Shown piece by piece: positions 1 to 64,000 of a stretch of 64,000 bases of DNA. Under the pieces are notes generated by a model. That model saw only the letters and a list, made by a program, of their open reading frames with translations, did not search any database and was not told the DNA's origin. Position 1 is the first letter of the stretch, and each line of letters starts with the position of its first letter. The position numbers and the translations under genes are program-made. The DNA is from Scedosporium boydii (lineage: Eukaryota; Ascomycota; Sordariomycetes; Microascales; Microascaceae). The stretch spans positions 62,001 to 126,000 of the forward strand of contig NJFT01000022.1 in assembly GCA_002221725.1 (NCBI GenBank), given 5' to 3'.

Positions 1-2173
1 AGAGGTGACCATCACCAGTCGGGTAAAAGGGCACAGATCGCCAGATAAGCCTCGTTGAGAGAAGTGTTCGCAGCTTGATTGAAAGGATAAGGAGGACACG
101 CGGGAGGGATGCGTGTCAAGTCCCAGAACAAGCTGGGAGAAATCAAATGGCAAACTTGCCAAGGAGATCAGGCAAAAGAAACCCCACTCACACAATTACA
201 TACATCCAAGTGCAGGGTTGGGTTAAAGCTTTGAGAGTGAAGATTCGCAATCCGCTGTGGATATTACTCGATCCCCAGACTCCCCAGACCGACGAAGCAC
301 CCATCTTTCGTATGTAATCTACAAGTAGACTCTGCATCACGTCGTGGAAAGTTGAAAGGAGAGAATGATGGATGATGGACGTGGCATAAAATAGCACGAC
401 GGTCGAGGGATTTGCCAACATAGCCCGGAAAGCATAGTGGGGATGTGCCGGTACGAGGAAGATCTGGTGATCAACCGAGAAGAGCTTAATTCGGACAGCG
501 TCGTGTACGAACTCCTTGGACCTTGGTATCATGGTCCATCCATCGTCCATCGCTGCGTTGATAAGCGCCCGAAAAACGGTGGGGGTTCTTGTCATCGAAG
601 AGGCAATAACATGCGTGAGGTGATCAAGAAGATTCCAATTAAACTCTCCATTCATCTGGAGCGTCTTAGCGCTTCGACAAGGAAAATTTGTCCTTGTCGA
701 TGATCGATGTTCTCATTTCGAAGAGCGCCGGGAACAATTCGATGTCACTTTCAATGTTCTCTGGTGGTGTGTTGGCCAGGGCCCATATAAGGTACTTATA
801 GGCTTGTAGCGTCGTGTGCCAGGCGGCCCCTGCGTTGCAATCGGCGCTGTCACCTCACGAACCAGGGACTGACGCCGGGCTTTGACCCATTGAGGATCGC
901 ATAGGTGCTAAGCCCAGGCTTGGCAGGGGTACTCCTGGCTAAGTCCTTTGGCCCTTCGACAATGGCACCCTGGGGCCAATCAGGTCAGGTAATCGCCAAA
1001 ATTGGCCCCGCCTTTCCGGGTCGGAAAGCCCAATCACAATCCTCCAAGCGAAATTGCTGCCGCCCTCTGCTTCCCAGGTTGCAGAGGATGTCCTGCTTTT
1101 ATCCCTCAGTCGCCAGAAACAGAGAGACTCAGCCTCTATAATTGGTACCTCAACTCAGGTACCGTGCAGTAGTGGCAACGCTACAACGGTACAACGGCTC
1201 TGCGCAGTCGGTGGCCCAATCGTGAAGTTCCTTCCCAAGTTCCTTTAGAAGTTCCCCCTTCCCAAAGCGTTGCAGTGTGCCCACGAATGGCGCCGGTGGC
1301 TGGTTCCTTCCCCTGGTGCCCGCCCCAACTAGGGATAATGAACCTACGGAGTAATTTCCCAAGGAAAATGTGCTGAATGCTCGTGGACATTGTGCTGTGC
1401 TCCAAGTCCCCAATACTCAATATTACAGGGGAGCCTCCTCTCCTTCCCGAGCCCATCGTGTTCCCACCCAACTCCGCTCTTTCCTCGTTTTCCCTCAACA
1501 TCGTCCCTGCTCACGATTGCCCGACGGATCACCAAGTCAAGTCTATGGTCTAGTTTATCGTTCCTTCCTCGCCAGATATCCTAACGAACCTTATTCACTC
1601 TTTTTTCACATAACCTGGAATATCAACTTCACTCTTTCAGTTGATTTCCGTCCGATCTTTAATACCTAATACCGCTCCAAATACGATTCTTCCACTGTAA
1701 GTGTGCCTGATTGTTGCACCACCACAAACTCTTCCCGTTTGCCTCCCCGACATGGTCCCTTCGCTCCAGGCCTTCCCGATCTCGCCCCGGCCCGACGCAT
1801 GCGAACGATAGAAAAGAGTTGAGGACAATAAGAGAGGGAACTGCGTCACCGGGACGGTCTTGGAGAACTCCGCTCGTTGCCCAGGCAAGAAGAGGACGGC
1901 AAAAAATACACGAGACAACACTACAAGATCCAACCTAACGAGATATACTAACACATGTCTTGCCCCAGCCTTCCTACGCCAACGTACATAGCAAGCCGCT
2001 GTGCAGCTATTGTCTAATCTCGACATCCACTCCTTAATCTGCACGAACGCCAGTCTCTTTGAGTACCGAACCAACAAAGGGACCCGACGACAGTAACGAC
2101 AGCGACGAAATTCTGAAAACACACAACCTACGGAGTTGAATCTTTTTGAACAATCCCATTCTAAACCGCAACC
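1..2173. other. Non-coding left edge and upstream region of the 2174 gene
   Basis: I see no supportable gene in this stretch. Open frames are short and overlap on both strands without a coherent protein. The part before 2174 is rich in C, CT and CA, as expected of a fungal promoter and 5' leader. A 7-bp perfect inverted repeat (GGTACCT / AGGTACC, 1144-1150 and 1157-1163) and two copies of TACGGAGT (1345 and 2129) are the only small structures I noticed. Confidence 0.5.
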
Positions 2174-2749
2174 ATGCCCGCCCTCAAGTACCTTTTTGCT
2201 CGAAGCAACGTGGTCAACATCGAAGATGCCGACCACGACAACAATGACTCCAGCAATAGCGACGCCATCCGGATGATGGCTGGTGTTCTCTCTCTCTTCA
2301 TTGTCGGCCTTGTTCTTGCCACCACTCTGCTGTACTTCCGCCGCGTCAAGCAGCAGAAGAAGATGATGGAGCTCGGTAAACCTCCCGCGTATTCCGATCT
2401 CCACCCCTCGGGTCTCACGATCGAGACAACCGACAAGCACGGTCGGTCGAGCGTCTTCGTTATCAGCAAGGACGGCCAGCCCATGCTCTCGAACCCTCTC
2501 TCTCCTCCCCACTCGCCCGACAACGTCCCCCAGATTCGCATCACCTTCCCCGATGAGCAGGACGAGTCCGGCAGGACCAAGAGCGGCCGTGTCGTTGTTG
2601 TCCGTATGGGCGAGACCAGTGTTGGCCTGGAGCCCGTCAGGGAGGAGCAGCTCCCTGTCTATGAAAAGGAGAACAACTCTCAGTTCTACTCGATCGACAT
2701 GGATAGAATCGGTGGGCTGAAGGAGAAGGACCGAACTCAATTCCACTAA
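2174..2749 (+). CDS. Single-pass membrane protein with PPxY motif, unknown function
   Basis: This is an intronless 191-residue protein that I cannot name. It has a short acidic, Asn/Asp-rich N-terminal part, one hydrophobic segment at about residues 34-54, then a basic stop-transfer stretch (FRRVKQQKK). That arrangement suggests a lumenal or external N-terminus and a cytosolic tail of about 135 residues. The tail carries a PPAY motif at 70-73 and an LPVY motif at 160-163. Both fit ligands of WW domains in Nedd4/Rsp5-type ubiquitin ligases, so an adaptor or substrate role is a reasonable inference. A Ser/Pro-rich patch (NPLSPPHSP) lies between them. The ATG is the first in frame after a stop-rich leader, and TAA ends it. 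Codon use is strongly C-ending, like conserved genes here, which supports it over the long antisense frame. Confidence 0.8.
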   Translation: MPALKYLFARSNVVNIEDADHDNNDSSNSDAIRMMAGVLSLFIVGLVLATTLLYFRRVKQQKKMMELGKPPAYSDLHPSGLTIETTDKHGRSSVFVISKDGQPMLSNPLSPPHSPDNVPQIRITFPDEQDESGRTKSGRVVVVRMGETSVGLEPVREEQLPVYEKENNSQFYSIDMDRIGGLKEKDRTQFH

Positions 2750-3623
2750 CCACGGATGAGTCTTGCACTGAAAGAGGAACGTGGCATTTATATTCTTTCC
2801 CTCCTTAAGCCACGGCAATTGGCCTTTTTTATAAACCTCCTATCTCGACTTCATCTACCAAGGAGATTCTCTTTCTTTACGACTTTATAGCAACATAGAC
2901 GGCGACTCGAAATTTTCGTCTTGAGGAATACACATGGATACCCTTCACTTAGGAAACAGACCAGAGGCGCCGAAACTGGGATACACATACCTGTTCGCCT
3001 ACACATGACCCGCACACAAACACGGCCCGTCCCAAACTCTAGCCCTTGACCTCTTCTCTTATTTTCTCTCTTTTTCCATCCTTCCTTTTTGCAAGAGCGA
3101 CAGGAGCGGGCCGTGGCGGTGAAATGTATGGGCGAACTAGGGCATTGAATGAACGACTTGACTTGGAACATGAAGCACGAGGCGGCTCTCGAAAAGGAAG
3201 CCCACATGCAATGTAGTATACCCGTGTATTACATTACATTCTAATGCTGTATATATAGTAATTTATATTTCCAGCGGCTCCCGCCGGACTCTTTTCATGA
3301 CTTGCTTATTTTTCTTATTTCTGGGGTCTTGTCGATGAATCTGAGGGGATACTTCGATGCAGAGCGTTGACAAAAGCACTTGTTCGCAGTTACGATGTTG
3401 AAGGATTCGAAGGAGCACTCATCCTGGTCACGTGTGGATCCAAATTTGGGAATACCGGTCGGACCAATGCCCGAAAGCTTATGGACATGCAAGACCGATC
3501 CATCCGTCAGTAAGGCCTTTCGTCCCATCATAACCAAAACCCATTCGATCAGTTTATTGTTTTGTTCGACGAATCTGTTCTCGGGTACTATACCCGTTCC
3601 CTCGGGGGGGATCCAATTGCGCC
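2750..3623. other. Intergenic: 3' region of the PPxY gene and promoter of the P4H gene
   Basis: No gene is visible. The stretch has T-rich and CT-rich segments (3055-3095), AT-rich sequence at 3220-3275, and only short conflicting frames. It probably holds the 3' UTR of the upstream gene and the promoter and leader of the next. Confidence 0.5.
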
Positions 3624-4641
3624 ATGTTATCGTACATAGTCGCCCTCGTGGCATGTCTCATCTTCTTCTCCAACCCGATCCTCCAGCTCTTCTCCCCCCA
3701 CACCAAGAGAGCCATCCGGAGCCCTCGGCCCACTCTTAACGATTCGCTTTTGGCCATTCCCGGTCCCAATGACTCGTCCATTGCGTGTCCGAGGGATGCT
3801 TATGCGGTGCATATTTACTCAAGGGAGCCGTTGGTGATGTATATTGAGAATTTCTTGACAGAAGAGGAGAGGTCTCACTTGTTAGACGTCAGGTAAACGA
3901 GCAACAAATTTCCTTTCTTTTTGTTACTCATTTTTCTCCTTCTCTTTTTTTCCCCCAGAAAAAGGAAAAATTCGGGGGAAAGGAGAAGAATTCCATGTAG
4001 AAATTGACCAGTTCTCACCGTTCACTTACAGCGAGGACCTCTTCCAACCCTCCACAATCACCAACAACGGCGACTCAACCCACCGCGACACCGCCATCCG
4101 CAACTCCGAAGTTGCCCTGGTCCCGCGAACCCCAACCATCCGGTGCATCGAGCGGCGCGCCCTCTCCCTCCAAGGCTGGCGCGAAGAGCTCTGGATCGAG
4201 CGGCTCCGCACGCAGCGGTACTTCCCCGGAGGCCACTACAGCCACCACTTCGACTGGAGCTCGAACGCGGGCGGGTGGGGCCGTGTGAGCAGCATCATGG
4301 CTTGGGTGTCCGTGTCCGAGGGGATGGAAGGTGGGGGCACGGAGTTTCCTTTGTTGCCGGCTCCAGTGTTTAAGGATTTGGAGACGGATCAGAGGACGGA
4401 GGCGGCGACGGAGGAGGAGAGGTTTTGGTGTCGGTTTTTGGAATGTGTCGATGGGAGGGTGGTTACGGGGGAGGATGGGATGGGGGTTACGTTTAGGGCC
4501 GTTGAGGGGAATGCGGTGTTTTGGGCGAATTTTAGGGCGGATGGGTCGGGGGACGGATATGCGGAGACGTGGCATGCGGGGATGCCTGTTAAGAAGGGGG
4601 TCAAGGTTGGGTTGAATATATGGACTTCAGGCAGGATTTAA
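3624..4641 (+). CDS. Prolyl 4-hydroxylase-like 2-oxoglutarate/Fe(II) dioxygenase, membrane-anchored
   Basis: There are two exons, 3624-3892 and 4032-4641, split by a 139-nt intron (GTAAAC...TTACAG), giving about 292 residues. An N-terminal hydrophobic segment (about residues 3-22) looks like an uncleaved signal anchor, so an ER or secretory-membrane location is likely. The double-stranded beta-helix core is clear. It has a Tyr followed by the iron-binding H-x-D (H162, D164 in HHFDW), then the distal His and 2-oxoglutarate Lys in WHAGMPVKKGVK (about H271 and K281). The ligand set is complete, so activity is expected; the family hydroxylates prolines in protein substrates using 2-oxoglutarate, O2, Fe(II) and ascorbate. 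The substrate is unknown. Codon use flips abruptly within exon 2 (see findings). The stop lies 231 bp from the convergent F-box gene. Confidence 0.9.
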
Positions 4642-4872
4642 CGGTGTTTCTGGAGGAAAGGGGAGGAGGTATGGGTTTTCTAGATGGGATCTTGATGATG
4701 AAATGATGAGATGACTGGCTTTGGAGCTGCCAGGAACGTGGCTCTACGCGCAAACATGTACGATAAGCATTGAGGTTGAATGTCCGAGAAGAAAAATCAT
4801 CATCATTAGGATTCCCCTGGTGTATTTTGATTACAAAACAGTGTGCTCCAAATACTCCGTTGCTGGAAAGGG

Positions 4873-6327
4873 CTAGAAGCCGGCCAAGTCTTCGTCGTAA
4901 ACAGTCCCCAATAGAAAATAGAATTCGTCTCTTGGATCCTCATCCTCGTCCCAATTCTTCCTCCACTGCTTCTTTAGCAGTTCCGTGGCCCCAGTACGCT
5001 CCATGGTCGTCGCATCCCAAAAGACGTATCCCCAACGCTGTATTTCGTCCGGGATGTAACACCCGACCAAGGTACTGTATGTGCCACCCCAAATTATCGT
5101 CCAAGCCAACGGTGGTGCATGCGGCTCGCCGTCGCCGCGGAAAGGGAGCGCGACTCGGTCCTCCTGCATCTGATCTCGCTTAGATGGCTTATTCCTGTAG
5201 CGCGTTTCCTGATGCGTTTCGCCGAGTATGCCCTCGAACCTATTAACCGGAATGTACGAGGCCCACATATGCTCCTGTATGATGGTGACGAGATGTTCGT
5301 GGTCCTTTATATTGAACATGACCTCGTGTAACAGGGGAAGGCCGCGTAGCGTCAGGCCTTCCAGATAATTTCCCCGGTCCCCTGTTCCAAGCGTTAGAAA
5401 TGTATGAGAGTGTAGTGAACTTTGGATATTGGACTTACACTCGTTATCAAATTCGAATGCGCCGGTTGGAGTAGGAGGTCGGTCTTGATCGTCGAACTTA
5501 GGATTGTCCGGATGTAAATCCCAACGAATGTCGTCGAGAATCTTGTCGTATACGCCGGTTACAAACTTGTAGAACAAGAAAAACTCTTCAACTCCCCATG
5601 GCTCTATCATATCAAAGAAAGCCGCCATTCGAGCTTCGAGATTCTCCCTCGGCACCCTCACAGAACCTCGCTCAGTCAGTTCACAGAATAGCTGGAAGCG
5701 ATATATGGCTCGTGCCAATCGCATCGTCTCCGTGCTGGTTAGAACAACCTTCTCCGGGCAGTTCTGAGGGTTCTTCCCTGTTTGCGCGGTGAGGTCATCC
5801 AGCATCCAGCGAGCGAAGCGTTCGGAAATAGGTTGCACAGAATACGAGTACAAGGAGGCCATACTTAGAACCGCGTCTCGAGGGAGCTTGTCCACAGGCG
5901 TTTCCTCAGAATACCACGTCACTAACTCAGTAATGACTTCCTTTTCAGAGTTGTACTGAGGCGCAAACAGGTAGACAGCATACGCATCATCAATTGCGCT
6001 GCCCAATGTCTCCCTGAGGCATCCCGAGAGGACATAGTTGCGGTCGAAAAGATATTGCTGATGAAAGGTTGGTGACGCGTGGACGAGTGCTTGTAGCTGT
6101 GGAAAATCCAGAATGGACAAAAGATGGCGCCGGACTTCAGGTGGAAGGCTTTCAAGGCTACTATCACATTTCTGCTCCTCTGCCTTCAGGTTTAGTATCG
6201 ACACCTGTTCTGCTAGTGCTGCTCCAGGATCAGACTCAATGATGGTAGAGATGGGGTCTGGTCTTTGGTCTTTAGCTTTGAAGGTTCTGATAGCCTTCTT
6301 GAACTTTGTGACGACAAGTTCTTTCAT
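4873..6327 (-). CDS. F-box domain protein
   Basis: This frame starts at 6327 and ends at 4873, encoding 484 residues if read straight through. Near residues 57-95 a segment beginning SLESLPPEVRRHLLSILDFP matches the fungal F-box pattern (LPxE...L...L). Such proteins bind Skp1 and recruit substrates to an SCF ubiquitin ligase. No C-terminal WD40 or LRR repeats are seen; the remainder resembles the many uncharacterised fungal F-box proteins of this size. A good 57-nt intron lies inside the frame at 5382-5438 (GTAAGT, branch CTAAC, ACAG). Removing it keeps the frame and gives about 465 residues, with NEC...GDR becoming NEWDR. The spliced form is preferred, but both are translatable. It converges on the P4H gene. 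Confidence 0.8.
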   Translation of the reverse strand: MKELVVTKFKKAIRTFKAKDQRPDPISTIIESDPGAALAEQVSILNLKAEEQKCDSSLESLPPEVRRHLLSILDFPQLQALVHASPTFHQQYLFDRNYVLSGCLRETLGSAIDDAYAVYLFAPQYNSEKEVITELVTWYSEETPVDKLPRDAVLSMASLYSYSVQPISERFARWMLDDLTAQTGKNPQNCPEKVVLTSTETMRLARAIYRFQLFCELTERGSVRVPRENLEARMAAFFDMIEPWGVEEFFLFYKFVTGVYDKILDDIRWDLHPDNPKFDDQDRPPTPTGAFEFDNECKSNIQSSLHSHTFLTLGTGDRGNYLEGLTLRGLPLLHEVMFNIKDHEHLVTIIQEHMWASYIPVNRFEGILGETHQETRYRNKPSKRDQMQEDRVALPFRGDGEPHAPPLAWTIIWGGTYSTLVGCYIPDEIQRWGYVFWDATTMERTGATELLKKQWRKNWDEDEDPRDEFYFLLGTVYDEDLAGF

Positions 6328-7750
6328 CTTGCAGTTTGTATGTGATGAGTCGGAGATCCTTTATGGGGGAGGTAGCATTCGGAAGGGAGATGCGATGGGA
6401 GGGAGATGGAGATGGAGAGATTATCGAGAGGCCAATGTTTATTCCAGCCATTGTTATTTTTATAGTTTGTGCTCACTTTGTATCCTCACTTAGTCCCACC
6501 TTCCCAAACTGTTGGTATGAGTAGCAATCTTACAGTCAACATTAATGAGTCACCGTTAATGGATGATATTGGAGCAATAGTTGAGAGATGTTATCCGGGC
6601 TGCTGCTGATGGATGCTGTGCTGTGAGTTTGTGACTCAGGGTTGGTCAAGGCGAAGGAGGTGGCTGTGAGCCTGTGATTCGATGAGGCAGCGAATGATTC
6701 GATGAAGCACGAAGCACAGGGTCCAAGAGCCAGCACCAAGATGCCTTGTGTAACAATTCGGCGTCTACAATTGTAATAATTGGCTTAGAGAAGAGATCAA
6801 TTGATCAATTGATATTGGTGACCGGGTTGAGACAACATTGGGGAGCTCAGAGAGTTGAGTTCGCGACGCGCCTACCCAGGGACAGAGACATCAAATGGCA
6901 AAGAGTATTCAACATCATCTCAATCCAAATTTTGACAGTGGGTCTTCTTGACACAGGGCTGATCAAACTAGTCCTGGGGCATTGTTTGGGCCAATCTCCA
7001 ATCTTGACCAAACCAATGATCAACGCGGCGTCGATCTTGGGAAATCCCTCCTCCCGAGACCCTGCTCAGAGCATCGGGGGAAGCAGTTGAGGCTAGTCGA
7101 TGTACCGCCTTCCGCGGGGTCCTAGCTATTTAACTTCATATCACCCTACTTAGAGCATTGAACATACGAAGCAGGTCAGTCGAGACACCGCCTTTCTTCC
7201 GTCGAGCTACCTTGGATATTCACATGACTCGCTTCCCAGATTTCAATGATGGCCATTCTGGCTCTAAATTAAGCCTGAGGGAGGGATGCCCTTGTGCGAC
7301 GTAGGTTCTCTGTTGCGTGGAGGCCAGCAACCATGGGCCTGGCCAGTTTGCCAGGGCTTCTTCTCAATATCTTGGATATCTTGTTTTGGCCGCGGCCCCT
7401 TTTGTTCTGCGAACATGCTAGTTGTTTGCAGGCTCTAGTCATTGCAACGAAAGGAGCTCCCTGTCAGGACTTTGCCTGCCAGGTTATCACATTGTCTCGT
7501 GAAGCCCCATGACGCCTTTGCGAGAGGGCGTATGTATATGAAGCGCCTGCTCCTGCTCCTGCTCCTGCTCTGCGTCTCTTGATCTCAAGTTTTCTCCGTA
7601 GTCTCTCGCCAGTAGACAAAGCCACAAGTCTCTCTCTAGCCATCATCTTCATCGCCAATCCAATCACTGTTTCTTTGATATCCTATTCTGCAACTTCGAC
7701 GTTGCTCTCGCTTCCACCCACTCCATAGTCTTACACTATCTTCTTTCATT
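6328..7750. other. Intergenic region with tandem palindrome and CCTGCT repeat
   Basis: No gene can be supported here. Two overlapping copies of the palindrome ATCAATTGAT lie at 6796-6813, and a short tandem CCTGCT run of about four units lies at 7546-7569. The right end is CT-rich and probably serves as leader for the gene that follows. Confidence 0.45.
7546..7569. repeat. CCTGCT hexanucleotide tandem repeat, about 4 units
   Basis: Four consecutive CCTGCT units can be read directly, followed by a partial unit. It is a simple repeat in the upstream region of the next gene, with no sign of function. Confidence 0.85.
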
Positions 7751-8747
7751 ATGTGCAACCACTGCTCTCGGGCAGGAAAGGGGATCCCTAGGTGCCTAGA
7801 CGGAAAGTTATCTTCGCCTATCCGAGCGTTAGCGGTAATGTATACCATATACCATGTCTAGTCTAGTCTAAGGAGATGCCAGCTAATGTATTTCCCGGTA
7901 CCCTTTGCAGCCTTGCGCACCAGAGGGACCAGAACACGAGCAGCTACCGTTTATGCCGGCTTATAGCCCGGGCAATTCACGTCCCGGTCCTAGCTTCGCG
8001 ACGGATCAAAAGGGATCCTCTCCCCCGAGCTCTCCTGCCAGCGCGGCTAGCTGTATCTCTGTCGAGTCGGCAGTTGAAACCGTGAATTCTATCGAGAGCT
8101 CACCGTCCATCAAAGACCTAGCTAAGCAGATTAGTGATGATCTGGATGGTGTTGGACGCACGGTGCTGGATCTCGAGAAATGGTTTAAGGAGATAAATTC
8201 CAATAGGTACAAAAAACGTTTACCGTGGACAGACGCGATGGAAAGGGCGTTCAAGCGCTACAAAGGTCTTGTAGATAAGCATACGAGGACTCATCAAGCG
8301 TTCGATAACTACTATCTAACCACGAAGGGCTCGAACTCTAAGAAGAATGCGACGGCGGAGGACCATGTCGAGCGCGCCCAGCTCGCTCTTGAATGGGGTA
8401 GAGCGGCTCTGGAGTATGCTTGTTCCTCCTCCCCCCCCCATGTTTCGTGAGTGGGAAATTAATAGTAGTTGTTCTTCCTCTCTAGAGCGGGAGAGGCTAG
8501 GGCTGATTTCATGGAAATGTACCGTAGGGCCTACAAGCTGGATAGAATCAAGGGCCATATCGAGGCAGTGCAAAATTGCATTAACAGTGCCCGAGACGCC
8601 GTCGAAGAAGCTGAGAAAAATTACGCCAGTGCGTGCTTATAAAACCATACCTCACTTGGGCTTTTTCGCAATAAGCTAACATGCTTCGAATGAACAGAGA
8701 TTTGGGCCAAAGTCGGACTCCAATCTAGTCCCTCCGTCTTCTGGTAG
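7751..8747 (+). CDS. Helical protein of unknown function, four exons
   Basis: I do not recognise this protein. The model is 7751-7834, 7911-8413, 8486-8628 and 8698-8747, about 259 residues. The first intron (GTAATG...TTGCAG) and therefore the start are the least certain; a conservative start is the Met at 7953. The second (72 nt, GTATGC...CTCTAG) joins helical sequence smoothly (RAALE to AGEARADF) and removes an odd Ser/Pro stretch. The third (69 nt, GTGCGT, branch GCTAAC, ACAG) also reads smoothly into KIWAKVGL. After a Pro/Ser-rich, probably disordered N-terminus, the protein is almost entirely charged amphipathic helix, with no catalytic motif or membrane segment. Its looser codon use than the conserved genes nearby suggests a lineage-specific gene. 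Confidence 0.6.
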
Positions 8748-9470
8748 CGTGTTTTTGAGTATAATCTAGCCGCAAGAAGGGAGCGGGACTCCTTTTTTCG
8801 ATGTGTTTGTGGGATTGAGCTCTCTTATTGGGCGGTGATCATTGGAGATTCGTTGGTAGGCCATCGTCGGACTTGGTATTAGTGTGCGCAAGACTGCCAA
8901 TCCGGTCAGCGGAAAGTACAGTCCATACAGGAGTAGTTCCTGCGTAATCAGATAATAGATCTATTCCCCTACTATTGTTCCTTTCAGATACTGCTATCTG
9001 ATGTCGTCGGTGCTAACTCGTATTGCCTGGTGTTCCTTGAAATGTCGTCGGAATTGAGATGAGACATGGACCTGGCCCGGACCTGCAGGCGACACACGTG
9101 ACTAACACGATTTTCGGGAGGCCAAACCAGAACCGGTCCAGGTCGGGCCCTGGCATCAAATCAATTGAAGCTCGGCACCTCCACTAAATGTCCAACCTCG
9201 TGTAGAATCGGTATTAATTGGTTCCATGTAAGAGCGGCATCAACCCAATGCGTCGGTGCCTCGCGTGGTGTGTCTGAGTTGAGATGAGGCTCTGCCTTGT
9301 TCTATTGTCTCGTGCCAAACAATCTACCTAAATTCTTAAAGCATCTCTTAATACCTAATCTCTCTTTGTTCTCGTCTTTTTCAAAGCACAAGTTGAGAAA
9401 CTCTCCGCCCTCATCAAATTCTCATCTCCTCCCACCTATTCTACTCCACCCATTTTTGTACCCCTCTGCC
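8748..9470. other. Intergenic, promoter of the EBP-like gene
   Basis: No gene is seen. The last 150 bases are T- and CT-rich (9345-9460), typical of a fungal 5' leader. GC-rich segments around 9060-9150 contain no long open frame. Confidence 0.45.
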
Positions 9471-10545
9471 ATGGAGGACCAGATGGTGCCCAACCATCCT
9501 TACTCGCCTCAGACGGCTGTCATACCTCATTACCGAGAGAATGACAAGCCATTATATTCACTCATTGGATCCTTGGCACTCCTACTCTCTATCGTGGCGG
9601 TGGGCTCGGCCGGCTTAGCTGCGAGACGGAACCCGAAGTTGTCTATCAATGAGAGGCTCATCGTCAGCTGGTATTCCATATGTAAGGCCAATTATCACAC
9701 ACCTCATTGCAATTTACATGGTACTAACCTCAAGATAGGTGGGTTTCTTCACTGCTTCTTCGAAGGTTCGTTTTTTCCCCTCCCTGTTGTAAACTCCTCG
9801 CCAGGAGTTTGCTGAAATCAAGCCAAGCCCTCACTTCCGTAGTGTTTGCCCATTCCTAACGGTTGGCCACATTCCAGGATACTTCGTTCTCAACCATGCC
9901 AACCTGGCAGGCCAGCAAACGCTCTTCGCCCAGCTATGGAAGGAGTACAGTTTGTCTGACTCAAGATATCTCACATCAGACCCCTTCATGATCTCAGTAG
10001 AGACCATAACTGTTGTGAGTAGGGTCCTCTCGGCTGTGTGAGAGAAAACTGGCTGACATCTCCCCAAAGCTTGTGTGGGGTCCTTTAAGCTTCTTCTCGG
10101 CATGGTGCATAATAAGAGATAGTACCATCCGATACCCCGTTCAGATGATGGTCTGCATGGGTCATCTCTACGGCGTCGTTCTCTACTATGCCACCAGCGC
10201 CGCCGAACAGTATTATCGGGGGAATTCCCATAGTAGACCGGAGTTCCAGTACTTTTGGCTCTACTATGTGGGTTTCAACCTCCCTTGGGTAATAGTCCCG
10301 TCTTGTAAGTTTCCCTCCCTTGATTGCGGAAGATACGCGTTTGTGGGTAAGAAGAATCCAAGGCTAACTTGAAAACAGTTCTCCTTTTACGCAGTATTCG
10401 CGCCATGAGGGTTGCCTTTGCTATGCTGGGCCGGGTACGGGGGCTTCTGACTGAACTTCGCGGTAGTATCCATGATATCAACCAGCGCAAGCATGAAGAG
10501 GAGGAATCTGCGAGCCAGAGCGGAGAGGATGAGAAAGCAGCGTAG
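9471..10545 (+). CDS. EBP-type (emopamil-binding) sterol delta8-delta7 isomerase-like protein
   Basis: There are five exons (9471-9681, 9739-9765, 9878-10014, 10070-10304, 10379-10545), 258 residues. The four introns are 57, 112, 55 and 74 nt; most have a CTAAC-type branch point. The product is a multi-span membrane protein of the EBP/EXPERA family. Residues known to line the human EBP active site all have counterparts at nearly identical positions: H75 and E79 (LHCFFEGYF), E121 and T124 (SVETIT), and N195 and W198 (FNLPW). EBP moves the sterol double bond from C8 to C7 in the ER. Most fungi do this with the unrelated Erg2, so this may be a second isomerase or act on another sterol-like substrate. 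The C-terminal tail is charged and Glu-rich. The 27-nt exon 2 was placed by conservation; its donor GTTCGT is weak. Confidence 0.87.
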
Positions 10546-11133
10546 AGAATAGGATTTAGCGTAAGTTGATCTAGAAACAGTATCCCTCTTCGATAATGAT
10601 AACGATTGCCGTATGCGCTGGACTGGCGATACATTTGCTTCCAGTGAGCAGTTGTTATTATGATGTTGAAGTGTTTGTCCAAGCAGGTCCGTCAATTGCT
10701 CCTTCCTCTCTTTAGCCTCAAGATCGAACAGCTATTATGCGCCTCATTGAAAGCGATGTTCAATAGAACAAATCTTTCCGGACAAACTGGGAAGGGACGA
10801 ACAGACAATAAGGCCTGTACTCTTCAAGGAGGCCACCTATTTACCATGAATAGGTTAGATCTCGTCAACAGTCTCGAGAAAAACACAGAAGTGCTTCCCG
10901 AATAATGGCTTAGCCAACTCTTTCACTCCCAGACTGACTCGATCATCTTCGCCATCTATTCCCATCATCACTCTCCATTATAATCGCCACCCGTGCTCCA
11001 GCAGGACCTATTCATTAATCAAATCACAATCACAATCATCACATCCTTCTACTTCTTGACATCTTCGTCAAAGTCGCAGAGTCTTACCTTCCTCTCTGCC
11101 GGCCATAGAATCACTCTACACCCACAAGGAGCA
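10546..11133. other. Intergenic, 3' region of EBP gene and leader of 11134 gene
   Basis: No gene is supported. The right half (10915-11130) is rich in C and A with few G, like the 5' leaders elsewhere in this window, so the mRNA of the next gene probably starts here. Confidence 0.45.
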
Positions 11134-11670
11134 ATGAAGAAATACCTACCTTACTCAGCCATTGAATCACCACCAACCAAGATGCCGCACGCTACCAAGC
11201 CTAGCACCAAGAAACCCAAGGAGGCATGGACCGACTTCGAGCGCCGAGTCATGATCGGCCTCATCTGCAAAGGCCTCCACAACCCCCACGACCTCTCGCA
11301 CCTAACAACCTGCTTTAACGAGGCCCACCAAGGCGGAAGGGCCCGAACCTCAAAGCCCTGGTCCCCCGAAAAGGTGTGGGACCTCTACAAGTCAGTAGCC
11401 AGACGAGACGGCGGCACGCTCCGACTCGAGAGGCGTGTAGGAGCAGGGCGCATCACGCGCAAGCAACGGCTGGCGCTAGAGAGGGGCCTCGCCACGTCGA
11501 ACGATGGCCGGCGTGAGAGGGAGAAGAAGTGGCGCCAGAAGAGGTTGTGGTTCGCGGAGAGGACGGGGCATGGGGAGGAGAGACGGGGCGCGTGGCTGTT
11601 TCTTGGGGAGGGCGCGAGTTTCCTTCCGGCTTTGCCGGTGTGTGGGCTCTGCTCTACGATGCGACGGTAG
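11134..11670 (+). CDS. Conserved-looking basic hypothetical protein
   Basis: This is a single open frame of 178 residues starting at ATG 11134; a second Met at 11182 is an alternative. I cannot assign it. A region near residues 33-90 (EAWTDFERRVMIGLICKGLHNPHDLSHL, then KPWSPEKVWDLYKS) has a helical pattern with spaced Trp, loosely like a Myb/SANT-type fold, but this is weak. The C-terminal half is very basic (KQRLALERG, REREKKWRQKRLW), which could favour nucleic-acid binding or a nuclear signal. Codons go from C-ending to G-ending along the gene, as in several conserved genes here, which supports it as real. A possible 3' intron (GTAGAG or GTGCGT donor, GCTAAC branch, GATAG acceptor near 11734) could change the C-terminus. 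Confidence 0.6.
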   Translation: MKKYLPYSAIESPPTKMPHATKPSTKKPKEAWTDFERRVMIGLICKGLHNPHDLSHLTTCFNEAHQGGRARTSKPWSPEKVWDLYKSVARRDGGTLRLERRVGAGRITRKQRLALERGLATSNDGRREREKKWRQKRLWFAERTGHGEERRGAWLFLGEGASFLPALPVCGLCSTMRR

Positions 11671-14249
11671 AGGTGCGTTCTTTTTCTCTTTTCCCTTTCT
11701 GAATATATGTGTCGTTTCGCTAACTTCTTGATAGGTTCGGTGGGGAGGAGGAGGAGGCATAGGCACCCTGCGAAGAGGGTTGGGGTGACATGGTGACGAG
11801 GGGGGTAAAACAGAGGTCGAGAAAAGGGTTTCTAATAGATATATGTATCGATATAATGGATATATATACCATGGCATAATGGAAATGAGTTTACGATGGT
11901 AGCGGTACGCCTATCAGCCCTTTCGTTGTGTACACGGAGGGTGTGGACAGTGGGTGGTGCTGTGCAGCGGAGGATGGGGCGGGAGCGCCCATATCAACGA
12001 TGCGCACCCTCAATGACGTTTTCCATGTGCCCTGTGATAAGAACGTCATGGATGATGCGCATCGGACCTGCCTCAGAACATGACTAGAAGCGTTTTCTAA
12101 AAGCTAATCGAGGCTTCCAGTATCATGGGATCGCTCGTGGGATTGCTTACCCCTTTCCGAACGTCAGCTTATGGTGAGATAAGTGATGAGACATTTTCCC
12201 GCGTTTCGACGTTGAAGCAAAAGTTCTTTTGAGAAAAACGAGGCGAGCAAGAGACAGCCGGAGATTGATACGAATGGCGGCTGATGGGCCAGCCGTTCCA
12301 ATTCCAAGGCCACCCCCTCCCTCGGACTTCGTCGGATTATACACTGCGCGGTACGGTGGTCGTTGCCCTTGCCTTACATCGGAAACATGGCACTACATAT
12401 CAAATTCTGGCCTGGACTTCGGGTCCTTGGAGGGGGAGAGAGTATGTGTAATGAATTAAGGGGAAGGCGTGGTGTGGTTGGCGCATGATTCCGGTGCGGC
12501 GGAAAGCTGGCTGGAACGCACATTAACACCTTGCAGCAGGGAGGCAGTAATATTCAACGTTCACATCCAGTCGCCCGGCAAAGTTCGGTGAAGTACCGAT
12601 TGGCATTGATCAAACTCGTCACATCAAATCCATCAAATCGATGGCACCGACCCTAGCGAACCGCCAGAGGCTGTCTTGACCCCCTGCCGCTGTTGGCTAC
12701 GGCAAGGGGTAACAAACAGTTCTCGTCACGACCAAATTATCGATGATATTGTGCCACCCAACCAGATTCCGAGAAATATTTATGAATCCGGTGACATCGA
12801 CGAAATGCGACGGGATGGGAAGTGGGCGGATGGCCGGCGACATTTCATCTTATTGTCCTTTCTCCAGCCAGCTCGATGTCAATTGGAAAGTACCAGTGAA
12901 ATAAGTTAAATTGAATTGGCAGAAGTCGTGGGGAACTCGGTCGTTAAAGAAGCAGTGCTCCGTCATCCGATTGTCACCGTCACGGTTGTACAGGAATGGA
13001 ATGGGCGCGATGCACGATGCACGATGCACGATGGAATGGACGCGACGAGGTGGAAGGAGCAATGGAAGCGGAGTCCGAGATTGGACCCACCTTCGGAGCT
13101 AAGATGGACGGGCGGGTGGGCCTTTCCCCGAGGACCACTTCAATTGATTTTGACAGAGCACAACTGCGCCAGTTGTGGAGTGCAGTTGTCCACTCCTCAC
13201 CCCTCCCCTCATTCGCACCTTCTTCAATCTTGGACTCGCTGAATCCTCAGTATTTTCATGTGCTTCTTCAACAAGTATTGACGTAGATACGAAGTACACT
13301 CATTATCTTCTACTAACGGGCACCTGCCATAAAACATGAACTGATAGTGAACTGACACATTGTGTGAACCAGGGTTCGTTTCAAGAAGGAATGGTTTAAC
13401 TTTTCAAATCCAAATATGATTTTCTCTAAAGTGTATGGACAGAAGAAGAAAGGCCAACACGAATCTAATGTACGAAAGTAAGGATCTAACGCATTGCAGC
13501 TCGAGTGCATCCGGGGCCTGCACACTCCCAGCCATTAAAAGCCAACCATCTTGCTCGCCTCGTTTTTTGTTCCCGGTCAAATGCAACCACAAAAAAAAAT
13601 GAACAAATTCGAAAAACACGCCGAAAAAGGAGAAAGGAGAATACTTACACTCCCCCTTGGAAATCTAATCTTAGAACCGAATTTCATGTACAGTACGCAC
13701 TCAACCGGGTATCGAATGCCGTCTTGCAACGACCGTGTCACCACCTGAACTGAACGGTGGAAAGGGAGAGGAATAAGAATAAGAAAAAGAAAGAAAGAAA
13801 AGTGAACGATGCACAACAGCATGTCGGGAGGCTGGCGGTGGGAAAATCAGCCATTGATGTCTCGGCCTGAAGGATTTCGAGCCGCACACCCTCCAAGCCC
13901 GGTCTGAGATCCCGAGGGGGTCGAGCTGGTGTGCAGACAGGTCTGCTAACCCTATCGACGCACCGAAAAGAGGGGTGGTCGGTGCCAATCAAACGGATTA
14001 GATGGCTGGAACAAGACCTCCCTTCTTTCTCCGCGGTGTGGGTGTTAAAAAAAAAAAATTTTTTTTCTCTTTAGCCGTGGCCAATGCTCTGCCACGGTGG
14101 GCATCCGCTTCTTGTGCGCCTCCCATGTTCTCGCTTTGGGGAGGCCTAGCCGAGCAATATCAAGGCTGACTTTGGGAAGCGGCCAATCCTCGCAACCGTC
14201 CGATTTCCCGGATGCGACAAGGCTCGTGCTCTCGGGAAGGTGGGTTTGC
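11671..14249. other. Long gene-poor region with simple repeats
   Basis: I see no supportable gene in 2.6 kb. It contains three GATGCAC units (13009-13029), a TACGAAGT copy (13288), and an A-run followed by a T-run near 14047. Frames on both strands are short and low in complexity. Confidence 0.45.
13009..13029. repeat. GATGCAC heptamer tandem repeat, 3 units
   Basis: Three perfect units are followed by a partial GATG. Similar GGAATGG sequence sits on both sides. It is probably replication slippage and no function is inferred. Confidence 0.8.
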
Positions 14250-15212
14250 CTAAGAGTCTTCCGATTCGTACTCCATGTTGATGAAGAATCGCGGAATGGT
14301 GTTGCCACAAGAATTAAACAGGGCGGATAGGTCATCGCCAAAGTTCAGTAACTCGTGCCGCTCGTTAGGGTCCGTGCCAAGGTTGACCCCAGTTATGGTG
14401 AACCGTTTCGTCGCATCGTTCTTGTATTCGATATGGCTATCGAGCCGTTTCTGCTCTATGATACGCAGGGTCTCTTCTTTGATGGCTTGTTGTGAGGGGA
14501 GGACTTTGGTGAGAAACCCGTGGGAATTGGAGTCCTGGGCCAGAGTGATATCAAGGGACACAGCCATCGGCTTCGTCGGCGCTTTTGCTTCTGAAAGAGA
14601 GGAAGCCAGTCGCGAAGACCGCATGCGCGAGGGAGGCGGAGGCGGAGGAGGGTCGTCGTAGTGGACTTTTTCCCCAGCCGACGACGGTGGAGGGGGTGGT
14701 GGAGGTCTCGGGGATGGCGGGGGAGGCAGAGAGGAAGCGGATGCCAGCGATGCTAGCGGCGCGAACCTCCTCGAGTGTGTAGACTTGTGTGGCCTTCCTG
14801 TTCTCCGGCGAGGCGATGATGGCTGGGTAGGTGCAAGACTGACCAAGGCGGCTGGCCCCCCACAGTCCTCACCATCATCCCCCCAATCCTCGTCATCTGT
14901 GACAAGGGCCTCTGCGCGATTTACAGGGGTCCCGGTCGCTTCTGCGCCGCAGTCATCGCTATCGCTTTCTCCTGCCGTCTCAGGGTCCAGGTGAACTTCC
15001 TGCGGGAAGTCGAATCCCCGAGCGTTGACATGATGGCTCGTGGCCCTAGACGATTTCCGCAGGAGTTCATCAAAACAGATGTCGATGGTGTTTCCCGAAG
15101 CCTCGAGGAACACGTCGCGAATGCCATCCACGGAACGAGTGACACTAACGGTCCATATGTTGTCGTCGCTGAGCTGTGAAGCAAAATTGAATCTAGCTCC
15201 CGGGTAGATCAT
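14250..15212 (-). CDS. Acidic, proline-rich hypothetical protein
   Basis: This open frame of 320 residues runs from ATG at 15212 to TAG at 14250. I do not recognise it. The N-terminal 60 residues look folded (beta-rich, IWTVSVTRSVDGIRDVFL). They are followed by an acidic stretch (TDDEDWGDDGED) and then a disordered Ser/Arg region with runs of six to seven prolines (about residues 150-195). These runs could bind SH3 or profilin-type partners. The C-terminal 110 residues look folded again (MAVSLDITLAQD... to the acidic end EYESEDS). The two-ended globular pattern supports a real gene. Its introns, if any, and its role are unknown. A lone Rad9- or clamp-like reading was considered but not supported. 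Confidence 0.55.
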   Translation of the reverse strand: MIYPGARFNFASQLSDDNIWTVSVTRSVDGIRDVFLEASGNTIDICFDELLRKSSRATSHHVNARGFDFPQEVHLDPETAGESDSDDCGAEATGTPVNRAEALVTDDEDWGDDGEDCGGPAALVSLAPTQPSSPRRRTGRPHKSTHSRRFAPLASLASASSLPPPPSPRPPPPPPPSSAGEKVHYDDPPPPPPPSRMRSSRLASSLSEAKAPTKPMAVSLDITLAQDSNSHGFLTKVLPSQQAIKEETLRIIEQKRLDSHIEYKNDATKRFTITGVNLGTDPNERHELLNFGDDLSALFNSCGNTIPRFFINMEYESEDS

Positions 15213-18200
15213 CCTGCAATTGCCTATTGCGAGGGGGGTGCCACTCTAAGTTAGCATTCCATTTCTGGTATGAATCATGTCCTCTTTTCTTTCCATTTTA
15301 TTTTCAGTTTCCTTTTTTCCATTTTCTTCTTCTCCCCTTCGCCTACGGTAAATGCATGTCCTCCAATCCAAAGGGAAGAGACGAAGAGGGCGGTTATCCC
15401 ATACCTATAATGATACAACCGATATCAATTGACCATGACAGGCTGAGTCCCGTCGCCGGGTGCACCTCCGGGAGAGGTCCAGCATTGCACCGGCCGGAGG
15501 TCCTCGACGAGGAGAAAAGGAGTCTTTGTGTCATACCGGCGGTACCGAAAGTTCGGGGGTGGTGTGGGGCACTTATAAACGGGGAAAATGGGGAGGGGGA
15601 AAAGGAATTTTATGTGCAAGGCATTTGGAATTTTACATACAAGAAGTCCAAAACTGGATGGTGGTGGGATTGTGGGAATATCAGGAGAGCGACGGCGGCG
15701 GAATTGTCATAGATTTTATTTTGCCCCGGACCAGGTGGAAGGGATCGAAAATGATCAATGTCTTTTCCAGCCCTTCCAAGACTGGGGGCGTGCGGAAAGG
15801 GGAAGCATCGGAATGCGAGGTCAGGGCAGGGGTGCTTGTATCCATGGCTTTGCCAGCCTCACTTTTCAACCGCTGGTGAGGATTGGAGATGGATTACGAG
15901 GAGGCGCCAGCAAAACGAGACATTAGACGTCAGAGGACTGGATGTACCGTCCAGTTCTCCGTGGCTCCCAAAAGGACCAGAGTACGCCCGGGCAGCCGCA
16001 GAGCCTCCCTCAAAGTAATTACTGCGTGGTAGTAGTTCCAGGGCTCGCGGATATCTGAGGCCATTTGTTCGTTGGGGCAACGGGCCTTCACAAGTGAGAC
16101 AAGGCCAGTGAGGCACTGGATAACGAGAGTCCCCCTCGAGCCTCATGGACATGAGGACCAAAATTGATGCTGAAACTTGGTAATGTGATGGGCTTGTGCC
16201 CCGTTTCAACCAACGGGGTATGTCTTTGGGCGCAGACAACTCTAAAATTTCGCATCGATCTTTGTCCACGAATAATGCAGAGAGAGAGACTGCATTATCG
16301 GAGGCTTGTACTACGTCTAACTCTTCTAGTGTGCGACACCGGATGGGTTGGCCAGACCTGGGGCTCTGAGTCGCGAAGAGCGAGAAAGCCGTTACCTTCG
16401 TTCTATTCCATGACAGCTCCTTCTCGCGTCCTGCAGAATCCTGGTCGTCTTCACTTCTACGAAGCATCTTGATCAATGGTAATACACCTCGGTGTACTAC
16501 GACCGATGTGGGACTTGGGGCATCTCGCTAGACCCCAGGACACCCCCGGCGCAATGTTGAGGGCGATCGCGTTCTCGATTCGATGACACAAAATTTAATC
16601 CAAATGCCGGAGCTGCATGGAGAATTAACTTTTGTGATTCCCAAAAGTCTCAACTTTTCACCGCTCTTTTCCAACGTGTCATTGACGCTCTTTGGTTTTA
16701 TTTTCGGGGGGGCGGAAACAGTCACGATGCTGAGGACATACTTCGTACATCAATCGAATGTATGCTCAACTGCAGTGCCGCACCTGGTGCAGGCATGGCA
16801 GGCATGGCTGGCTGTCCAACATTGTGTGCGTTACTTCGTAGGGCACGAATATTTGGGAAAAGAAAGAGACACCTTTTCCCCCTCTCTTTCCTTTCCCGCT
16901 GGGGTGAGAATCCTGCCCAAGTTTAGTTCCGCCTCCGCGGTGTTGCGCTCGAGGCGCCCATCCGACACTCATGATCGTGAAGATCGACTGATGGAAATGC
17001 AGTTCCCACGGTCCTCTCCCGGCATGCCGGATAAAACAGCGGGGTTTCCAATATTAGTCGTGTGAGTAGCAGTGAGTAGGGTAGTGTAATCTAGTTGCAG
17101 AGTGCAGACTGGACGCAACGTCTGGACCAAGAAAGGGGAATCGTGTGGCTCGAGACAGTGTCTCAAGCCGGTAGTGGGAAGTGGAAAGTGGGAAAGTGTG
17201 GAGATCTCGGATGCTTCCCTGGGCGGATTTTGAAGGCTGTCTGGATCATGCGAGAAATGATTGGCCTCCGATTCATGAGACGCAGTGAGGCCGCAGCCGG
17301 TATCCATGAGTGTCATTGGGCTATAGCTGCATCCGAATCGTCCATGGAACGTGGAAGAACCGGCCCTGTGTGGCGAATGCCACCACAGAAGGGAGGAAAA
17401 GAAACGAAAACGGCCAAGAAGCAGTTTTCCCCACAGAAATATTGATTGAATACGACTCAGATCCATTCTCCAAGCCCGCTCGGCCAGCCACAGTGACGAA
17501 GTTCATGAAGACTCGAATTTGCTGGCTGGAACCTAAACTACCAAAGCAAAAAAAGGCCCCAACCTCACACGGATACGACGCTGCTCTTCCCAGCCAACCA
17601 AACCATGGTCGCAAGGCGAGGCGAGCTTGAATTTGTCTGACCATTCCTCGGGACACTCACTACCTTTGTATCTTGATATTTTGATTTTTGATATCACCGC
17701 GTACTATTATTGACTTTCGAGAGGACCCACGTATTGTTACCCTCTCTCAACATCGAGACCACTCACTCCCAAGCTCGGCAGTTACAGGCAGGCGTGCCTC
17801 GTGGCCCCCCGGTTCGTGATATCGACGAAGTAACTACGTACGAAAAAGAAAAAGAAAACGAAAAAAAGAATAGATTATGAAGCCACTAACGATCGACAAC
17901 GTTGCCCGGCGCCGATCTGCGGCTTTTTGTTTTTCCCTCTCTTCTCTCTCTCCCTCTCTTCTCTCTCTCCCTCTCTCCTCTCTCCTCTCTCCTCTTCTCG
18001 TTACATTTCGCCTCGTCATAATAGGAATGTCTCGTGGGGCATTTCAACATGGCAAGGATTAACTGGGATAAGGGGAAAAAAAGAACCAGAAAGAAAGGTG
18101 AAACCAAGTCGGGTGTGAAGGTAAGACACGATGAAGACATTGATCACGACTCCATGATCCCCAATCACCTTCCTCGCCATGTCTCACTTTCCTCTCTTTT

Positions 18201-18792
18201 CTCCTCAACCTCTCCATCTCCAGGGCGGACGTAAAACTTGCATCGTTGTCAGATTCCATGTCTAAGTGGACCTCTTTCTCAAAGACGTAGATATACCCCC
18301 ATCGCCAACTGCGCGGACCGCGGAAAATCGAATTTTGCGATTGGATGCTTCCTTTTCAGCTGTCGCGGCTGGATTTCGGTCTTTTGGAGCCCGAAAATCC
18401 GTGGGATTCGAGTGCCTGTTGTTAGCTTTGCCCTGACATGAAGGTCAACTTTCGTTCCTGTGCAATGGAATGGGTTTTACGCCCAAGGAGAGGCTCATAG
18501 GGCATAAAACGACAGGGAGAGGCGGTAAACCTCGACTCGTGGTTGGGCTTCCCAGAATGCAAAGCAATGCAGCGAACAAGTGGATTAAAAGGAAAAACGT
18601 AAATCGAAAATAAAAAACAGCCAATCATTATTTTGGAGAAATCTACCCTCCTCGAAGGAAAAATAAACTTGCTTATACAGTAGGTAGCCACTTGTCTTAC
18701 TTTGATGCTTGCCAATTCTGGATCTCTCCTATCGTCTTTCACCACACGCGCTCTTTCAGACCTCTCTGTCTTCCCTTTTCTCGACTTCCTAA
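15213..18792. other. 3.6-kb gene-poor region, includes pyrimidine tract
   Basis: No coherent gene is visible on either strand. The longest minus frame (15859-16476) has no recognisable features. Two ACTTCGTA copies (16740 and 16833) and a long CT tract (17930-18001) are present. The region separates the hypothetical gene at 14250-15212 from NUP82 and could hold unrecognised non-coding RNA. Confidence 0.4.
17930..18001. repeat. Polypyrimidine (CTCT/CCCTCT) tract
   Basis: About 70 bases are almost purely C and T on the plus strand, made of irregular CTCTCT and CCCTCTC units. It creates spurious Ser/Leu or Arg/Glu frames on the two strands. It could be a nucleosome-free or H-DNA-prone site, but that is inference. 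Confidence 0.85.
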
Positions 18793-21673
18793 CTACTGCA
18801 AGCTCAGCTGCAGCTTCTCCAACCTGCTGGAAACAGCAGCCACCATAGCCTCTTCGCGAGCCAGCAGGTTCCTAACCGACTGAATCTTCGCCTTGCGAAT
18901 CTCGTTGGGAACACGTAAATCTTGGCTCGACGAGGGCGTGTGCTCCCTGCGATGTCCACGTCCGTTCCTCCCAACACCGCCGTCCTCCCCTCCTCCAGTA
19001 GTAGTAGTAGCAACAGCGGTGTCTTTGTGCAGCCGGGCCCCCTCGTCGAGCAGCTCTGTAGCCAACGTCGTAACCTCCTCGAGGCGTTTCCTGACCTGTT
19101 TCCCTGCCGCGGTGGTAGTGACACCTCGTTGCTGCGGTATCGGCGTTGTCGTAATCGAGGCGGCGTCCGGCTTAGCTCCGAAAACGCTGGCGTTGAGCCC
19201 CTTCACCTCATCGATCCACGCGCGTTCGTGCGTGCTAAGTTCCCTCTTAGTCGAGTGCATAACGGACTTGCGCAGGTTCTCGATGCGGCGCGAGAGCTGT
19301 TCGTGGCGGGTCTGCGCCCGCGCCACCCTCGCCTCGATCCTCTCGTTGTCCGCGCCCTCGCCGTCGGCGTCGTTGCCTGTGATCTTGTCGATCTTGGCCT
19401 TGGTCTCGGCCGCTTTGTCGAGGTGGTCCTGCATCTCCGCCCGCATCCTCGTGCACTTGATGAAGAGCTCCGACGCCGCCAGCCCCAGGCGGTGGGTCTC
19501 CTCACTAAGGATCTTATGCGCTTCCGTGAGGACCTGTAGTGTCAGGGGGCTGAGGCGCACTTCTTGGCCTATGACTACCTTGTGGCGCGACGTGCGGAGC
19601 CGCTCGATGAGCGTGGGGAGCTGCGAGCTCTGCTCGAAAACGTGAGAGGCTTGGAAGGGCGGTCTTGGCTCGTACGAGTACAGTGGCTCTTGGGGTTGCG
19701 CGATCTGGATTTCGCGCACCGGTGTCGTTTCTTCTTCCTTGATAAGTGTAAAGTCTTCCTCGGGCGTATCGAACATGAGAACTACAGGGTCGTAGGGTGT
19801 AGCCGAGATAACTGCGTAGCCAACGTCCGGGTCGCTGATAGCATTGCATCCTGCTAGAGGCACGGAGACATCGGCCGATGGCTGCGTGTATAGGCGTTCC
19901 CGGGTCGAATTGTGAGCATTTACGAGCAGGCCCAGTCGGAACTCGGAGCCCGCACCTCCAGCGCCCTGGATCTCGCTCTCCAGTCGAAATACCCACGGCG
20001 ACAAGGAAAAGTACGTGATTCCGGCATGGTGAGTTACGTAAAAGGAGTACCTTGACATCACGTCGGTAGTGAATACGGGCCAGCTGTCGGGGCTCGCCTC
20101 GACTGGGTTCATGCTATCCATTGCCTGGAAGGTGAGAAGGGTCGGTGCATCCGATAAAGCCAAGAGTCGTCCAAGCCTGGACTTGTTCTTAGGCGGAAGC
20201 CACTGAGCCTCGACGCCATCAAGGTCTAGGCAAATCTTGACCTGCCCACCAGTGGACAGTAAACAGATGATACTCAGAGACAGGCCTTCCCTGTCGGTTT
20301 CATCAAGCTCAAGTTCGGTGTCCTCTCCGAGCATGAGATCATCCGCCTCGACCTTGGAACCAATTACGAGTATATCGGCAAGCTCAGAGTCAATGTCGTC
20401 TTCATTATCGAGACTCGCCGCGAGCTCAAAAGGTCCCTGAAGGCGGGGTACAGCGCCCGGCTTAGTGGGGCGGGTATAGACCTCAATGGGAGGTTCGCCG
20501 GGCGATGATTCGAGGATTTGGGGTTCCTGCGAATCCACATCGCCCATCCATGCAAGCTGCTGCTGGGCCAGGAGCTTCTCACGTTCCGAAACTGTGGGGT
20601 CGTCTTCGATAGCACCCACCTGGGTGACTACAGACACCGACAGCGACGCTATGAGCGCTGATGGGGGTGCCCAGCGAGAAGGAAGGAGCGGGCACAACGC
20701 GTATACATCACCCTCCCTCATGGCGATCCACAAGGTGAAGGGATTCCAGCCACCGGATGACCTCGAGCCGAAACAGGCCGCCGCGACTTCCATCTCGAAC
20801 GAATCGGGGGAGAAGCCCGTATTCGTTGCCGAGGTGGAAGCGGCAAAGTCCTGGTCCAGCGAAGTCCCATCGGCAAGGCGCTTGAGGTCGATGGACAACG
20901 TGGGGCTGTCGAACGACCATCGATCGGTTAGCGATAGCTCCCATAGCCGGACGATGGAGTCCTTGGATACGGTAACAAGACAGTGGCCATTGACTCCTAA
21001 CGGATGCCAGAGGGCCGAGGCGATGGGCGAGCGGGAGGTGACGTGGGTGGTGGGGCCAAGAGTCCAGATCTTAGGTCGAATGGGTTCGGTATCTTCGCTG
21101 GTGAGGTGACTGGGGTCAGGGATGAGGCAAATGTGAACGGTATGCGAGGTTAGAATTGCTAGGAGGCTTTCGTTCGGCGATATGATGAGTTGCCTAATGT
21201 CATCTGCAACTGGAGTTTTCAGGATCTACAAAAAATGCGTTATTCCCAAATGGTTAGCTTGGCTGTAGCCACACGAAAAGAGAAAGGATGAAGGAGGAGG
21301 GGAAAGCTTGGAAGAGTAGAAAAGACATCCTTACCCGGTATCCGGCGGCACGATTCTCGATGTCGTCCTCGGGCGCATTCCCGTTAGCACCCGAGCTTTC
21401 CCGCTTAATGCGGAAGCTCGCCCTGTTTTGCGCATGCTTCTCCTTCAGGTAGACAAGGTCACCCCATCGAATTTCCCTGCCGTTCGCTACAAAGATCTCG
21501 GTACCTCGACGGGCGATTGTACGCCTAGGCCCGTTTGGCGCCTTCTTCTTCTTCGTCTTGGCAGTGTAGGGCGAGGAGATGGAAGTCCGAGACGCGTCGG
21601 CCGAGGGCGAGAATAGGTTGTGGCCGGGAGAGCCCTTCGAAAGCCACGAGGGCGTGTAGCTTTTGACCTTCAT
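18793..21673 (-). CDS. NUP82: Nucleoporin Nup82 (cytoplasmic-face mRNA-export nucleoporin)
   Basis: There are two exons, 21335-21673 and 18793-21225, with a 109-nt intron (GTAAGG...TTGTAG), 923 residues. The N-terminus, KSYTPSWLSKGSPGHNLF, followed by RRTIARRGTEIFVA, is typical of filamentous-fungal Nup82. I chose the second Met (21673) because the family begins just before this motif; an upstream Met at 21697 adds eight residues. The first 550 residues or so form a beta-propeller (SHTVHICLIPD, IASALWHPLG, MREGDVYALCPL). The last 350 are coiled coil. Nup82 sits on the cytoplasmic side of the nuclear pore with Nup159 and Nsp1, and supports Dbp5-driven mRNA export. It is transcribed divergently from the cap-binding gene CBC2, 702 bp away. 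Confidence 0.92.
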
Positions 21674-22375
21674 GGTTTCCTCTCTCACTTTTTTCACCAG
21701 CCTCGCATATCAGAATATTATGACACGATATTTAATAGAAGAAGAAAAAAAAGCCCCGGCGAAGGCGAAAATGAAACCGAAAAGGAGGGGAGGTAAAAAC
21801 CGGGAAGTGTGATGCTCGATTGTGTGATTCTGTACCTGACTTGGCGAAGTGCGTGACGAAATTTGCTTGAAGCTTTCAAGATTTCATCGGTGGCAGGTGT
21901 TTTTTGGGCTCTGACGCGTGAAGGTAGCATTGGCACAATGGAGCATTGCGACTGGTCGCCCTGGAATCGTAGCCTCGTCCTTGGCTAGGTAACGCGAGGG
22001 AGAGATGGGTACATGAAAATACTTGTAAATGAGCATAATTGTCAAGTTGCTAGAAGTATCCAAAGAGTTTCCTTGTCTGGCAGCACAGCACCTGCAACCT
22101 AGAGCTCCCCACAGTGGGGCAATTTCATAAGTTCGGCCAATCATAGGCACTGCCTCCCTTGTACCTTTTGGAGAAAGCAGGAAACATTTCAGACTTGTCT
22201 TTTTCCTTCTTAATTGACCAAGACATGCATATTACCATATCACTTTAACGAGGCGAGCATCCATCTTGACGACGAGAATCCATCGAAACCTCAAACCCGA
22301 CTTCTTTTTGCGCCCTGAGATCCTACCCATCCTTTCATCCATCATTTGCCGGCTTTCATCCCGCCATTGGACACC
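21674..22375. promoter_or_regulatory. Divergent promoter region NUP82 / CBC2
   Basis: This 702-bp region lies between the two start codons, which face away from each other. It carries A/T-rich and purine-rich tracts on the NUP82 side (21720-21800). I saw no TATA box that I would defend. Both products act in mRNA export or cap handling, so shared control is plausible but not shown. Confidence 0.5.
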
Positions 22376-23295
22376 ATGGCGCCGTACATCCGAAGCACCG
22401 TCGATCGCCTCGACAGACCCAGTGCCTACTTTCAGAGTCGCGTAAGTACTCATCCTTGGATGACATCTACATCTTGGCCCGCTGCGAATACCCATGACAA
22501 AGAGACCAATCTCAGGCTGACACGTCTGCACGCGCCCTGCAGAACAAGCGCAGGAGAGATCACAGGGAACGTGATCGTGATGGGGATGAGAACATGAAGC
22601 TCGAGCCCGAACAGCCTCCGGAGGACCCTCTCAAGGATGCTGCTACCCTCTATGTGGGGAACCTGTAAGTCTCATCACATCTCATTGCCATGGTCTTCCA
22701 AGACCTGATTCTATGAGCCTTTTTTACTTGCATGAACGGGAGGGAGAGCATCTATGCAAATCGTCATGTCTCATATAGGTTGAGATGAGATTTGTAGACT
22801 CTAACTCCTTCCCCAACAAATATCCTCTCTCGCCCTATTCATGCACCATTTCCATGGACGAAAAGACAAGCTAGTCTTAGCCTAGTTCTCACACCCCACC
22901 TCTATAGATCCTTCTACACAACCGAAGAGCAAGTCTACGAACTCTTCAGCAAAGTCGGCGAGATCAAACGCCTCGTAATGGGGCTTGACCGCTTCACCAA
23001 GACCCCATGCGGATTCTGCTTCGTGGAGTACTACACGCATCAGGATGCCCTAGACTGTATGAAATACATTGGAGGCACCAAGCTCGACGAGCGCATCATT
23101 CGCACTGATCTTGATCCTGGCTTCGAGGAGGGTCGGCAGTACGGTCGTGGAAAGTCGGGTGGGCAGGTGCGTGATGAGTACCGTGAGGATTATGACGAGG
23201 GGCGGGGAGGTCTGGGGCGGGCGTTGCAGTCGGATAGGATGAGGGATGTAGAGAGGTCAAGAGATGCGGGAGCAGAGTATGGGAAGGAAAGATGA
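22376..23295 (+). CDS. CBC2: Nuclear cap-binding complex small subunit (CBP20)
   Basis: There are three exons, 22376-22441, 22543-22664 and 22908-23295, with 101-nt and 243-nt introns, 191 residues. The single RRM is highly conserved, with RNP2 LYVGNL at 58-63 and RNP1 GFCFVEYY at 98-105. It is followed by the cap-binding tail [19 protein letters not shown] and [14 protein letters not shown], nearly as in animal CBP20. The aromatic residues that stack on the m7G cap have counterparts (Y59 in RNP2 and a Tyr near 18). The protein pairs with CBP80 on nascent transcripts and acts in splicing, 3' processing and export. A short Arg/Asp-rich insert precedes the RRM (residues 24-37). The gene ends about 450 bp from the convergent MRPL31. 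Confidence 0.94.
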
Positions 23296-23746
23296 GAGGA
23301 GGAGTGGGTGACTCTAGCTAGGGGTTGGTTCGTCTCCCTCGGCATAGTGACAAAGGGGATAGGAATCTGTTTGGTAATGGTCGCTCCTCGTTTGCATGCT
23401 TGTACGCTATTCGAAAAAAGTTTCATGGTAGATTGTCTTCAAGTTCTATAATATACCAAGGTTCTGGTCTGGCCCAATCAAGCGCATCATCTTGAACAAA
23501 ACAAGGCGTTTGTTTGCTCGAAGAGGAGCCATCTTCCCCATTTCCCCATCTTATACACATATAATAAACATATTGTACAAGGGCCAACTGAGACGTGAAA
23601 GCCCGAGAGTTGTTTTCCACTGTCGCAGTGTATCGTGATCGTTTCGTATTCCTCCTCCTATCGAGTTCGGCGTGCCACAGACAGTAGCTTTGTCCTTGAT
23701 TCCACCCTGGAAGGGATCTCCTCTCCATTGCGTGCATCGGTCCAAC
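23296..23746. other. Convergent 3' region CBC2 / MRPL31
   Basis: There is no gene here. It should hold the 3' UTRs of the two convergent genes. AT-rich patches with TATA/AATAAA-like sequence around 23440-23580 (for example ATAATAAA near 23561) could carry polyadenylation signals. Confidence 0.5.
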
Positions 23747-24221
23747 TTAGTAACCAGGGGGGTTGACTCGCTGAGAAACCCTCGTCCACTTCGGTAGCTC
23801 TACAAATCACAGAAAATACAGGTTAGCAAGTCTCTCTCTACCTTGGTCGCGTGTCATCCAAGCCTTCCCAAATCTCCCGCAAAGCTAGGCCTCGGTACCA
23901 CAGCTCAAGGAAAGACAAGAAAAGAGGGGGAAACAACGTACTGTGAATTCCCTTCCTATACCCCTTAACCTTCCTATCAAACATCGTATACTTATCCCTC
24001 GGCATCATCTCCGCCTCCGTAGGCATCTCAGCCTTCCACCTCTCCAAAGCCTCCAGCGTCTCCCCCTTCTTCGCCAGCGCCGCGTCCAGCGTCGCGACCA
24101 CCTGGTCCACGGCTCGGAGCCTCATGCGCTGCCGCCTCTTCTGGAACTTGGACAGACGCCAGGGGATCTTCCAGAGGAGACCGCCCGATAGCGGCGAGGT
24201 CATGCGGAAGGGGCCGAACAT
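23747..24221 (-). CDS. MRPL31: Mitochondrial large-subunit ribosomal protein L31 (mL60)
   Basis: There are two exons, 23942-24221 and 23747-23799, with a 142-nt intron (GTACGT...TTGTAG), 110 residues. The sequence starts MFGPFRMTSPLSGGLLWKIP and continues with a dense basic stretch (KFQKRRQRMRLR). It ends LPKWTRVSQRVNPPGY, the usual pattern and length for fungal mL60. The small second exon was placed by this ending: without it the frame runs into unrelated sequence. The start is the family start, although the frame stays open far upstream. It acts in the mitochondrial ribosome and is expected to be imported without a long cleaved presequence. It is divergent from TRS20. Codons shift from C-ending to G/T-ending along exon 1. 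Confidence 0.9.
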
Positions 24222-24735
24222 TGTGGGAGGCGTTATCGAGTCGACGGGATTGGCTGTCGGAGGAGGGTTGTTTGAGTCGGGGAAAAATCGATCGATTGTA
24301 AACCGACTGGGGAATTGAAATGGTCGGGTCCTCCTGTCCGAGTCGAGGGCGCGAGGTCGAGAGGATGCGAATTTGATGGGAGCAGCCTCGTGTGACTTTT
24401 TTTCCGGGTCGTTGAAAATTAGAAAATGTCCCAAGCTTTGGACGAGGTTCACTGGCGTGTTGGAATTTGGACCAATCAGAATGAGCAGAAGGGCGAAAGC
24501 CGCCATGCAGCGCAACGCCCCACCAAGACGACAATTAATTGAAGTCGCAGCATCTCCCAAGCTTTGTAGACTCCTGGATTTCGAGCGCCCCCGAGAAGAC
24601 GAAAAGAATAGGAGCCAATTCCACGAGCGAAGTAGGCGCTTTCCTTGCCCTTTTCTCTTCCTGAAGAAAACCAGGGGGATACCTAAGTAATAAAGCCCCA
24701 AGGTCGAGGCACAGAAAATACCCCCAAGTTTCGCC
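24222..24735. promoter_or_regulatory. Divergent promoter region MRPL31 / TRS20
   Basis: This 514-bp region lies between divergent start codons. It includes open frame upstream of MRPL31 that I judge non-coding. No specific binding site stands out. Confidence 0.5.
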
Positions 24736-25398
24736 ATGTCCTACTACTTCGTCATCGTGGGAACCCAGGACAACCCCCTCTTCGAGTACGAGTTCGGAAC
24801 CTCTAAACAAGGCGGCGATGGCTTAGCCCACTTTGGCGAACAGCAGAAACACATGACACAGTTCATCGTGCACAGTTCCTTAGATATCGTCGAAGAGGTG
24901 CAATGGACATCGGGTCAGATGTGAGATCCCCTCTCGTCCCTCCCCCCATCCCACCTCCAATCTTTCACTCCCACTTGATGTGGAACGAGATAAAACTAAT
25001 ACAGGGCATACAAACTGCGTCCCAGGTACCTCAAATGCATCGACAAATTCTTCAACAACTACATCTCCTGCTTCATAACCCCCAGCAACGCCAAGTTCCT
25101 CCTCCTCCACCAACCCACCTCCCCGACCTCCTCCCTCCCCCTCGGCTCCACGATGACCGGCTCCCTCGCCGCCTCCACCACCCTCTCTGTGCCGCCGGCT
25201 CCTACCGCGCGCGCATCGACGGCCATAGGCGCCAACCCGACGGGCCTCGCGACGGAGGAGGCCATACGGAATTTTTTCACCGAGGTGTACGAGAATTGGG
25301 TCAAGGCTGTCATGAACCCGTTTTATAGGGCGGATATGGAGGTTACGAGTCCGATTTTTAGGCAGAGGGTTGCTGCGGCGGGGAGGAAGTATCTATGA
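24736..25398 (+). CDS. TRS20: TRAPP complex subunit Trs20 (sedlin/TRAPPC2)
   Basis: There are two exons, 24736-24920 and 25026-25398, with a 105-nt intron splitting the Met codon of QMYLK, 185 residues. MSYYFVIVGTQDNPLFEYEF and the later FFTEVYENWVKAVMNPFY are hallmark sedlin segments with a longin-like fold. Compared with the roughly 140-residue animal protein there is an insertion of about 35 Ser/Thr/Pro-rich residues (near 85-125) in the middle, common in fungi. Trs20 is a core TRAPP subunit, helps tether ER-derived vesicles at the Golgi, and links TRAPP to its accessory subunits. The second exon changes from C-ending to G/T-ending codons. It converges on histone H4. Confidence 0.93.
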
Positions 25399-26225
25399 GG
25401 TTCTTGGGGAGTTTTCTTTACCGGTCTTGGGGATATTGCTGCCTAGAGGGGAGAGATATTCATGAGCCAAGGAATGGGGTGAGGTAGACGGGACATGGCG
25501 AGAGGATGGATATTGTCGCCCACCGGATGGGATATGATATGAACCACGAAGTAATGACTAGGGGAATTTATGTTGGCTCTAGGGAAAATAATAGACATTC
25601 CTCGAAAGGGCTCGGGAGAGTCGGGAATGAGGACTTCCCTGCCAGTGTATTCTACGTGCTACCTCGTCCGTCAAGACCCTCCTTCGCCCATTGCCACCCT
25701 GGTCCAACTCGCCACGACATTAGACCCAGGAAAGGAGCGAAAAGCGAGACGCGTCTCTACCAAAACAGGCACGACAAAATCAAAACAAAGCACGTGTACA
25801 TACTACTGCGGGCACAAAGATATTCATTTCGGATCAAGGCCATCGAATGACCGCTTGTTTCATTGTCGATAATCTCGCCATCTACCGTGACGGACATCAT
25901 AATTCCCCCGTGTCGTAATGTAACAAACCAATAACCTCCCCCAAACGCCGAAGGACACTGACTCATCCGCGCGTCCCATTAAAACACATAAAGTTCCGAT
26001 GCCATTTGTCCATTTCCCTTGAACAGTAAAAACAGAGTAAAAAGAAAGCTATTTGCGTGTTCCATCCGCTCGCTCTTTCAGAGCCGAAAAAAATCCCGCA
26101 CCCCAAAAGAATAAAACGCGTGGGTGATATACATGAAGGGGGGAGGGAAAAGAAACGGCTGGCGTAGAGGGCGCGTTACGTCTTGAGAGGAACACGCGTT
26201 CGTAGGTAGTGAGTAATGAAGGTGT
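25399..26225. other. Convergent 3' region TRS20 / histone H4
   Basis: No gene is supported. Short plus-strand frames at 25506-25872 show no recognisable features. The H4-proximal part (25950-26225) is A-rich and probably holds the H4 3' UTR. Confidence 0.45.
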
Positions 26226-26740
26226 TTAACCACCGAAACCGTAGAGGGTGCGGCCCTGGCGCTTAAGGGCATAGACAACGTCGAGAGAGGTGACGGTCTT
26301 GCGCTTGGCGTGCTCGGTGTAGGTGACGGCGTCACGGATGACACCCTCGAGGAAGGACTTGAGGACACCACGGGTCTCCTCGTAGATCATGGCAGAGATA
26401 CGCTTGACACCACCACGACGAGCGAGACGTCGGATGGCGGGCTTGGTGATACCCTGGATGTTGTCACGAAGAATCTTTCGGTGACGCTTGGCACCACCCT
26501 TGCCGAGGCCCTTGCCGCCCTTTCCGCCTGGAGAGAAATAGAGTCAGCACATGATGCTCGACGATAATAATTGAAGATGTCACGGCACGCTTGAGACGGG
26601 TTGGTCAAGGTCGTGGGGTTGAAGCCTCGTGGATGGGGCCCTCCGGTGCCACGCATCACGACGCGTCAAACCAACCCGACCGAGACGCCCCAAGCGCCGA
26701 CGCGGGGAAAGATGAGATGAAAATACTTACGTCCAGACAT
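26226..26740 (-). CDS. Histone H4
   Basis: There are two exons, 26731-26740 and 26226-26527, with a 203-nt intron that splits codon 4 (GTAAGT...CTCCAG), 103 residues, the invariant H4 length. The tail [20 protein letters not shown], the core [21 protein letters not shown] and the end TLYGFGG are standard. The tiny first exon of ten coding bases would be missed without knowing the family. H4 pairs with H3 in the nucleosome core. There is no H3 gene beside it, although H3 and H4 are often divergent neighbours in Pezizomycotina, so this may be the solitary second H4 copy. A TATTTATT element about 170 bp upstream, near 26911-26918 on the minus strand, could act as a TATA-like box. Confidence 0.97.
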
Positions 26741-28002
26741 TGTTGATGAGGTTAATTAAGAGTGAAGATACTTTAAGTTGATGGTTTGATCCGAAATGCG
26801 GATGAAATTTGATGACGTTGTTGGATGGTGATGTGGTGTTCGTAGTCAAGAATATACAACCAAGTGGGAATGGAGTGGGGAGAAGTTTGGGGGGAACAGG
26901 CGGCGTGTGGAAGAAATAAATAGGTGAGAGGGGGGGCGTGTCAGTTGGTCACGGATCAGTAGAAAGGCTGCCGAGTGATTTGGGTGACAATTGCTTGGCT
27001 AAGCCGGATCGGGAAATTGGCCAAAATGCGAAAATACCGTGTCAAAGTACCTCTTGTTAAATTGATTTATTTTGCGAGGTACCGATTTAATTCGGGGCGC
27101 TGTTTTATTTTTTGGAGGGGCCCATTATTTCTGCTTGGAAAATGCGGCGTTTTGGGGGCCGTGTTTGCTGCTCTTTTGACGCGCTTCCTGTTTGGGTTCT
27201 TCTGCTGGGGGAATTGGATGGCGCACTTATTTTCTCCCTTGCTCCACGGATTTGGGCGTCATATCATTGGCTACAGGCAGTTAGTCAGCAGCTCCAGCTC
27301 TGCGACTCCCGCTATTTCTGCCTGCAGGGGACCTGGACTAGCACCAATCTTGCCACAGTGCTAGGAACGCTTTTGGCTCAGCTCAGATGATTCGCCACAA
27401 TCAATTCATCTCGGCCAGATTGCTTATGTCATACTGATCTAGGGTCAACAACGTCCATCACACTCCAAGCCACGCGTCGCGTCCTCCTCATCCGCCTCAT
27501 CCACATTCAGCACGCTTCAAGACTCCATCTCCACGCCTCTCATTCTTTCATCTTGCCAGTTGGCAAGTAGTCACGGCTTGTACCCACGAGTCTCGTCCTC
27601 TTTACCAGATAATATCTATATTGTGTACTTGATAAGGCTGTAGGATAGCTTCGGCTCATGCCGACTCCCTCCCGCTTCCTTTCACTCTCGTCCTCTCCCA
27701 GCCTAAGCAAGTTCCGCGTTGATGCGCCGTGGCATGGAGCAAAGAAAGTCCCCTCAGGTGTAGAAAGAATATTCATTTCCCTCAAACCATCGCTCCCCTC
27801 CGTCATATATCCCCTGCAAACTATAATAGCTATTTTACCCTCCGTCCATTCGTCCCCTTCGACTTGAGGCACCCGTGGAATAGACGTCACGTTGGGCATT
27901 TATGAACCGTTTTCCCATTTTCTCGCTCGAAGCCACGTCCTGCTATGCCATTCTAACCTCTTGTAGACTCGAACTTTCGCCCCCACGTCCAGATATCCGA
28001 TA
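26741..28002. other. Histone H4 upstream region and CDC27 3' region
   Basis: No gene is supported in 1.26 kb. Frames at 26975-27390 overlap in different phases and show no recognisable domain. The left part should contain the H4 promoter. The right part (27540-28000), opposite to CDC27's end, has short frames only. Confidence 0.45.
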
Positions 28003-30581
28003 TCAGTCCTCGTAGATCTCCGGTCCTGTCGGTTCACGATCTTCAAGGCCCTCGATGGCCTCCTTGATCTGCGGCGATGCCTAAAAAGGGAAGATATTTT
28101 TGTCAAATTAGTTAATCCAAGCTCCCTTTCGTGGTAGTACGTCAATGTAAATCCAAAGCTTACCTTGGGATCCAACGCCAGTGCAAATGTATAGTGGCGT
28201 ATAGCCAACCCCTTCTCATTCGTGGATTTGTACAGGTTGCCGAGTAGGAAATGAACCATTGCCTCATCGGGGGCGAGATCTCTCAAGATCATAAGCTCTT
28301 CCTTGGCCGGAACCAAGTCGCCCCTCGCGAGAAGTACCCTCGCCCTCTTGAATCTCGGCTGTGCCGCCTTGGGAGTCAGCTCCGTCGCCATGCCGTAGTA
28401 CCGAAGCGCCCTTGGCAGGTGATTCTGCTTCTCCAACATGCTTCCAATGCAACACGCCAGCACGGCATTCGTAGGATTAATGTTCGCCGCGGCGAGGTAC
28501 TGGGTGTGGGCTTTGTCGAGATTCCCCAATCTCTCGTGTACCTTCCCGATGCCATAATGAGCGTTGTAATGGCGTTTGTCTACCGAAAGAGCCCTTCGGT
28601 AGGCTCGGAGGGCCCTGTCGTAATCCTCAGTCGCCATGTATTCATGACCTTGCAGCGTGTAGGCATACGCCATATTCGGGTCCAGCTGGGCGGCCCTCTT
28701 GAAGCATTTCACGGCCTGCTCGTGCTCTTCAGACTTTGACCAGGCATTGCCGAGAGCACACTACGCTTGTGGTGAGTGCCAGGATAAATCAATTAGCTCG
28801 TGGGCGAGGAAGGATAGGTCCGTTTCACGGTTCAGGTGCCAGAGGACTGTCGAGTACAAGTCCATGTCTTGATGTCGCGTCGGGGCCGCTGCTTTTAATT
28901 TTCGAAATACCTTCTCTGCATCTGCGTAGGCAGCCCGCTCAAAGTGTGTCCGTCCCATTTGTGCCAGTACCCAGGGGGTTTCTTGATGAGCCCGGGGCAA
29001 CCGCTCAAAGGCTTTAAGAGCATCCGCGCAGTCGAATTTTGAAAGATGGTAGTGCCCGATAGCCATGACTTCCAGCAGGTTCATAATGTTCTTGAGGGCA
29101 ATGTTTGTTTTCGACGAGTTCTTGTCGCTATACTTGAGTGAGGTCGTTCTAGTGGGCCTGATTTCGGGGTAGGAGCTGCCGTTTCCGAGAAGGGGATCTG
29201 GGCTCTCCGTTTCGATTTGGGTCTCGGGTACACCACTGACGGCAGTTCGATCTATTCTCGAGGTTTTAGGCCTCTGACCAGCAATTCCTAATGTCCGTAA
29301 TGCGAGGCGCCTAGCCCGCTTCGCTGCCCTCGTCTCCGGCGGACTGGAAGCCTGGGAGACTCCGTTATTATGGTCAGTACCACTAGTCGTAGATGGATGT
29401 GTCATGTCCCTAGGATGGGCACCGGCCCCATCTTGCTGCGCCTGCGGTTCATTACTCTGCGACGAGTTGGACTGCGCCAGAAGTGTTGACAGCGTTCTCT
29501 TCCGCTCTCTAACCAGTACCGGCGCAGTCGCGGCTCCTCTGTGGGGTTCTAACCCCTGGCTTTCACCTTGCTGCCTTCTCCCCAGTCTAAATGTTCGGGA
29601 AGCTTCAGATCTAGAAGCCAGTGGCGAGTCGACAACTTCTCTCGAACCTAGGCCTACCGTATGGGGTCGAGTCCTGCCGTCTAGACCTTGGGCAGTCCCA
29701 GGGCGGACCAGTCTCGTGAATTGTTCCCCCATTTCAGATCTGCGCGTTGGTGAAGCATCTCGGTCCCGCCATCGGCCTCTACTGGCTGATGTGACTAGAT
29801 TCGATGTCAAACTGGTTTCTGGCGTCGTCGGTGGGCGGCTACTCTGACTACCGGCTCCCGATGCTATTGAGGCTTGGAAATGACTAAATGCGTCGTTGCC
29901 GTTTATCGGTCCAGAAGCAAGTGCCTTCCGCGACGGTGGATCAGGCTTGTTTGTGACGGGCCTATTGGATGAGTCTTTCGTTCCCGCCCCTACTCCTCCC
30001 AGATCAAAGATCTGAGTTATTGTGTCTGAGAGCTTATAGATGTTTGGTACGTTGACAGTCGTACCCATGGCACAGAGGGCAGTGAAGGCATCCCACATCA
30101 ACGGATTTAGTTTGAGTGCGGCGTCGAAGGTCTCACTAGCCATTGCTGTGTCACCGTATCCAAGATGTAACTTGCCTAGGAGGCACAAGACCGCCGCTGC
30201 ATCTGGAAACGGGCTCCTTATAGTAGTCCCATGCTTGCCCATGTTCGATGTCTGATGCCAGAGCACCTTGCACTTGTTCAGGACAAGTATGCCTTCCCTG
30301 TATCTCTTCAACCGGAGACACGACTGGGCGTAGACCCAAGAACAGCCGAGATGGCTCCCCTTCAACGCAACAATCTTGGCTACTTCAAACGCCGAATGGA
30401 AGTCTCCGAGTCTAAAGTGACAGAGGGCGAGGAGATAAGCTGAACCAGGAGCCTTGGAATCTTGGGCAAGGAGTCGCTCGGCGAAGAAGAGGGCATTGTC
30501 GTATGAGTAATTGTCGAGGTGATAATGGATCACACGGCGAAGTATGCTGCCAGTTGTAGCATTGGTGTTTGGCGGTGACAT
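28003..30581 (-). CDS. CDC27: APC/C subunit Apc3/Cdc27, with an in-frame UAG at a conserved Trp codon
   Basis: There are two exons, 28164-30581 and 28003-28080, with an 83-nt intron (GTAAGC...TTTTAG). The start MSPPNTNATTGSILRRVIHYHLDN is the usual Cdc27 beginning. Residues 1-200 form N-terminal TPRs, 200-460 are disordered and Ser/Arg-rich, and 470-830 form the C-terminal TPR superhelix ending ALDPKASPQIKEAIEGLED. The reading frame is broken once: codon 607 (28761-28763) is TAG between SPQA and CALGNAW, where the family has Trp (TGG). Conserved sequence resumes at the next codon and no splice fits. Read through, the product is 831 residues; if terminated it is 606 and lacks most of the C-terminal TPRs that bind Cdc20/Cdh1 and APC/C partners. 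I infer either A-to-I mRNA recoding, a nonsense allele or a sequence error. It is divergent from SND2. Confidence 0.88.
28757..28771 (-). promoter_or_regulatory. Candidate A-to-I editing hairpin around the CDC27 UAG
   Basis: On the mRNA strand CACA and UGUG can pair, leaving a seven-base loop AGCGUAG that contains the UAG. The candidate edited A is at plus-strand position 28762. Known fungal editing sites prefer U at -1, often G at +1, and an A in a hairpin loop; this site fits all three. The stem is short, so the structure is only suggestive. Confidence 0.35.
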
Positions 30582-31446
30582 CCTTGATGATATGGCTCGA
30601 GGAGTCTACATCTGTCAACACGATCACTCCGGAGGCCTAACACAATGTTAATAGTTTGGTGGTTAGAAAAATCGCATCTAAAAACACACGAACCTACCAA
30701 TCTCTAGGATCTGGACTATGTGAGGTCTTTGTCCTGGCTGTCTCGATGGTTATCTGTCCCTGGTCTTCTGAGGAGCATTTGAAGAGCCAGCCTCGGAAGA
30801 TAGAGGACGAGAAGAGGCAGCCAGCCTAGAACTGGGAGTGTAAGTCCTAAGAAGGGCAATACTCTAAAAATTCAGAGCATTGCCCTATTCACCTGAAATG
30901 CACAATAGAAGATAGAGAATGATATGATGAAACAGTCCATGGATTGGGCTTTAGGATCACGATTCTTGATAAAAAGATGATCCATTGCCAAAGGTGGATG
31001 TGGACAATGCGAATGTGAAGGGAGCCTATACTCACACATTGTACCTTCTACATTCCTTATGAGGTCAAAGAACCTGAACAATAGAGATTTGAATGGAGAT
31101 TCTACTTTCTAGCATGTATAAGTTACATTTCAACTCTGAAGCTGCCAATGCTGGAAAGAAGCACTGGTTGAGTTGCCTAGAACTTGCACTTACACAGGAA
31201 GTTGCAAGGAGGAAAGAAGGAAGGCACAGTGCAAACAAAACGAATATACACTGTAACTGTATGATGACCTCGACCTCGAATTGAAGCTACGTTTTCTGAA
31301 TTCCTTCCCACATCTTGACCTCGATCAAACTCCCACCTACTTCCAAACGATCAGCCGCTCCAGCAAGGCCCATTTAAATTCTCTACTCCAACCGCCGAAA
31401 AATAAACAGCCACCGAACCAACCCACCAAAAAGATCACAGAAAAAA
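30582..31446. promoter_or_regulatory. Divergent promoter region CDC27 / SND2 with a strong inverted repeat
   Basis: This 865-bp region lies between divergent starts. No gene is seen. A 13-bp inverted repeat sits in the middle (30853-30886). The SND2 side (31290-31445) is C/A-rich leader. Confidence 0.5.
30853..30886. repeat. 13-bp inverted repeat with 8-bp AT-rich loop
   Basis: The left arm AGGGCAATACTCT and right arm AGAGCATTGCCCT are complementary at 12 of 13 positions, and the loop is AAAAATTC. It could be a protein-binding palindrome, a terminator-like hairpin for an upstream transcript, or a relic of a small foldback element. Confidence 0.8.
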
Positions 31447-31944
31447 ATGGCCCAAAAAGCGAAAAAAGACCTCGCAAAATCCAACGCCGCCGCCCTCAAG
31501 AACCTCCACACCCTCTCCCTACTCCTCAACGCCTCCTTCCTCGCCTTCTCCCTCCTCGTGCGCCCCCGCTCGCTCTACCTCTACTTCCTCCTCTCGACGC
31601 CCGCCTTCATCGCGGAACTCGTCCTCGAGCGCACGGGACGACCGAGCCGCGACGCAACGACGGGCGCCCTGCGGTCCGCGGGCCAGGATCTCGGCGCCGA
31701 GGGCCTGACGGGTAACTTGTTCGACGTGGTGTGGGTTACGTGGGCGTCGCTTGTCCTCGTTGCCTTGGTGGGTGATAAGGGTTGGTTCCTTTGGAGCGTG
31801 GTGCCTGCTTATGGTGGGTATCAGGCTGTGAGGCTGTTGCTTAAGGCGAGGGGGTTGGCGGGTGGGTTGGGCGGGGGGGCTGCGATGCCGAGTGATGTTG
31901 GATCGAAGGGGGGGAATAGGAAGCAGAGGCGTGCTGGGGCGTAA
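31447..31944 (+). CDS. SND2: SRP-independent targeting protein Snd2 / TMEM208 homologue
   Basis: This is an intronless 165-residue membrane protein. It begins MAQKAKKDLAKSNAAALKNL, as in fungal TMEM208/DUF788 proteins. Two hydrophobic segments follow directly (about 24-60, the first pair of helices). After a loop come two more (about 95-135), then a short Gly-rich, basic tail (GGNRKQRRAGA). The family is an ER membrane component of the SND route that targets proteins with central or C-terminal membrane segments independently of SRP. Codons are C-ending in the first half and G/T-ending in the second. It is divergent from CDC27 and converges on PIK1. Confidence 0.9.
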   Translation: MAQKAKKDLAKSNAAALKNLHTLSLLLNASFLAFSLLVRPRSLYLYFLLSTPAFIAELVLERTGRPSRDATTGALRSAGQDLGAEGLTGNLFDVVWVTWASLVLVALVGDKGWFLWSVVPAYGGYQAVRLLLKARGLAGGLGGGAAMPSDVGSKGGNRKQRRAGA

Positions 31945-32824
31945 GATTGATGCTTTTTGTTACGGGGCAAGAGGGGAGGGCTGTGATGACCTTATGAGAA
32001 CTCCTGAGGGGATGTGGACAACGCTATGCTTGGGTTGAGGTTATGGCGAGCCTTGAAGAATGTGCTGCTTGGCTCTGCCATGAATCCTGCGTCCCATTAA
32101 ATGGTAGCGTGTACCTGTTTTCGGGCGCCCGCTCGCGTGGAAACCTCGACATCGTTGATGCCCTCGAATGGCGATATCTTCACCCAGCAGATGGCTTAGC
32201 TGTGGGATCCAGAGCGTTAGACAGCCGGGAAGGCACACACCAATACCTTGCCGAAAGGCGGCGGCGAAGACATTTAGATTCAGAACATGTACGATAGTAT
32301 CATGAGGGCATCCTCATACGTTTAATGTCATATTATATCAGTACACGGTCACGTCATCTTGCGAGTGAAACTTGCAGATGGCTTCACATTCGCATTTCAA
32401 CCACAGCTATCTACATTTCAAGCACGCCCTCTAAATTTTCAAACGTTCATCATTCCTGCTCGACATTCCCCTCCTTTTCCAAAAGTAAAAGAAAACAAAC
32501 GCCTTCTCGCATGCGTACGCGGTCTATGCAGCCGATATATTTTGAGCTTATTAGCCTCCTCCAGATGCCCCAATCATAAAAAAAAGCACATGATGCCGCC
32601 AATAAAACGCGCCAACTGGGCCGTGTCTAGTTCCCCTTTTGTCCTCTACCTCCTCAACATCAATCCTATTTGGAGCCCTTTGCCTCGGCTCCTTCTAGTA
32701 AATACCCTGGGTCCTGTATTGGAAAGTATCATAACTAGAAGATGTTAGTATCAAAGTTTGGAACACAAAAATGCAATATCATGGGCGTGTATGAATGGGA
32801 AGGCGAAGGTGGAAAGGGAGGATC
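31945..32824. other. Convergent 3' region SND2 / PIK1
   Basis: No gene is supported. Short frames at 32325-32748 share no recognisable features. The region should contain both 3' UTRs. Confidence 0.45.
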
Positions 32825-35800
32825 TCACAGGCGAGTGTAGTAGCTGCCGAGCGACTTGCCAATCAAGTCATTCTCGACAAACTGCTCCGCCGCATCGGCA
32901 CTGAGCTGTAGCTGGAAGCGCTGCCTCAAGCTGTTGGTCGCCGTCACCACGTTAGACGAGAAGCAGGGCATCTTAGACTCTTGGCCCATCATAGCTACTA
33001 AATCGATGATGTTATCGGCAGAGCGGCGTAGAGCTGCAAATCTGGTGTTAGCGGGAGAATAGAAAAAAAGGAGACCAAGACTGAGGTAAATGACACCGGC
33101 GCCTACCTTGGAATGCCTGCTTGCACAACTTCTTAAAGTCCTCAAAGTCCGCTGACGACTCCCCTCCGAGGACCTCCACATATTCATACGTAAGCTTGAA
33201 AGGAGCCGCCTCGAAACCCACGGAACCCGGTGAGTTGGAAAGCATGAAGCCAAAGTCGATGTGGATGATATGTCCCTCGCTATCGATCAACACGTTCCCG
33301 TTATGCCGATCCTTCAGCTGCAGGACGTAAGAGATGATGCTGTACGCCGCCAGGGATCGCTTAAATGCGTCCACCCCAGCCTTGTAAGCATCGCTACCCT
33401 CCGGGCCGAATGCCTTGAGGAAGTGGTCCTTCAACGTCGCCATCTTGCGTCGCGGGTTCTGCCCGGACTCGATCGAAGCCAGCGTTAGACTGCGCCTGAT
33501 AGAGTGAAGCGAGACGCCGTTCGTGATGGTCTCGATAAGGCCCGAAGATTCGCCCGTAACGAGAATCTTCATCAGCTTCACCCACACGTCGACACCGGCA
33601 TCGACCCAGATCTTGTGGCAGACGTTGATGAGCTGGCACGCAAACGCCTCCTGCCGTAAGTCTGCACCGGTCTTGACGATGACGCTGACGAGATCCCAGT
33701 TCTTCATCCAGCCATAGGGGGAGGTCGCGCGGATGCGCTCCTTCTTCGCTTGCCACGCTTCGCCGAAGACGGCTGCGCTGGGGTCGTCACGGTCGCCTTT
33801 GCGTTGCAAACCGCCGGTCTTGAAATCGTTCTCCATCCTGGCTACTCCCGCTCTGGCTTCGAGTGCTTGGTCTAGCCCCGAGTCCTCGTCTAGGTCCGGG
33901 TTAGCCGCTGCCGCCGATTGTGTACTCGCCTTAGCCATGATCGTGTCGAAGGTCGGGCCATGACCATCATCTAAATCGAAGCTTTGCTCTTCTAGGCTCT
34001 GCATGCTCGCAATAATCTTTGATCGAATCGCCTCTACCTCGTACTTGGGCCGCTTGCCGCTCGTAGCTTCGAGTTGCGAAAGCATTTGCGCCGCAGTGCG
34101 CATATGCGTGGCTAGTGCCGAGAAGTCGGGTTGATCAAGGGATGCGTTGGCGCGGGGCTGCAAGGTCATTCTCCTACGACTTCTACCGCTAGGACTGCTC
34201 GACCTAGATATCGAATTTTCTGCAGTCATGGGGGCAAGAGCCAAGTCGGATGATGATGTGTATGTCGCGCTTTTGTGAACGACATGATACGGTAGATAGG
34301 ACTTCGGGGACTTTGGGGGAAGCTCGTCTTCCGGCGTCTTTATCAGGGGTGAACTTCCGAGATCGCCGGACGTCGGCTCAAAGACGCTGTCGATAATGGG
34401 TTCAGATTGGCGAGAGTTCGAGTTCGGATTTGAATGTACTCTCGGGGCGTCGGACAAGTCAAACAACCTTCGTTTCGGTCCTTGCTCGGAGAGCAGCGTG
34501 GTGATCAACCGCTCATTATCTCCCGTATCAGGGTCAAAGTTGAAGTCATCCCGCAGAACCTCGACCATAAGAAGATAAGGTACCTTTTCAGCGCTGTTCA
34601 GAACTGTAGCTTCGGCGGGGTTCAACCTGACAATTCTATGATGCCGGCTCTTGCTGGGCGAACCGTTGACTAGGGTTGGTGGGCAGATGACAGGGATGTC
34701 AACCTCCGCGGGCAAGTCTTGAGCAATAAGCGCCAACTCAGCTCGCAGTGCGCTAAGACGAGCGAGCTTCGGCACAATCACAAGACGATTCGAAATGGCC
34801 TCCAGAGCCGTTAGAAACTGAGTCTCGCTCCTAAAGTAATGTTGCCTCAAGAGTCTCGTCTTCTGCACGCGGGTCAAGTCTGACGCGGATCTTCTGGCCT
34901 TGATATGGTGCGAGTGCCTCCTGGATAGAAGGACGTTATTCGCCTGCGCTACTAGGCCCGCGGATATCGGAGTCGTCGGACGGGTTATCGTCTTGGAAGT
35001 ACGGGTATCAGGGAGCGGCAACGAGGAGGAGCTTAATCGGGCATCGAGGGACAGCATCTCAAATTGGGGTTTAATCTTGGACTCGACAGATGTCTTCGGA
35101 GGCTTCTTCGGGACGCTCACTGGAGGTGGCCTCGTGATAATCGCGGGGGGGACCTTGCGACTCGATCTTGTCGTCGGCGAAGACGCTTCCTGGCCACCAC
35201 CACCACCGCTACTCACGCTGCGAGGCCCTTCCCGATTACGTTTCGATCGCGTTGTCCCCACTGTCACAGTTTGGGATCTCGTCGGCTTCGCGCTCTCAGG
35301 TCTTGTTTCGGCGATGAGGTCCCCAGAGGGCTGAGGTTTCCGCGCCTGTGCAACGGCGAGAGGACCGGCCCAATGCGGCAGGGTCGGCACGGCGATGCTG
35401 GCGAGAACGAAGCTCGACAACACCGTCACCGGCAAAACGTTATCTCGAATCTTCTCATGGCGCGCCGTGTCGGACAACCCAAAGACAATATGTTGCACCT
35501 TGTTGTAAACTCTCGCGCAGGTCTGAAACGATTCGGTCTGGGGATGCGCCGACAGGTCATGGAGGTAGGTTTGAAAGATCCAGAACGTCTGGCCAACGAA
35601 GATTAGCGTCTCAAATGAGGGGAAGGTTGGCATGTCCCGGCTTGTGAGCAGGCAATTGGGCAACGACGAACAAGGAGAGCCGCAGTCACAGATTCTTCGC
35701 ATAGGTCCAGCAAGAACTCCTCCAGAGCCATTGACTCATTGTGAACGCTTATTATTATATGACATAGCTGCGGGAGAAAGAATTCGATGTCCTCGTACGG

Positions 35801-36053
35801 AAACTGCCGAAGCTTGTTGCAAAGGACATACTGAATGCCCACATGGTCGGCGTAGCGCCTAGATTAAGTGAAGACGAACGTGTCAGTACAGGGTAGTTTT
35901 GGACACGTTTAGCTCCAGTCTTAGCCGTGGGAGGAAAGCGATTGCTCGCGCGCAAAGGGCGGATTGGCCTCACGTTAGGTAGGACACGGCGAGAAAGGGA
36001 TTCGAATTGAAGACGTCCGATTCGAGGAACCGTTGAAGAAGCGTCCACGACAT
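32825..36053 (-). CDS. PIK1: Phosphatidylinositol 4-kinase Pik1 (PI4K-beta type)
   Basis: There are four exons (35974-36053, 35672-35858, 33107-35588, 32825-33033), 985 residues, with introns of 115, 83 and 73 nt. The start MSWTLLQRFLESDVFNSNPF and the block LRQFPYEDIEFFLPQLCHII then SVHNESMALEEFLLDLCEES form the lipid-kinase-unique domain of PIK1. A long Ser-rich disordered middle (about 150-650) follows. The C-terminal kinase domain has the catalytic loop KDRHNGNVL (D849) and the HIDFGF metal-binding motif (D867). It makes PI4P at the Golgi and in the nucleus, needed for secretory-vesicle formation, usually with the calcium sensor Frq1/NCS-1. Exon 1 and the second intron (weak donor GTTCGT, branch GCTAATC) were placed by conservation; an apparent start at 35702 lies within intron 2. 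Confidence 0.93.
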
Positions 36054-37336
36054 TGGGCTAATACCGGTTCGTTCCTTTGCTGAGGAATGCGGAAAGGAGA
36101 GACGGGAGACGGCGGTAGGATTCTTGAAGCGGCGTGCCTCAGCCAGCTCTCGTCGGCACTAACCAGAACCGGAAGCAACAGCTCTTTGCATGGTTATAAA
36201 CGACAACACGATCGTCCTACTCAGCAGCATGCAGTAGGATCCAGATATGTGCAGGCGGAAGGAATGAAGAGAAGATCGTATTCGACTTTGCCAAGAGATC
36301 GTGAATAGTCCCACCTGCTACATCGGAGTTGCTCTTGCCCGTGTACTCCGGCTGGGCGATCTTTTAGGTGCCTGAGGTTTACGGAAATTACTAAGCCAAA
36401 GAAATGTGAAGTGATCAATTGATGATGGCCCAAGTTTGCAGATGAACGAGGGGCCGAGAACCTTGGCTTGACATCATTGCTGGAACCGACGGCTCCTTGC
36501 GGATAGGGCGCTCCACTAAAGGGGACTAAAAATGCGACGAAATTCGACAAAATAGCGGTGGTTGTTCTACGAAGTACGAAGCTGGCTAGCTTGTCTTACG
36601 AATGTCCAAAGTTTGTTGTACTTGTGAAAGCAGGGCAGTGAGTCTCGGGATTCTCGGCTTGGCTTTCAATGCCTTGGTAAAAAGTAAAGTTTTCTCGTCT
36701 CTGAAGCACAATGCGAAGCAGGTCTGAGGCGGGGACAGTCATTCTCTCCTCTCCTCTCCTCATTCGAGATACGCAACGCAACCGTGTGGTTGTTAAATCT
36801 GCGAAGTACTTTTTGGTAGCCATTAATGCGAGACCATGTTCCAGTCTCCTACTCAGAAAAATTTCTCAGGGTCTAACGGCCACGCATTTTTCAACGCTTA
36901 GGTTTGACACAGCGGGAAAAACGTCCTCACATCGTTGGGCTACACAGAAAGGAGGTGGGGAGACAGGGTAAGATTGTTCAAAGCTCCACCCAAGCTTGAG
37001 CGACTAATAGGGCACCATGGGAGTAAAAGGACCAATAATCATCATCCTGTAGGGCTCTGTGAACCGAGCTGGGACACATGTATTCGAAGAGTTTGTGGAT
37101 ATCTAAGTGCAACCGGAGATTCCCTCGCGGGATTGTGCTGTGCTGCTTCGTGAGACAGTTAGAACCACACAAAGCCTCAGGCTTGCTAATATACTCCCCA
37201 ACGCCGGTATACACAGAATATGTATGTTCAAAGTCCACCAAACCCACCCCAAACGCCAAACGTAACGCTGAGTCATTTTTGAAGAGGAGAAAAAAAGATT
37301 CCGAGCTGTCAGTGATGACACCAACAAGAGCGTAGT
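36054..37336. other. Intergenic: PIK1 upstream and NC2-alpha 3' region
   Basis: No gene is supported. It contains one ATCAATTGAT palindrome (36414-36423) and a TACGAAGT copy followed by GTACGAAG (36568). The part near 36060-36180 should hold the PIK1 promoter. Confidence 0.45.
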
Positions 37337-38368
37337 TTAGGCAGTTCTCTTCTTGCGGCCGCCACCCCTTCCCCTTCGCTTGGGCTCTGGGAGCTCCTCA
37401 TCGCTATCGGATTCGCCCTTGACCCTCGAGTTTTTCGTCTTTTCCTCACCGACTTCCACCTTGCCGACGATGTCCCGGAGGAAATCAAACTGTTCATCCG
37501 TCTCGACAACTTGCTTCAACATCTGTGCAGTCACTCGCTTTTGACCCTTTTCCTTAGCCACGTCTGCACTCTTGGAAACCATCGAGATCATGAAGAGCTC
37601 CAGGGCTTTGCCAACAGCGATTGGAGTTTGCTGAGCAACCTTGCCCACTTCTTCGTCTGCCTGCATAATCCTCTTGATCCTGGCGGTAGGGAACTTGGTC
37701 CGGACCGGAGAGGGCTCGATGACGGGGGCCTGAATGGTAGGCTGTGCAGCTCGTCGTCGAGGAGGCATATTTTCCGTTTGTTGGTTGGGCTGGACCGAAC
37801 CGCTAGGTAACTGAGGATTTGGGTAGGCCTGGGGATAGGACGAAATATGGACGTGTCGTTGCAGCGGAGCGGTGTAGGTCCCAGGAGGAGAATATTGTAG
37901 GTGTTGTTGGAAGTGAGGGTCGTGGTGGTTGAAGTGTTGTTCCTGTTGCTGGTGCTGTTGGTGTTGCTGCTGAACGGGATTTATAGGATAGGCTCCGTGA
38001 CCGTAGAGGGCAGGTTGACCCTGAATGGCAGAAGTGGGCGGGTGGGGTTGAAATTGGGGCGAGTGCTGGTGTTGTTCGAGTTGGTAGTCGTGTTTGTTCT
38101 GGGCGTGTTGGTGGTGCAGTTGTGGCGCAGGTTCTCCCAGTGCAGCCTGGGTGTATGCAGGACTCGATACCGAACTGGTGGGAAGTTGATAGGTTCCGAC
38201 GGGTTGCTGTTGGTAGTGTTGGTATTGGAATTGATCGTAACCAGACTGTCGGGTGTGGTTGTCGATCAGAGGGATGTTGTTAGGAGCTGGAGGAAGCTGG
38301 GCGAGAAAGGAAGAAAAGTCTGGGGATTTGGGGACGTAGCTGGTGTCCTCGTTTCCCGCCATGGCCAT
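37337..38368 (-). CDS. BUR6: NC2 complex alpha subunit (Bur6/DRAP1) with long Q/H-rich N-terminus
   Basis: This is a single frame of 343 residues. The histone-fold domain is at about 225-302: [20 protein letters not shown], then [15 protein letters not shown] and [20 protein letters not shown]. These match NC2-alpha better than NF-YC or Dpb3-like proteins, especially QFDFL. NC2-alpha pairs with NC2-beta (Dr1), binds TBP on DNA and blocks TFIIA/TFIIB entry, repressing or redistributing TBP. The first 200 residues are a low-complexity Gln/His/Pro-rich extension not found in yeast or human NC2-alpha. A Met at residue 201 (MPPRRRAAQ) could start a short family-sized protein. The C-terminus is acidic then basic ([21 protein letters not shown]). 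Two Mets lie at the start (38368 and 38362). Confidence 0.88.
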
Positions 38369-40761
38369 GGTCAGTGTGGGTTAATTATATTCAATCAATC
38401 AGCGCGCTGTGCTGTGCAGGTAGGTGCTATGCACAATGCAAATATTAGTCCTGATTGAGTTGGCGTGTATTATTTGATTGTCGGTGTCCGCCCCAGGCGT
38501 GGATAAAGCGTGGCTAGTGCCAAATCGTCGAGTCGCTCTAGGGCCTCTCGACGCCGAACGACAATGAAGAAAATACCAAGCTGGATAATAGAGGAAAAAA
38601 AGTACGTGACGTATTCCTTTGTCTTGGATAACCAATAAAGGATCGCGTGCAGGATTCTGAGATTGATGCGCGTCGAACAGGATGATGGGGTCGCAGCAGT
38701 GTTGGCCCAGGCAGCCAGCCAGCCCTGACGGGTGATAGTGGGGTAGCTTCGGTTTAAGCTCAAGCTTTGAGTCCCAGCGAACTTGGGGGCCGTTTCGAGT
38801 CACTCGTTGGATATTGATGTTTTAGTTGGTTAAGAGACGCGAGTCGCGTCGGTTCGAGAGGTAATTAAAAGGTATGTATATGCAAATGAGACTGGAGGGG
38901 GGGAAAGGACTAAATATTGATGAAAGGAGGCTGAGTTCCCAAGTCGACGCAAAGAGAAGCAAAGGACAGGCTAGATATTGAACGAGCACCAGGCAGTCCC
39001 TTTATGAGTAAGAATCCGAGAGTGAAAGAGGCCGACACATTGATAAGTCCGACATTTGCTAAGTTGATCAGGCCGCAAGCGGTCGGTTTGTTTCGATAGA
39101 TAGATGCGAGGGAATGGATAGATAGCCAGTTTCTAGGGTCGAAACCAGCAGATGTTCCTGGATAACTGAACGGTGCCAGACTGAGACGGTAAGATCTTGA
39201 GTCTGATACTCGAGCGCCGCAGACGAGATGATGAGATCACGCTTGTGCTGCAGGGTAAATGATAGGGCTGAGAAGAGCAATTCGATAAATGCGCCGTAGT
39301 GCTCCTGGGGGATGGAATGGGGTCATGCAGGCTCGTCCAGCACAAGGAAGAAGCGTCGACAGATAATTCAAGATCAAACAACCTGAAGAGACAGCGAGGT
39401 GCGCAAGGCGAGGCGGCGAGAGAGTATGTTAAGAATCGTTAGCGTGCAACTGTGCCTAGTATGGTGGATACTAACGGAGGTTAGCAGTCTAATTGCGTTG
39501 GCACAATGCGGATCGGTCCAGATTGGGTGGGATGCTTGGTCGTTTATATGCGCGACGCGGTTGCCCTCCTCTCCAAACAGACAGCAGGGGTGCACAGCTG
39601 CCTCTTTCCTGATTTGGCTAAGTACAATTGTAACATCAGAAACGCCACATCTCTGTTGCGCTTGCTTCTGTCCTTAACCCTACCCCACCCTTCCTGCCAA
39701 GTGCCAACATCGACATGATGAAAACCGAAGTACTTCGTGTACTTGACACGGAGGTACTGAGACTCTGCAATAACATTGTCAGCACCCACGCACCGAACCA
39801 TGCTCTGCAATGATGTACAATGTACCATCAAGCCTCAGGAATTCGTAATCTCACATGGTCCACCCTCCAAAACCTTCACTGACTCGACATCATCCATCGA
39901 AATTGATGGCTTCTCTGAGGCGGCGGAACATCTGGCGATGTGACAACATACACGGATAATCATTCCTCGGCGCCGTCGACGAGTAGCAGATGAGTCGTTG
40001 CGCATCTCATATTTCCTCACTTTAGCCCGACGGATTTAGCCCATACCCTACTGGACTCAGCTCAGACTGCATGGAGCCTGCTGCCTGGCTCTGACACCCT
40101 TTCGTTTGCCATCTTTCGGTTTCTATCTGCCTACGGCCTGCTTTGTTCCTTGAGCGGGAAGTTGATTTATTGGTGCTTCGAAGTGTACAAACAAAAGAGC
40201 CTCACAGGTGAGCAGGCTTTAACCTTGAGCACACCTACCAGCATCTCAACTAAGGTCTCTCCTCCCGTCATGCTTCAAGTCATGGGTGATGATGAACAAA
40301 CGTATAGAGCTTATAAACGTTTCCGCCCGAGGCACAAGATACCTACCTAGGGAACGAAACCGAGCGCTTCGCTCTGGGTTCTCCCGGGGTGGGGTGCCGT
40401 TGACGGTTTTACTTGATCTAATCTGACATGACTTGATGGCTGAGGATATTGGCCGACGAAAGGGTGTGCTTTTTTTTTTGCCCTTCCTCGTCTTTTTTTT
40501 TTTTTTTTTGGCCCTTGACCCATTTCCCTTTTGTGTATGGCTGAGAGAAGCCCATAGCTGCCTAGAACTTTTTTACTACCTTTCCTCAAGAACGTTTTGT
40601 CTTAACTTAGATAATTGCGGATGCCTCAAATGATGTGCCTTTAAGCTACAGCCCGTCTACTTTGCTCTGACTCTACCTCATATTGTCTAGCAATGCAAGT
40701 GATAATACCTCGAAAATGCAAATGGGTATTTCGGAAAACAGTTGCGCTTTTAGGCCAAGAT
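38369..40761. other. 2.4-kb intergenic region
   Basis: No supportable gene. Overlapping short frames at 39068-39831 have no common features. Runs of T occur at about 40471-40511, and GAAGTACTTCGTG near 39728 is a near-match to the dispersed motif. Confidence 0.4.
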
Positions 40762-42098
40762 TCAAGAGCCCTCGGCATTATACATGACCTGAGTGATAGC
40801 ATGAGCGAGGACTCGCATTTCCTCCAACCGCCTTTCCTGATTACCACCGAGAAAGAAAGAGATTATTGGCCAAACATGGAGACTCCGGCTCCCTGCAGGA
40901 CGCTTTTCCACGTGGATCGGTACTCCTAACTCCATCAAGTGGTGTACCATGGCCGATATATCTTTCGCCAGCACCTCGTCCTCTCCTTGCCAAACGATGT
41001 AGCCAAACTTCGGGGTATGTGCCTTCCAATTGTAGCGGATCATGGAAGCAGGTGATGCTTTGTCTAGTACTCCGCCTCGCATCTTGTCCGGCGCGTAGAA
41101 CCGAGCGAATTGGTGGAGTCGATTGACCGAGACGTAGTCACTCGCAGATTCTTGGTGATTGTCGGATACCAGAGTGACCCAGGGGGAAATTAGGATCACC
41201 AAGGCTGGTAGCTGGTCTAAGATGTCTAGGCGCCTCGCATGTTGGGTTTTGAGATCTCTAAGGAGAGTTAATGCCAGTGTTCCCCCCGCCGAGTCACCCA
41301 TGAGGCAGACGATGTCCTTGGATTTGGCGACATGTAGCACCTGGGCATAACCGTTGAGAACTTCGCGAGGCTGGGTTGGGTACTGCGCGGTGGGGACGAG
41401 TGTGTATTCGACTGCGAATATGGCGGGATTTTTGAAGGCCTTTCTGAGCATGGAATGCAGGGCCATTAGGTATTCGAGGTTAAACGATGGGGAGCCCATG
41501 ACAAAACCCCCGCCTATTACCTTTGTTAGACTATTCATTGCCACCAGAAGACAGAGATTCCGAAACACACCCACCATGGATATAATATACTACGATATCG
41601 GGATCCTGCTTGGGGTCTTCCCTAATCCAGAACCCCTTGATCGGCGGTGTAGCCTCATTGTCTTCATAATGTTTACAGGAGACAGGGTAACGGAAATATA
41701 AGTGGCGAAACATGCGGAACCTTATGAATGGAATTGTCACATTCTCGTGGAAGAAGGCCCTCAAGATGTCAAGAGGCAGATTCACATGGGCCCAACGAGT
41801 ACATTGCACAGCAATGACCTCGAAGACAGATGCTGAGAGAGTGAAAGCATCAGGAGCAGGAATATTCATGCCCAGAGAAACAAACGCACGCCGGATCAGC
41901 AGCGAAGGGATATCAATTACTACACAATGTCAACGTCGCGTTCAAATTCCGGAGGCTAAGAGTTTTCATACCTAGGAAAGGAATGGCACTGAGGGCATGT
42001 CGAGTGGTCCGCCAGAATCCAACGGTACGGATGAGGTGAATGGCGAGGAAGATACAGAATACAAGGCAGTCGACGGAGTTTATGAGCCCTAGGATCAT
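40762..42098 (-). CDS. Membrane-anchored alpha/beta-hydrolase (HSL / arylacetamide-deacetylase type)
   Basis: There are three exons, 41972-42098, 41575-41919 and 40762-41513, with 52- and 61-nt introns, 407 residues. The intron joins rebuild IPFLVIDIPSLLIRR and the oxyanion motif IHGGGFVMGS. Residues 8-23 are hydrophobic and look like an N-terminal membrane anchor, probably ER with the catalytic domain lumenal. The hydrolase motifs are complete: HGGG at 157-160, nucleophile S232 in GDSAGG, the acid D336 (GEDEV) and H370 (SLHVWP). The family deacetylates or cleaves esters of small lipophilic molecules; yeast Say1 removes acetate from sterols. The true substrate is unknown. Fungal relatives often sit in metabolite clusters, but no cluster partners are present. 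Confidence 0.87.
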
Positions 42099-45000
42099 GA
42101 TGAGGACGAGGGATGAGGGCCTGCGTGGTGGTCAAGGCGACTCTCGTGATGAGAGCTCATAGTGGCGTAGATGAAGGGCCAAAAATTACCAGGGCCTGTC
42201 GACTTTCCGACGTGTTGAGAAGGATATTAATATCATTAAGGTAACAATGCTTTGAAGATGCTAGATCGATGATGCTAAGTGTATCCTCCCACGGCAACAC
42301 AATTGCCTTGGTCTTGACCCGGACAGTCGTTGGAATTGGACGCATCACCGGCTCATTCTCATTAGGTAATGATGCAGGGCCGATCACCAAGGCGTCATTC
42401 CGTGCTCCAACCCAGGCTTCAACGGGATTCCTCTTTTTTGGCCTCTGTGTATTAATATTTCACCTTGTAAAGCATAGAATTGAAGCAGGGTTTGGGTTTC
42501 TGAAGACACAAGCTACCCGAGCTCTCGTCGACTAAACCTAAATTTACTCACCCTCGCGGAATGTTCCTCGTCTTCCCTGTCCACTGATCGGGTGTGTATC
42601 AGTCTTGGCAGCTCAACAACGATGGGACTCGACTGAAAACTTCCGAACACCAGGCCATACGGCTGGGACGCTGGAGCTGAAATCGAGGGGGGGCAAGGAG
42701 CCGAAGAATGTCGCACTGATCGTACGTGAACTGGAATAAATCACACTCTCATCGGTAGATATATTTATTTTCTCAACCAAGCCTACTTCGTAGCCTTCCC
42801 CAACGCAACCTCTGTTGAATCAGGTAAACATTCCGTTTATGGGAGCTAGAACAACCTTAAGTGGGCGTGGTATAGTCAGGGATCACAACTGTCGCGTTCC
42901 CTGTACATAAGTCGTGCCCAGCCCTGCCGCTGGCGTCCCCTGCATCGGCAGCACTGAGAAAGGAGACCACTGGAGCTGATGATCCAATATTATCAGATGG
43001 TTCGGATCAAACCAGCACTTCCCAGGGAGTATCGGATGCAATTACACCGTAATTTTCACTGGCGACCTCGCTCACGAGCCAAGAGGGAGAATATGCAATG
43101 GTAAAGTAATAGATTGGCGGGTACGTGTAGAGAGCCGGGCACAAATACCGGAATCTTGAAAAGGCATTCCAGGCCATTGGACTGGCAACTCTAACCAGCC
43201 CGGTTGATTCGGGTACCGCATCCGGCCCCGCGTTGGCTGAAGGACTAGATCAGGCGCTCGACTAATTATATCTTCATGGTCGAAGGAATAGTGAATCAGT
43301 GGAGTTTAGATAATGGGCCGTCTCATGGTGCTATCTTTGAATATTACGTGGAGACAAATAAAGTCTTCCTCTTCTTCCCCGGCCAAGGATGAAAGTTGAA
43401 CCCAAAAATAATCTTGCCCGAAGTCTGCTATTAATATCCTTCGAAGTATGACGTTCCGACTCTGTTAGTATTACGTAGTAGAAGCTTGACCAGACGATGC
43501 GCTTGCCCCTGGAAATATCGAGAGCATTACTCCATCCCCATGCCCCAACACGAGATGAAACGTGCTAGGGCACCTGGAATTATATGCCGACCTCCCAAAT
43601 TAGCAGTTGCCCTCCACCGGGTATGACCATGACCAGCGGGAATGTCGAGGATCCGTCGATTTACTGCAGGATGGGTAGAAGGAGTCCAGGTTGTCGGGGA
43701 ATAGAATCTAGCCACATTCAGGTTATACATGGTAAAAATCTACCTATTGCATATCGTAAATCGAGGCTTGGCTATGTAATTTCAAGGGACATACTTCGTA
43801 CAAAGCCCAAGAAATCCACCATTCCTCCAAGAAGTACTTCGTAGCTTGAGCCCTGTTGAGAGGTGGCGCGACAGACAAAGGTCGCACAAAGTGCTCCTGG
43901 ATTTTCACTTGGTTGGCCTGGCTCAGGCCTATGAGTAAACGGCTGAGAGGATGGCTTCGTACCTTCTCAAGGTGCCTGAGTGTGCCGAAAACAGCACCGA
44001 CCTATCTGTTACGAAGGCACCCTCGACACGACCGCTCTCTGATGCTCTGGCGGAATTGTGAGACAACGAGGCTGGAATTGCAACAGTGGGGATCCTGACA
44101 CCGAGGTGGAGAGAGCATGGCATTCCTGACCACTGCTGGCAGGATGAGAAAATATTTTCCGTTTTCTAAATCTTCGGCTTGCGAGAACAATGCGGAAATT
44201 CTGTCCACCTTATTGCCATCTTAGTGTATTTCCACCCCCAACTCTGATCTATGGAAGGGTAGCGAGCCACGTACTCGAAAGAAAACAGGTGGGGCAGCTG
44301 TTGAAGTCGACGGATGGCGCATCCGTTGACCGCCAATAGAGTGCTCAGAACGGGGCGGATTGAATCAGTGTCGTAGGCGTCCCTTGTTGACGGCGTCTGA
44401 CAGGGGGCGCCGTCATTGAGGGCAAGTTAACGCGATGTTTCAGGATCCCTACCCGCAGGCGTGGTCTCTGATTGCGCTTTTCCGCTTTCAGATGATCGAG
44501 CTCCGTGATAGGGACAGAAGGGCTTTGATTGGACATAACTACACTCCTGAGCATGAAATTATGTGCATCAGCGTATACATAATACAGAGAAACATCCAAC
44601 GAGGAGTAGTTGTATTCATTCTGAGGCTTCGAATCACCAGACAGGCTGGCCCCATCAACTGGTAAGAGCGTGCGATCCCGCCAACTTGTTGGCAAAGAAA
44701 TGTAAGCCTTGGGAAAGGGGGGAAGAGCTGGATAGGGGGTGTTGGCAACAATTGGATGTTCGGTAACCTGGTTAATCTCTCTTCAATTCGATCAACCAGA
44801 AAACCGCTCCGCGTGTTAATAAAGCGGCTGGTTGGCCTGTTGAGCCCTTTCCATTTGCCTAGGATGCCACTCCGTCGTGTTGGCCTTTGAAGGACTAATC
44901 AAGTTTCTCGATTATTGTTGGGTAGTCAAGTGCTTCGTAGAGTCTCTCACTTAAGGCTTGGAACATCAAGAACTTGAGCAACGTTGCAACGTAAGCACTT

Positions 45001-47636
45001 TGTGTTCAGCGGAGACAGAGATACAATGATACGTCGACAGACTTCCCAGAGTTCGCTTGCAAAGGGCGAGGACCGGCAGTAAGCAACTCACATCCTTGGA
45101 TCCATTGATGATCGGTTGATCTGAGCCTTAGCAGGGGACAGCTTAGGTACGCGCTTCTCGAATAAATCCTGCCTTATGCTTCCTGGCCTGCCTTTGAAAC
45201 ATGGTGGGTCCACTCAAGCAAAACCTCTGTCTGGGCGTCCTCTCAGAATCCGGGGAACAGGGAAAGGGAGTGCGAACGGTACGCACTGCCGGCATTCCTT
45301 GCTGTAGTGTACGTATTCTGCTGGTCCCTTGATCAGTCAAGTCGCTTCCAAACGATGAAGTGTTACTCTTGCTGGTACTTCATCTCCTCTTAGTACAAGG
45401 AGAAGAACGGTTGAGCTCTCGCTGCAAGGCACACACGGTTGTGGTTTGTCAGGCCTGGCCAGTCGCCTAGACCTTTGCGTCGTCACAGCGCAGTTTGGCT
45501 CGGCTGATTTGTACACTACGAAGTACTTGTATACGGAAGGACTTGCAGAAAGGGGTTGTGACGAATGTTCAGATGCGTACTTCGTACACAGGTAGCTGTG
45601 GGGAATAAGGGGTGCAATTGGATTTGGTCTTCGCAGATCAACCTCCGTTTTGTCATCTTGGAACCTCGACTCTACCTGAAAGAGCCATCTACAGATGGAT
45701 CCGGGAAGAGCTTCGGTCACTGCACTGCCTTGGTCTTTGTGACTAACGCCCGGCCAGACCAGTCCCTGCATTGGATTTTCTTTCCCCCCTCCTACATAGC
45801 ACTGATTTTCCTCTGAGGGGCAAGAGCTGTCTGATTACCTCGTACAGACGAACGAAGCTCCTGGGTCTATTCCCCAGATACTCTGCATATAAATTTGCGA
45901 TATTCCATGCTGAGAAGGATACGGATTAATATCAATGGGTAGCGAGCTAAGATGACCTAATGCAAGATGATGGTCGATAGAGAGTGAAAATCTACGAAGA
46001 CGACAATTGTAACCGAGTCCCGAAGGTATAATGCTGCGTCATCCTGGGCGACGACGTCTGGCGAAGTGAGGCATCAAGCAAATTGATGCTAAATCGGACG
46101 GAAGACTCGATGATTGGCAGGAACGAATCAGTGAGTACGAAGTACGGAGTCAGGGCGTACAACTCTCATACGGCAGGAGCGGGTGAGAGAAGATTATCCA
46201 TTCATATCAATTGATCCATCAAGTGAGGTTCGGTCGTGGCCAACACAGCACAGTCGCGGGCTCCACACTCGGCTGTTTCCCCGCTGGTGCCCCTAAAAAC
46301 TGAAGCAAAGCTCCATTCGCCGTTTCACCTGACGCCATTTCCATCAATTGATGTCCTGCCCGGTGTCTGTATAGATTTGGATGTGTGCAATCCTCCAAGG
46401 AGCCAAGGACGAAGACGAATGTACGAAGTACCTGATCGCAGGTCGTACTTGTCTTGGTAGTTCCTGGATGGGGTACGAAGCTTTGTGCTGGGAAAGAGGT
46501 CCGATGCGTGCTTGTACCACTATTACGAGGTAATACTTCATACGACTGTGATCGAAGCCGGAATCCTGTGGTACCCATCCAAGTACTTCGTACTAATAGT
46601 TCGTACTCCGTACTTGGTTCTCGCCGAAGACTTGGGTGGCAGCTGGCGTCGAGGAATGGGCCAAATGGGCAGGTACGGAGAAGGTACCCGGCAGGAGCCA
46701 TCCTGTCCTCTTTCTGCCCCCAAATTTTCAATTCACCTCTCCCAAATCCACCTTGACCCAAGCCCATGCCAAATGCCATCGCCCTCCCCACCAAACATCT
46801 TACACACTACTTCATTTTTGAATCCCTGATATCCTTTCTCCTAGGTTGTTGCACAATCCACCTTTCACTCCTTCTTCACCCGCAAGTCTCTTTTTTTGTT
46901 ACTCCCTCTTCCCCAGGCTCATCTGCATCGACTGTTTCTTCTTCTAATGATGCCTGTATATTCATTATAAATTTTTTTAACCTTACATCTATCATATTAT
47001 TTTCTTTTTTCTCCTGTCAACATATTATTTATTCTTTGCCTTGCTTTTGGCCTCTGGGAGGAAGAGAAAAATCTAGCGAAACGTGAAACGACCCTACAGG
47101 ACCTGAGCCCATCAGAGGAATCCTGGAAGCTCTCATGAGGACTGCCAAACCATTGATACATTTCGGATTTCCTTACTAGTTTGGCTTGGAAAGACACTCT
47201 TCTAGCTGCCTTCCAGGGTCTCACAGACAGAAGTTCTTCTTGTGCTGTGAATCGGCAGGTTCTCTCCTTTGCTAGGCTCATGGGCTAGTTCGACCCTGGA
47301 CCTTGAAATCCTCCGAACGGTGAATTTTGTCCTTGAATATAATCGAACCACCAACACCGCTTTCTCTTTGCGACCATCATCCCGGACCGAAACGCTCCTT
47401 CGCATTATTTTGCCTTGCCATCGTCGGCTCTCTCCTAGTTGTCCTTCAGCCTCTTTTCCGCTCCAGACTGAATCAATTTCCATCGACTCCCGTTAGACAA
47501 AAGAGAGACCGCACAACACTGCATCTTCCATCATCTCGCCTAGATACCGATACCTATACATTCGGCTAGCATACCAAGACGGGATTTTTACGCCAATTCG
47601 TCGTCCTATCCCATGCGGCCCGTCAAGTAATTGATA
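42099..47636. other. 5.5-kb gene-free region rich in TACGAAGT-type motifs
   Basis: This is the longest stretch without a supportable gene. All frames are short, overlap in many phases and lack recognisable domains. It is notable for eight copies of TACGAAGT/ACTTCGTA (42785, 43793, 43836, 45517, 45579, 46136, 46422, 46585) and two ATCAATTGAT palindromes (46206 and 46343). The right end (46760-47636) is T- and C-rich and likely holds the promoter and long 5' leader of the PUF gene. Diverged transposon remains are possible but I found no coding relic. Confidence 0.5.
46579..46617. repeat. Inverted repeat CCAAGTAC ... GTACTTGG with nested motif copies
   Basis: The arms at 46579-46586 and 46610-46617 are perfectly complementary over 8 bp. 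Between and overlapping them are ACTTCGTA (46585), TTCGTACT and ACTCCGTA (46605), making this the densest cluster of the dispersed motif in the window. Confidence 0.75.
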
Positions 47637-50600
47637 ATGTCAACTTCTAGATCCGATCACTTAGCCTTTGGCTACTCCTCCCAGTCCTCGATCGCATCAC
47701 AAGGTCGCTCGACATCGCCTGCGACGAGCCATTCCCCCAACGAGCCCACCAGTGGCACCTCACTACGATCGCCCTTCGGCCTGTCGCCTGGTGCTGTCGG
47801 CTCTGGCAAGATGCAGAACCCAACACGATCCGGCGCTGGCTCCCCGTCTCTTGAGATGGGTGCTGCCTCGAGTAGGTTGTATCCCAAACGGTAGGTGAAC
47901 CCGCTCCCTCTTCTTTTTCTCTTATAGTTCGCGATTTCTTCTGCATGGCTGCGATCCGAGGCTGATCTACGATTGTTAATAGAGCCCGAGAGATACAAGC
48001 CCAAGAGGGCGTTCCTGGCTTGCCGGTAAACCCCTGGGGCGGCCCGCCTACGAGCGGTAACTCGACACCTCTTCGTGAGAACATTCCCGAGTCGCCGACC
48101 GACGGTTTTCCGGACTTTGCCCAACTTCCCTCTTCCCAGGAAGCCGCCTTGCCGCAGACCCGACGCGCCCGTGCTGGCACAGTGCCTTCCAGGTTTTCGC
48201 CGGGTGGTGGCGCAGGCAATGGGCTTCTTGGTGTAGCGGGGCTAGTACCTACAGCGTCTCGACCCGTTCCCGCCGAGACACACTTCAAATCGCCATCGCC
48301 TAGCCTCGACCCTTCCGGAGCAGCCGTAGCCGCGACCTCCAGTACTCTCCTTTCTCGCCTGCGGGCCGGCTCCCTTCCTCAACGCAGCCCCTTCGGAGCT
48401 CTCCCCGGCACTAATTCTCCCTTCGGGCCGTCTCTCTTCAGCAGTGCCTGGAATCCTGGAGTCACTCGCGAGCGAGGCGCGACTCTTGCGAGCATTGCGA
48501 GCATCGGGTCTAACGGCCCAAGCTCTCCTGCCCAGTCTGCGTTCTCCCGAGATGGTACCGGAGACAGCGATGTTCATATGAGAACCCTAGATTATCTGGG
48601 CCTTGCTGAGACTCCTCAACCTCCACGTGCCCAGCTCGCTACCCCGTACCTCAATTCGTTCGCTCGGGCTAACCGTTTCAGGTCGTACTCTGTGAACAAC
48701 AAGGACAAGTATGACGACGAAGAGGATGATGAATACGAAGGCAGCGTCCACGCATATGACGCGCACTTCGCTGTTGCCCAACTCCAGGATCAGCTCGCAG
48801 CCACGAATGCTGCTATTCATAACCATAACATGGCAGTCCAAGCCTTTGTTAGCCAGGCATCTCTTAGCCGACCCCGTGCCCGAACCGCTGGCGTCCTGGA
48901 TACCCCCGGAAGCCGTCTCATGAACACGTATCTGTCTAGCAATCAGGGTGCCATACCTGGCTCTATTATCCCCACCGAAATTCGTCTGCCGGATGAGAAG
49001 GACTTTGACGATCTGCCTCAGGCCGTTGCTGGCCTGGCAATTGGCAGGTCTAGCAGCCGGAATGCTGCTCTTCTCGGCGCCGATGACTCGCCTGGACTCG
49101 AGGGCCCGACAAGTGCCCTCTGGTTGGGAAGTATTCCCACGTCTACGACGACTTCGACTCTCAATGAAATTTTCAAGCCTTTCGGTTCTATCATGTCTGT
49201 TAGGGTCCTCACACACAAGAACTGTGGGTTCGTGAACTACGACCGCGTGGAGAGTGCTATAGCGGCCCGTAATAGCCTCAACGGCAAGGAGATATTCCCT
49301 GGATCTGGTTGCGTTCGCATTAACTTCGCGAAGCCTGCGTCGGCCTCGAATACGCCGGGCCATGACGGCCTCTATCCCTCTCCTAGTCCCGATCCGTTCG
49401 GCAAGGGGCAGGATGGAGGGGCTCAGGGCAGCGGGGGAGCCGGCGCAGGCACACCCAAGGGGGCTTCCGGCACCGGCGCCCAAGGCCTTGACGTCTCCCC
49501 CACAGTCCGTCCACTCAAGGAGATGGTCACGGAGATTCTCGAGATTGTGAAGCAATTCGGCGCCAGCGAGGAGGATAGGTACCGAATCTCCAGCAACGTC
49601 ATGTCTGCGATCGAGTACAGCACCTTTGTCGACGAAATTCCCCCGATTAGCGAGCCGTCGCACACTCGAGTCCATGATGCGCCCAAGTTGAGGGACATTA
49701 GGAAGAAGATTGATAATCAGAGCCTGTCCCAGAGCGAGATTGAGGCAATTGCCATCGAGATGCTCCCCGAGATTGCCGAGCTATCATCTGACTACCTCGG
49801 AAACACTGTCATCCAGAAACTCTTTGAGCACTGTAGCGACGAGGTCCGAGATGCGATGCTTGCCGAGATCGCCCCCCATATGGCCGAGATTGGCGTGCAC
49901 AAGAACGGTACTTGGGCCGCGCAGAAGATTATCGATGTGTGTAAGACTCCGCATCAGATGTCTCTGATCGTCGAACACCTCCGCCCGTACACCGTCCCCC
50001 TCTTCCTCGACCAGTACGGCAATTACGTTCTTCAGGGATGCCTGAAGTTTGGTCAGCCGTACAACGACTTCATTTTCGAGACGATGCTTAGCAAGATGTG
50101 GGAGACTGCCCAGGGCCGCTTCGGTGCTAGGGCAATGCGTGCCTGTCTGGAAAGCCACCACGCTAGCAAGGAACAGCAGAGGATGCTCGCGGCGGCCATT
50201 GCCCTCCACAGCGTGCAGCTGGCCACCAATGCCAACGGCGCCCTCCTCTTGACTTGGTTCCTAGATACTTGCACATTCCCCCACCGACGAACCGTCCTCG
50301 CACCCCAGCTAGTACCTCATCTTGTGCATCTGTGCACTCACAAGGTCGCTTACTTGACCGTGTTGAAGGTTATTAACCAGAAGACGGAAACCGAGGCCCG
50401 CGATGTCATTCTCAAGGCACTCTTCTTCTCGCCCAACGACCACGTACTGGAGTCTATTCTTAATGACCACTCCTGTGGAGCAACCCTCATCTTCAAGGTT
50501 CTCACCACTCCCTTCTTCGACGATAGCATCCGTACTCAGGTTGTCGAGACCGTCAAGAGTGTCTTGGTCCGCATCAAGGCCCAGCCTAACCAGGGTTACA

Positions 50601-51409
50601 AGCGCTTAATGGATGAGGTCGGCCTTTCGACTCGGGCATCGGGTAGCGGAGGAAACAGCCGTGATCATGGTAGTTCCAGTGGTAACTCCAGCGAACACCG
50701 CCAAAGGCCTGCTTCACGTGGTGCGAACCAGCACCATCATCATGCACCTGCCCCACACGGAGGTAACAAGCAGTTCTACAACCCGCACTCTGGGGCCTCT
50801 AACAACGGCCAGGGCTACGACGTGGGCTATAGCAACCAACGCGCCGAGGTTTCGGACGCAGGTCTCCAGCCATTCCCTACGCTGTCTAACCAGCCTCCTC
50901 CCATGTATCCTCAGGGAGGAAATGGCCAACTCCCCACACAGTCGATGAACATGCCTCCTCTCCCGTTCCAGCAAGGCATGCTGCCTCGGGCTAACCCTCC
51001 CGTCAACAACTTTTTCCCACCTATGCAGGCGGGCTACAATGGCTTCAGCTCTCCTAGCCCGTCTCTGGACCAATACCGCAACCAGACCATCCCGAACGGC
51101 GGACCCATGCCGCCACCGGGTGTTCAGCCACCTCAACAACTAGGACCTAGCCAGTCCACTTTTGCGCCTCCCCCCGGCTTCGGGATCGCGGGAGCGGCGC
51201 CCGGAATGGGCGGATATAACAACTACGGCGGAATGGGAGGAGGCATGCAAAACATGGCATACATGCAACAGGAGCAGGTAAATGCCAGACGTGGCCGGGT
51301 AAGGGAATTTTCTTCTTCCTTTGAGTCGCAGCAAACTCGGTCTGTGATTGTCGTTATCCTTGACTCGTCCGCCGTGGCCGACAACCACGGTCCTTTGGGT
51401 CATCACTAA
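47637..51409 (+). CDS. Jsn1/Puf2-type RNA-binding protein: RRM plus Pumilio repeats
   Basis: There are two exons, 47637-47890 and 47983-51409, with a 92-nt intron (GTAGGT...TAATAG), about 1226 residues. A long Ser/Pro-rich N-terminus is followed by an RRM at about 460-535 (ALWLGSIPTSTTTSTLNEIF, then CGFVNYDRVESA). Pumilio repeats lie at about 640-950 (DYLGNTVIQKLFEHC, GTWAAQKIIDVCK, QYGNYVLQGCLKF). The tail is Gln/Asn/Pro/Gly-rich and prion-like, ending near QVNARRGR. RRM+PUF proteins of this type bind 3' UTRs of mRNAs for membrane and mitochondrial proteins and control decay or localisation. The 3' end is uncertain: a GTAAGG donor follows NARRGR at about 51300, so splicing to an acceptor near 51410-51432 would replace the last 36 residues. 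Confidence 0.88.
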
Positions 51410-53116
51410 GGGACCAGTGTCCCAGTTTTTCCACGCCATTTTCGAGGCTTTCAGTGAAGGCTCGTCTCACGGTTACTATTCGAACCGCCGATCCCAAATC
51501 ATACCAAAGAGCTCATTACGTTTGAGCGCAGCAATCCTCCCTATATCTACCATGCTTTAAACATTCTTCTATGGCAGAGCGAATCCAAGGCTAATAGACC
51601 ACTAGCGATAAAAAATCTAGGTGTTCCAAATTCCGATAACGTCCGACACGAGACATGGAAAGTCGAACACGAGGGAGCATGGAAATGCTGTACTCTTTGA
51701 CCCATCGCCACGCCGTTTAGACACGATCATTCGTTTCGAGCGGATAGGATATGTTTCTTTTTTCCAGGATTTGGTCTCTTCTCTTTACTATAACGGTGGA
51801 GGTGGAGTTGGAATGGCAATTTACTGGTGTTCATTTTTACTCCTTCCGCAGACTGCATACCGGGCACGACGACGGGCTGCGTCGGCTCGTCTATGCTTGT
51901 CTTCAGTCTTCTTTTATAAGCCTTCGCCTGTCTATATCTGGACCTTTTTTTCTCCTTTTCTTCTTCCTTTTGCCCTTCTCTTATTCATCGGAGGGCCGCT
52001 TCGTGCTTGTTGTGGAGGGTTCAGAAGAGGATTATGGATGGGCCTTGGACGGAAGGGGAATAGGGAGAGGCGGAAGCGATTGTACGAATTTTACGCATGG
52101 TTACTTACGGATTGGGTTCCCCTTTGTCTCTATGGCTTCGTCATCTTCTCGGGCGCTCTACGCAGTCCTCGCCTCTACTTTTTACGCCGTCTTTCTTGAT
52201 TTTTATTTTCTTCTCGACCTCTCGCTCTCTCTCGAGCCTCTGTTGAGAGAGAGATGGAGATAGGGTCTTTCTTCTTTCTCTCACCATTTTCCTCCCCTCC
52301 TTTTGTCAGCTTCGGCTTCGTCTGGGTGTGCCAAGTATATAGATGTTGGAAAAGGGAAAGGGTCCAGAAAGCCAGAGCGGGACGTGCTTTTTTTTTTTCA
52401 AGATGAATATTGATGTCAAAACCAAAAAAGATTTAAATTTTAGTGTCTTGTTGAGATTAAAAACAACTTGGGAGTCATATCTTTTCCCCTCTTGGATCAT
52501 TCGTGACAGTGATGATGAGTCGTGGATCTAGCTTCGATATATGGGGGCTTGTAAAACCTTGCTCCATCTGCACCACAAGTCATCTCCGGCATATCTTGTT
52601 TGGTTTCATGGGAATCGAACCCATGTTTCCTGGAAAAAGAATTTCATTAGGGGGTGTGATATGTACTTGCTCGATTCGCGCCCGCATCTCCAGCCTAGAT
52701 TTCCCGTTCCGTCTCCACGAACGACCCTTCTGTTTGATCTACGGATGACCGAAATATCCTCATCTTTCTTTGAGTCGTCTTGCCTCCCGATTCTACATCA
52801 CCATGTTCATCCCCAGGGCCCGCTTCCGAATTCGCCGATGAAAAAAAAAAATAGGACCAAAAAACAAATAAGACCTTAGCGACCCGGCGTATCCCTTTCC
52901 CGTCCATGCGGGAAATCAGATCGACGTTGTCGAATAGATGTGGATGGCAGGTCAAGTGCGGCAATAGTGGTACCGCCTTACATATGCAACGAGGCCCCTC
53001 CTGAAGATCCGTGGGGTGATAGAGAGGAGGGAGTGGATAGAGCCGGGGAACCGCGAGATGTCTCTCTCTTCTCCGAATAGCTTTCTCGTAGAAGCCAAAA
53101 GAGAAGTGCACCTTCT
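51410..53116. other. Convergent 3' region PUF / YKT6
   Basis: No gene is supported. The first 300 bases may include the last exon of the PUF gene. Plus-strand frames at 51621-52263 are hydrophobic and low-complexity from T-rich DNA. A tRNA-like T-arm at 52604-52622 lacks the rest of a tRNA. Confidence 0.45.
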
Positions 53117-54022
53117 TTACATGAGGGTGCAGCAAGAGTTTTGCTTCTTGGCGGTGGTGTAAAACATCTTGCTCTGGGTACTAAGATCGGAGCTCTTGGC
53201 CACGAGGTCATCGAGCTTCTCTCCTCGTTGTAGGACCTATTCCTTACAGTCAGGACGCCTTTATCATAGGATAGTTCAACCAAGGCGAGAAATAAAAACT
53301 CACACTCTCGATGGTCTTGTGGAGGATAATCTTGGTCTCATCCAGCTCCTTTTGAATATTCGCAATGCTATTCACCTCGGAGGGGTTCTGATAAGTCTGG
53401 AGATACCTCTCCAGCGCGGGGAAAGAGAGCTCGTTGTCGCGCGAGGCGCGAGCAATCTCGGCGGCGGATTTGTCGGCCAGGAACTCGTCGACCACCTTGG
53501 AGAGGATCTGGTGGGCGGCGAGCTTGGGGTAGTCCTTTGAGATGATGACGCCGGCGATGCCTTCTGAGCGGGCGTAGCAGTGGAACGTGTGGCCTTTGTG
53601 TGTTTGTGAGTATTGAATGTGCTCTCATGAGAGGGTTAAGAAAAAAAAAGGGGGGAACGCTTGGGTTTCATTCTTTTCTGCATACCTTGCTCTTCGACGT
53701 CGAGTCTCTGGCCGGGGTTCGTCCTCTCGGCCACGGTCTTGCTGAACATGGTCATGAAGTTTTGATAGTCATTCTTGGTCCAGCGCGAGAATTCGCTCAG
53801 GTCGTAGGCGCTGCTGAGTTGCACGGCGGGCTTCTCCGTGTTTTTGATAATCTTTTTAAACCCCCTCCCGTCGCCGTGCCGCGGCGTCCCCAAGTCGTCA
53901 GCCTGCTTGCGATCTCCTTACGAGCTTCATGGCCCTCCCTCTTTATTTCCCATGTGATGAAAAGAAAATGAGGTGAGAGGGGGGGGAGAATAGGTACTTA
54001 CGCCAATGTAGTACAGCTTCAT
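53117..54022 (-). CDS. YKT6: R-SNARE Ykt6
   Basis: There are four exons (54002-54022, 53686-53851, 53304-53593, 53117-53236) with introns of 150, 92 and 67 nt, 198 residues. The seven-residue first exon MKLYYIG splices to [12 protein letters not shown]. The acceptor (AAAAAG) has a poor pyrimidine tract but conservation supports it. The longin domain covers about residues 1-125. The SNARE motif runs from [25 protein letters not shown], with zero-layer R163. The C-terminus NSCCTLM has the double Cys used for palmitoylation (C194) and farnesylation (C195, a CaaX box). There is no transmembrane segment, as expected. Ykt6 is a soluble/lipid-anchored SNARE acting in ER-Golgi, Golgi, vacuole and autophagosome fusion. 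It converges on the PUF gene. Confidence 0.94.
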
Positions 54023-56348
54023 TTTGAATTTATTATCGGGGGAAAATGAGAGAGGAGAAAATTACGAGGATTTTATGTCGTTGAGAGCAGTGAGAGGCAG
54101 GGAGATCTAGAAAGATAGACGGAGTAGATGGCTGCGGTGAGGATCGAGATGATTCTGCGGCTGACACAGGGTCTGGATCTGGGAAGGCGGTGATTGTTTT
54201 GTACTGTGTCTTTGTACGGAGCGGTATGGCAGCTGGGCGATAGGCTCTGAAGGGTCTTTCTTGGGGGGGGAGGGGGGCCTGGCGGGCGTCTGTGTACGAG
54301 GAGGGTCGTCTATTGAGGGGTAGCACGGGGCGAGTAGCAACGGTGAAGAGGAGCAAGTTTGAAAGAGAGGGAGCACCAGTTAGAAGCAGCGTGCAACGTT
54401 GACAAAAACCTGGGATCACGGAGTGGCTTTTGTGAACGAAACACTTGGGGAAACAAGAAATAAACGTCTAGCACAGCCGCTTCAATGGTTTCGGTTCTAG
54501 AGAAGTCGAAGGCTTTGGAGAGTTACTTGGACAAAGTACAAAGCAGCTTGGGATTAGTTGAGATCATCAATCGAATGTTGACACAACTTGGTTGGTCAAA
54601 TGACCCAGTCAAAAGCCTCTGGGAAAGGAACATCGATTCGATTGGAAGTGGTCCCCGCCAGACTGTGCTGTGCAAGAGGGGCGGGAGTGGACTGCACCTT
54701 GTACCCTGTACAAGACGGAGATGCTGTAGAGCCCGTCCATCCAACCGGTATACAGTACCCCCCGGAATTAGGGAAGGACTTACGGTCCCCGAGTTTAAAC
54801 TCAAAGTACCCAAGTACTCGCATAATGTTGTAACCTAATATCGCAATCTTGATGAGCACTGCAATGTGTGATCTCGAACTTCCTCCCACGTGATAACCAG
54901 CGATCGGACACCAGATACCTCCCGCATGCACCTGCCACCCCCGAACTGACGACCAAGATGGAATCATCCATTCTAATCAGTACATGTACCAAGTAAGATT
55001 ACTCCGTACTTCGTAGGCAGACTCTATCGCATCGTCACTTGCCAGTGAGCCATCTTCACCACTGCCACTGCTTCAGCCTCCCTCAGTCCTAATCTACGGC
55101 TCAAAAAGCCCTCCTCCTTGTAAACCTCCGCAGCTGACAGCCTCAGCTCCTTCACTAAGAAGCCACGAGCACTTCAATAGAGTATCCAGCGCGAAGGCAG
55201 CTATTAAATATCGAATCTCTCTGGCCAAACCCTTGTCGTCGAACATTGCGATCCAGCCGCCTTCTTGCCATGCCCCTGGAGTAGATTACTCTAACAGACT
55301 ATTTTCAGTACATCTCGGGGCTCTGCCTGGGCTCTACCCCTTCCCCTCACAATCTTGAAACCACCCCCCGGCGGAGCCGAGTCCCAAACCAGCACACATC
55401 ATTTCCCCAACGTACATCTAGTGTAGACATGGGCACACAGCTGCTGCATCACCGATAAAGAGGTTTACATTAATCTTCAGGACACAGCAATATCTGCTTT
55501 TTATTCGTTCTTCTTTCCGCTAGAGAGCGGCTATCCATCCCCCACCAAACTCGAGTCCCCATAGTCCCTCATCGTTCGGGAGAGTATAGAGAGAGGAAGG
55601 AAAGAAGAAACAAGTGAAGAAAAAGAAAGAGCTTGTTTCGCCAATCTATGTTTTGCACGGCGACAGAGAAAGCAAGCAGAATAAGTTAGGATAAAACAAA
55701 ACAGAATCAAGCTTGCTCTCCTTCATCCACTTCGCTGTGCTGTTTCTGCAATGCAAATCCCTGTCCTCCCCAATTTTAAGAGAAAAAAGGAACAAAAGAC
55801 ACACACATACATGAAGTGAAAAAAAAAAAAAAAGGTAGAAAGGAAAAGAAATCATACACAGGAAAAGGAGAGAGAAGGACGAGGGACTTCATTGCAAAAA
55901 TTACAGTTTAGCAAGAGGCTAAAACTAGTGAAAAATGCATCGTAGAGACAGTTGTTAACACAGATTAGCTCTTCTCTTACAGAAACAAGAGAAAGAGAAG
56001 AAGAACAAAAACAAGACTCCAGCCTCCAGTCACCAGAAAAACAGGAGCACAAAAGGTGCAAGCCCTAGCTCCAGCCCCGGGGTAGTGAGGCTACACTAAT
56101 ATATACCGTCTATAGGAACTGTTTGGGAGGAAAAAAAAAAGTAGTTGAAATGCGGAGGAGAGCATGGAAAGACTCATGTGTGTTTGTCGTGTGTCTCGTA
56201 TGTGTGCGTATGACGGGTGTGTGCGTGTACGTGTGTGTGTGTGTCAAGTGTGGTGTGTATCGAGGCGTGGAAACGCCAACGTGGGAACGAGCTTGATATT
56301 CGCTCAATGGTGAATCGTCGGCGGGTCCGAGTCCGGCGAGACTCGCGT
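54023..56348. other. 2.3-kb intergenic region upstream of YKT6
   Basis: No supportable gene. The YKT6 side (54023-54400) is probably promoter and leader. A perfect 7-bp inverted repeat CTTGTAC / GTACAAG lies at 54698-54714. Joined ACTCCGTA and ACTTCGTA motifs lie at 55001-55015. A-rich sequence and a TG-rich microsatellite (56216-56243) precede the RCO1 3' end. Confidence 0.45.
56216..56243. repeat. TG/CG-rich dinucleotide microsatellite
   Basis: TGTGTG runs interrupted by CG and TACG are directly visible just beyond the stop of the two-PHD gene, probably in its 3' UTR. Confidence 0.8.
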
Positions 56349-59300
56349 TTACTCCGCCATCTCAACGTCCTTCACCGATTCTGCCTTCGTAGATTGCGCC
56401 GAAGCGCCGTTTCCCGCCGCCGAAAGCTTATCGCTCGCGGCCCTAGCGAGCTCTGGGTCGTCGTCAGCCATCTCGACGACCTCTATGCCATCGCTAGTGG
56501 TCTTGATCGTCTCCGCTGACTCGCTTCCCTGCTCGGCCGCTGTCGCCGCTTCGTCCGCTGTCTTCTCGACAGTGTCGGACGCAGGTGTGTGGATGGTTGG
56601 GTCAGCCTGAGGTGTAACCGCTTCTTCGGAAGCTTCCGGCGTCGTCGAAGCACCGTCCGAGATACCATCGAGGTGGGCAATCATATCTTGTTGGGTTTTG
56701 TCGGCCTCGGCTTCAGTATCGTCTCCGAGCATCGACTTGATCGACTCCATCAATTTCCGAAGAGACTGCTTGTCGCCGCTGGTGATCGCCTCCTTGTTAA
56801 TTTCGCCCTTTTGGACCTGGCGTATCAGTTTGAGTGCAGCGCTAGTCGGCTCGGTCTCCGCTTCTTTGCCCTCGTTACTATCGCCGGCGGGTAGTGGAGC
56901 GGCGGTGGACTCGGGTGTTTTGCCACTCGCAGCAATGTTGCCCTGCTCGATGTCGCCCTGCTCGGTGGGTTCGCTGTGCTTGCTCTCAACTACAGGCTCA
57001 CCGCCGCTAGTGGTGAAGAGTTTGCAGAGCGCAATGGCCGCCTCGGCCTCGTCGAGATTCGGAGAGGGATTGGTCTGATTCGCCTCCTGCGGCTTGGTGT
57101 CGGGAGCCTTGGGAGCATGGCCTGCGCCAATTTTGCGCAGCCTTCAAAGCATGTTAGCACAACGTTCTACCCATACCACGGCCATAAAACCAGTCTCAAT
57201 CGTGAAAGGAAGAGAAAAGGAAAGCAGCTTACTGTTCGATAAAATCGAGCTTGATGCCCTTCGCAGGCAGCCGAAGGACTCGACCATACGACCTGACGTC
57301 GCTCCAACCCGACGCATCTTCCGGCTCTTCGCTGTCATTAACCTCGATGACGCCGTTATTCTTGTACCCACGCGTATACACGGGTTTGATGACCTGCGCG
57401 CCACGGATCTTGCGGAACCGCCGCCCAAGAGGCGCGTTCTCGGGGTTGTAGAAGTGGTCGACATGCGCTGGGCAGACCCACTTCCTCGGGTTTGCCGGAT
57501 GGGCCATGGGAGTGTCCACGCAGTCGAGATGCCAATAGAGGGGGCAGGCAGAGCAGAGCATCATCATCTTACTGGCGCCGGAGGCACTCTTCTGGCAGCC
57601 ATGGCATAGGGCGGCCTTGCCTTCGATGTCTCGCTGCGGGTGGAGGTCGAACTCGTGTTCCTTTTGTTTCCTAGAGAAAATTGTCAGAACCCGAATCGGA
57701 CTGGCATTACGCTGCAGGCGTGCCGTATCACGCAAAGACCTCTTATCTGTGGCCATTTCGAAACTTACTTTGACAGCTTCGTAGTGCGCTCGACCTCATC
57801 GTACTCTCCGTTTGGTCCAACCTTGACACCCTCAAAATAGGTCTGCAGCTTCTTAGGCAGGTTAAAAGCGCGTGGTATGGTCCTATCTAGGATGGTGAGA
57901 AGACCACTAAACGGTCCGCTGTACTCTTCTCGGCGCGCGGACCGCTTGTACACGCAGTCATTGCAGAACCATTCTTCGGGCAATTCCGTCGAGCCAACGA
58001 GATCGACGCATTCAAAGTGGAATGACTTGGAGCAGTTGTCGCAGCAGATGAGATCACCATTGTTACCACACGACGAGCAATAGTCATCGTTCTCGATCTA
58101 AATTAAAAGCGCAAAGCAATCTGATTAGCGTTCCGTTTCGAGCACGTAGCATACAGGCACATAGAAACACGCCGTCGACACCATAACGCGATCGTGCACG
58201 ATGTCAAGGAGTTGTTTTTGTCTAAGAGGGATGCTGCGAGCCGAGCCGGCAAAATAGAAACACGACCGAACTGGGCTTGTTTGGGAACAGATGGAGAGAA
58301 AGGGGGGGAGGGAAGCGGGTAAGGGAAGAGATTGATCTCGGAGTAGCGGGTGGATATTTCCCCCATCTGCACTGTTTCGCCCTGTCGGTGGCAACCTATT
58401 GCAGGAGCCGAGACGAGAAACGCGGGAAACAAAGCCAAGATGGGTTACAATATCTAACCTGCCAAATCGGGACATGCGTGAAGGTGATAAGATGAAGCCC
58501 AGCAAAGCACAGGGATGAAACGATTGCATGGGGGGTAAAAGAAAATGACCAAGGGTTCACCACAGCGTTCACTGAAAGCTGGGGCCTAAGGTGCAATATT
58601 GGGAGCAGAAGAAAAAAATCGGCCGGGAGCCTGTACTCACCTGGTCTCTAGCCTGCACACCAGGCACATGGATAACACCCTCGCCTGTTGGGCGAGGCAT
58701 GCCAGCGGTTGTATTACCGTTCTTCTTGGGTCTAGAAATTATCCATCGTTAGCCAGCTTGATCCATGTCGCAGAAAACGAGGAATGGTAACAGGTGGAAG
58801 CATGAGCAAGGGGGATGGATTTGGCAGTGTAGTATCCTGACTGCCTAGGACAGTTGGCTGATGGCAGAGGGATTCCGGGATTTTCCTCCAAAGCTGAAAA
58901 AAAAAAAAAAATGGCCTCTTGCCAGCTAGCCATCCATCCCCATTCAGACATCACCATTTTGATGAAAGACAATGCAGATCAAATGAAAGGTGGACCAGAG
59001 TCCAAGACACAGAAAAAACCGATCATGAAGGGATGAAGAGAACTGCTGATGAAAGATGGAGGAATGAAGGGAGAGATGGCTTGGGGGGAAAATTGAGAAA
59101 ATACTTACGAAGTCTTCACCCGAGGCCCAACCCTCTGCCTTTTCGAGGGAGGCTGCAAGATTGGCGTGACCGCTCGCGACGTCACCTGCGAAGGGGCATT
59201 GCTCCTTGTCGAAGTCGCGATAGGCGAGGCTGTTCCTTCAAGCTCATCGTGCGATCTCTTGACTGCAGAGCGAGTTGACCGAGTGGTAGGGATGGTGAGG

Positions 59301-61750
59301 GAGATGGGAGTAGCCTTGGCTCCGCTCCGCGTCTTCCGCGCAGAGCCCGCCGTCTGAGGCGATGACTTGGGAGAGTTATTGCTGGAATCGAGAGGCTTGG
59401 CGGATTCACCTCTCTTCGCCTTCGCTTTGGCCGCAGTGCCACGTCGTGACGGGGATTCATTGTCAGAATTATCCTCACCCTGCTGCTGCGGCTGCGCGCT
59501 GGAGCGAAGAGCGGACACCTTCACGGGAAGGTTGGGGAAAAGTGGACGGACAACGCCAGGCATGGCATGGGGTTTGGTGCTGCCGTCCTTGTCGCTGGAA
59601 TCATGGGGGGCCTCATGAGAGTGTGGGCCGGGGTGTGATGATGAGGAGGAGGAGATGGAGGGTGAGGATGGCGAGGGTGAGAGTGAGAGTGACAGCGAGG
59701 GCGTGTCGCGGGCTTTGGCTTTGGACCTGTTGGGGGCGGCGGGATTGGCCCTAGAATTATGGGCGCCTTTAGTGGCCGACGCGGTTGATTTGCGCTGGGC
59801 CACCGCAGTTTTGCCGGCTGCTACCGTGCGTATCGTAATTGGCTGGCGTGTGGGCTGCCCGCCTGACACGTCTTCGTCCTCCTCCACCACTGAGATGGAA
59901 TCTGCTGTCAGCGACTGGTCCTCTGCCGCTGCCGGGGTACTTCTGCTGCTTGTGCTTGCTCCGGTGGTGGTGTCGGCTCGCCTGTTGGTGTTTTTACTGA
60001 TACCAACCCCACTGATCCTGAGACCCGTAGCCGAATTTTGTAGCTGTAATTGGCGCTGCACCTTGGGCTTGCCCTGATCCTTGGGTTGGGCCTTTAACTT
60101 AATCTTGGGCCGCCTCTGAACCTCGGTTCCCGACTCGGGCTTCGAGCTGCTGTTATCTTCTTCCTCGAAGTTGGAAAATGCCCGAAGTTCGGGGGTGTCG
60201 AGCGAGATGGATGAAAGTGACGAGTCGCTACCCAACGAGTCGCTGCGAGTACGCCTTCGAGTGGGCGTCTGTGGTGCGTTTTGCTTTGCTGCTGCCGCTT
60301 CAGAAGCATCTGCAGAGGCAGCGTCGTCTTCTGCAGAATTGACCTGAGCTTCGTCCGCCATGCTGCCGGCACTGCCGCGTGTCTTCCTATGAGACCTCGA
60401 CAGCGAAGGCGATGGTTCCGGATGCGTAGTTTTTTGCTTCTTAAGCGCTCGTAGGTCTTCCTCGTCGTCGTACAGAATTCTCGCGGTGCTGAGGTCGAGC
60501 CTGAGCAAGTCCGCGTAGGGTGCGGGGATGGGTTTCTTGGGGGATCCCACGGCGTCAGGTGAGAAAAATCGATAGGCGGTGTTGTCCTTGGCTCCCAGCT
60601 GCTTCCGCTCCGTCACCAGGCTGGCAAATTGATCGAGCGTGTCGGCGTCGGCGCGCTGGAGAAATACGTCCTCAAACATGGACACGATCTGAGGATCGGA
60701 CGATTTTTTCTCGTCGTAAATAGTCCGTAGCGCGTAGGCTGTCGGGTACCGGTGGTACTTGAGAGCATTTTCTACGGCATCGTCGACGACCTTGTCGACT
60801 ACGTGTCGCTTCTTCGCAAGGTCTCCTTCCGACTCCTCGCTTCCTGACCTCGGCTGAGCCGGAGCCAGAGCTGGAGATGGAGATGGCGATGGTGCAGACA
60901 TCGTTATATCTTCAGCTTCGGCAGCGGCGGCAGCAGCAGCAGTAGCAGCAGCGCGATTCGCAGATGCCCTCGTCAAACTCCGCCTAGTAATCGGTAACCG
61001 GTGAGCTGCCTTCCGCTTACCACCCCTAGGCTCGTAATCTTCGTCGTTGTTGTCGTCAAAATCCCTCATTCCCAATAACGCCAATTCTTTATCTGCCGAT
61101 TGACGTCTCGACGATGGAGCGTGCGTTGGAGGCAAAGCGGAGGATGACGATGGCGGTGGTGGTTGGGGAGAAGAGGGCAAAGGAGAAATGGGTGGGGATG
61201 GGGAACGAGAAGAAGAGAAAGGCGAGGGAGAAATAGACGACGCGTTCGTAGGTTGGAATTTGGAACTGTTGCTGTTGCCTTGGCCGTGGAATTTGAATTT
61301 TGTGCTGCTGTTTCGGTGGGCCGCTCTTGCCCCCTCCGCCATTGCCGCCTGCTCGTCGTCGTGGTCCAGCAGCGCCGCTGCATCAGCAGATTTTTTCCTC
61401 CCAGCGTTGCTGCCCGCCCGCGACGGCTTCAGCACGATTTTCCGCACGATGCCACTATTTTCCTTCTTCGATCCCGCTCCTCCCGTCGCCGCCGATGCTT
61501 TCGGCAGCGTCCCCAAAGGCTGCATGTTCTCAAACACGCCATAACGCATGAGCCCAAGGTCCTCGAAGCTGGACTTGTGCTGTACCGCTGGCTCCATCCA
61601 CCGCCGCATAAACGCCCTCGAAGCCTCGTTGGTAGAGTTCTTGTTCGCCTCGAGAGGTCCTCCTCCGTTTCCTCCGCCTCCTCCTTGCCCTCCTCCCTGT
61701 GCCGGACTCGAGTATCGCGAGCGCGACGATCTCGTGTTGGAGGAAATCAT
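56349..61750 (-). CDS. Rco1-like two-PHD-finger chromatin protein (Rpd3S type)
   Basis: There are five exons (59109-61750, 58641-58731, 57769-58097, 57233-57670, 56349-57141), with introns of 377, 543, 98 and 91 nt, about 1430 residues. All splice phases agree. The N-terminal 880 residues are disordered, Ser/Ala/Pro-rich and basic, except SRAFMRRWMEPAVQHKSSFE (about 44-65). A first PHD finger lies at 918-958 (CSSC, CCDNC, FHFEC, FCNDC). A second, extended one is near 1043-1090 (CHGC, CSACPLYWHLDC, WVCPAHVDH). The order matches fungal Rco1, which with Eaf3 and Rpd3 deacetylates nucleosomes in transcribed genes and represses cryptic initiation. The C-terminus is long, acidic and Ala/Glu-rich (57141 downward). 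The start at 61750 is the first Met before the conserved segment. Confidence 0.85.
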
Positions 61751-64000
61751 GGTGGATCAGAGGTTCGTTCCTTCGGGGCCCGAAAGACAGTCCCGTTTTA
61801 ATTTTCCACCGCTTTCAGACTTGTCTCAAGAACCTTTTGCCTTTGAGATCCTCGCAAGATGTCGCGTCGAAAGGCAAACACGAAAAGAACAACAAAAAAA
61901 TGGGTTCGTGGAGGAAAGAAGGATCTTGCGGGACCCCCTTGTCGGGGGAGACTCGAAATTGGGGAGATTTCTCGGAGGAAAACTACTCAGGGACCCTGCG
62001 CGCCTCGGTGTTAGCATCGTGTTTCGACCGCGTTTTCTGGCCCACAGCCTATTGCAAAATTTACCTGGTCGCGCAAGAAAGAGAAAAGAATTGCATTTAT
62101 TCTTTGGATCTCCCTGTTTCAATGTGATTAGGATCGCATCTTTATCCTCCGCGCCAGAGGTGATGCAAAAAAGTGTGTGTGTGGTAGGAATGGTGAATTG
62201 GTGTAGGGGAAGCTTCGACCTTGTCGGGCTCTTTTTTTCTTCTCTCGTGGAAAACGCGGCCTGGCGCCGCACTGTAAATTTAGAGTGGCCCCCAAAATGC
62301 AAAGTCTCACTCATGGCGTCGGACAAGGGGGCAGATCCTCTCGACCGTACCCGGGGACTCTTCCAGCATCCATCCACCTTAAAATCAATTTGCCAACTTG
62401 AAATTTATCTTTGCATTGCATCTTGCTAGCCGATTTCTTCTTGCCACGCAAGATTCTCTTCCTGCATTTGACCCAGGATCGATCGAGTGTCCTCCATCTC
62501 CCCTATCCTCTGTTGGCCTGCCTAGATCATGGTCTCCTCGGCTAGCCCAGCTCTGACAACATGTGTGGTACAGAGTTATGCACCCTGGTGCAGCACCTCC
62601 CATGCCTGTCTCGGTCTCTCTGAAGTCTGGACCTACAATTTCCAACATTCTCTTCTCCTCCCAACAAACTCCGCTCCTATGAAAAAAGGGAAAATTCCTA
62701 GCTCCGTGTCGCTGCTTCTTTCCTAGCACTGGCATGCTCACTCACAGTTATTGGGTTCCCAGCCTCTGAGGACATGGGCCGCCTAGTTCGCCTGCCAGGT
62801 AACACCTAGCCTGAGCATGTTAAGTGCGTTGTCAAATGAGGAGGCTGCCGTCCCCCGAAAAGACGGGAGGGGAAACCGGGGGGTGGCTCCAGATCACATC
62901 ACGGCTCAGAGAGCCTTGCTTGGTTTTTGGGGAGTCGGGACGGACGGACAGCTCCTGCTGTCTGGTGGCTCTGATCGCCCAGACACCAAGAGTCTCAGCA
63001 AGTGAGAGGCTGCAGAGCTCGCCTGTTTCGAACCGAGGTAAGTGCCAAGCATCCTCTCAAAGGGGACGAACTTTCCAAGAGCCCCAGAATCGCGTTAGAG
63101 CAATGAGTGCCAAAGGAGCCTTTCCAAGTCCCCAGAAAACCCATTGGATTCGCCCAATCTCTTCCGCAAAGACCCGTTTGCAATCAGAGAACTATTTCGG
63201 ACATGTTAATATCGAGGGTTCGCCGAGAGGAGTGATATGACTCCCCGGCCGAACATAGCGACGTGCCTCCCAGGAATCTTGCTCGTCCTATTTCTCCCAC
63301 CTTAGCAGTTGGGCAGCCCAGACCCAGGAAGGCGCAACTTCTTCAGCATTTTCATAATTCAATCACTACTCAGCTACCAAGCCCACCACAACGTCCCCGA
63401 GGGGTTGGAAAAGCGCCTGTCCTGACTGAGGAGGCAAACTGACGCATCCAACGTTGCTTATTTTTCCTCGGGCACCCTCAAAGGGCTACGTTGGCACTAT
63501 TCCGGCTCTGGCGATGCGCAATAATATTATGTAGTGGAATAGGGGGGGTCACATTTCTGGTGGAGGCTTATCTGGACAGGGTGGCGAGACTATCCCGCAG
63601 GCATGAGGAAGAAACGCCACGAGGCCGCAGCCCACAGCCCACATGCGCCAGTTTCCCTGTCATCCTGCCACGGTCATATTTCTGCGAGACAAGTGGACCA
63701 CGGTCGCGAGACAATGCAGAAGACTTTTTCTCTTCTCCTCAAGGCCAGGAGCTTCTTTTCTTTCTCCTCTTTTTTTTTTTCTTATTGTTCCTATTCGAGC
63801 TAGGAGCAAACTGCGGGTTGGGGGCTCCTTGTGCTATCCTATTTTCTTCTGTATAGGCAGTCTCCCTTGTGTTGATTGGGATAGTCAACTTACCAGGAAG
63901 ACCAGCATATACCCACTCTCCGCCGAATCAAATAGCCCAGAGGTAAGCGTTCGTAAATACATGCAGCAGCCGCTCGCCTAGTCGTGACAGATGGGGGAAT
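61751..64000. other. Right edge, upstream of the two-PHD gene
   Basis: No gene is supported. A 293-residue plus frame at 61548-62429 is partly the antisense of the PHD gene. Frames at 62824-63240 and 63491-63981 overlap in several phases and show no recognisable domain. The left 500 bases should contain the promoter of the PHD gene; a gene cut by the window edge cannot be excluded. Confidence 0.4.

What the first reader, a model, noticed from the sequence alone, without database searches (positions are those of the whole stretch)
28761..28763. In-frame UAG at a conserved Trp codon of CDC27/APC3: possible A-to-I mRNA recoding
Seen: the frame reads SPQA-stop-CALGNAW, with conserved Cdc27 sequence running up to the stop and resuming at the next codon. 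There is no other stop in about 830 codons and no GT...AG pair that would remove it. Known: Fusarium, Neurospora and Sordaria edit A to I in mRNAs during sexual reproduction without ADARs, favour U at -1 and loop positions, and repair UAG to UGG in some genes (PUK1; the meiotic APC activator AMA1 in Fusarium). Here UAG to UIG would restore exactly the family Trp, and CACA/UGUG can form a hairpin with the A in its loop. Inference: full-length APC3 may be made only where editing occurs, implying a sexual-stage isoform or a second intact copy for mitosis.
Basis: partly seen in the sequence, partly recalled or inferred. Interest (0 to 1): 0.9.

Follow-up and report, generated by a model that had tools for sequence, protein, structure and literature searches.

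The report
Stop-interrupted CDC27 repaired by RNA editing
In a mould closely related to Scedosporium, one of two genes for the cell-division protein CDC27 carries a stop signal in place of a near-invariant tryptophan; the sequence behind the stop is still conserved, so RNA editing during the sexual stage likely repairs the message, while the second, uninterrupted CDC27 gene would serve ordinary growth.

Summary
Minus-strand CDC27/APC3 reads 606 codons, one TAG (28763-28761), then 224 conserved codons. The column is Trp in 267 of 279 aligned CDC27 rows. It is not a private allele: a relative's protein ends at the same residue (P0002), and the Scedosporium apiospermum model resumes exactly behind it (P0003); behind the stop 222 of 224 residues match S. 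apiospermum. Five more Microascaceae-type records begin 17-42 residues downstream. The genome holds a second, uninterrupted CDC27 with TGG. Trees show an A/B duplication; only in Microascaceae is A the faster copy. Tad2-, Tad3- and Ame1-like genes are present, and a RID-like gene, whose Fusarium counterparts need stop-correcting editing, has its own in-frame TAG. Best reading: a conserved premature-stop-correction (A-to-I) gene. No stage-resolved RNA was available. New gene and new family for a known kind of editing.

The parts
28764..30581 (-). CDC27A (APC3) coding sequence before the stop, 606 codons from ATG
   Evidence: PF12895 match
28761..28763 (-). in-frame TAG at the family Trp codon (yeast W543, human W570); candidate A-to-I site is 28762
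28164..28760 (-). coding sequence behind the stop, 199 codons (C-terminal TPRs)
28081..28163 (-). ordinary 83-nt intron
   Evidence: position shared by other Sordariomycetes
28003..28080 (-). last exon, 25 codons and TGA
28761..28910 (-). 150-nt in-frame GT...AG stretch whose AG is that of the TAG; treated as an intron in the S. apiospermum model, judged a model artefact
28755..28767 (-). predicted 4-bp hairpin with a 5-nt loop holding the A (weak, flank-dependent)

Best explanation
This is one of two CDC27/APC3 genes (copy A) of a Scedosporium-like fungus, interrupted by a UAG at a near-invariant Trp codon, and the UAG is likely recoded to Trp by A-to-I editing of the mRNA (premature stop correction), predicted to be done by the Tad2-Tad3-Ame1 complex mainly in the sexual stage. 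Shown: the stop, a relative's record ending at the same residue, the constraint on the sequence behind the stop, the uninterrupted paralogue B, and genes resembling the editing enzymes. Inferred: that editing happens and when, that full-length A joins a sexual-stage APC/C, and that B carries the vegetative APC/C. Unedited, the protein would end after 606 residues and lack the C-terminal TPRs (from recall, the part of APC3 that docks the co-activator's C-terminal tail).
For: Trp in 267 of 279 rows at the stop column, and UAG differs from the Trp codon only by the A that this editing changes. P0002 (93% identical, 606 aa) ends at the same residue and P0003 of S. apiospermum resumes right behind it on a junction ending in AG, which implies TAG there too. 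222 of 224 residues behind the stop match S. apiospermum against 187 of 200 in the N-terminal TPRs; the 49 residues before the stop are 49/49 in P0002. Of 38 proteins found with the post-stop piece, all five that group with Microascaceae A start downstream of the stop, against 2 of the other 33. Flanks -1 U, +1 G, +3 G are the preferred ones (PMC9600606 section 6). Tad2-like, Tad3-like and MV-bearing Ame1-like genes in the genome. A RID-like methyltransferase with one in-frame TAG; Fusarium rid genes need PSC editing (PMC7306014 passage). Uninterrupted CDC27B, and A/B rates exchanged only here.
Against: No RNA from any known stage, and no DNA of a relative, was seen. -2 G and +4 U are disfavoured bases. 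The hairpin is no better than for a third of the window's TAGs and depends on the flank. The only Microascaceae A row with Trp, P0004, looks like a transcript, which fits editing, but a genomic TGG in that species is not excluded. The stops of the Microascus-type records are inferred from where the records start. The Ame1 assignment rests on a two-residue motif whose offset differs by one from the published numbering.
Confidence: 0.78

Rival explanations
1. Alternative splicing: the 150-nt GT...AG stretch ending in the TAG is removed as an in-frame intron, giving a CDC27A of 781 residues without editing, alone or beside editing as reported for FgBUD14.
For: The GT and AG exist and the stretch is a multiple of three; the S. 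apiospermum annotation uses it; both routes coexist in FgBUD14 (PMC11156358 part 2).
Against: It removes 49 residues that are 49/49 conserved in P0002 and aligned in other CDC27s; donor GTATTT is unlike the donors read here (GTAAGC, GTAAGT, GTATGC, GTGAGG); the transcript-like P0004 keeps the 49 residues; automated models are known to invent such introns around PSC sites (PMC4817773 passages).
Confidence: 0.07
2. Programmed or leaky ribosomal readthrough of the UAG makes a small amount of full-length CDC27A at all stages.
For: Would also explain the constraint behind the stop.
Against: The bases after the stop (UGU GCU) are not one of the readthrough contexts I recall (CUA, CARYYA; from memory, no call); readthrough gives no reason for UAG at a Trp codon. 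A UAG-reading tRNA was not searched for.
Confidence: 0.08
3. CDC27A is a pseudogene or lives on as a 606-residue truncated protein, the essential function having moved to CDC27B.
For: An intact paralogue exists and A evolves fast in Microascaceae.
Against: 222 of 224 residues behind the stop match S. apiospermum, better than before it; a single stop in 831 codons.
Confidence: 0.04
4. Sequencing error or a private nonsense allele.
For: One base separates TAG from TGG.
Against: A 93% identical relative ends at the same residue, and S. apiospermum resumes right behind it.
Confidence: 0.03

Closest known systems
PUK1 and the PUK1-like premature-stop-correction (PSC) genes of Fusarium graminearum (PMC4817773)
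   Same: In-frame UAG in a conserved domain, UGG restores Trp; automated annotation invents an intron around the stop; the gene looks like a pseudogene in the genome.
   Different: Editing was observed there and not here; CDC27 is a core cell-cycle subunit with a diverged paralogue.
FgAMA1, meiotic APC activator with PSC editing (PMC11156358, PMC4817773)
   Same: An APC/C component behind a UAG.
   Different: AMA1 is a meiosis-specific activator; CDC27 is a structural subunit of the complex.
FgRID and F. verticillioides rid (PMC7306014 passage)
   Same: PSC editing in related species; a RID-like gene with one in-frame TAG is in this genome.
   Different: Different gene; its orthology here was not tested by a tree.
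CHE1 of F. graminearum (PMC11169179, abstract and outline)
   Same: PSC site conserved across related species.
   Different: Edited in hyphae; a transcription factor whose deletion had no detectable phenotype.

Membership tests
PSC-edited genes of Sordariomycetes | single in-frame UAG in an otherwise open, conserved coding sequence | tested here: met
PSC-edited genes of Sordariomycetes | UGG at the stop would give the family residue | tested here: met
   Trp in 267 of 279 rows
PSC-edited genes of Sordariomycetes | preferred flanking bases | tested here: inconclusive
   -1, +1 and +3 preferred, +2 neutral, -2 and +4 disfavoured
PSC-edited genes of Sordariomycetes | edited A in a hairpin loop | tested here: inconclusive
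   flank-dependent; 394 of 1235 window TAGs the same at flank 30
PSC-edited genes of Sordariomycetes | sequence behind the stop under constraint, stop shared with relatives | tested here: met
   222/224 and records ending or resuming at the site; DNA of relatives not available
PSC-edited genes of Sordariomycetes | genome encodes Tad2, Tad3 and an Ame1 of the editing type | tested here: met
   by motif only:
PSC-edited genes of Sordariomycetes | A-to-G in sexual-stage cDNA, absent from hyphae | not testable with these tools
   no RNA reads; P0004 is suggestive only
CDC27/APC3 (BimA, Nuc2) | N-terminal ANAPC3 domain and C-terminal TPR array alignable to solved Cdc27 | tested here: met
   2.4e-24; yeast 544-742, human 571-769
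CDC27/APC3 (BimA, Nuc2) | part of the APC/C | not testable with these tools
   needs biochemistry
Pseudogene | relaxed constraint behind the stop | tested here: not met

The most novel reading that the evidence does not exclude
Microascaceae have split the anaphase-promoting complex in two: an old paralogue, CDC27B, has taken over the vegetative APC/C, while the ancestral CDC27A, locked by a UAG in the genome through much of the family's history, is opened only by A-to-I editing to build a sexual-stage APC/C. The two copies have swapped roles relative to other Sordariomycetes, and the transcript-like record P0004 is an edited message already sitting in public data.
Probability: 0.35. Interest if true: 0.78.

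Novelty: new member of a known kind. Interest (0 to 1): 0.62.

Why it matters
The PSC genes described in the papers I saw act in sexual development or are dispensable for growth. Here the interrupted gene is a cell-cycle subunit conserved from yeast to human, the break is shared by at least two further Scedosporium-type records and probably by Microascus, and a diverged paralogue can cover for it. That gives a concrete test of how a lethal-looking stop becomes fixed: duplication first, role shift, then dependence on editing. It would also carry stop-correcting editing to Microascaceae (Scedosporium with A-to-I editing: no paper in the held library), and it warns that a public gene model (SAPIO_CDS7716) leaves out 49 conserved residues.

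Tried and rejected
Private allele or error: rejected by P0002 and P0003. Intron: possible on paper, rejected as the main route (see rivals). Pseudogene: rejected by 222/224. Hairpin as evidence: dropped after the control. A third CDC27: the C327 hit is a 660-aa TPR frame that I took for another APC/C subunit by eye; C117, C103 and C16 were not followed up. The TAG inside the Tad2-like match is by eye an intron acceptor. Kinases with exactly one TAG: 8 rows, 7 read; C22 and C167 look like introns by eye, the other five were not resolved, and no clear PUK1 was found. Slower B in Microascaceae: seen on the 847- and 450-column trees, not on the short C-terminal tree, where only the faster A is seen. 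The second Fisher test used 269 others where 270 is right; I do not rely on it.

Papers: CDC27 + A-to-I + premature stop codon + Fusarium 0; anaphase-promoting complex + A-to-I + perithecia 0; Scedosporium + A-to-I + RNA editing 0; CDC27 + A-to-I + fungi 0; three of CDC27 / paralog / Fusarium graminearum / RNA editing: 19 papers, and of the 15 listed one held CDC27, once.

Full report
What is there. On the minus strand an ATG at 30581 opens a 606-codon frame that ends in TAG at 28763-28761. The same frame runs on for 199 codons to a normal 83-nt intron (28163-28081) and 25 more codons to TGA at 28005-28003. The product is CDC27/APC3: its N-terminal part matches PF12895, and the piece behind the stop aligns over its whole length with yeast Cdc27 544-742 and human CDC27 571-769, which puts the stop on yeast W543 and human W570 (alignments). 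In 279 aligned CDC27 rows (277 database proteins listed, plus this genome's two genes) the column is Trp in 267, Val in 1, Leu in 1, X in the window gene and gap in 9. Searches found 278 and 437 proteins but listed 120 each, so the rows are the best-scoring part.

Whose genome. The window's assembly is 42.9 Mb in 442 contigs. The nearest named protein is S. apiospermum SAPIO_CDS7716, so the organism is a Scedosporium or close relative in Microascaceae (lineage), but not that strain: 187 of 200 identical in the N-terminal TPRs.

The stop is not private. P0002, a record from metagenome-type sources 93% identical over the whole length, is exactly 606 residues and ends at SPQA. P0003 of S. apiospermum drops 49 residues and resumes at CALGNAW: its model splices from a GT 150 nt upstream to the AG of the stop codon. 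Since the codon ends in AG and was avoided, it is likely TAG there too. Inventing introns around such stops is what is described for PUK1-like genes in Fusarium (PMC4817773, passages). Behind the stop 222 of 224 residues match S. apiospermum, against 187 of 200 in the N-terminal TPRs (Fisher p 0.0025, treating residues as independent).

Wider in the family. A search with the post-stop piece gave 38 proteins. Five group with Microascaceae copy A: P0242 (99% identical), P0256 (Thermomyces stellatus, in the taxonomy Microascus stellatus), P0257, P0258 and P0264. All five begin 17 to 42 residues downstream of the stop position; of the other 33, two lack the column. I take this as a stop in the same stretch, but the codon was not read and an intron there is not excluded. 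The only Microascaceae A row with Trp is P0004. Of the 47 rows from metagenome-type sources only, 8 of the 9 on contigs under 4 kb have the conserved last intron removed, P0004 (3271 bp) among them, and 0 of the 38 on longer contigs (36 read into the intron, P0002 ends at the UAG, P0110 is unclear, completing the 37 rows). P0004 therefore looks like a transcript, and its Trp is either edited RNA or a genomic TGG; the data cannot say which. Its first ~70 residues are missing for a reason I do not know.

A second CDC27. The genome carries another CDC27 on contig C5: four introns, 737 residues, no internal stop, TGG at the critical codon. It belongs to a second clade (B) with members in Neonectria, Fusarium, Xylaria, Beauveria and others. 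In trees of 50 rows B separates from A plus outgroups with full support; the root, and so the age of the duplication, is not resolved. On 450 well-filled columns the root-to-tip length of A over that of B is 3.24 in the window's genome and 0.29-0.65 in six other lineages (for Xylaria, Beauveria and one Fusarium group A and B come from different species). A is thus the slow copy elsewhere and the fast copy here. The short C-terminal tree shows the fast A but not a slow B. The simplest inference is a role exchange: B likely took over the constant duty and A was freed for a restricted one.

Mechanism. Fungal A-to-I editing prefers U at -1 and purines at +1 and +3 and turns UAG into UGG (PMC9600606 sections 6-7; PMC11156358 parts 1-2 of 3). 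The site has -1 U, +1 G, +3 G; -2 G and +4 U are disfavoured. The fold puts the A in a 5-nt loop at 30-nt flanks, but 394 of 1235 TAGs in the window lie in hairpin loops too and several other flanks differ, so I give it no weight. The genome has a Tad2-like deaminase with HAE and PCVMC, a Tad3-like one lacking the catalytic Glu, and three DUF726 genes, one with MV 30 residues before the catalytic Ser; MV in place of KN is what PMC11087585 (passages) ties to the gain of editing in Sordariomycetes. I did not align to FgAme1 itself, and the offset differs by one from the published numbering.

A second candidate of the same kind. A cytosine methyltransferase on C52 has one TAG in a 739-aa frame. 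Aligned to DNMT1 the stop sits without a gap at a Tyr, with all six flanking bases of the preferred kind; its A is unpaired but not in a hairpin loop in the 30-nt-flank fold. F. graminearum and F. verticillioides rid homologues are reported to need stop correction (PMC7306014, passage). That it is the RID orthologue is likely but was not tested by a tree.

What is known and what is new. Stop-correcting editing is established, with PUK1 and 70 more genes in F. graminearum including the APC activator AMA1 (PMC11156358). In the held library no paper joined CDC27 with A-to-I editing in fungi, or Scedosporium with A-to-I editing; supplementary lists were not open to me. The finding is a new member of a known kind, in a core subunit and a new family, with a paralogue history that makes its evolution testable.

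What remains open. No stage-resolved RNA, no DNA of relatives, no expression. The editing step, its stage, the fate of the 606-residue form and the division of labour with CDC27B are inferred.

Noticed in passing
L042 (G000:C52:199500-204500, minus), TAG within C52:201821-202357: RID-like cytosine methyltransferase with a single in-frame TAG in a 739-aa frame, where DNMT1 has Tyr; flanks all of the kind preferred by fungal A-to-I editing.
   Followed up: partly
L044 (G000:C105:21500-26000, minus): Cdc20/Cdh1/Ama1-type activator with a C-box (DRFIPQR) has an in-frame TAG upstream of the C-box; it may lie before the true start or in an intron. FgAMA1 is a PSC gene.
   Followed up: partly
L050 (G000:C44:91500-95500, plus), within C44:92684-93205: WD40-repeat gene with a single TAG where the repeat consensus has Trp (TIGI-stop-DTSTG).
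   Followed up: no
L011 (G000:C5:86500-93500) and database rows: A second CDC27 paralogue (B) occurs in many Sordariomycetes, usually faster evolving than CDC27A; I found no paper on it in the searches run.
   Followed up: partly
P0129 (Parascedosporium putredinis CDC27B): A stretch after GHEHFEAEEYG departs from all other B rows, as from a wrong splice or frame in that gene model.
   Followed up: no
window 26226-26543, minus: Histone H4 coding sequence, with an intron near its start, lies downstream of CDC27A.
   Followed up: no
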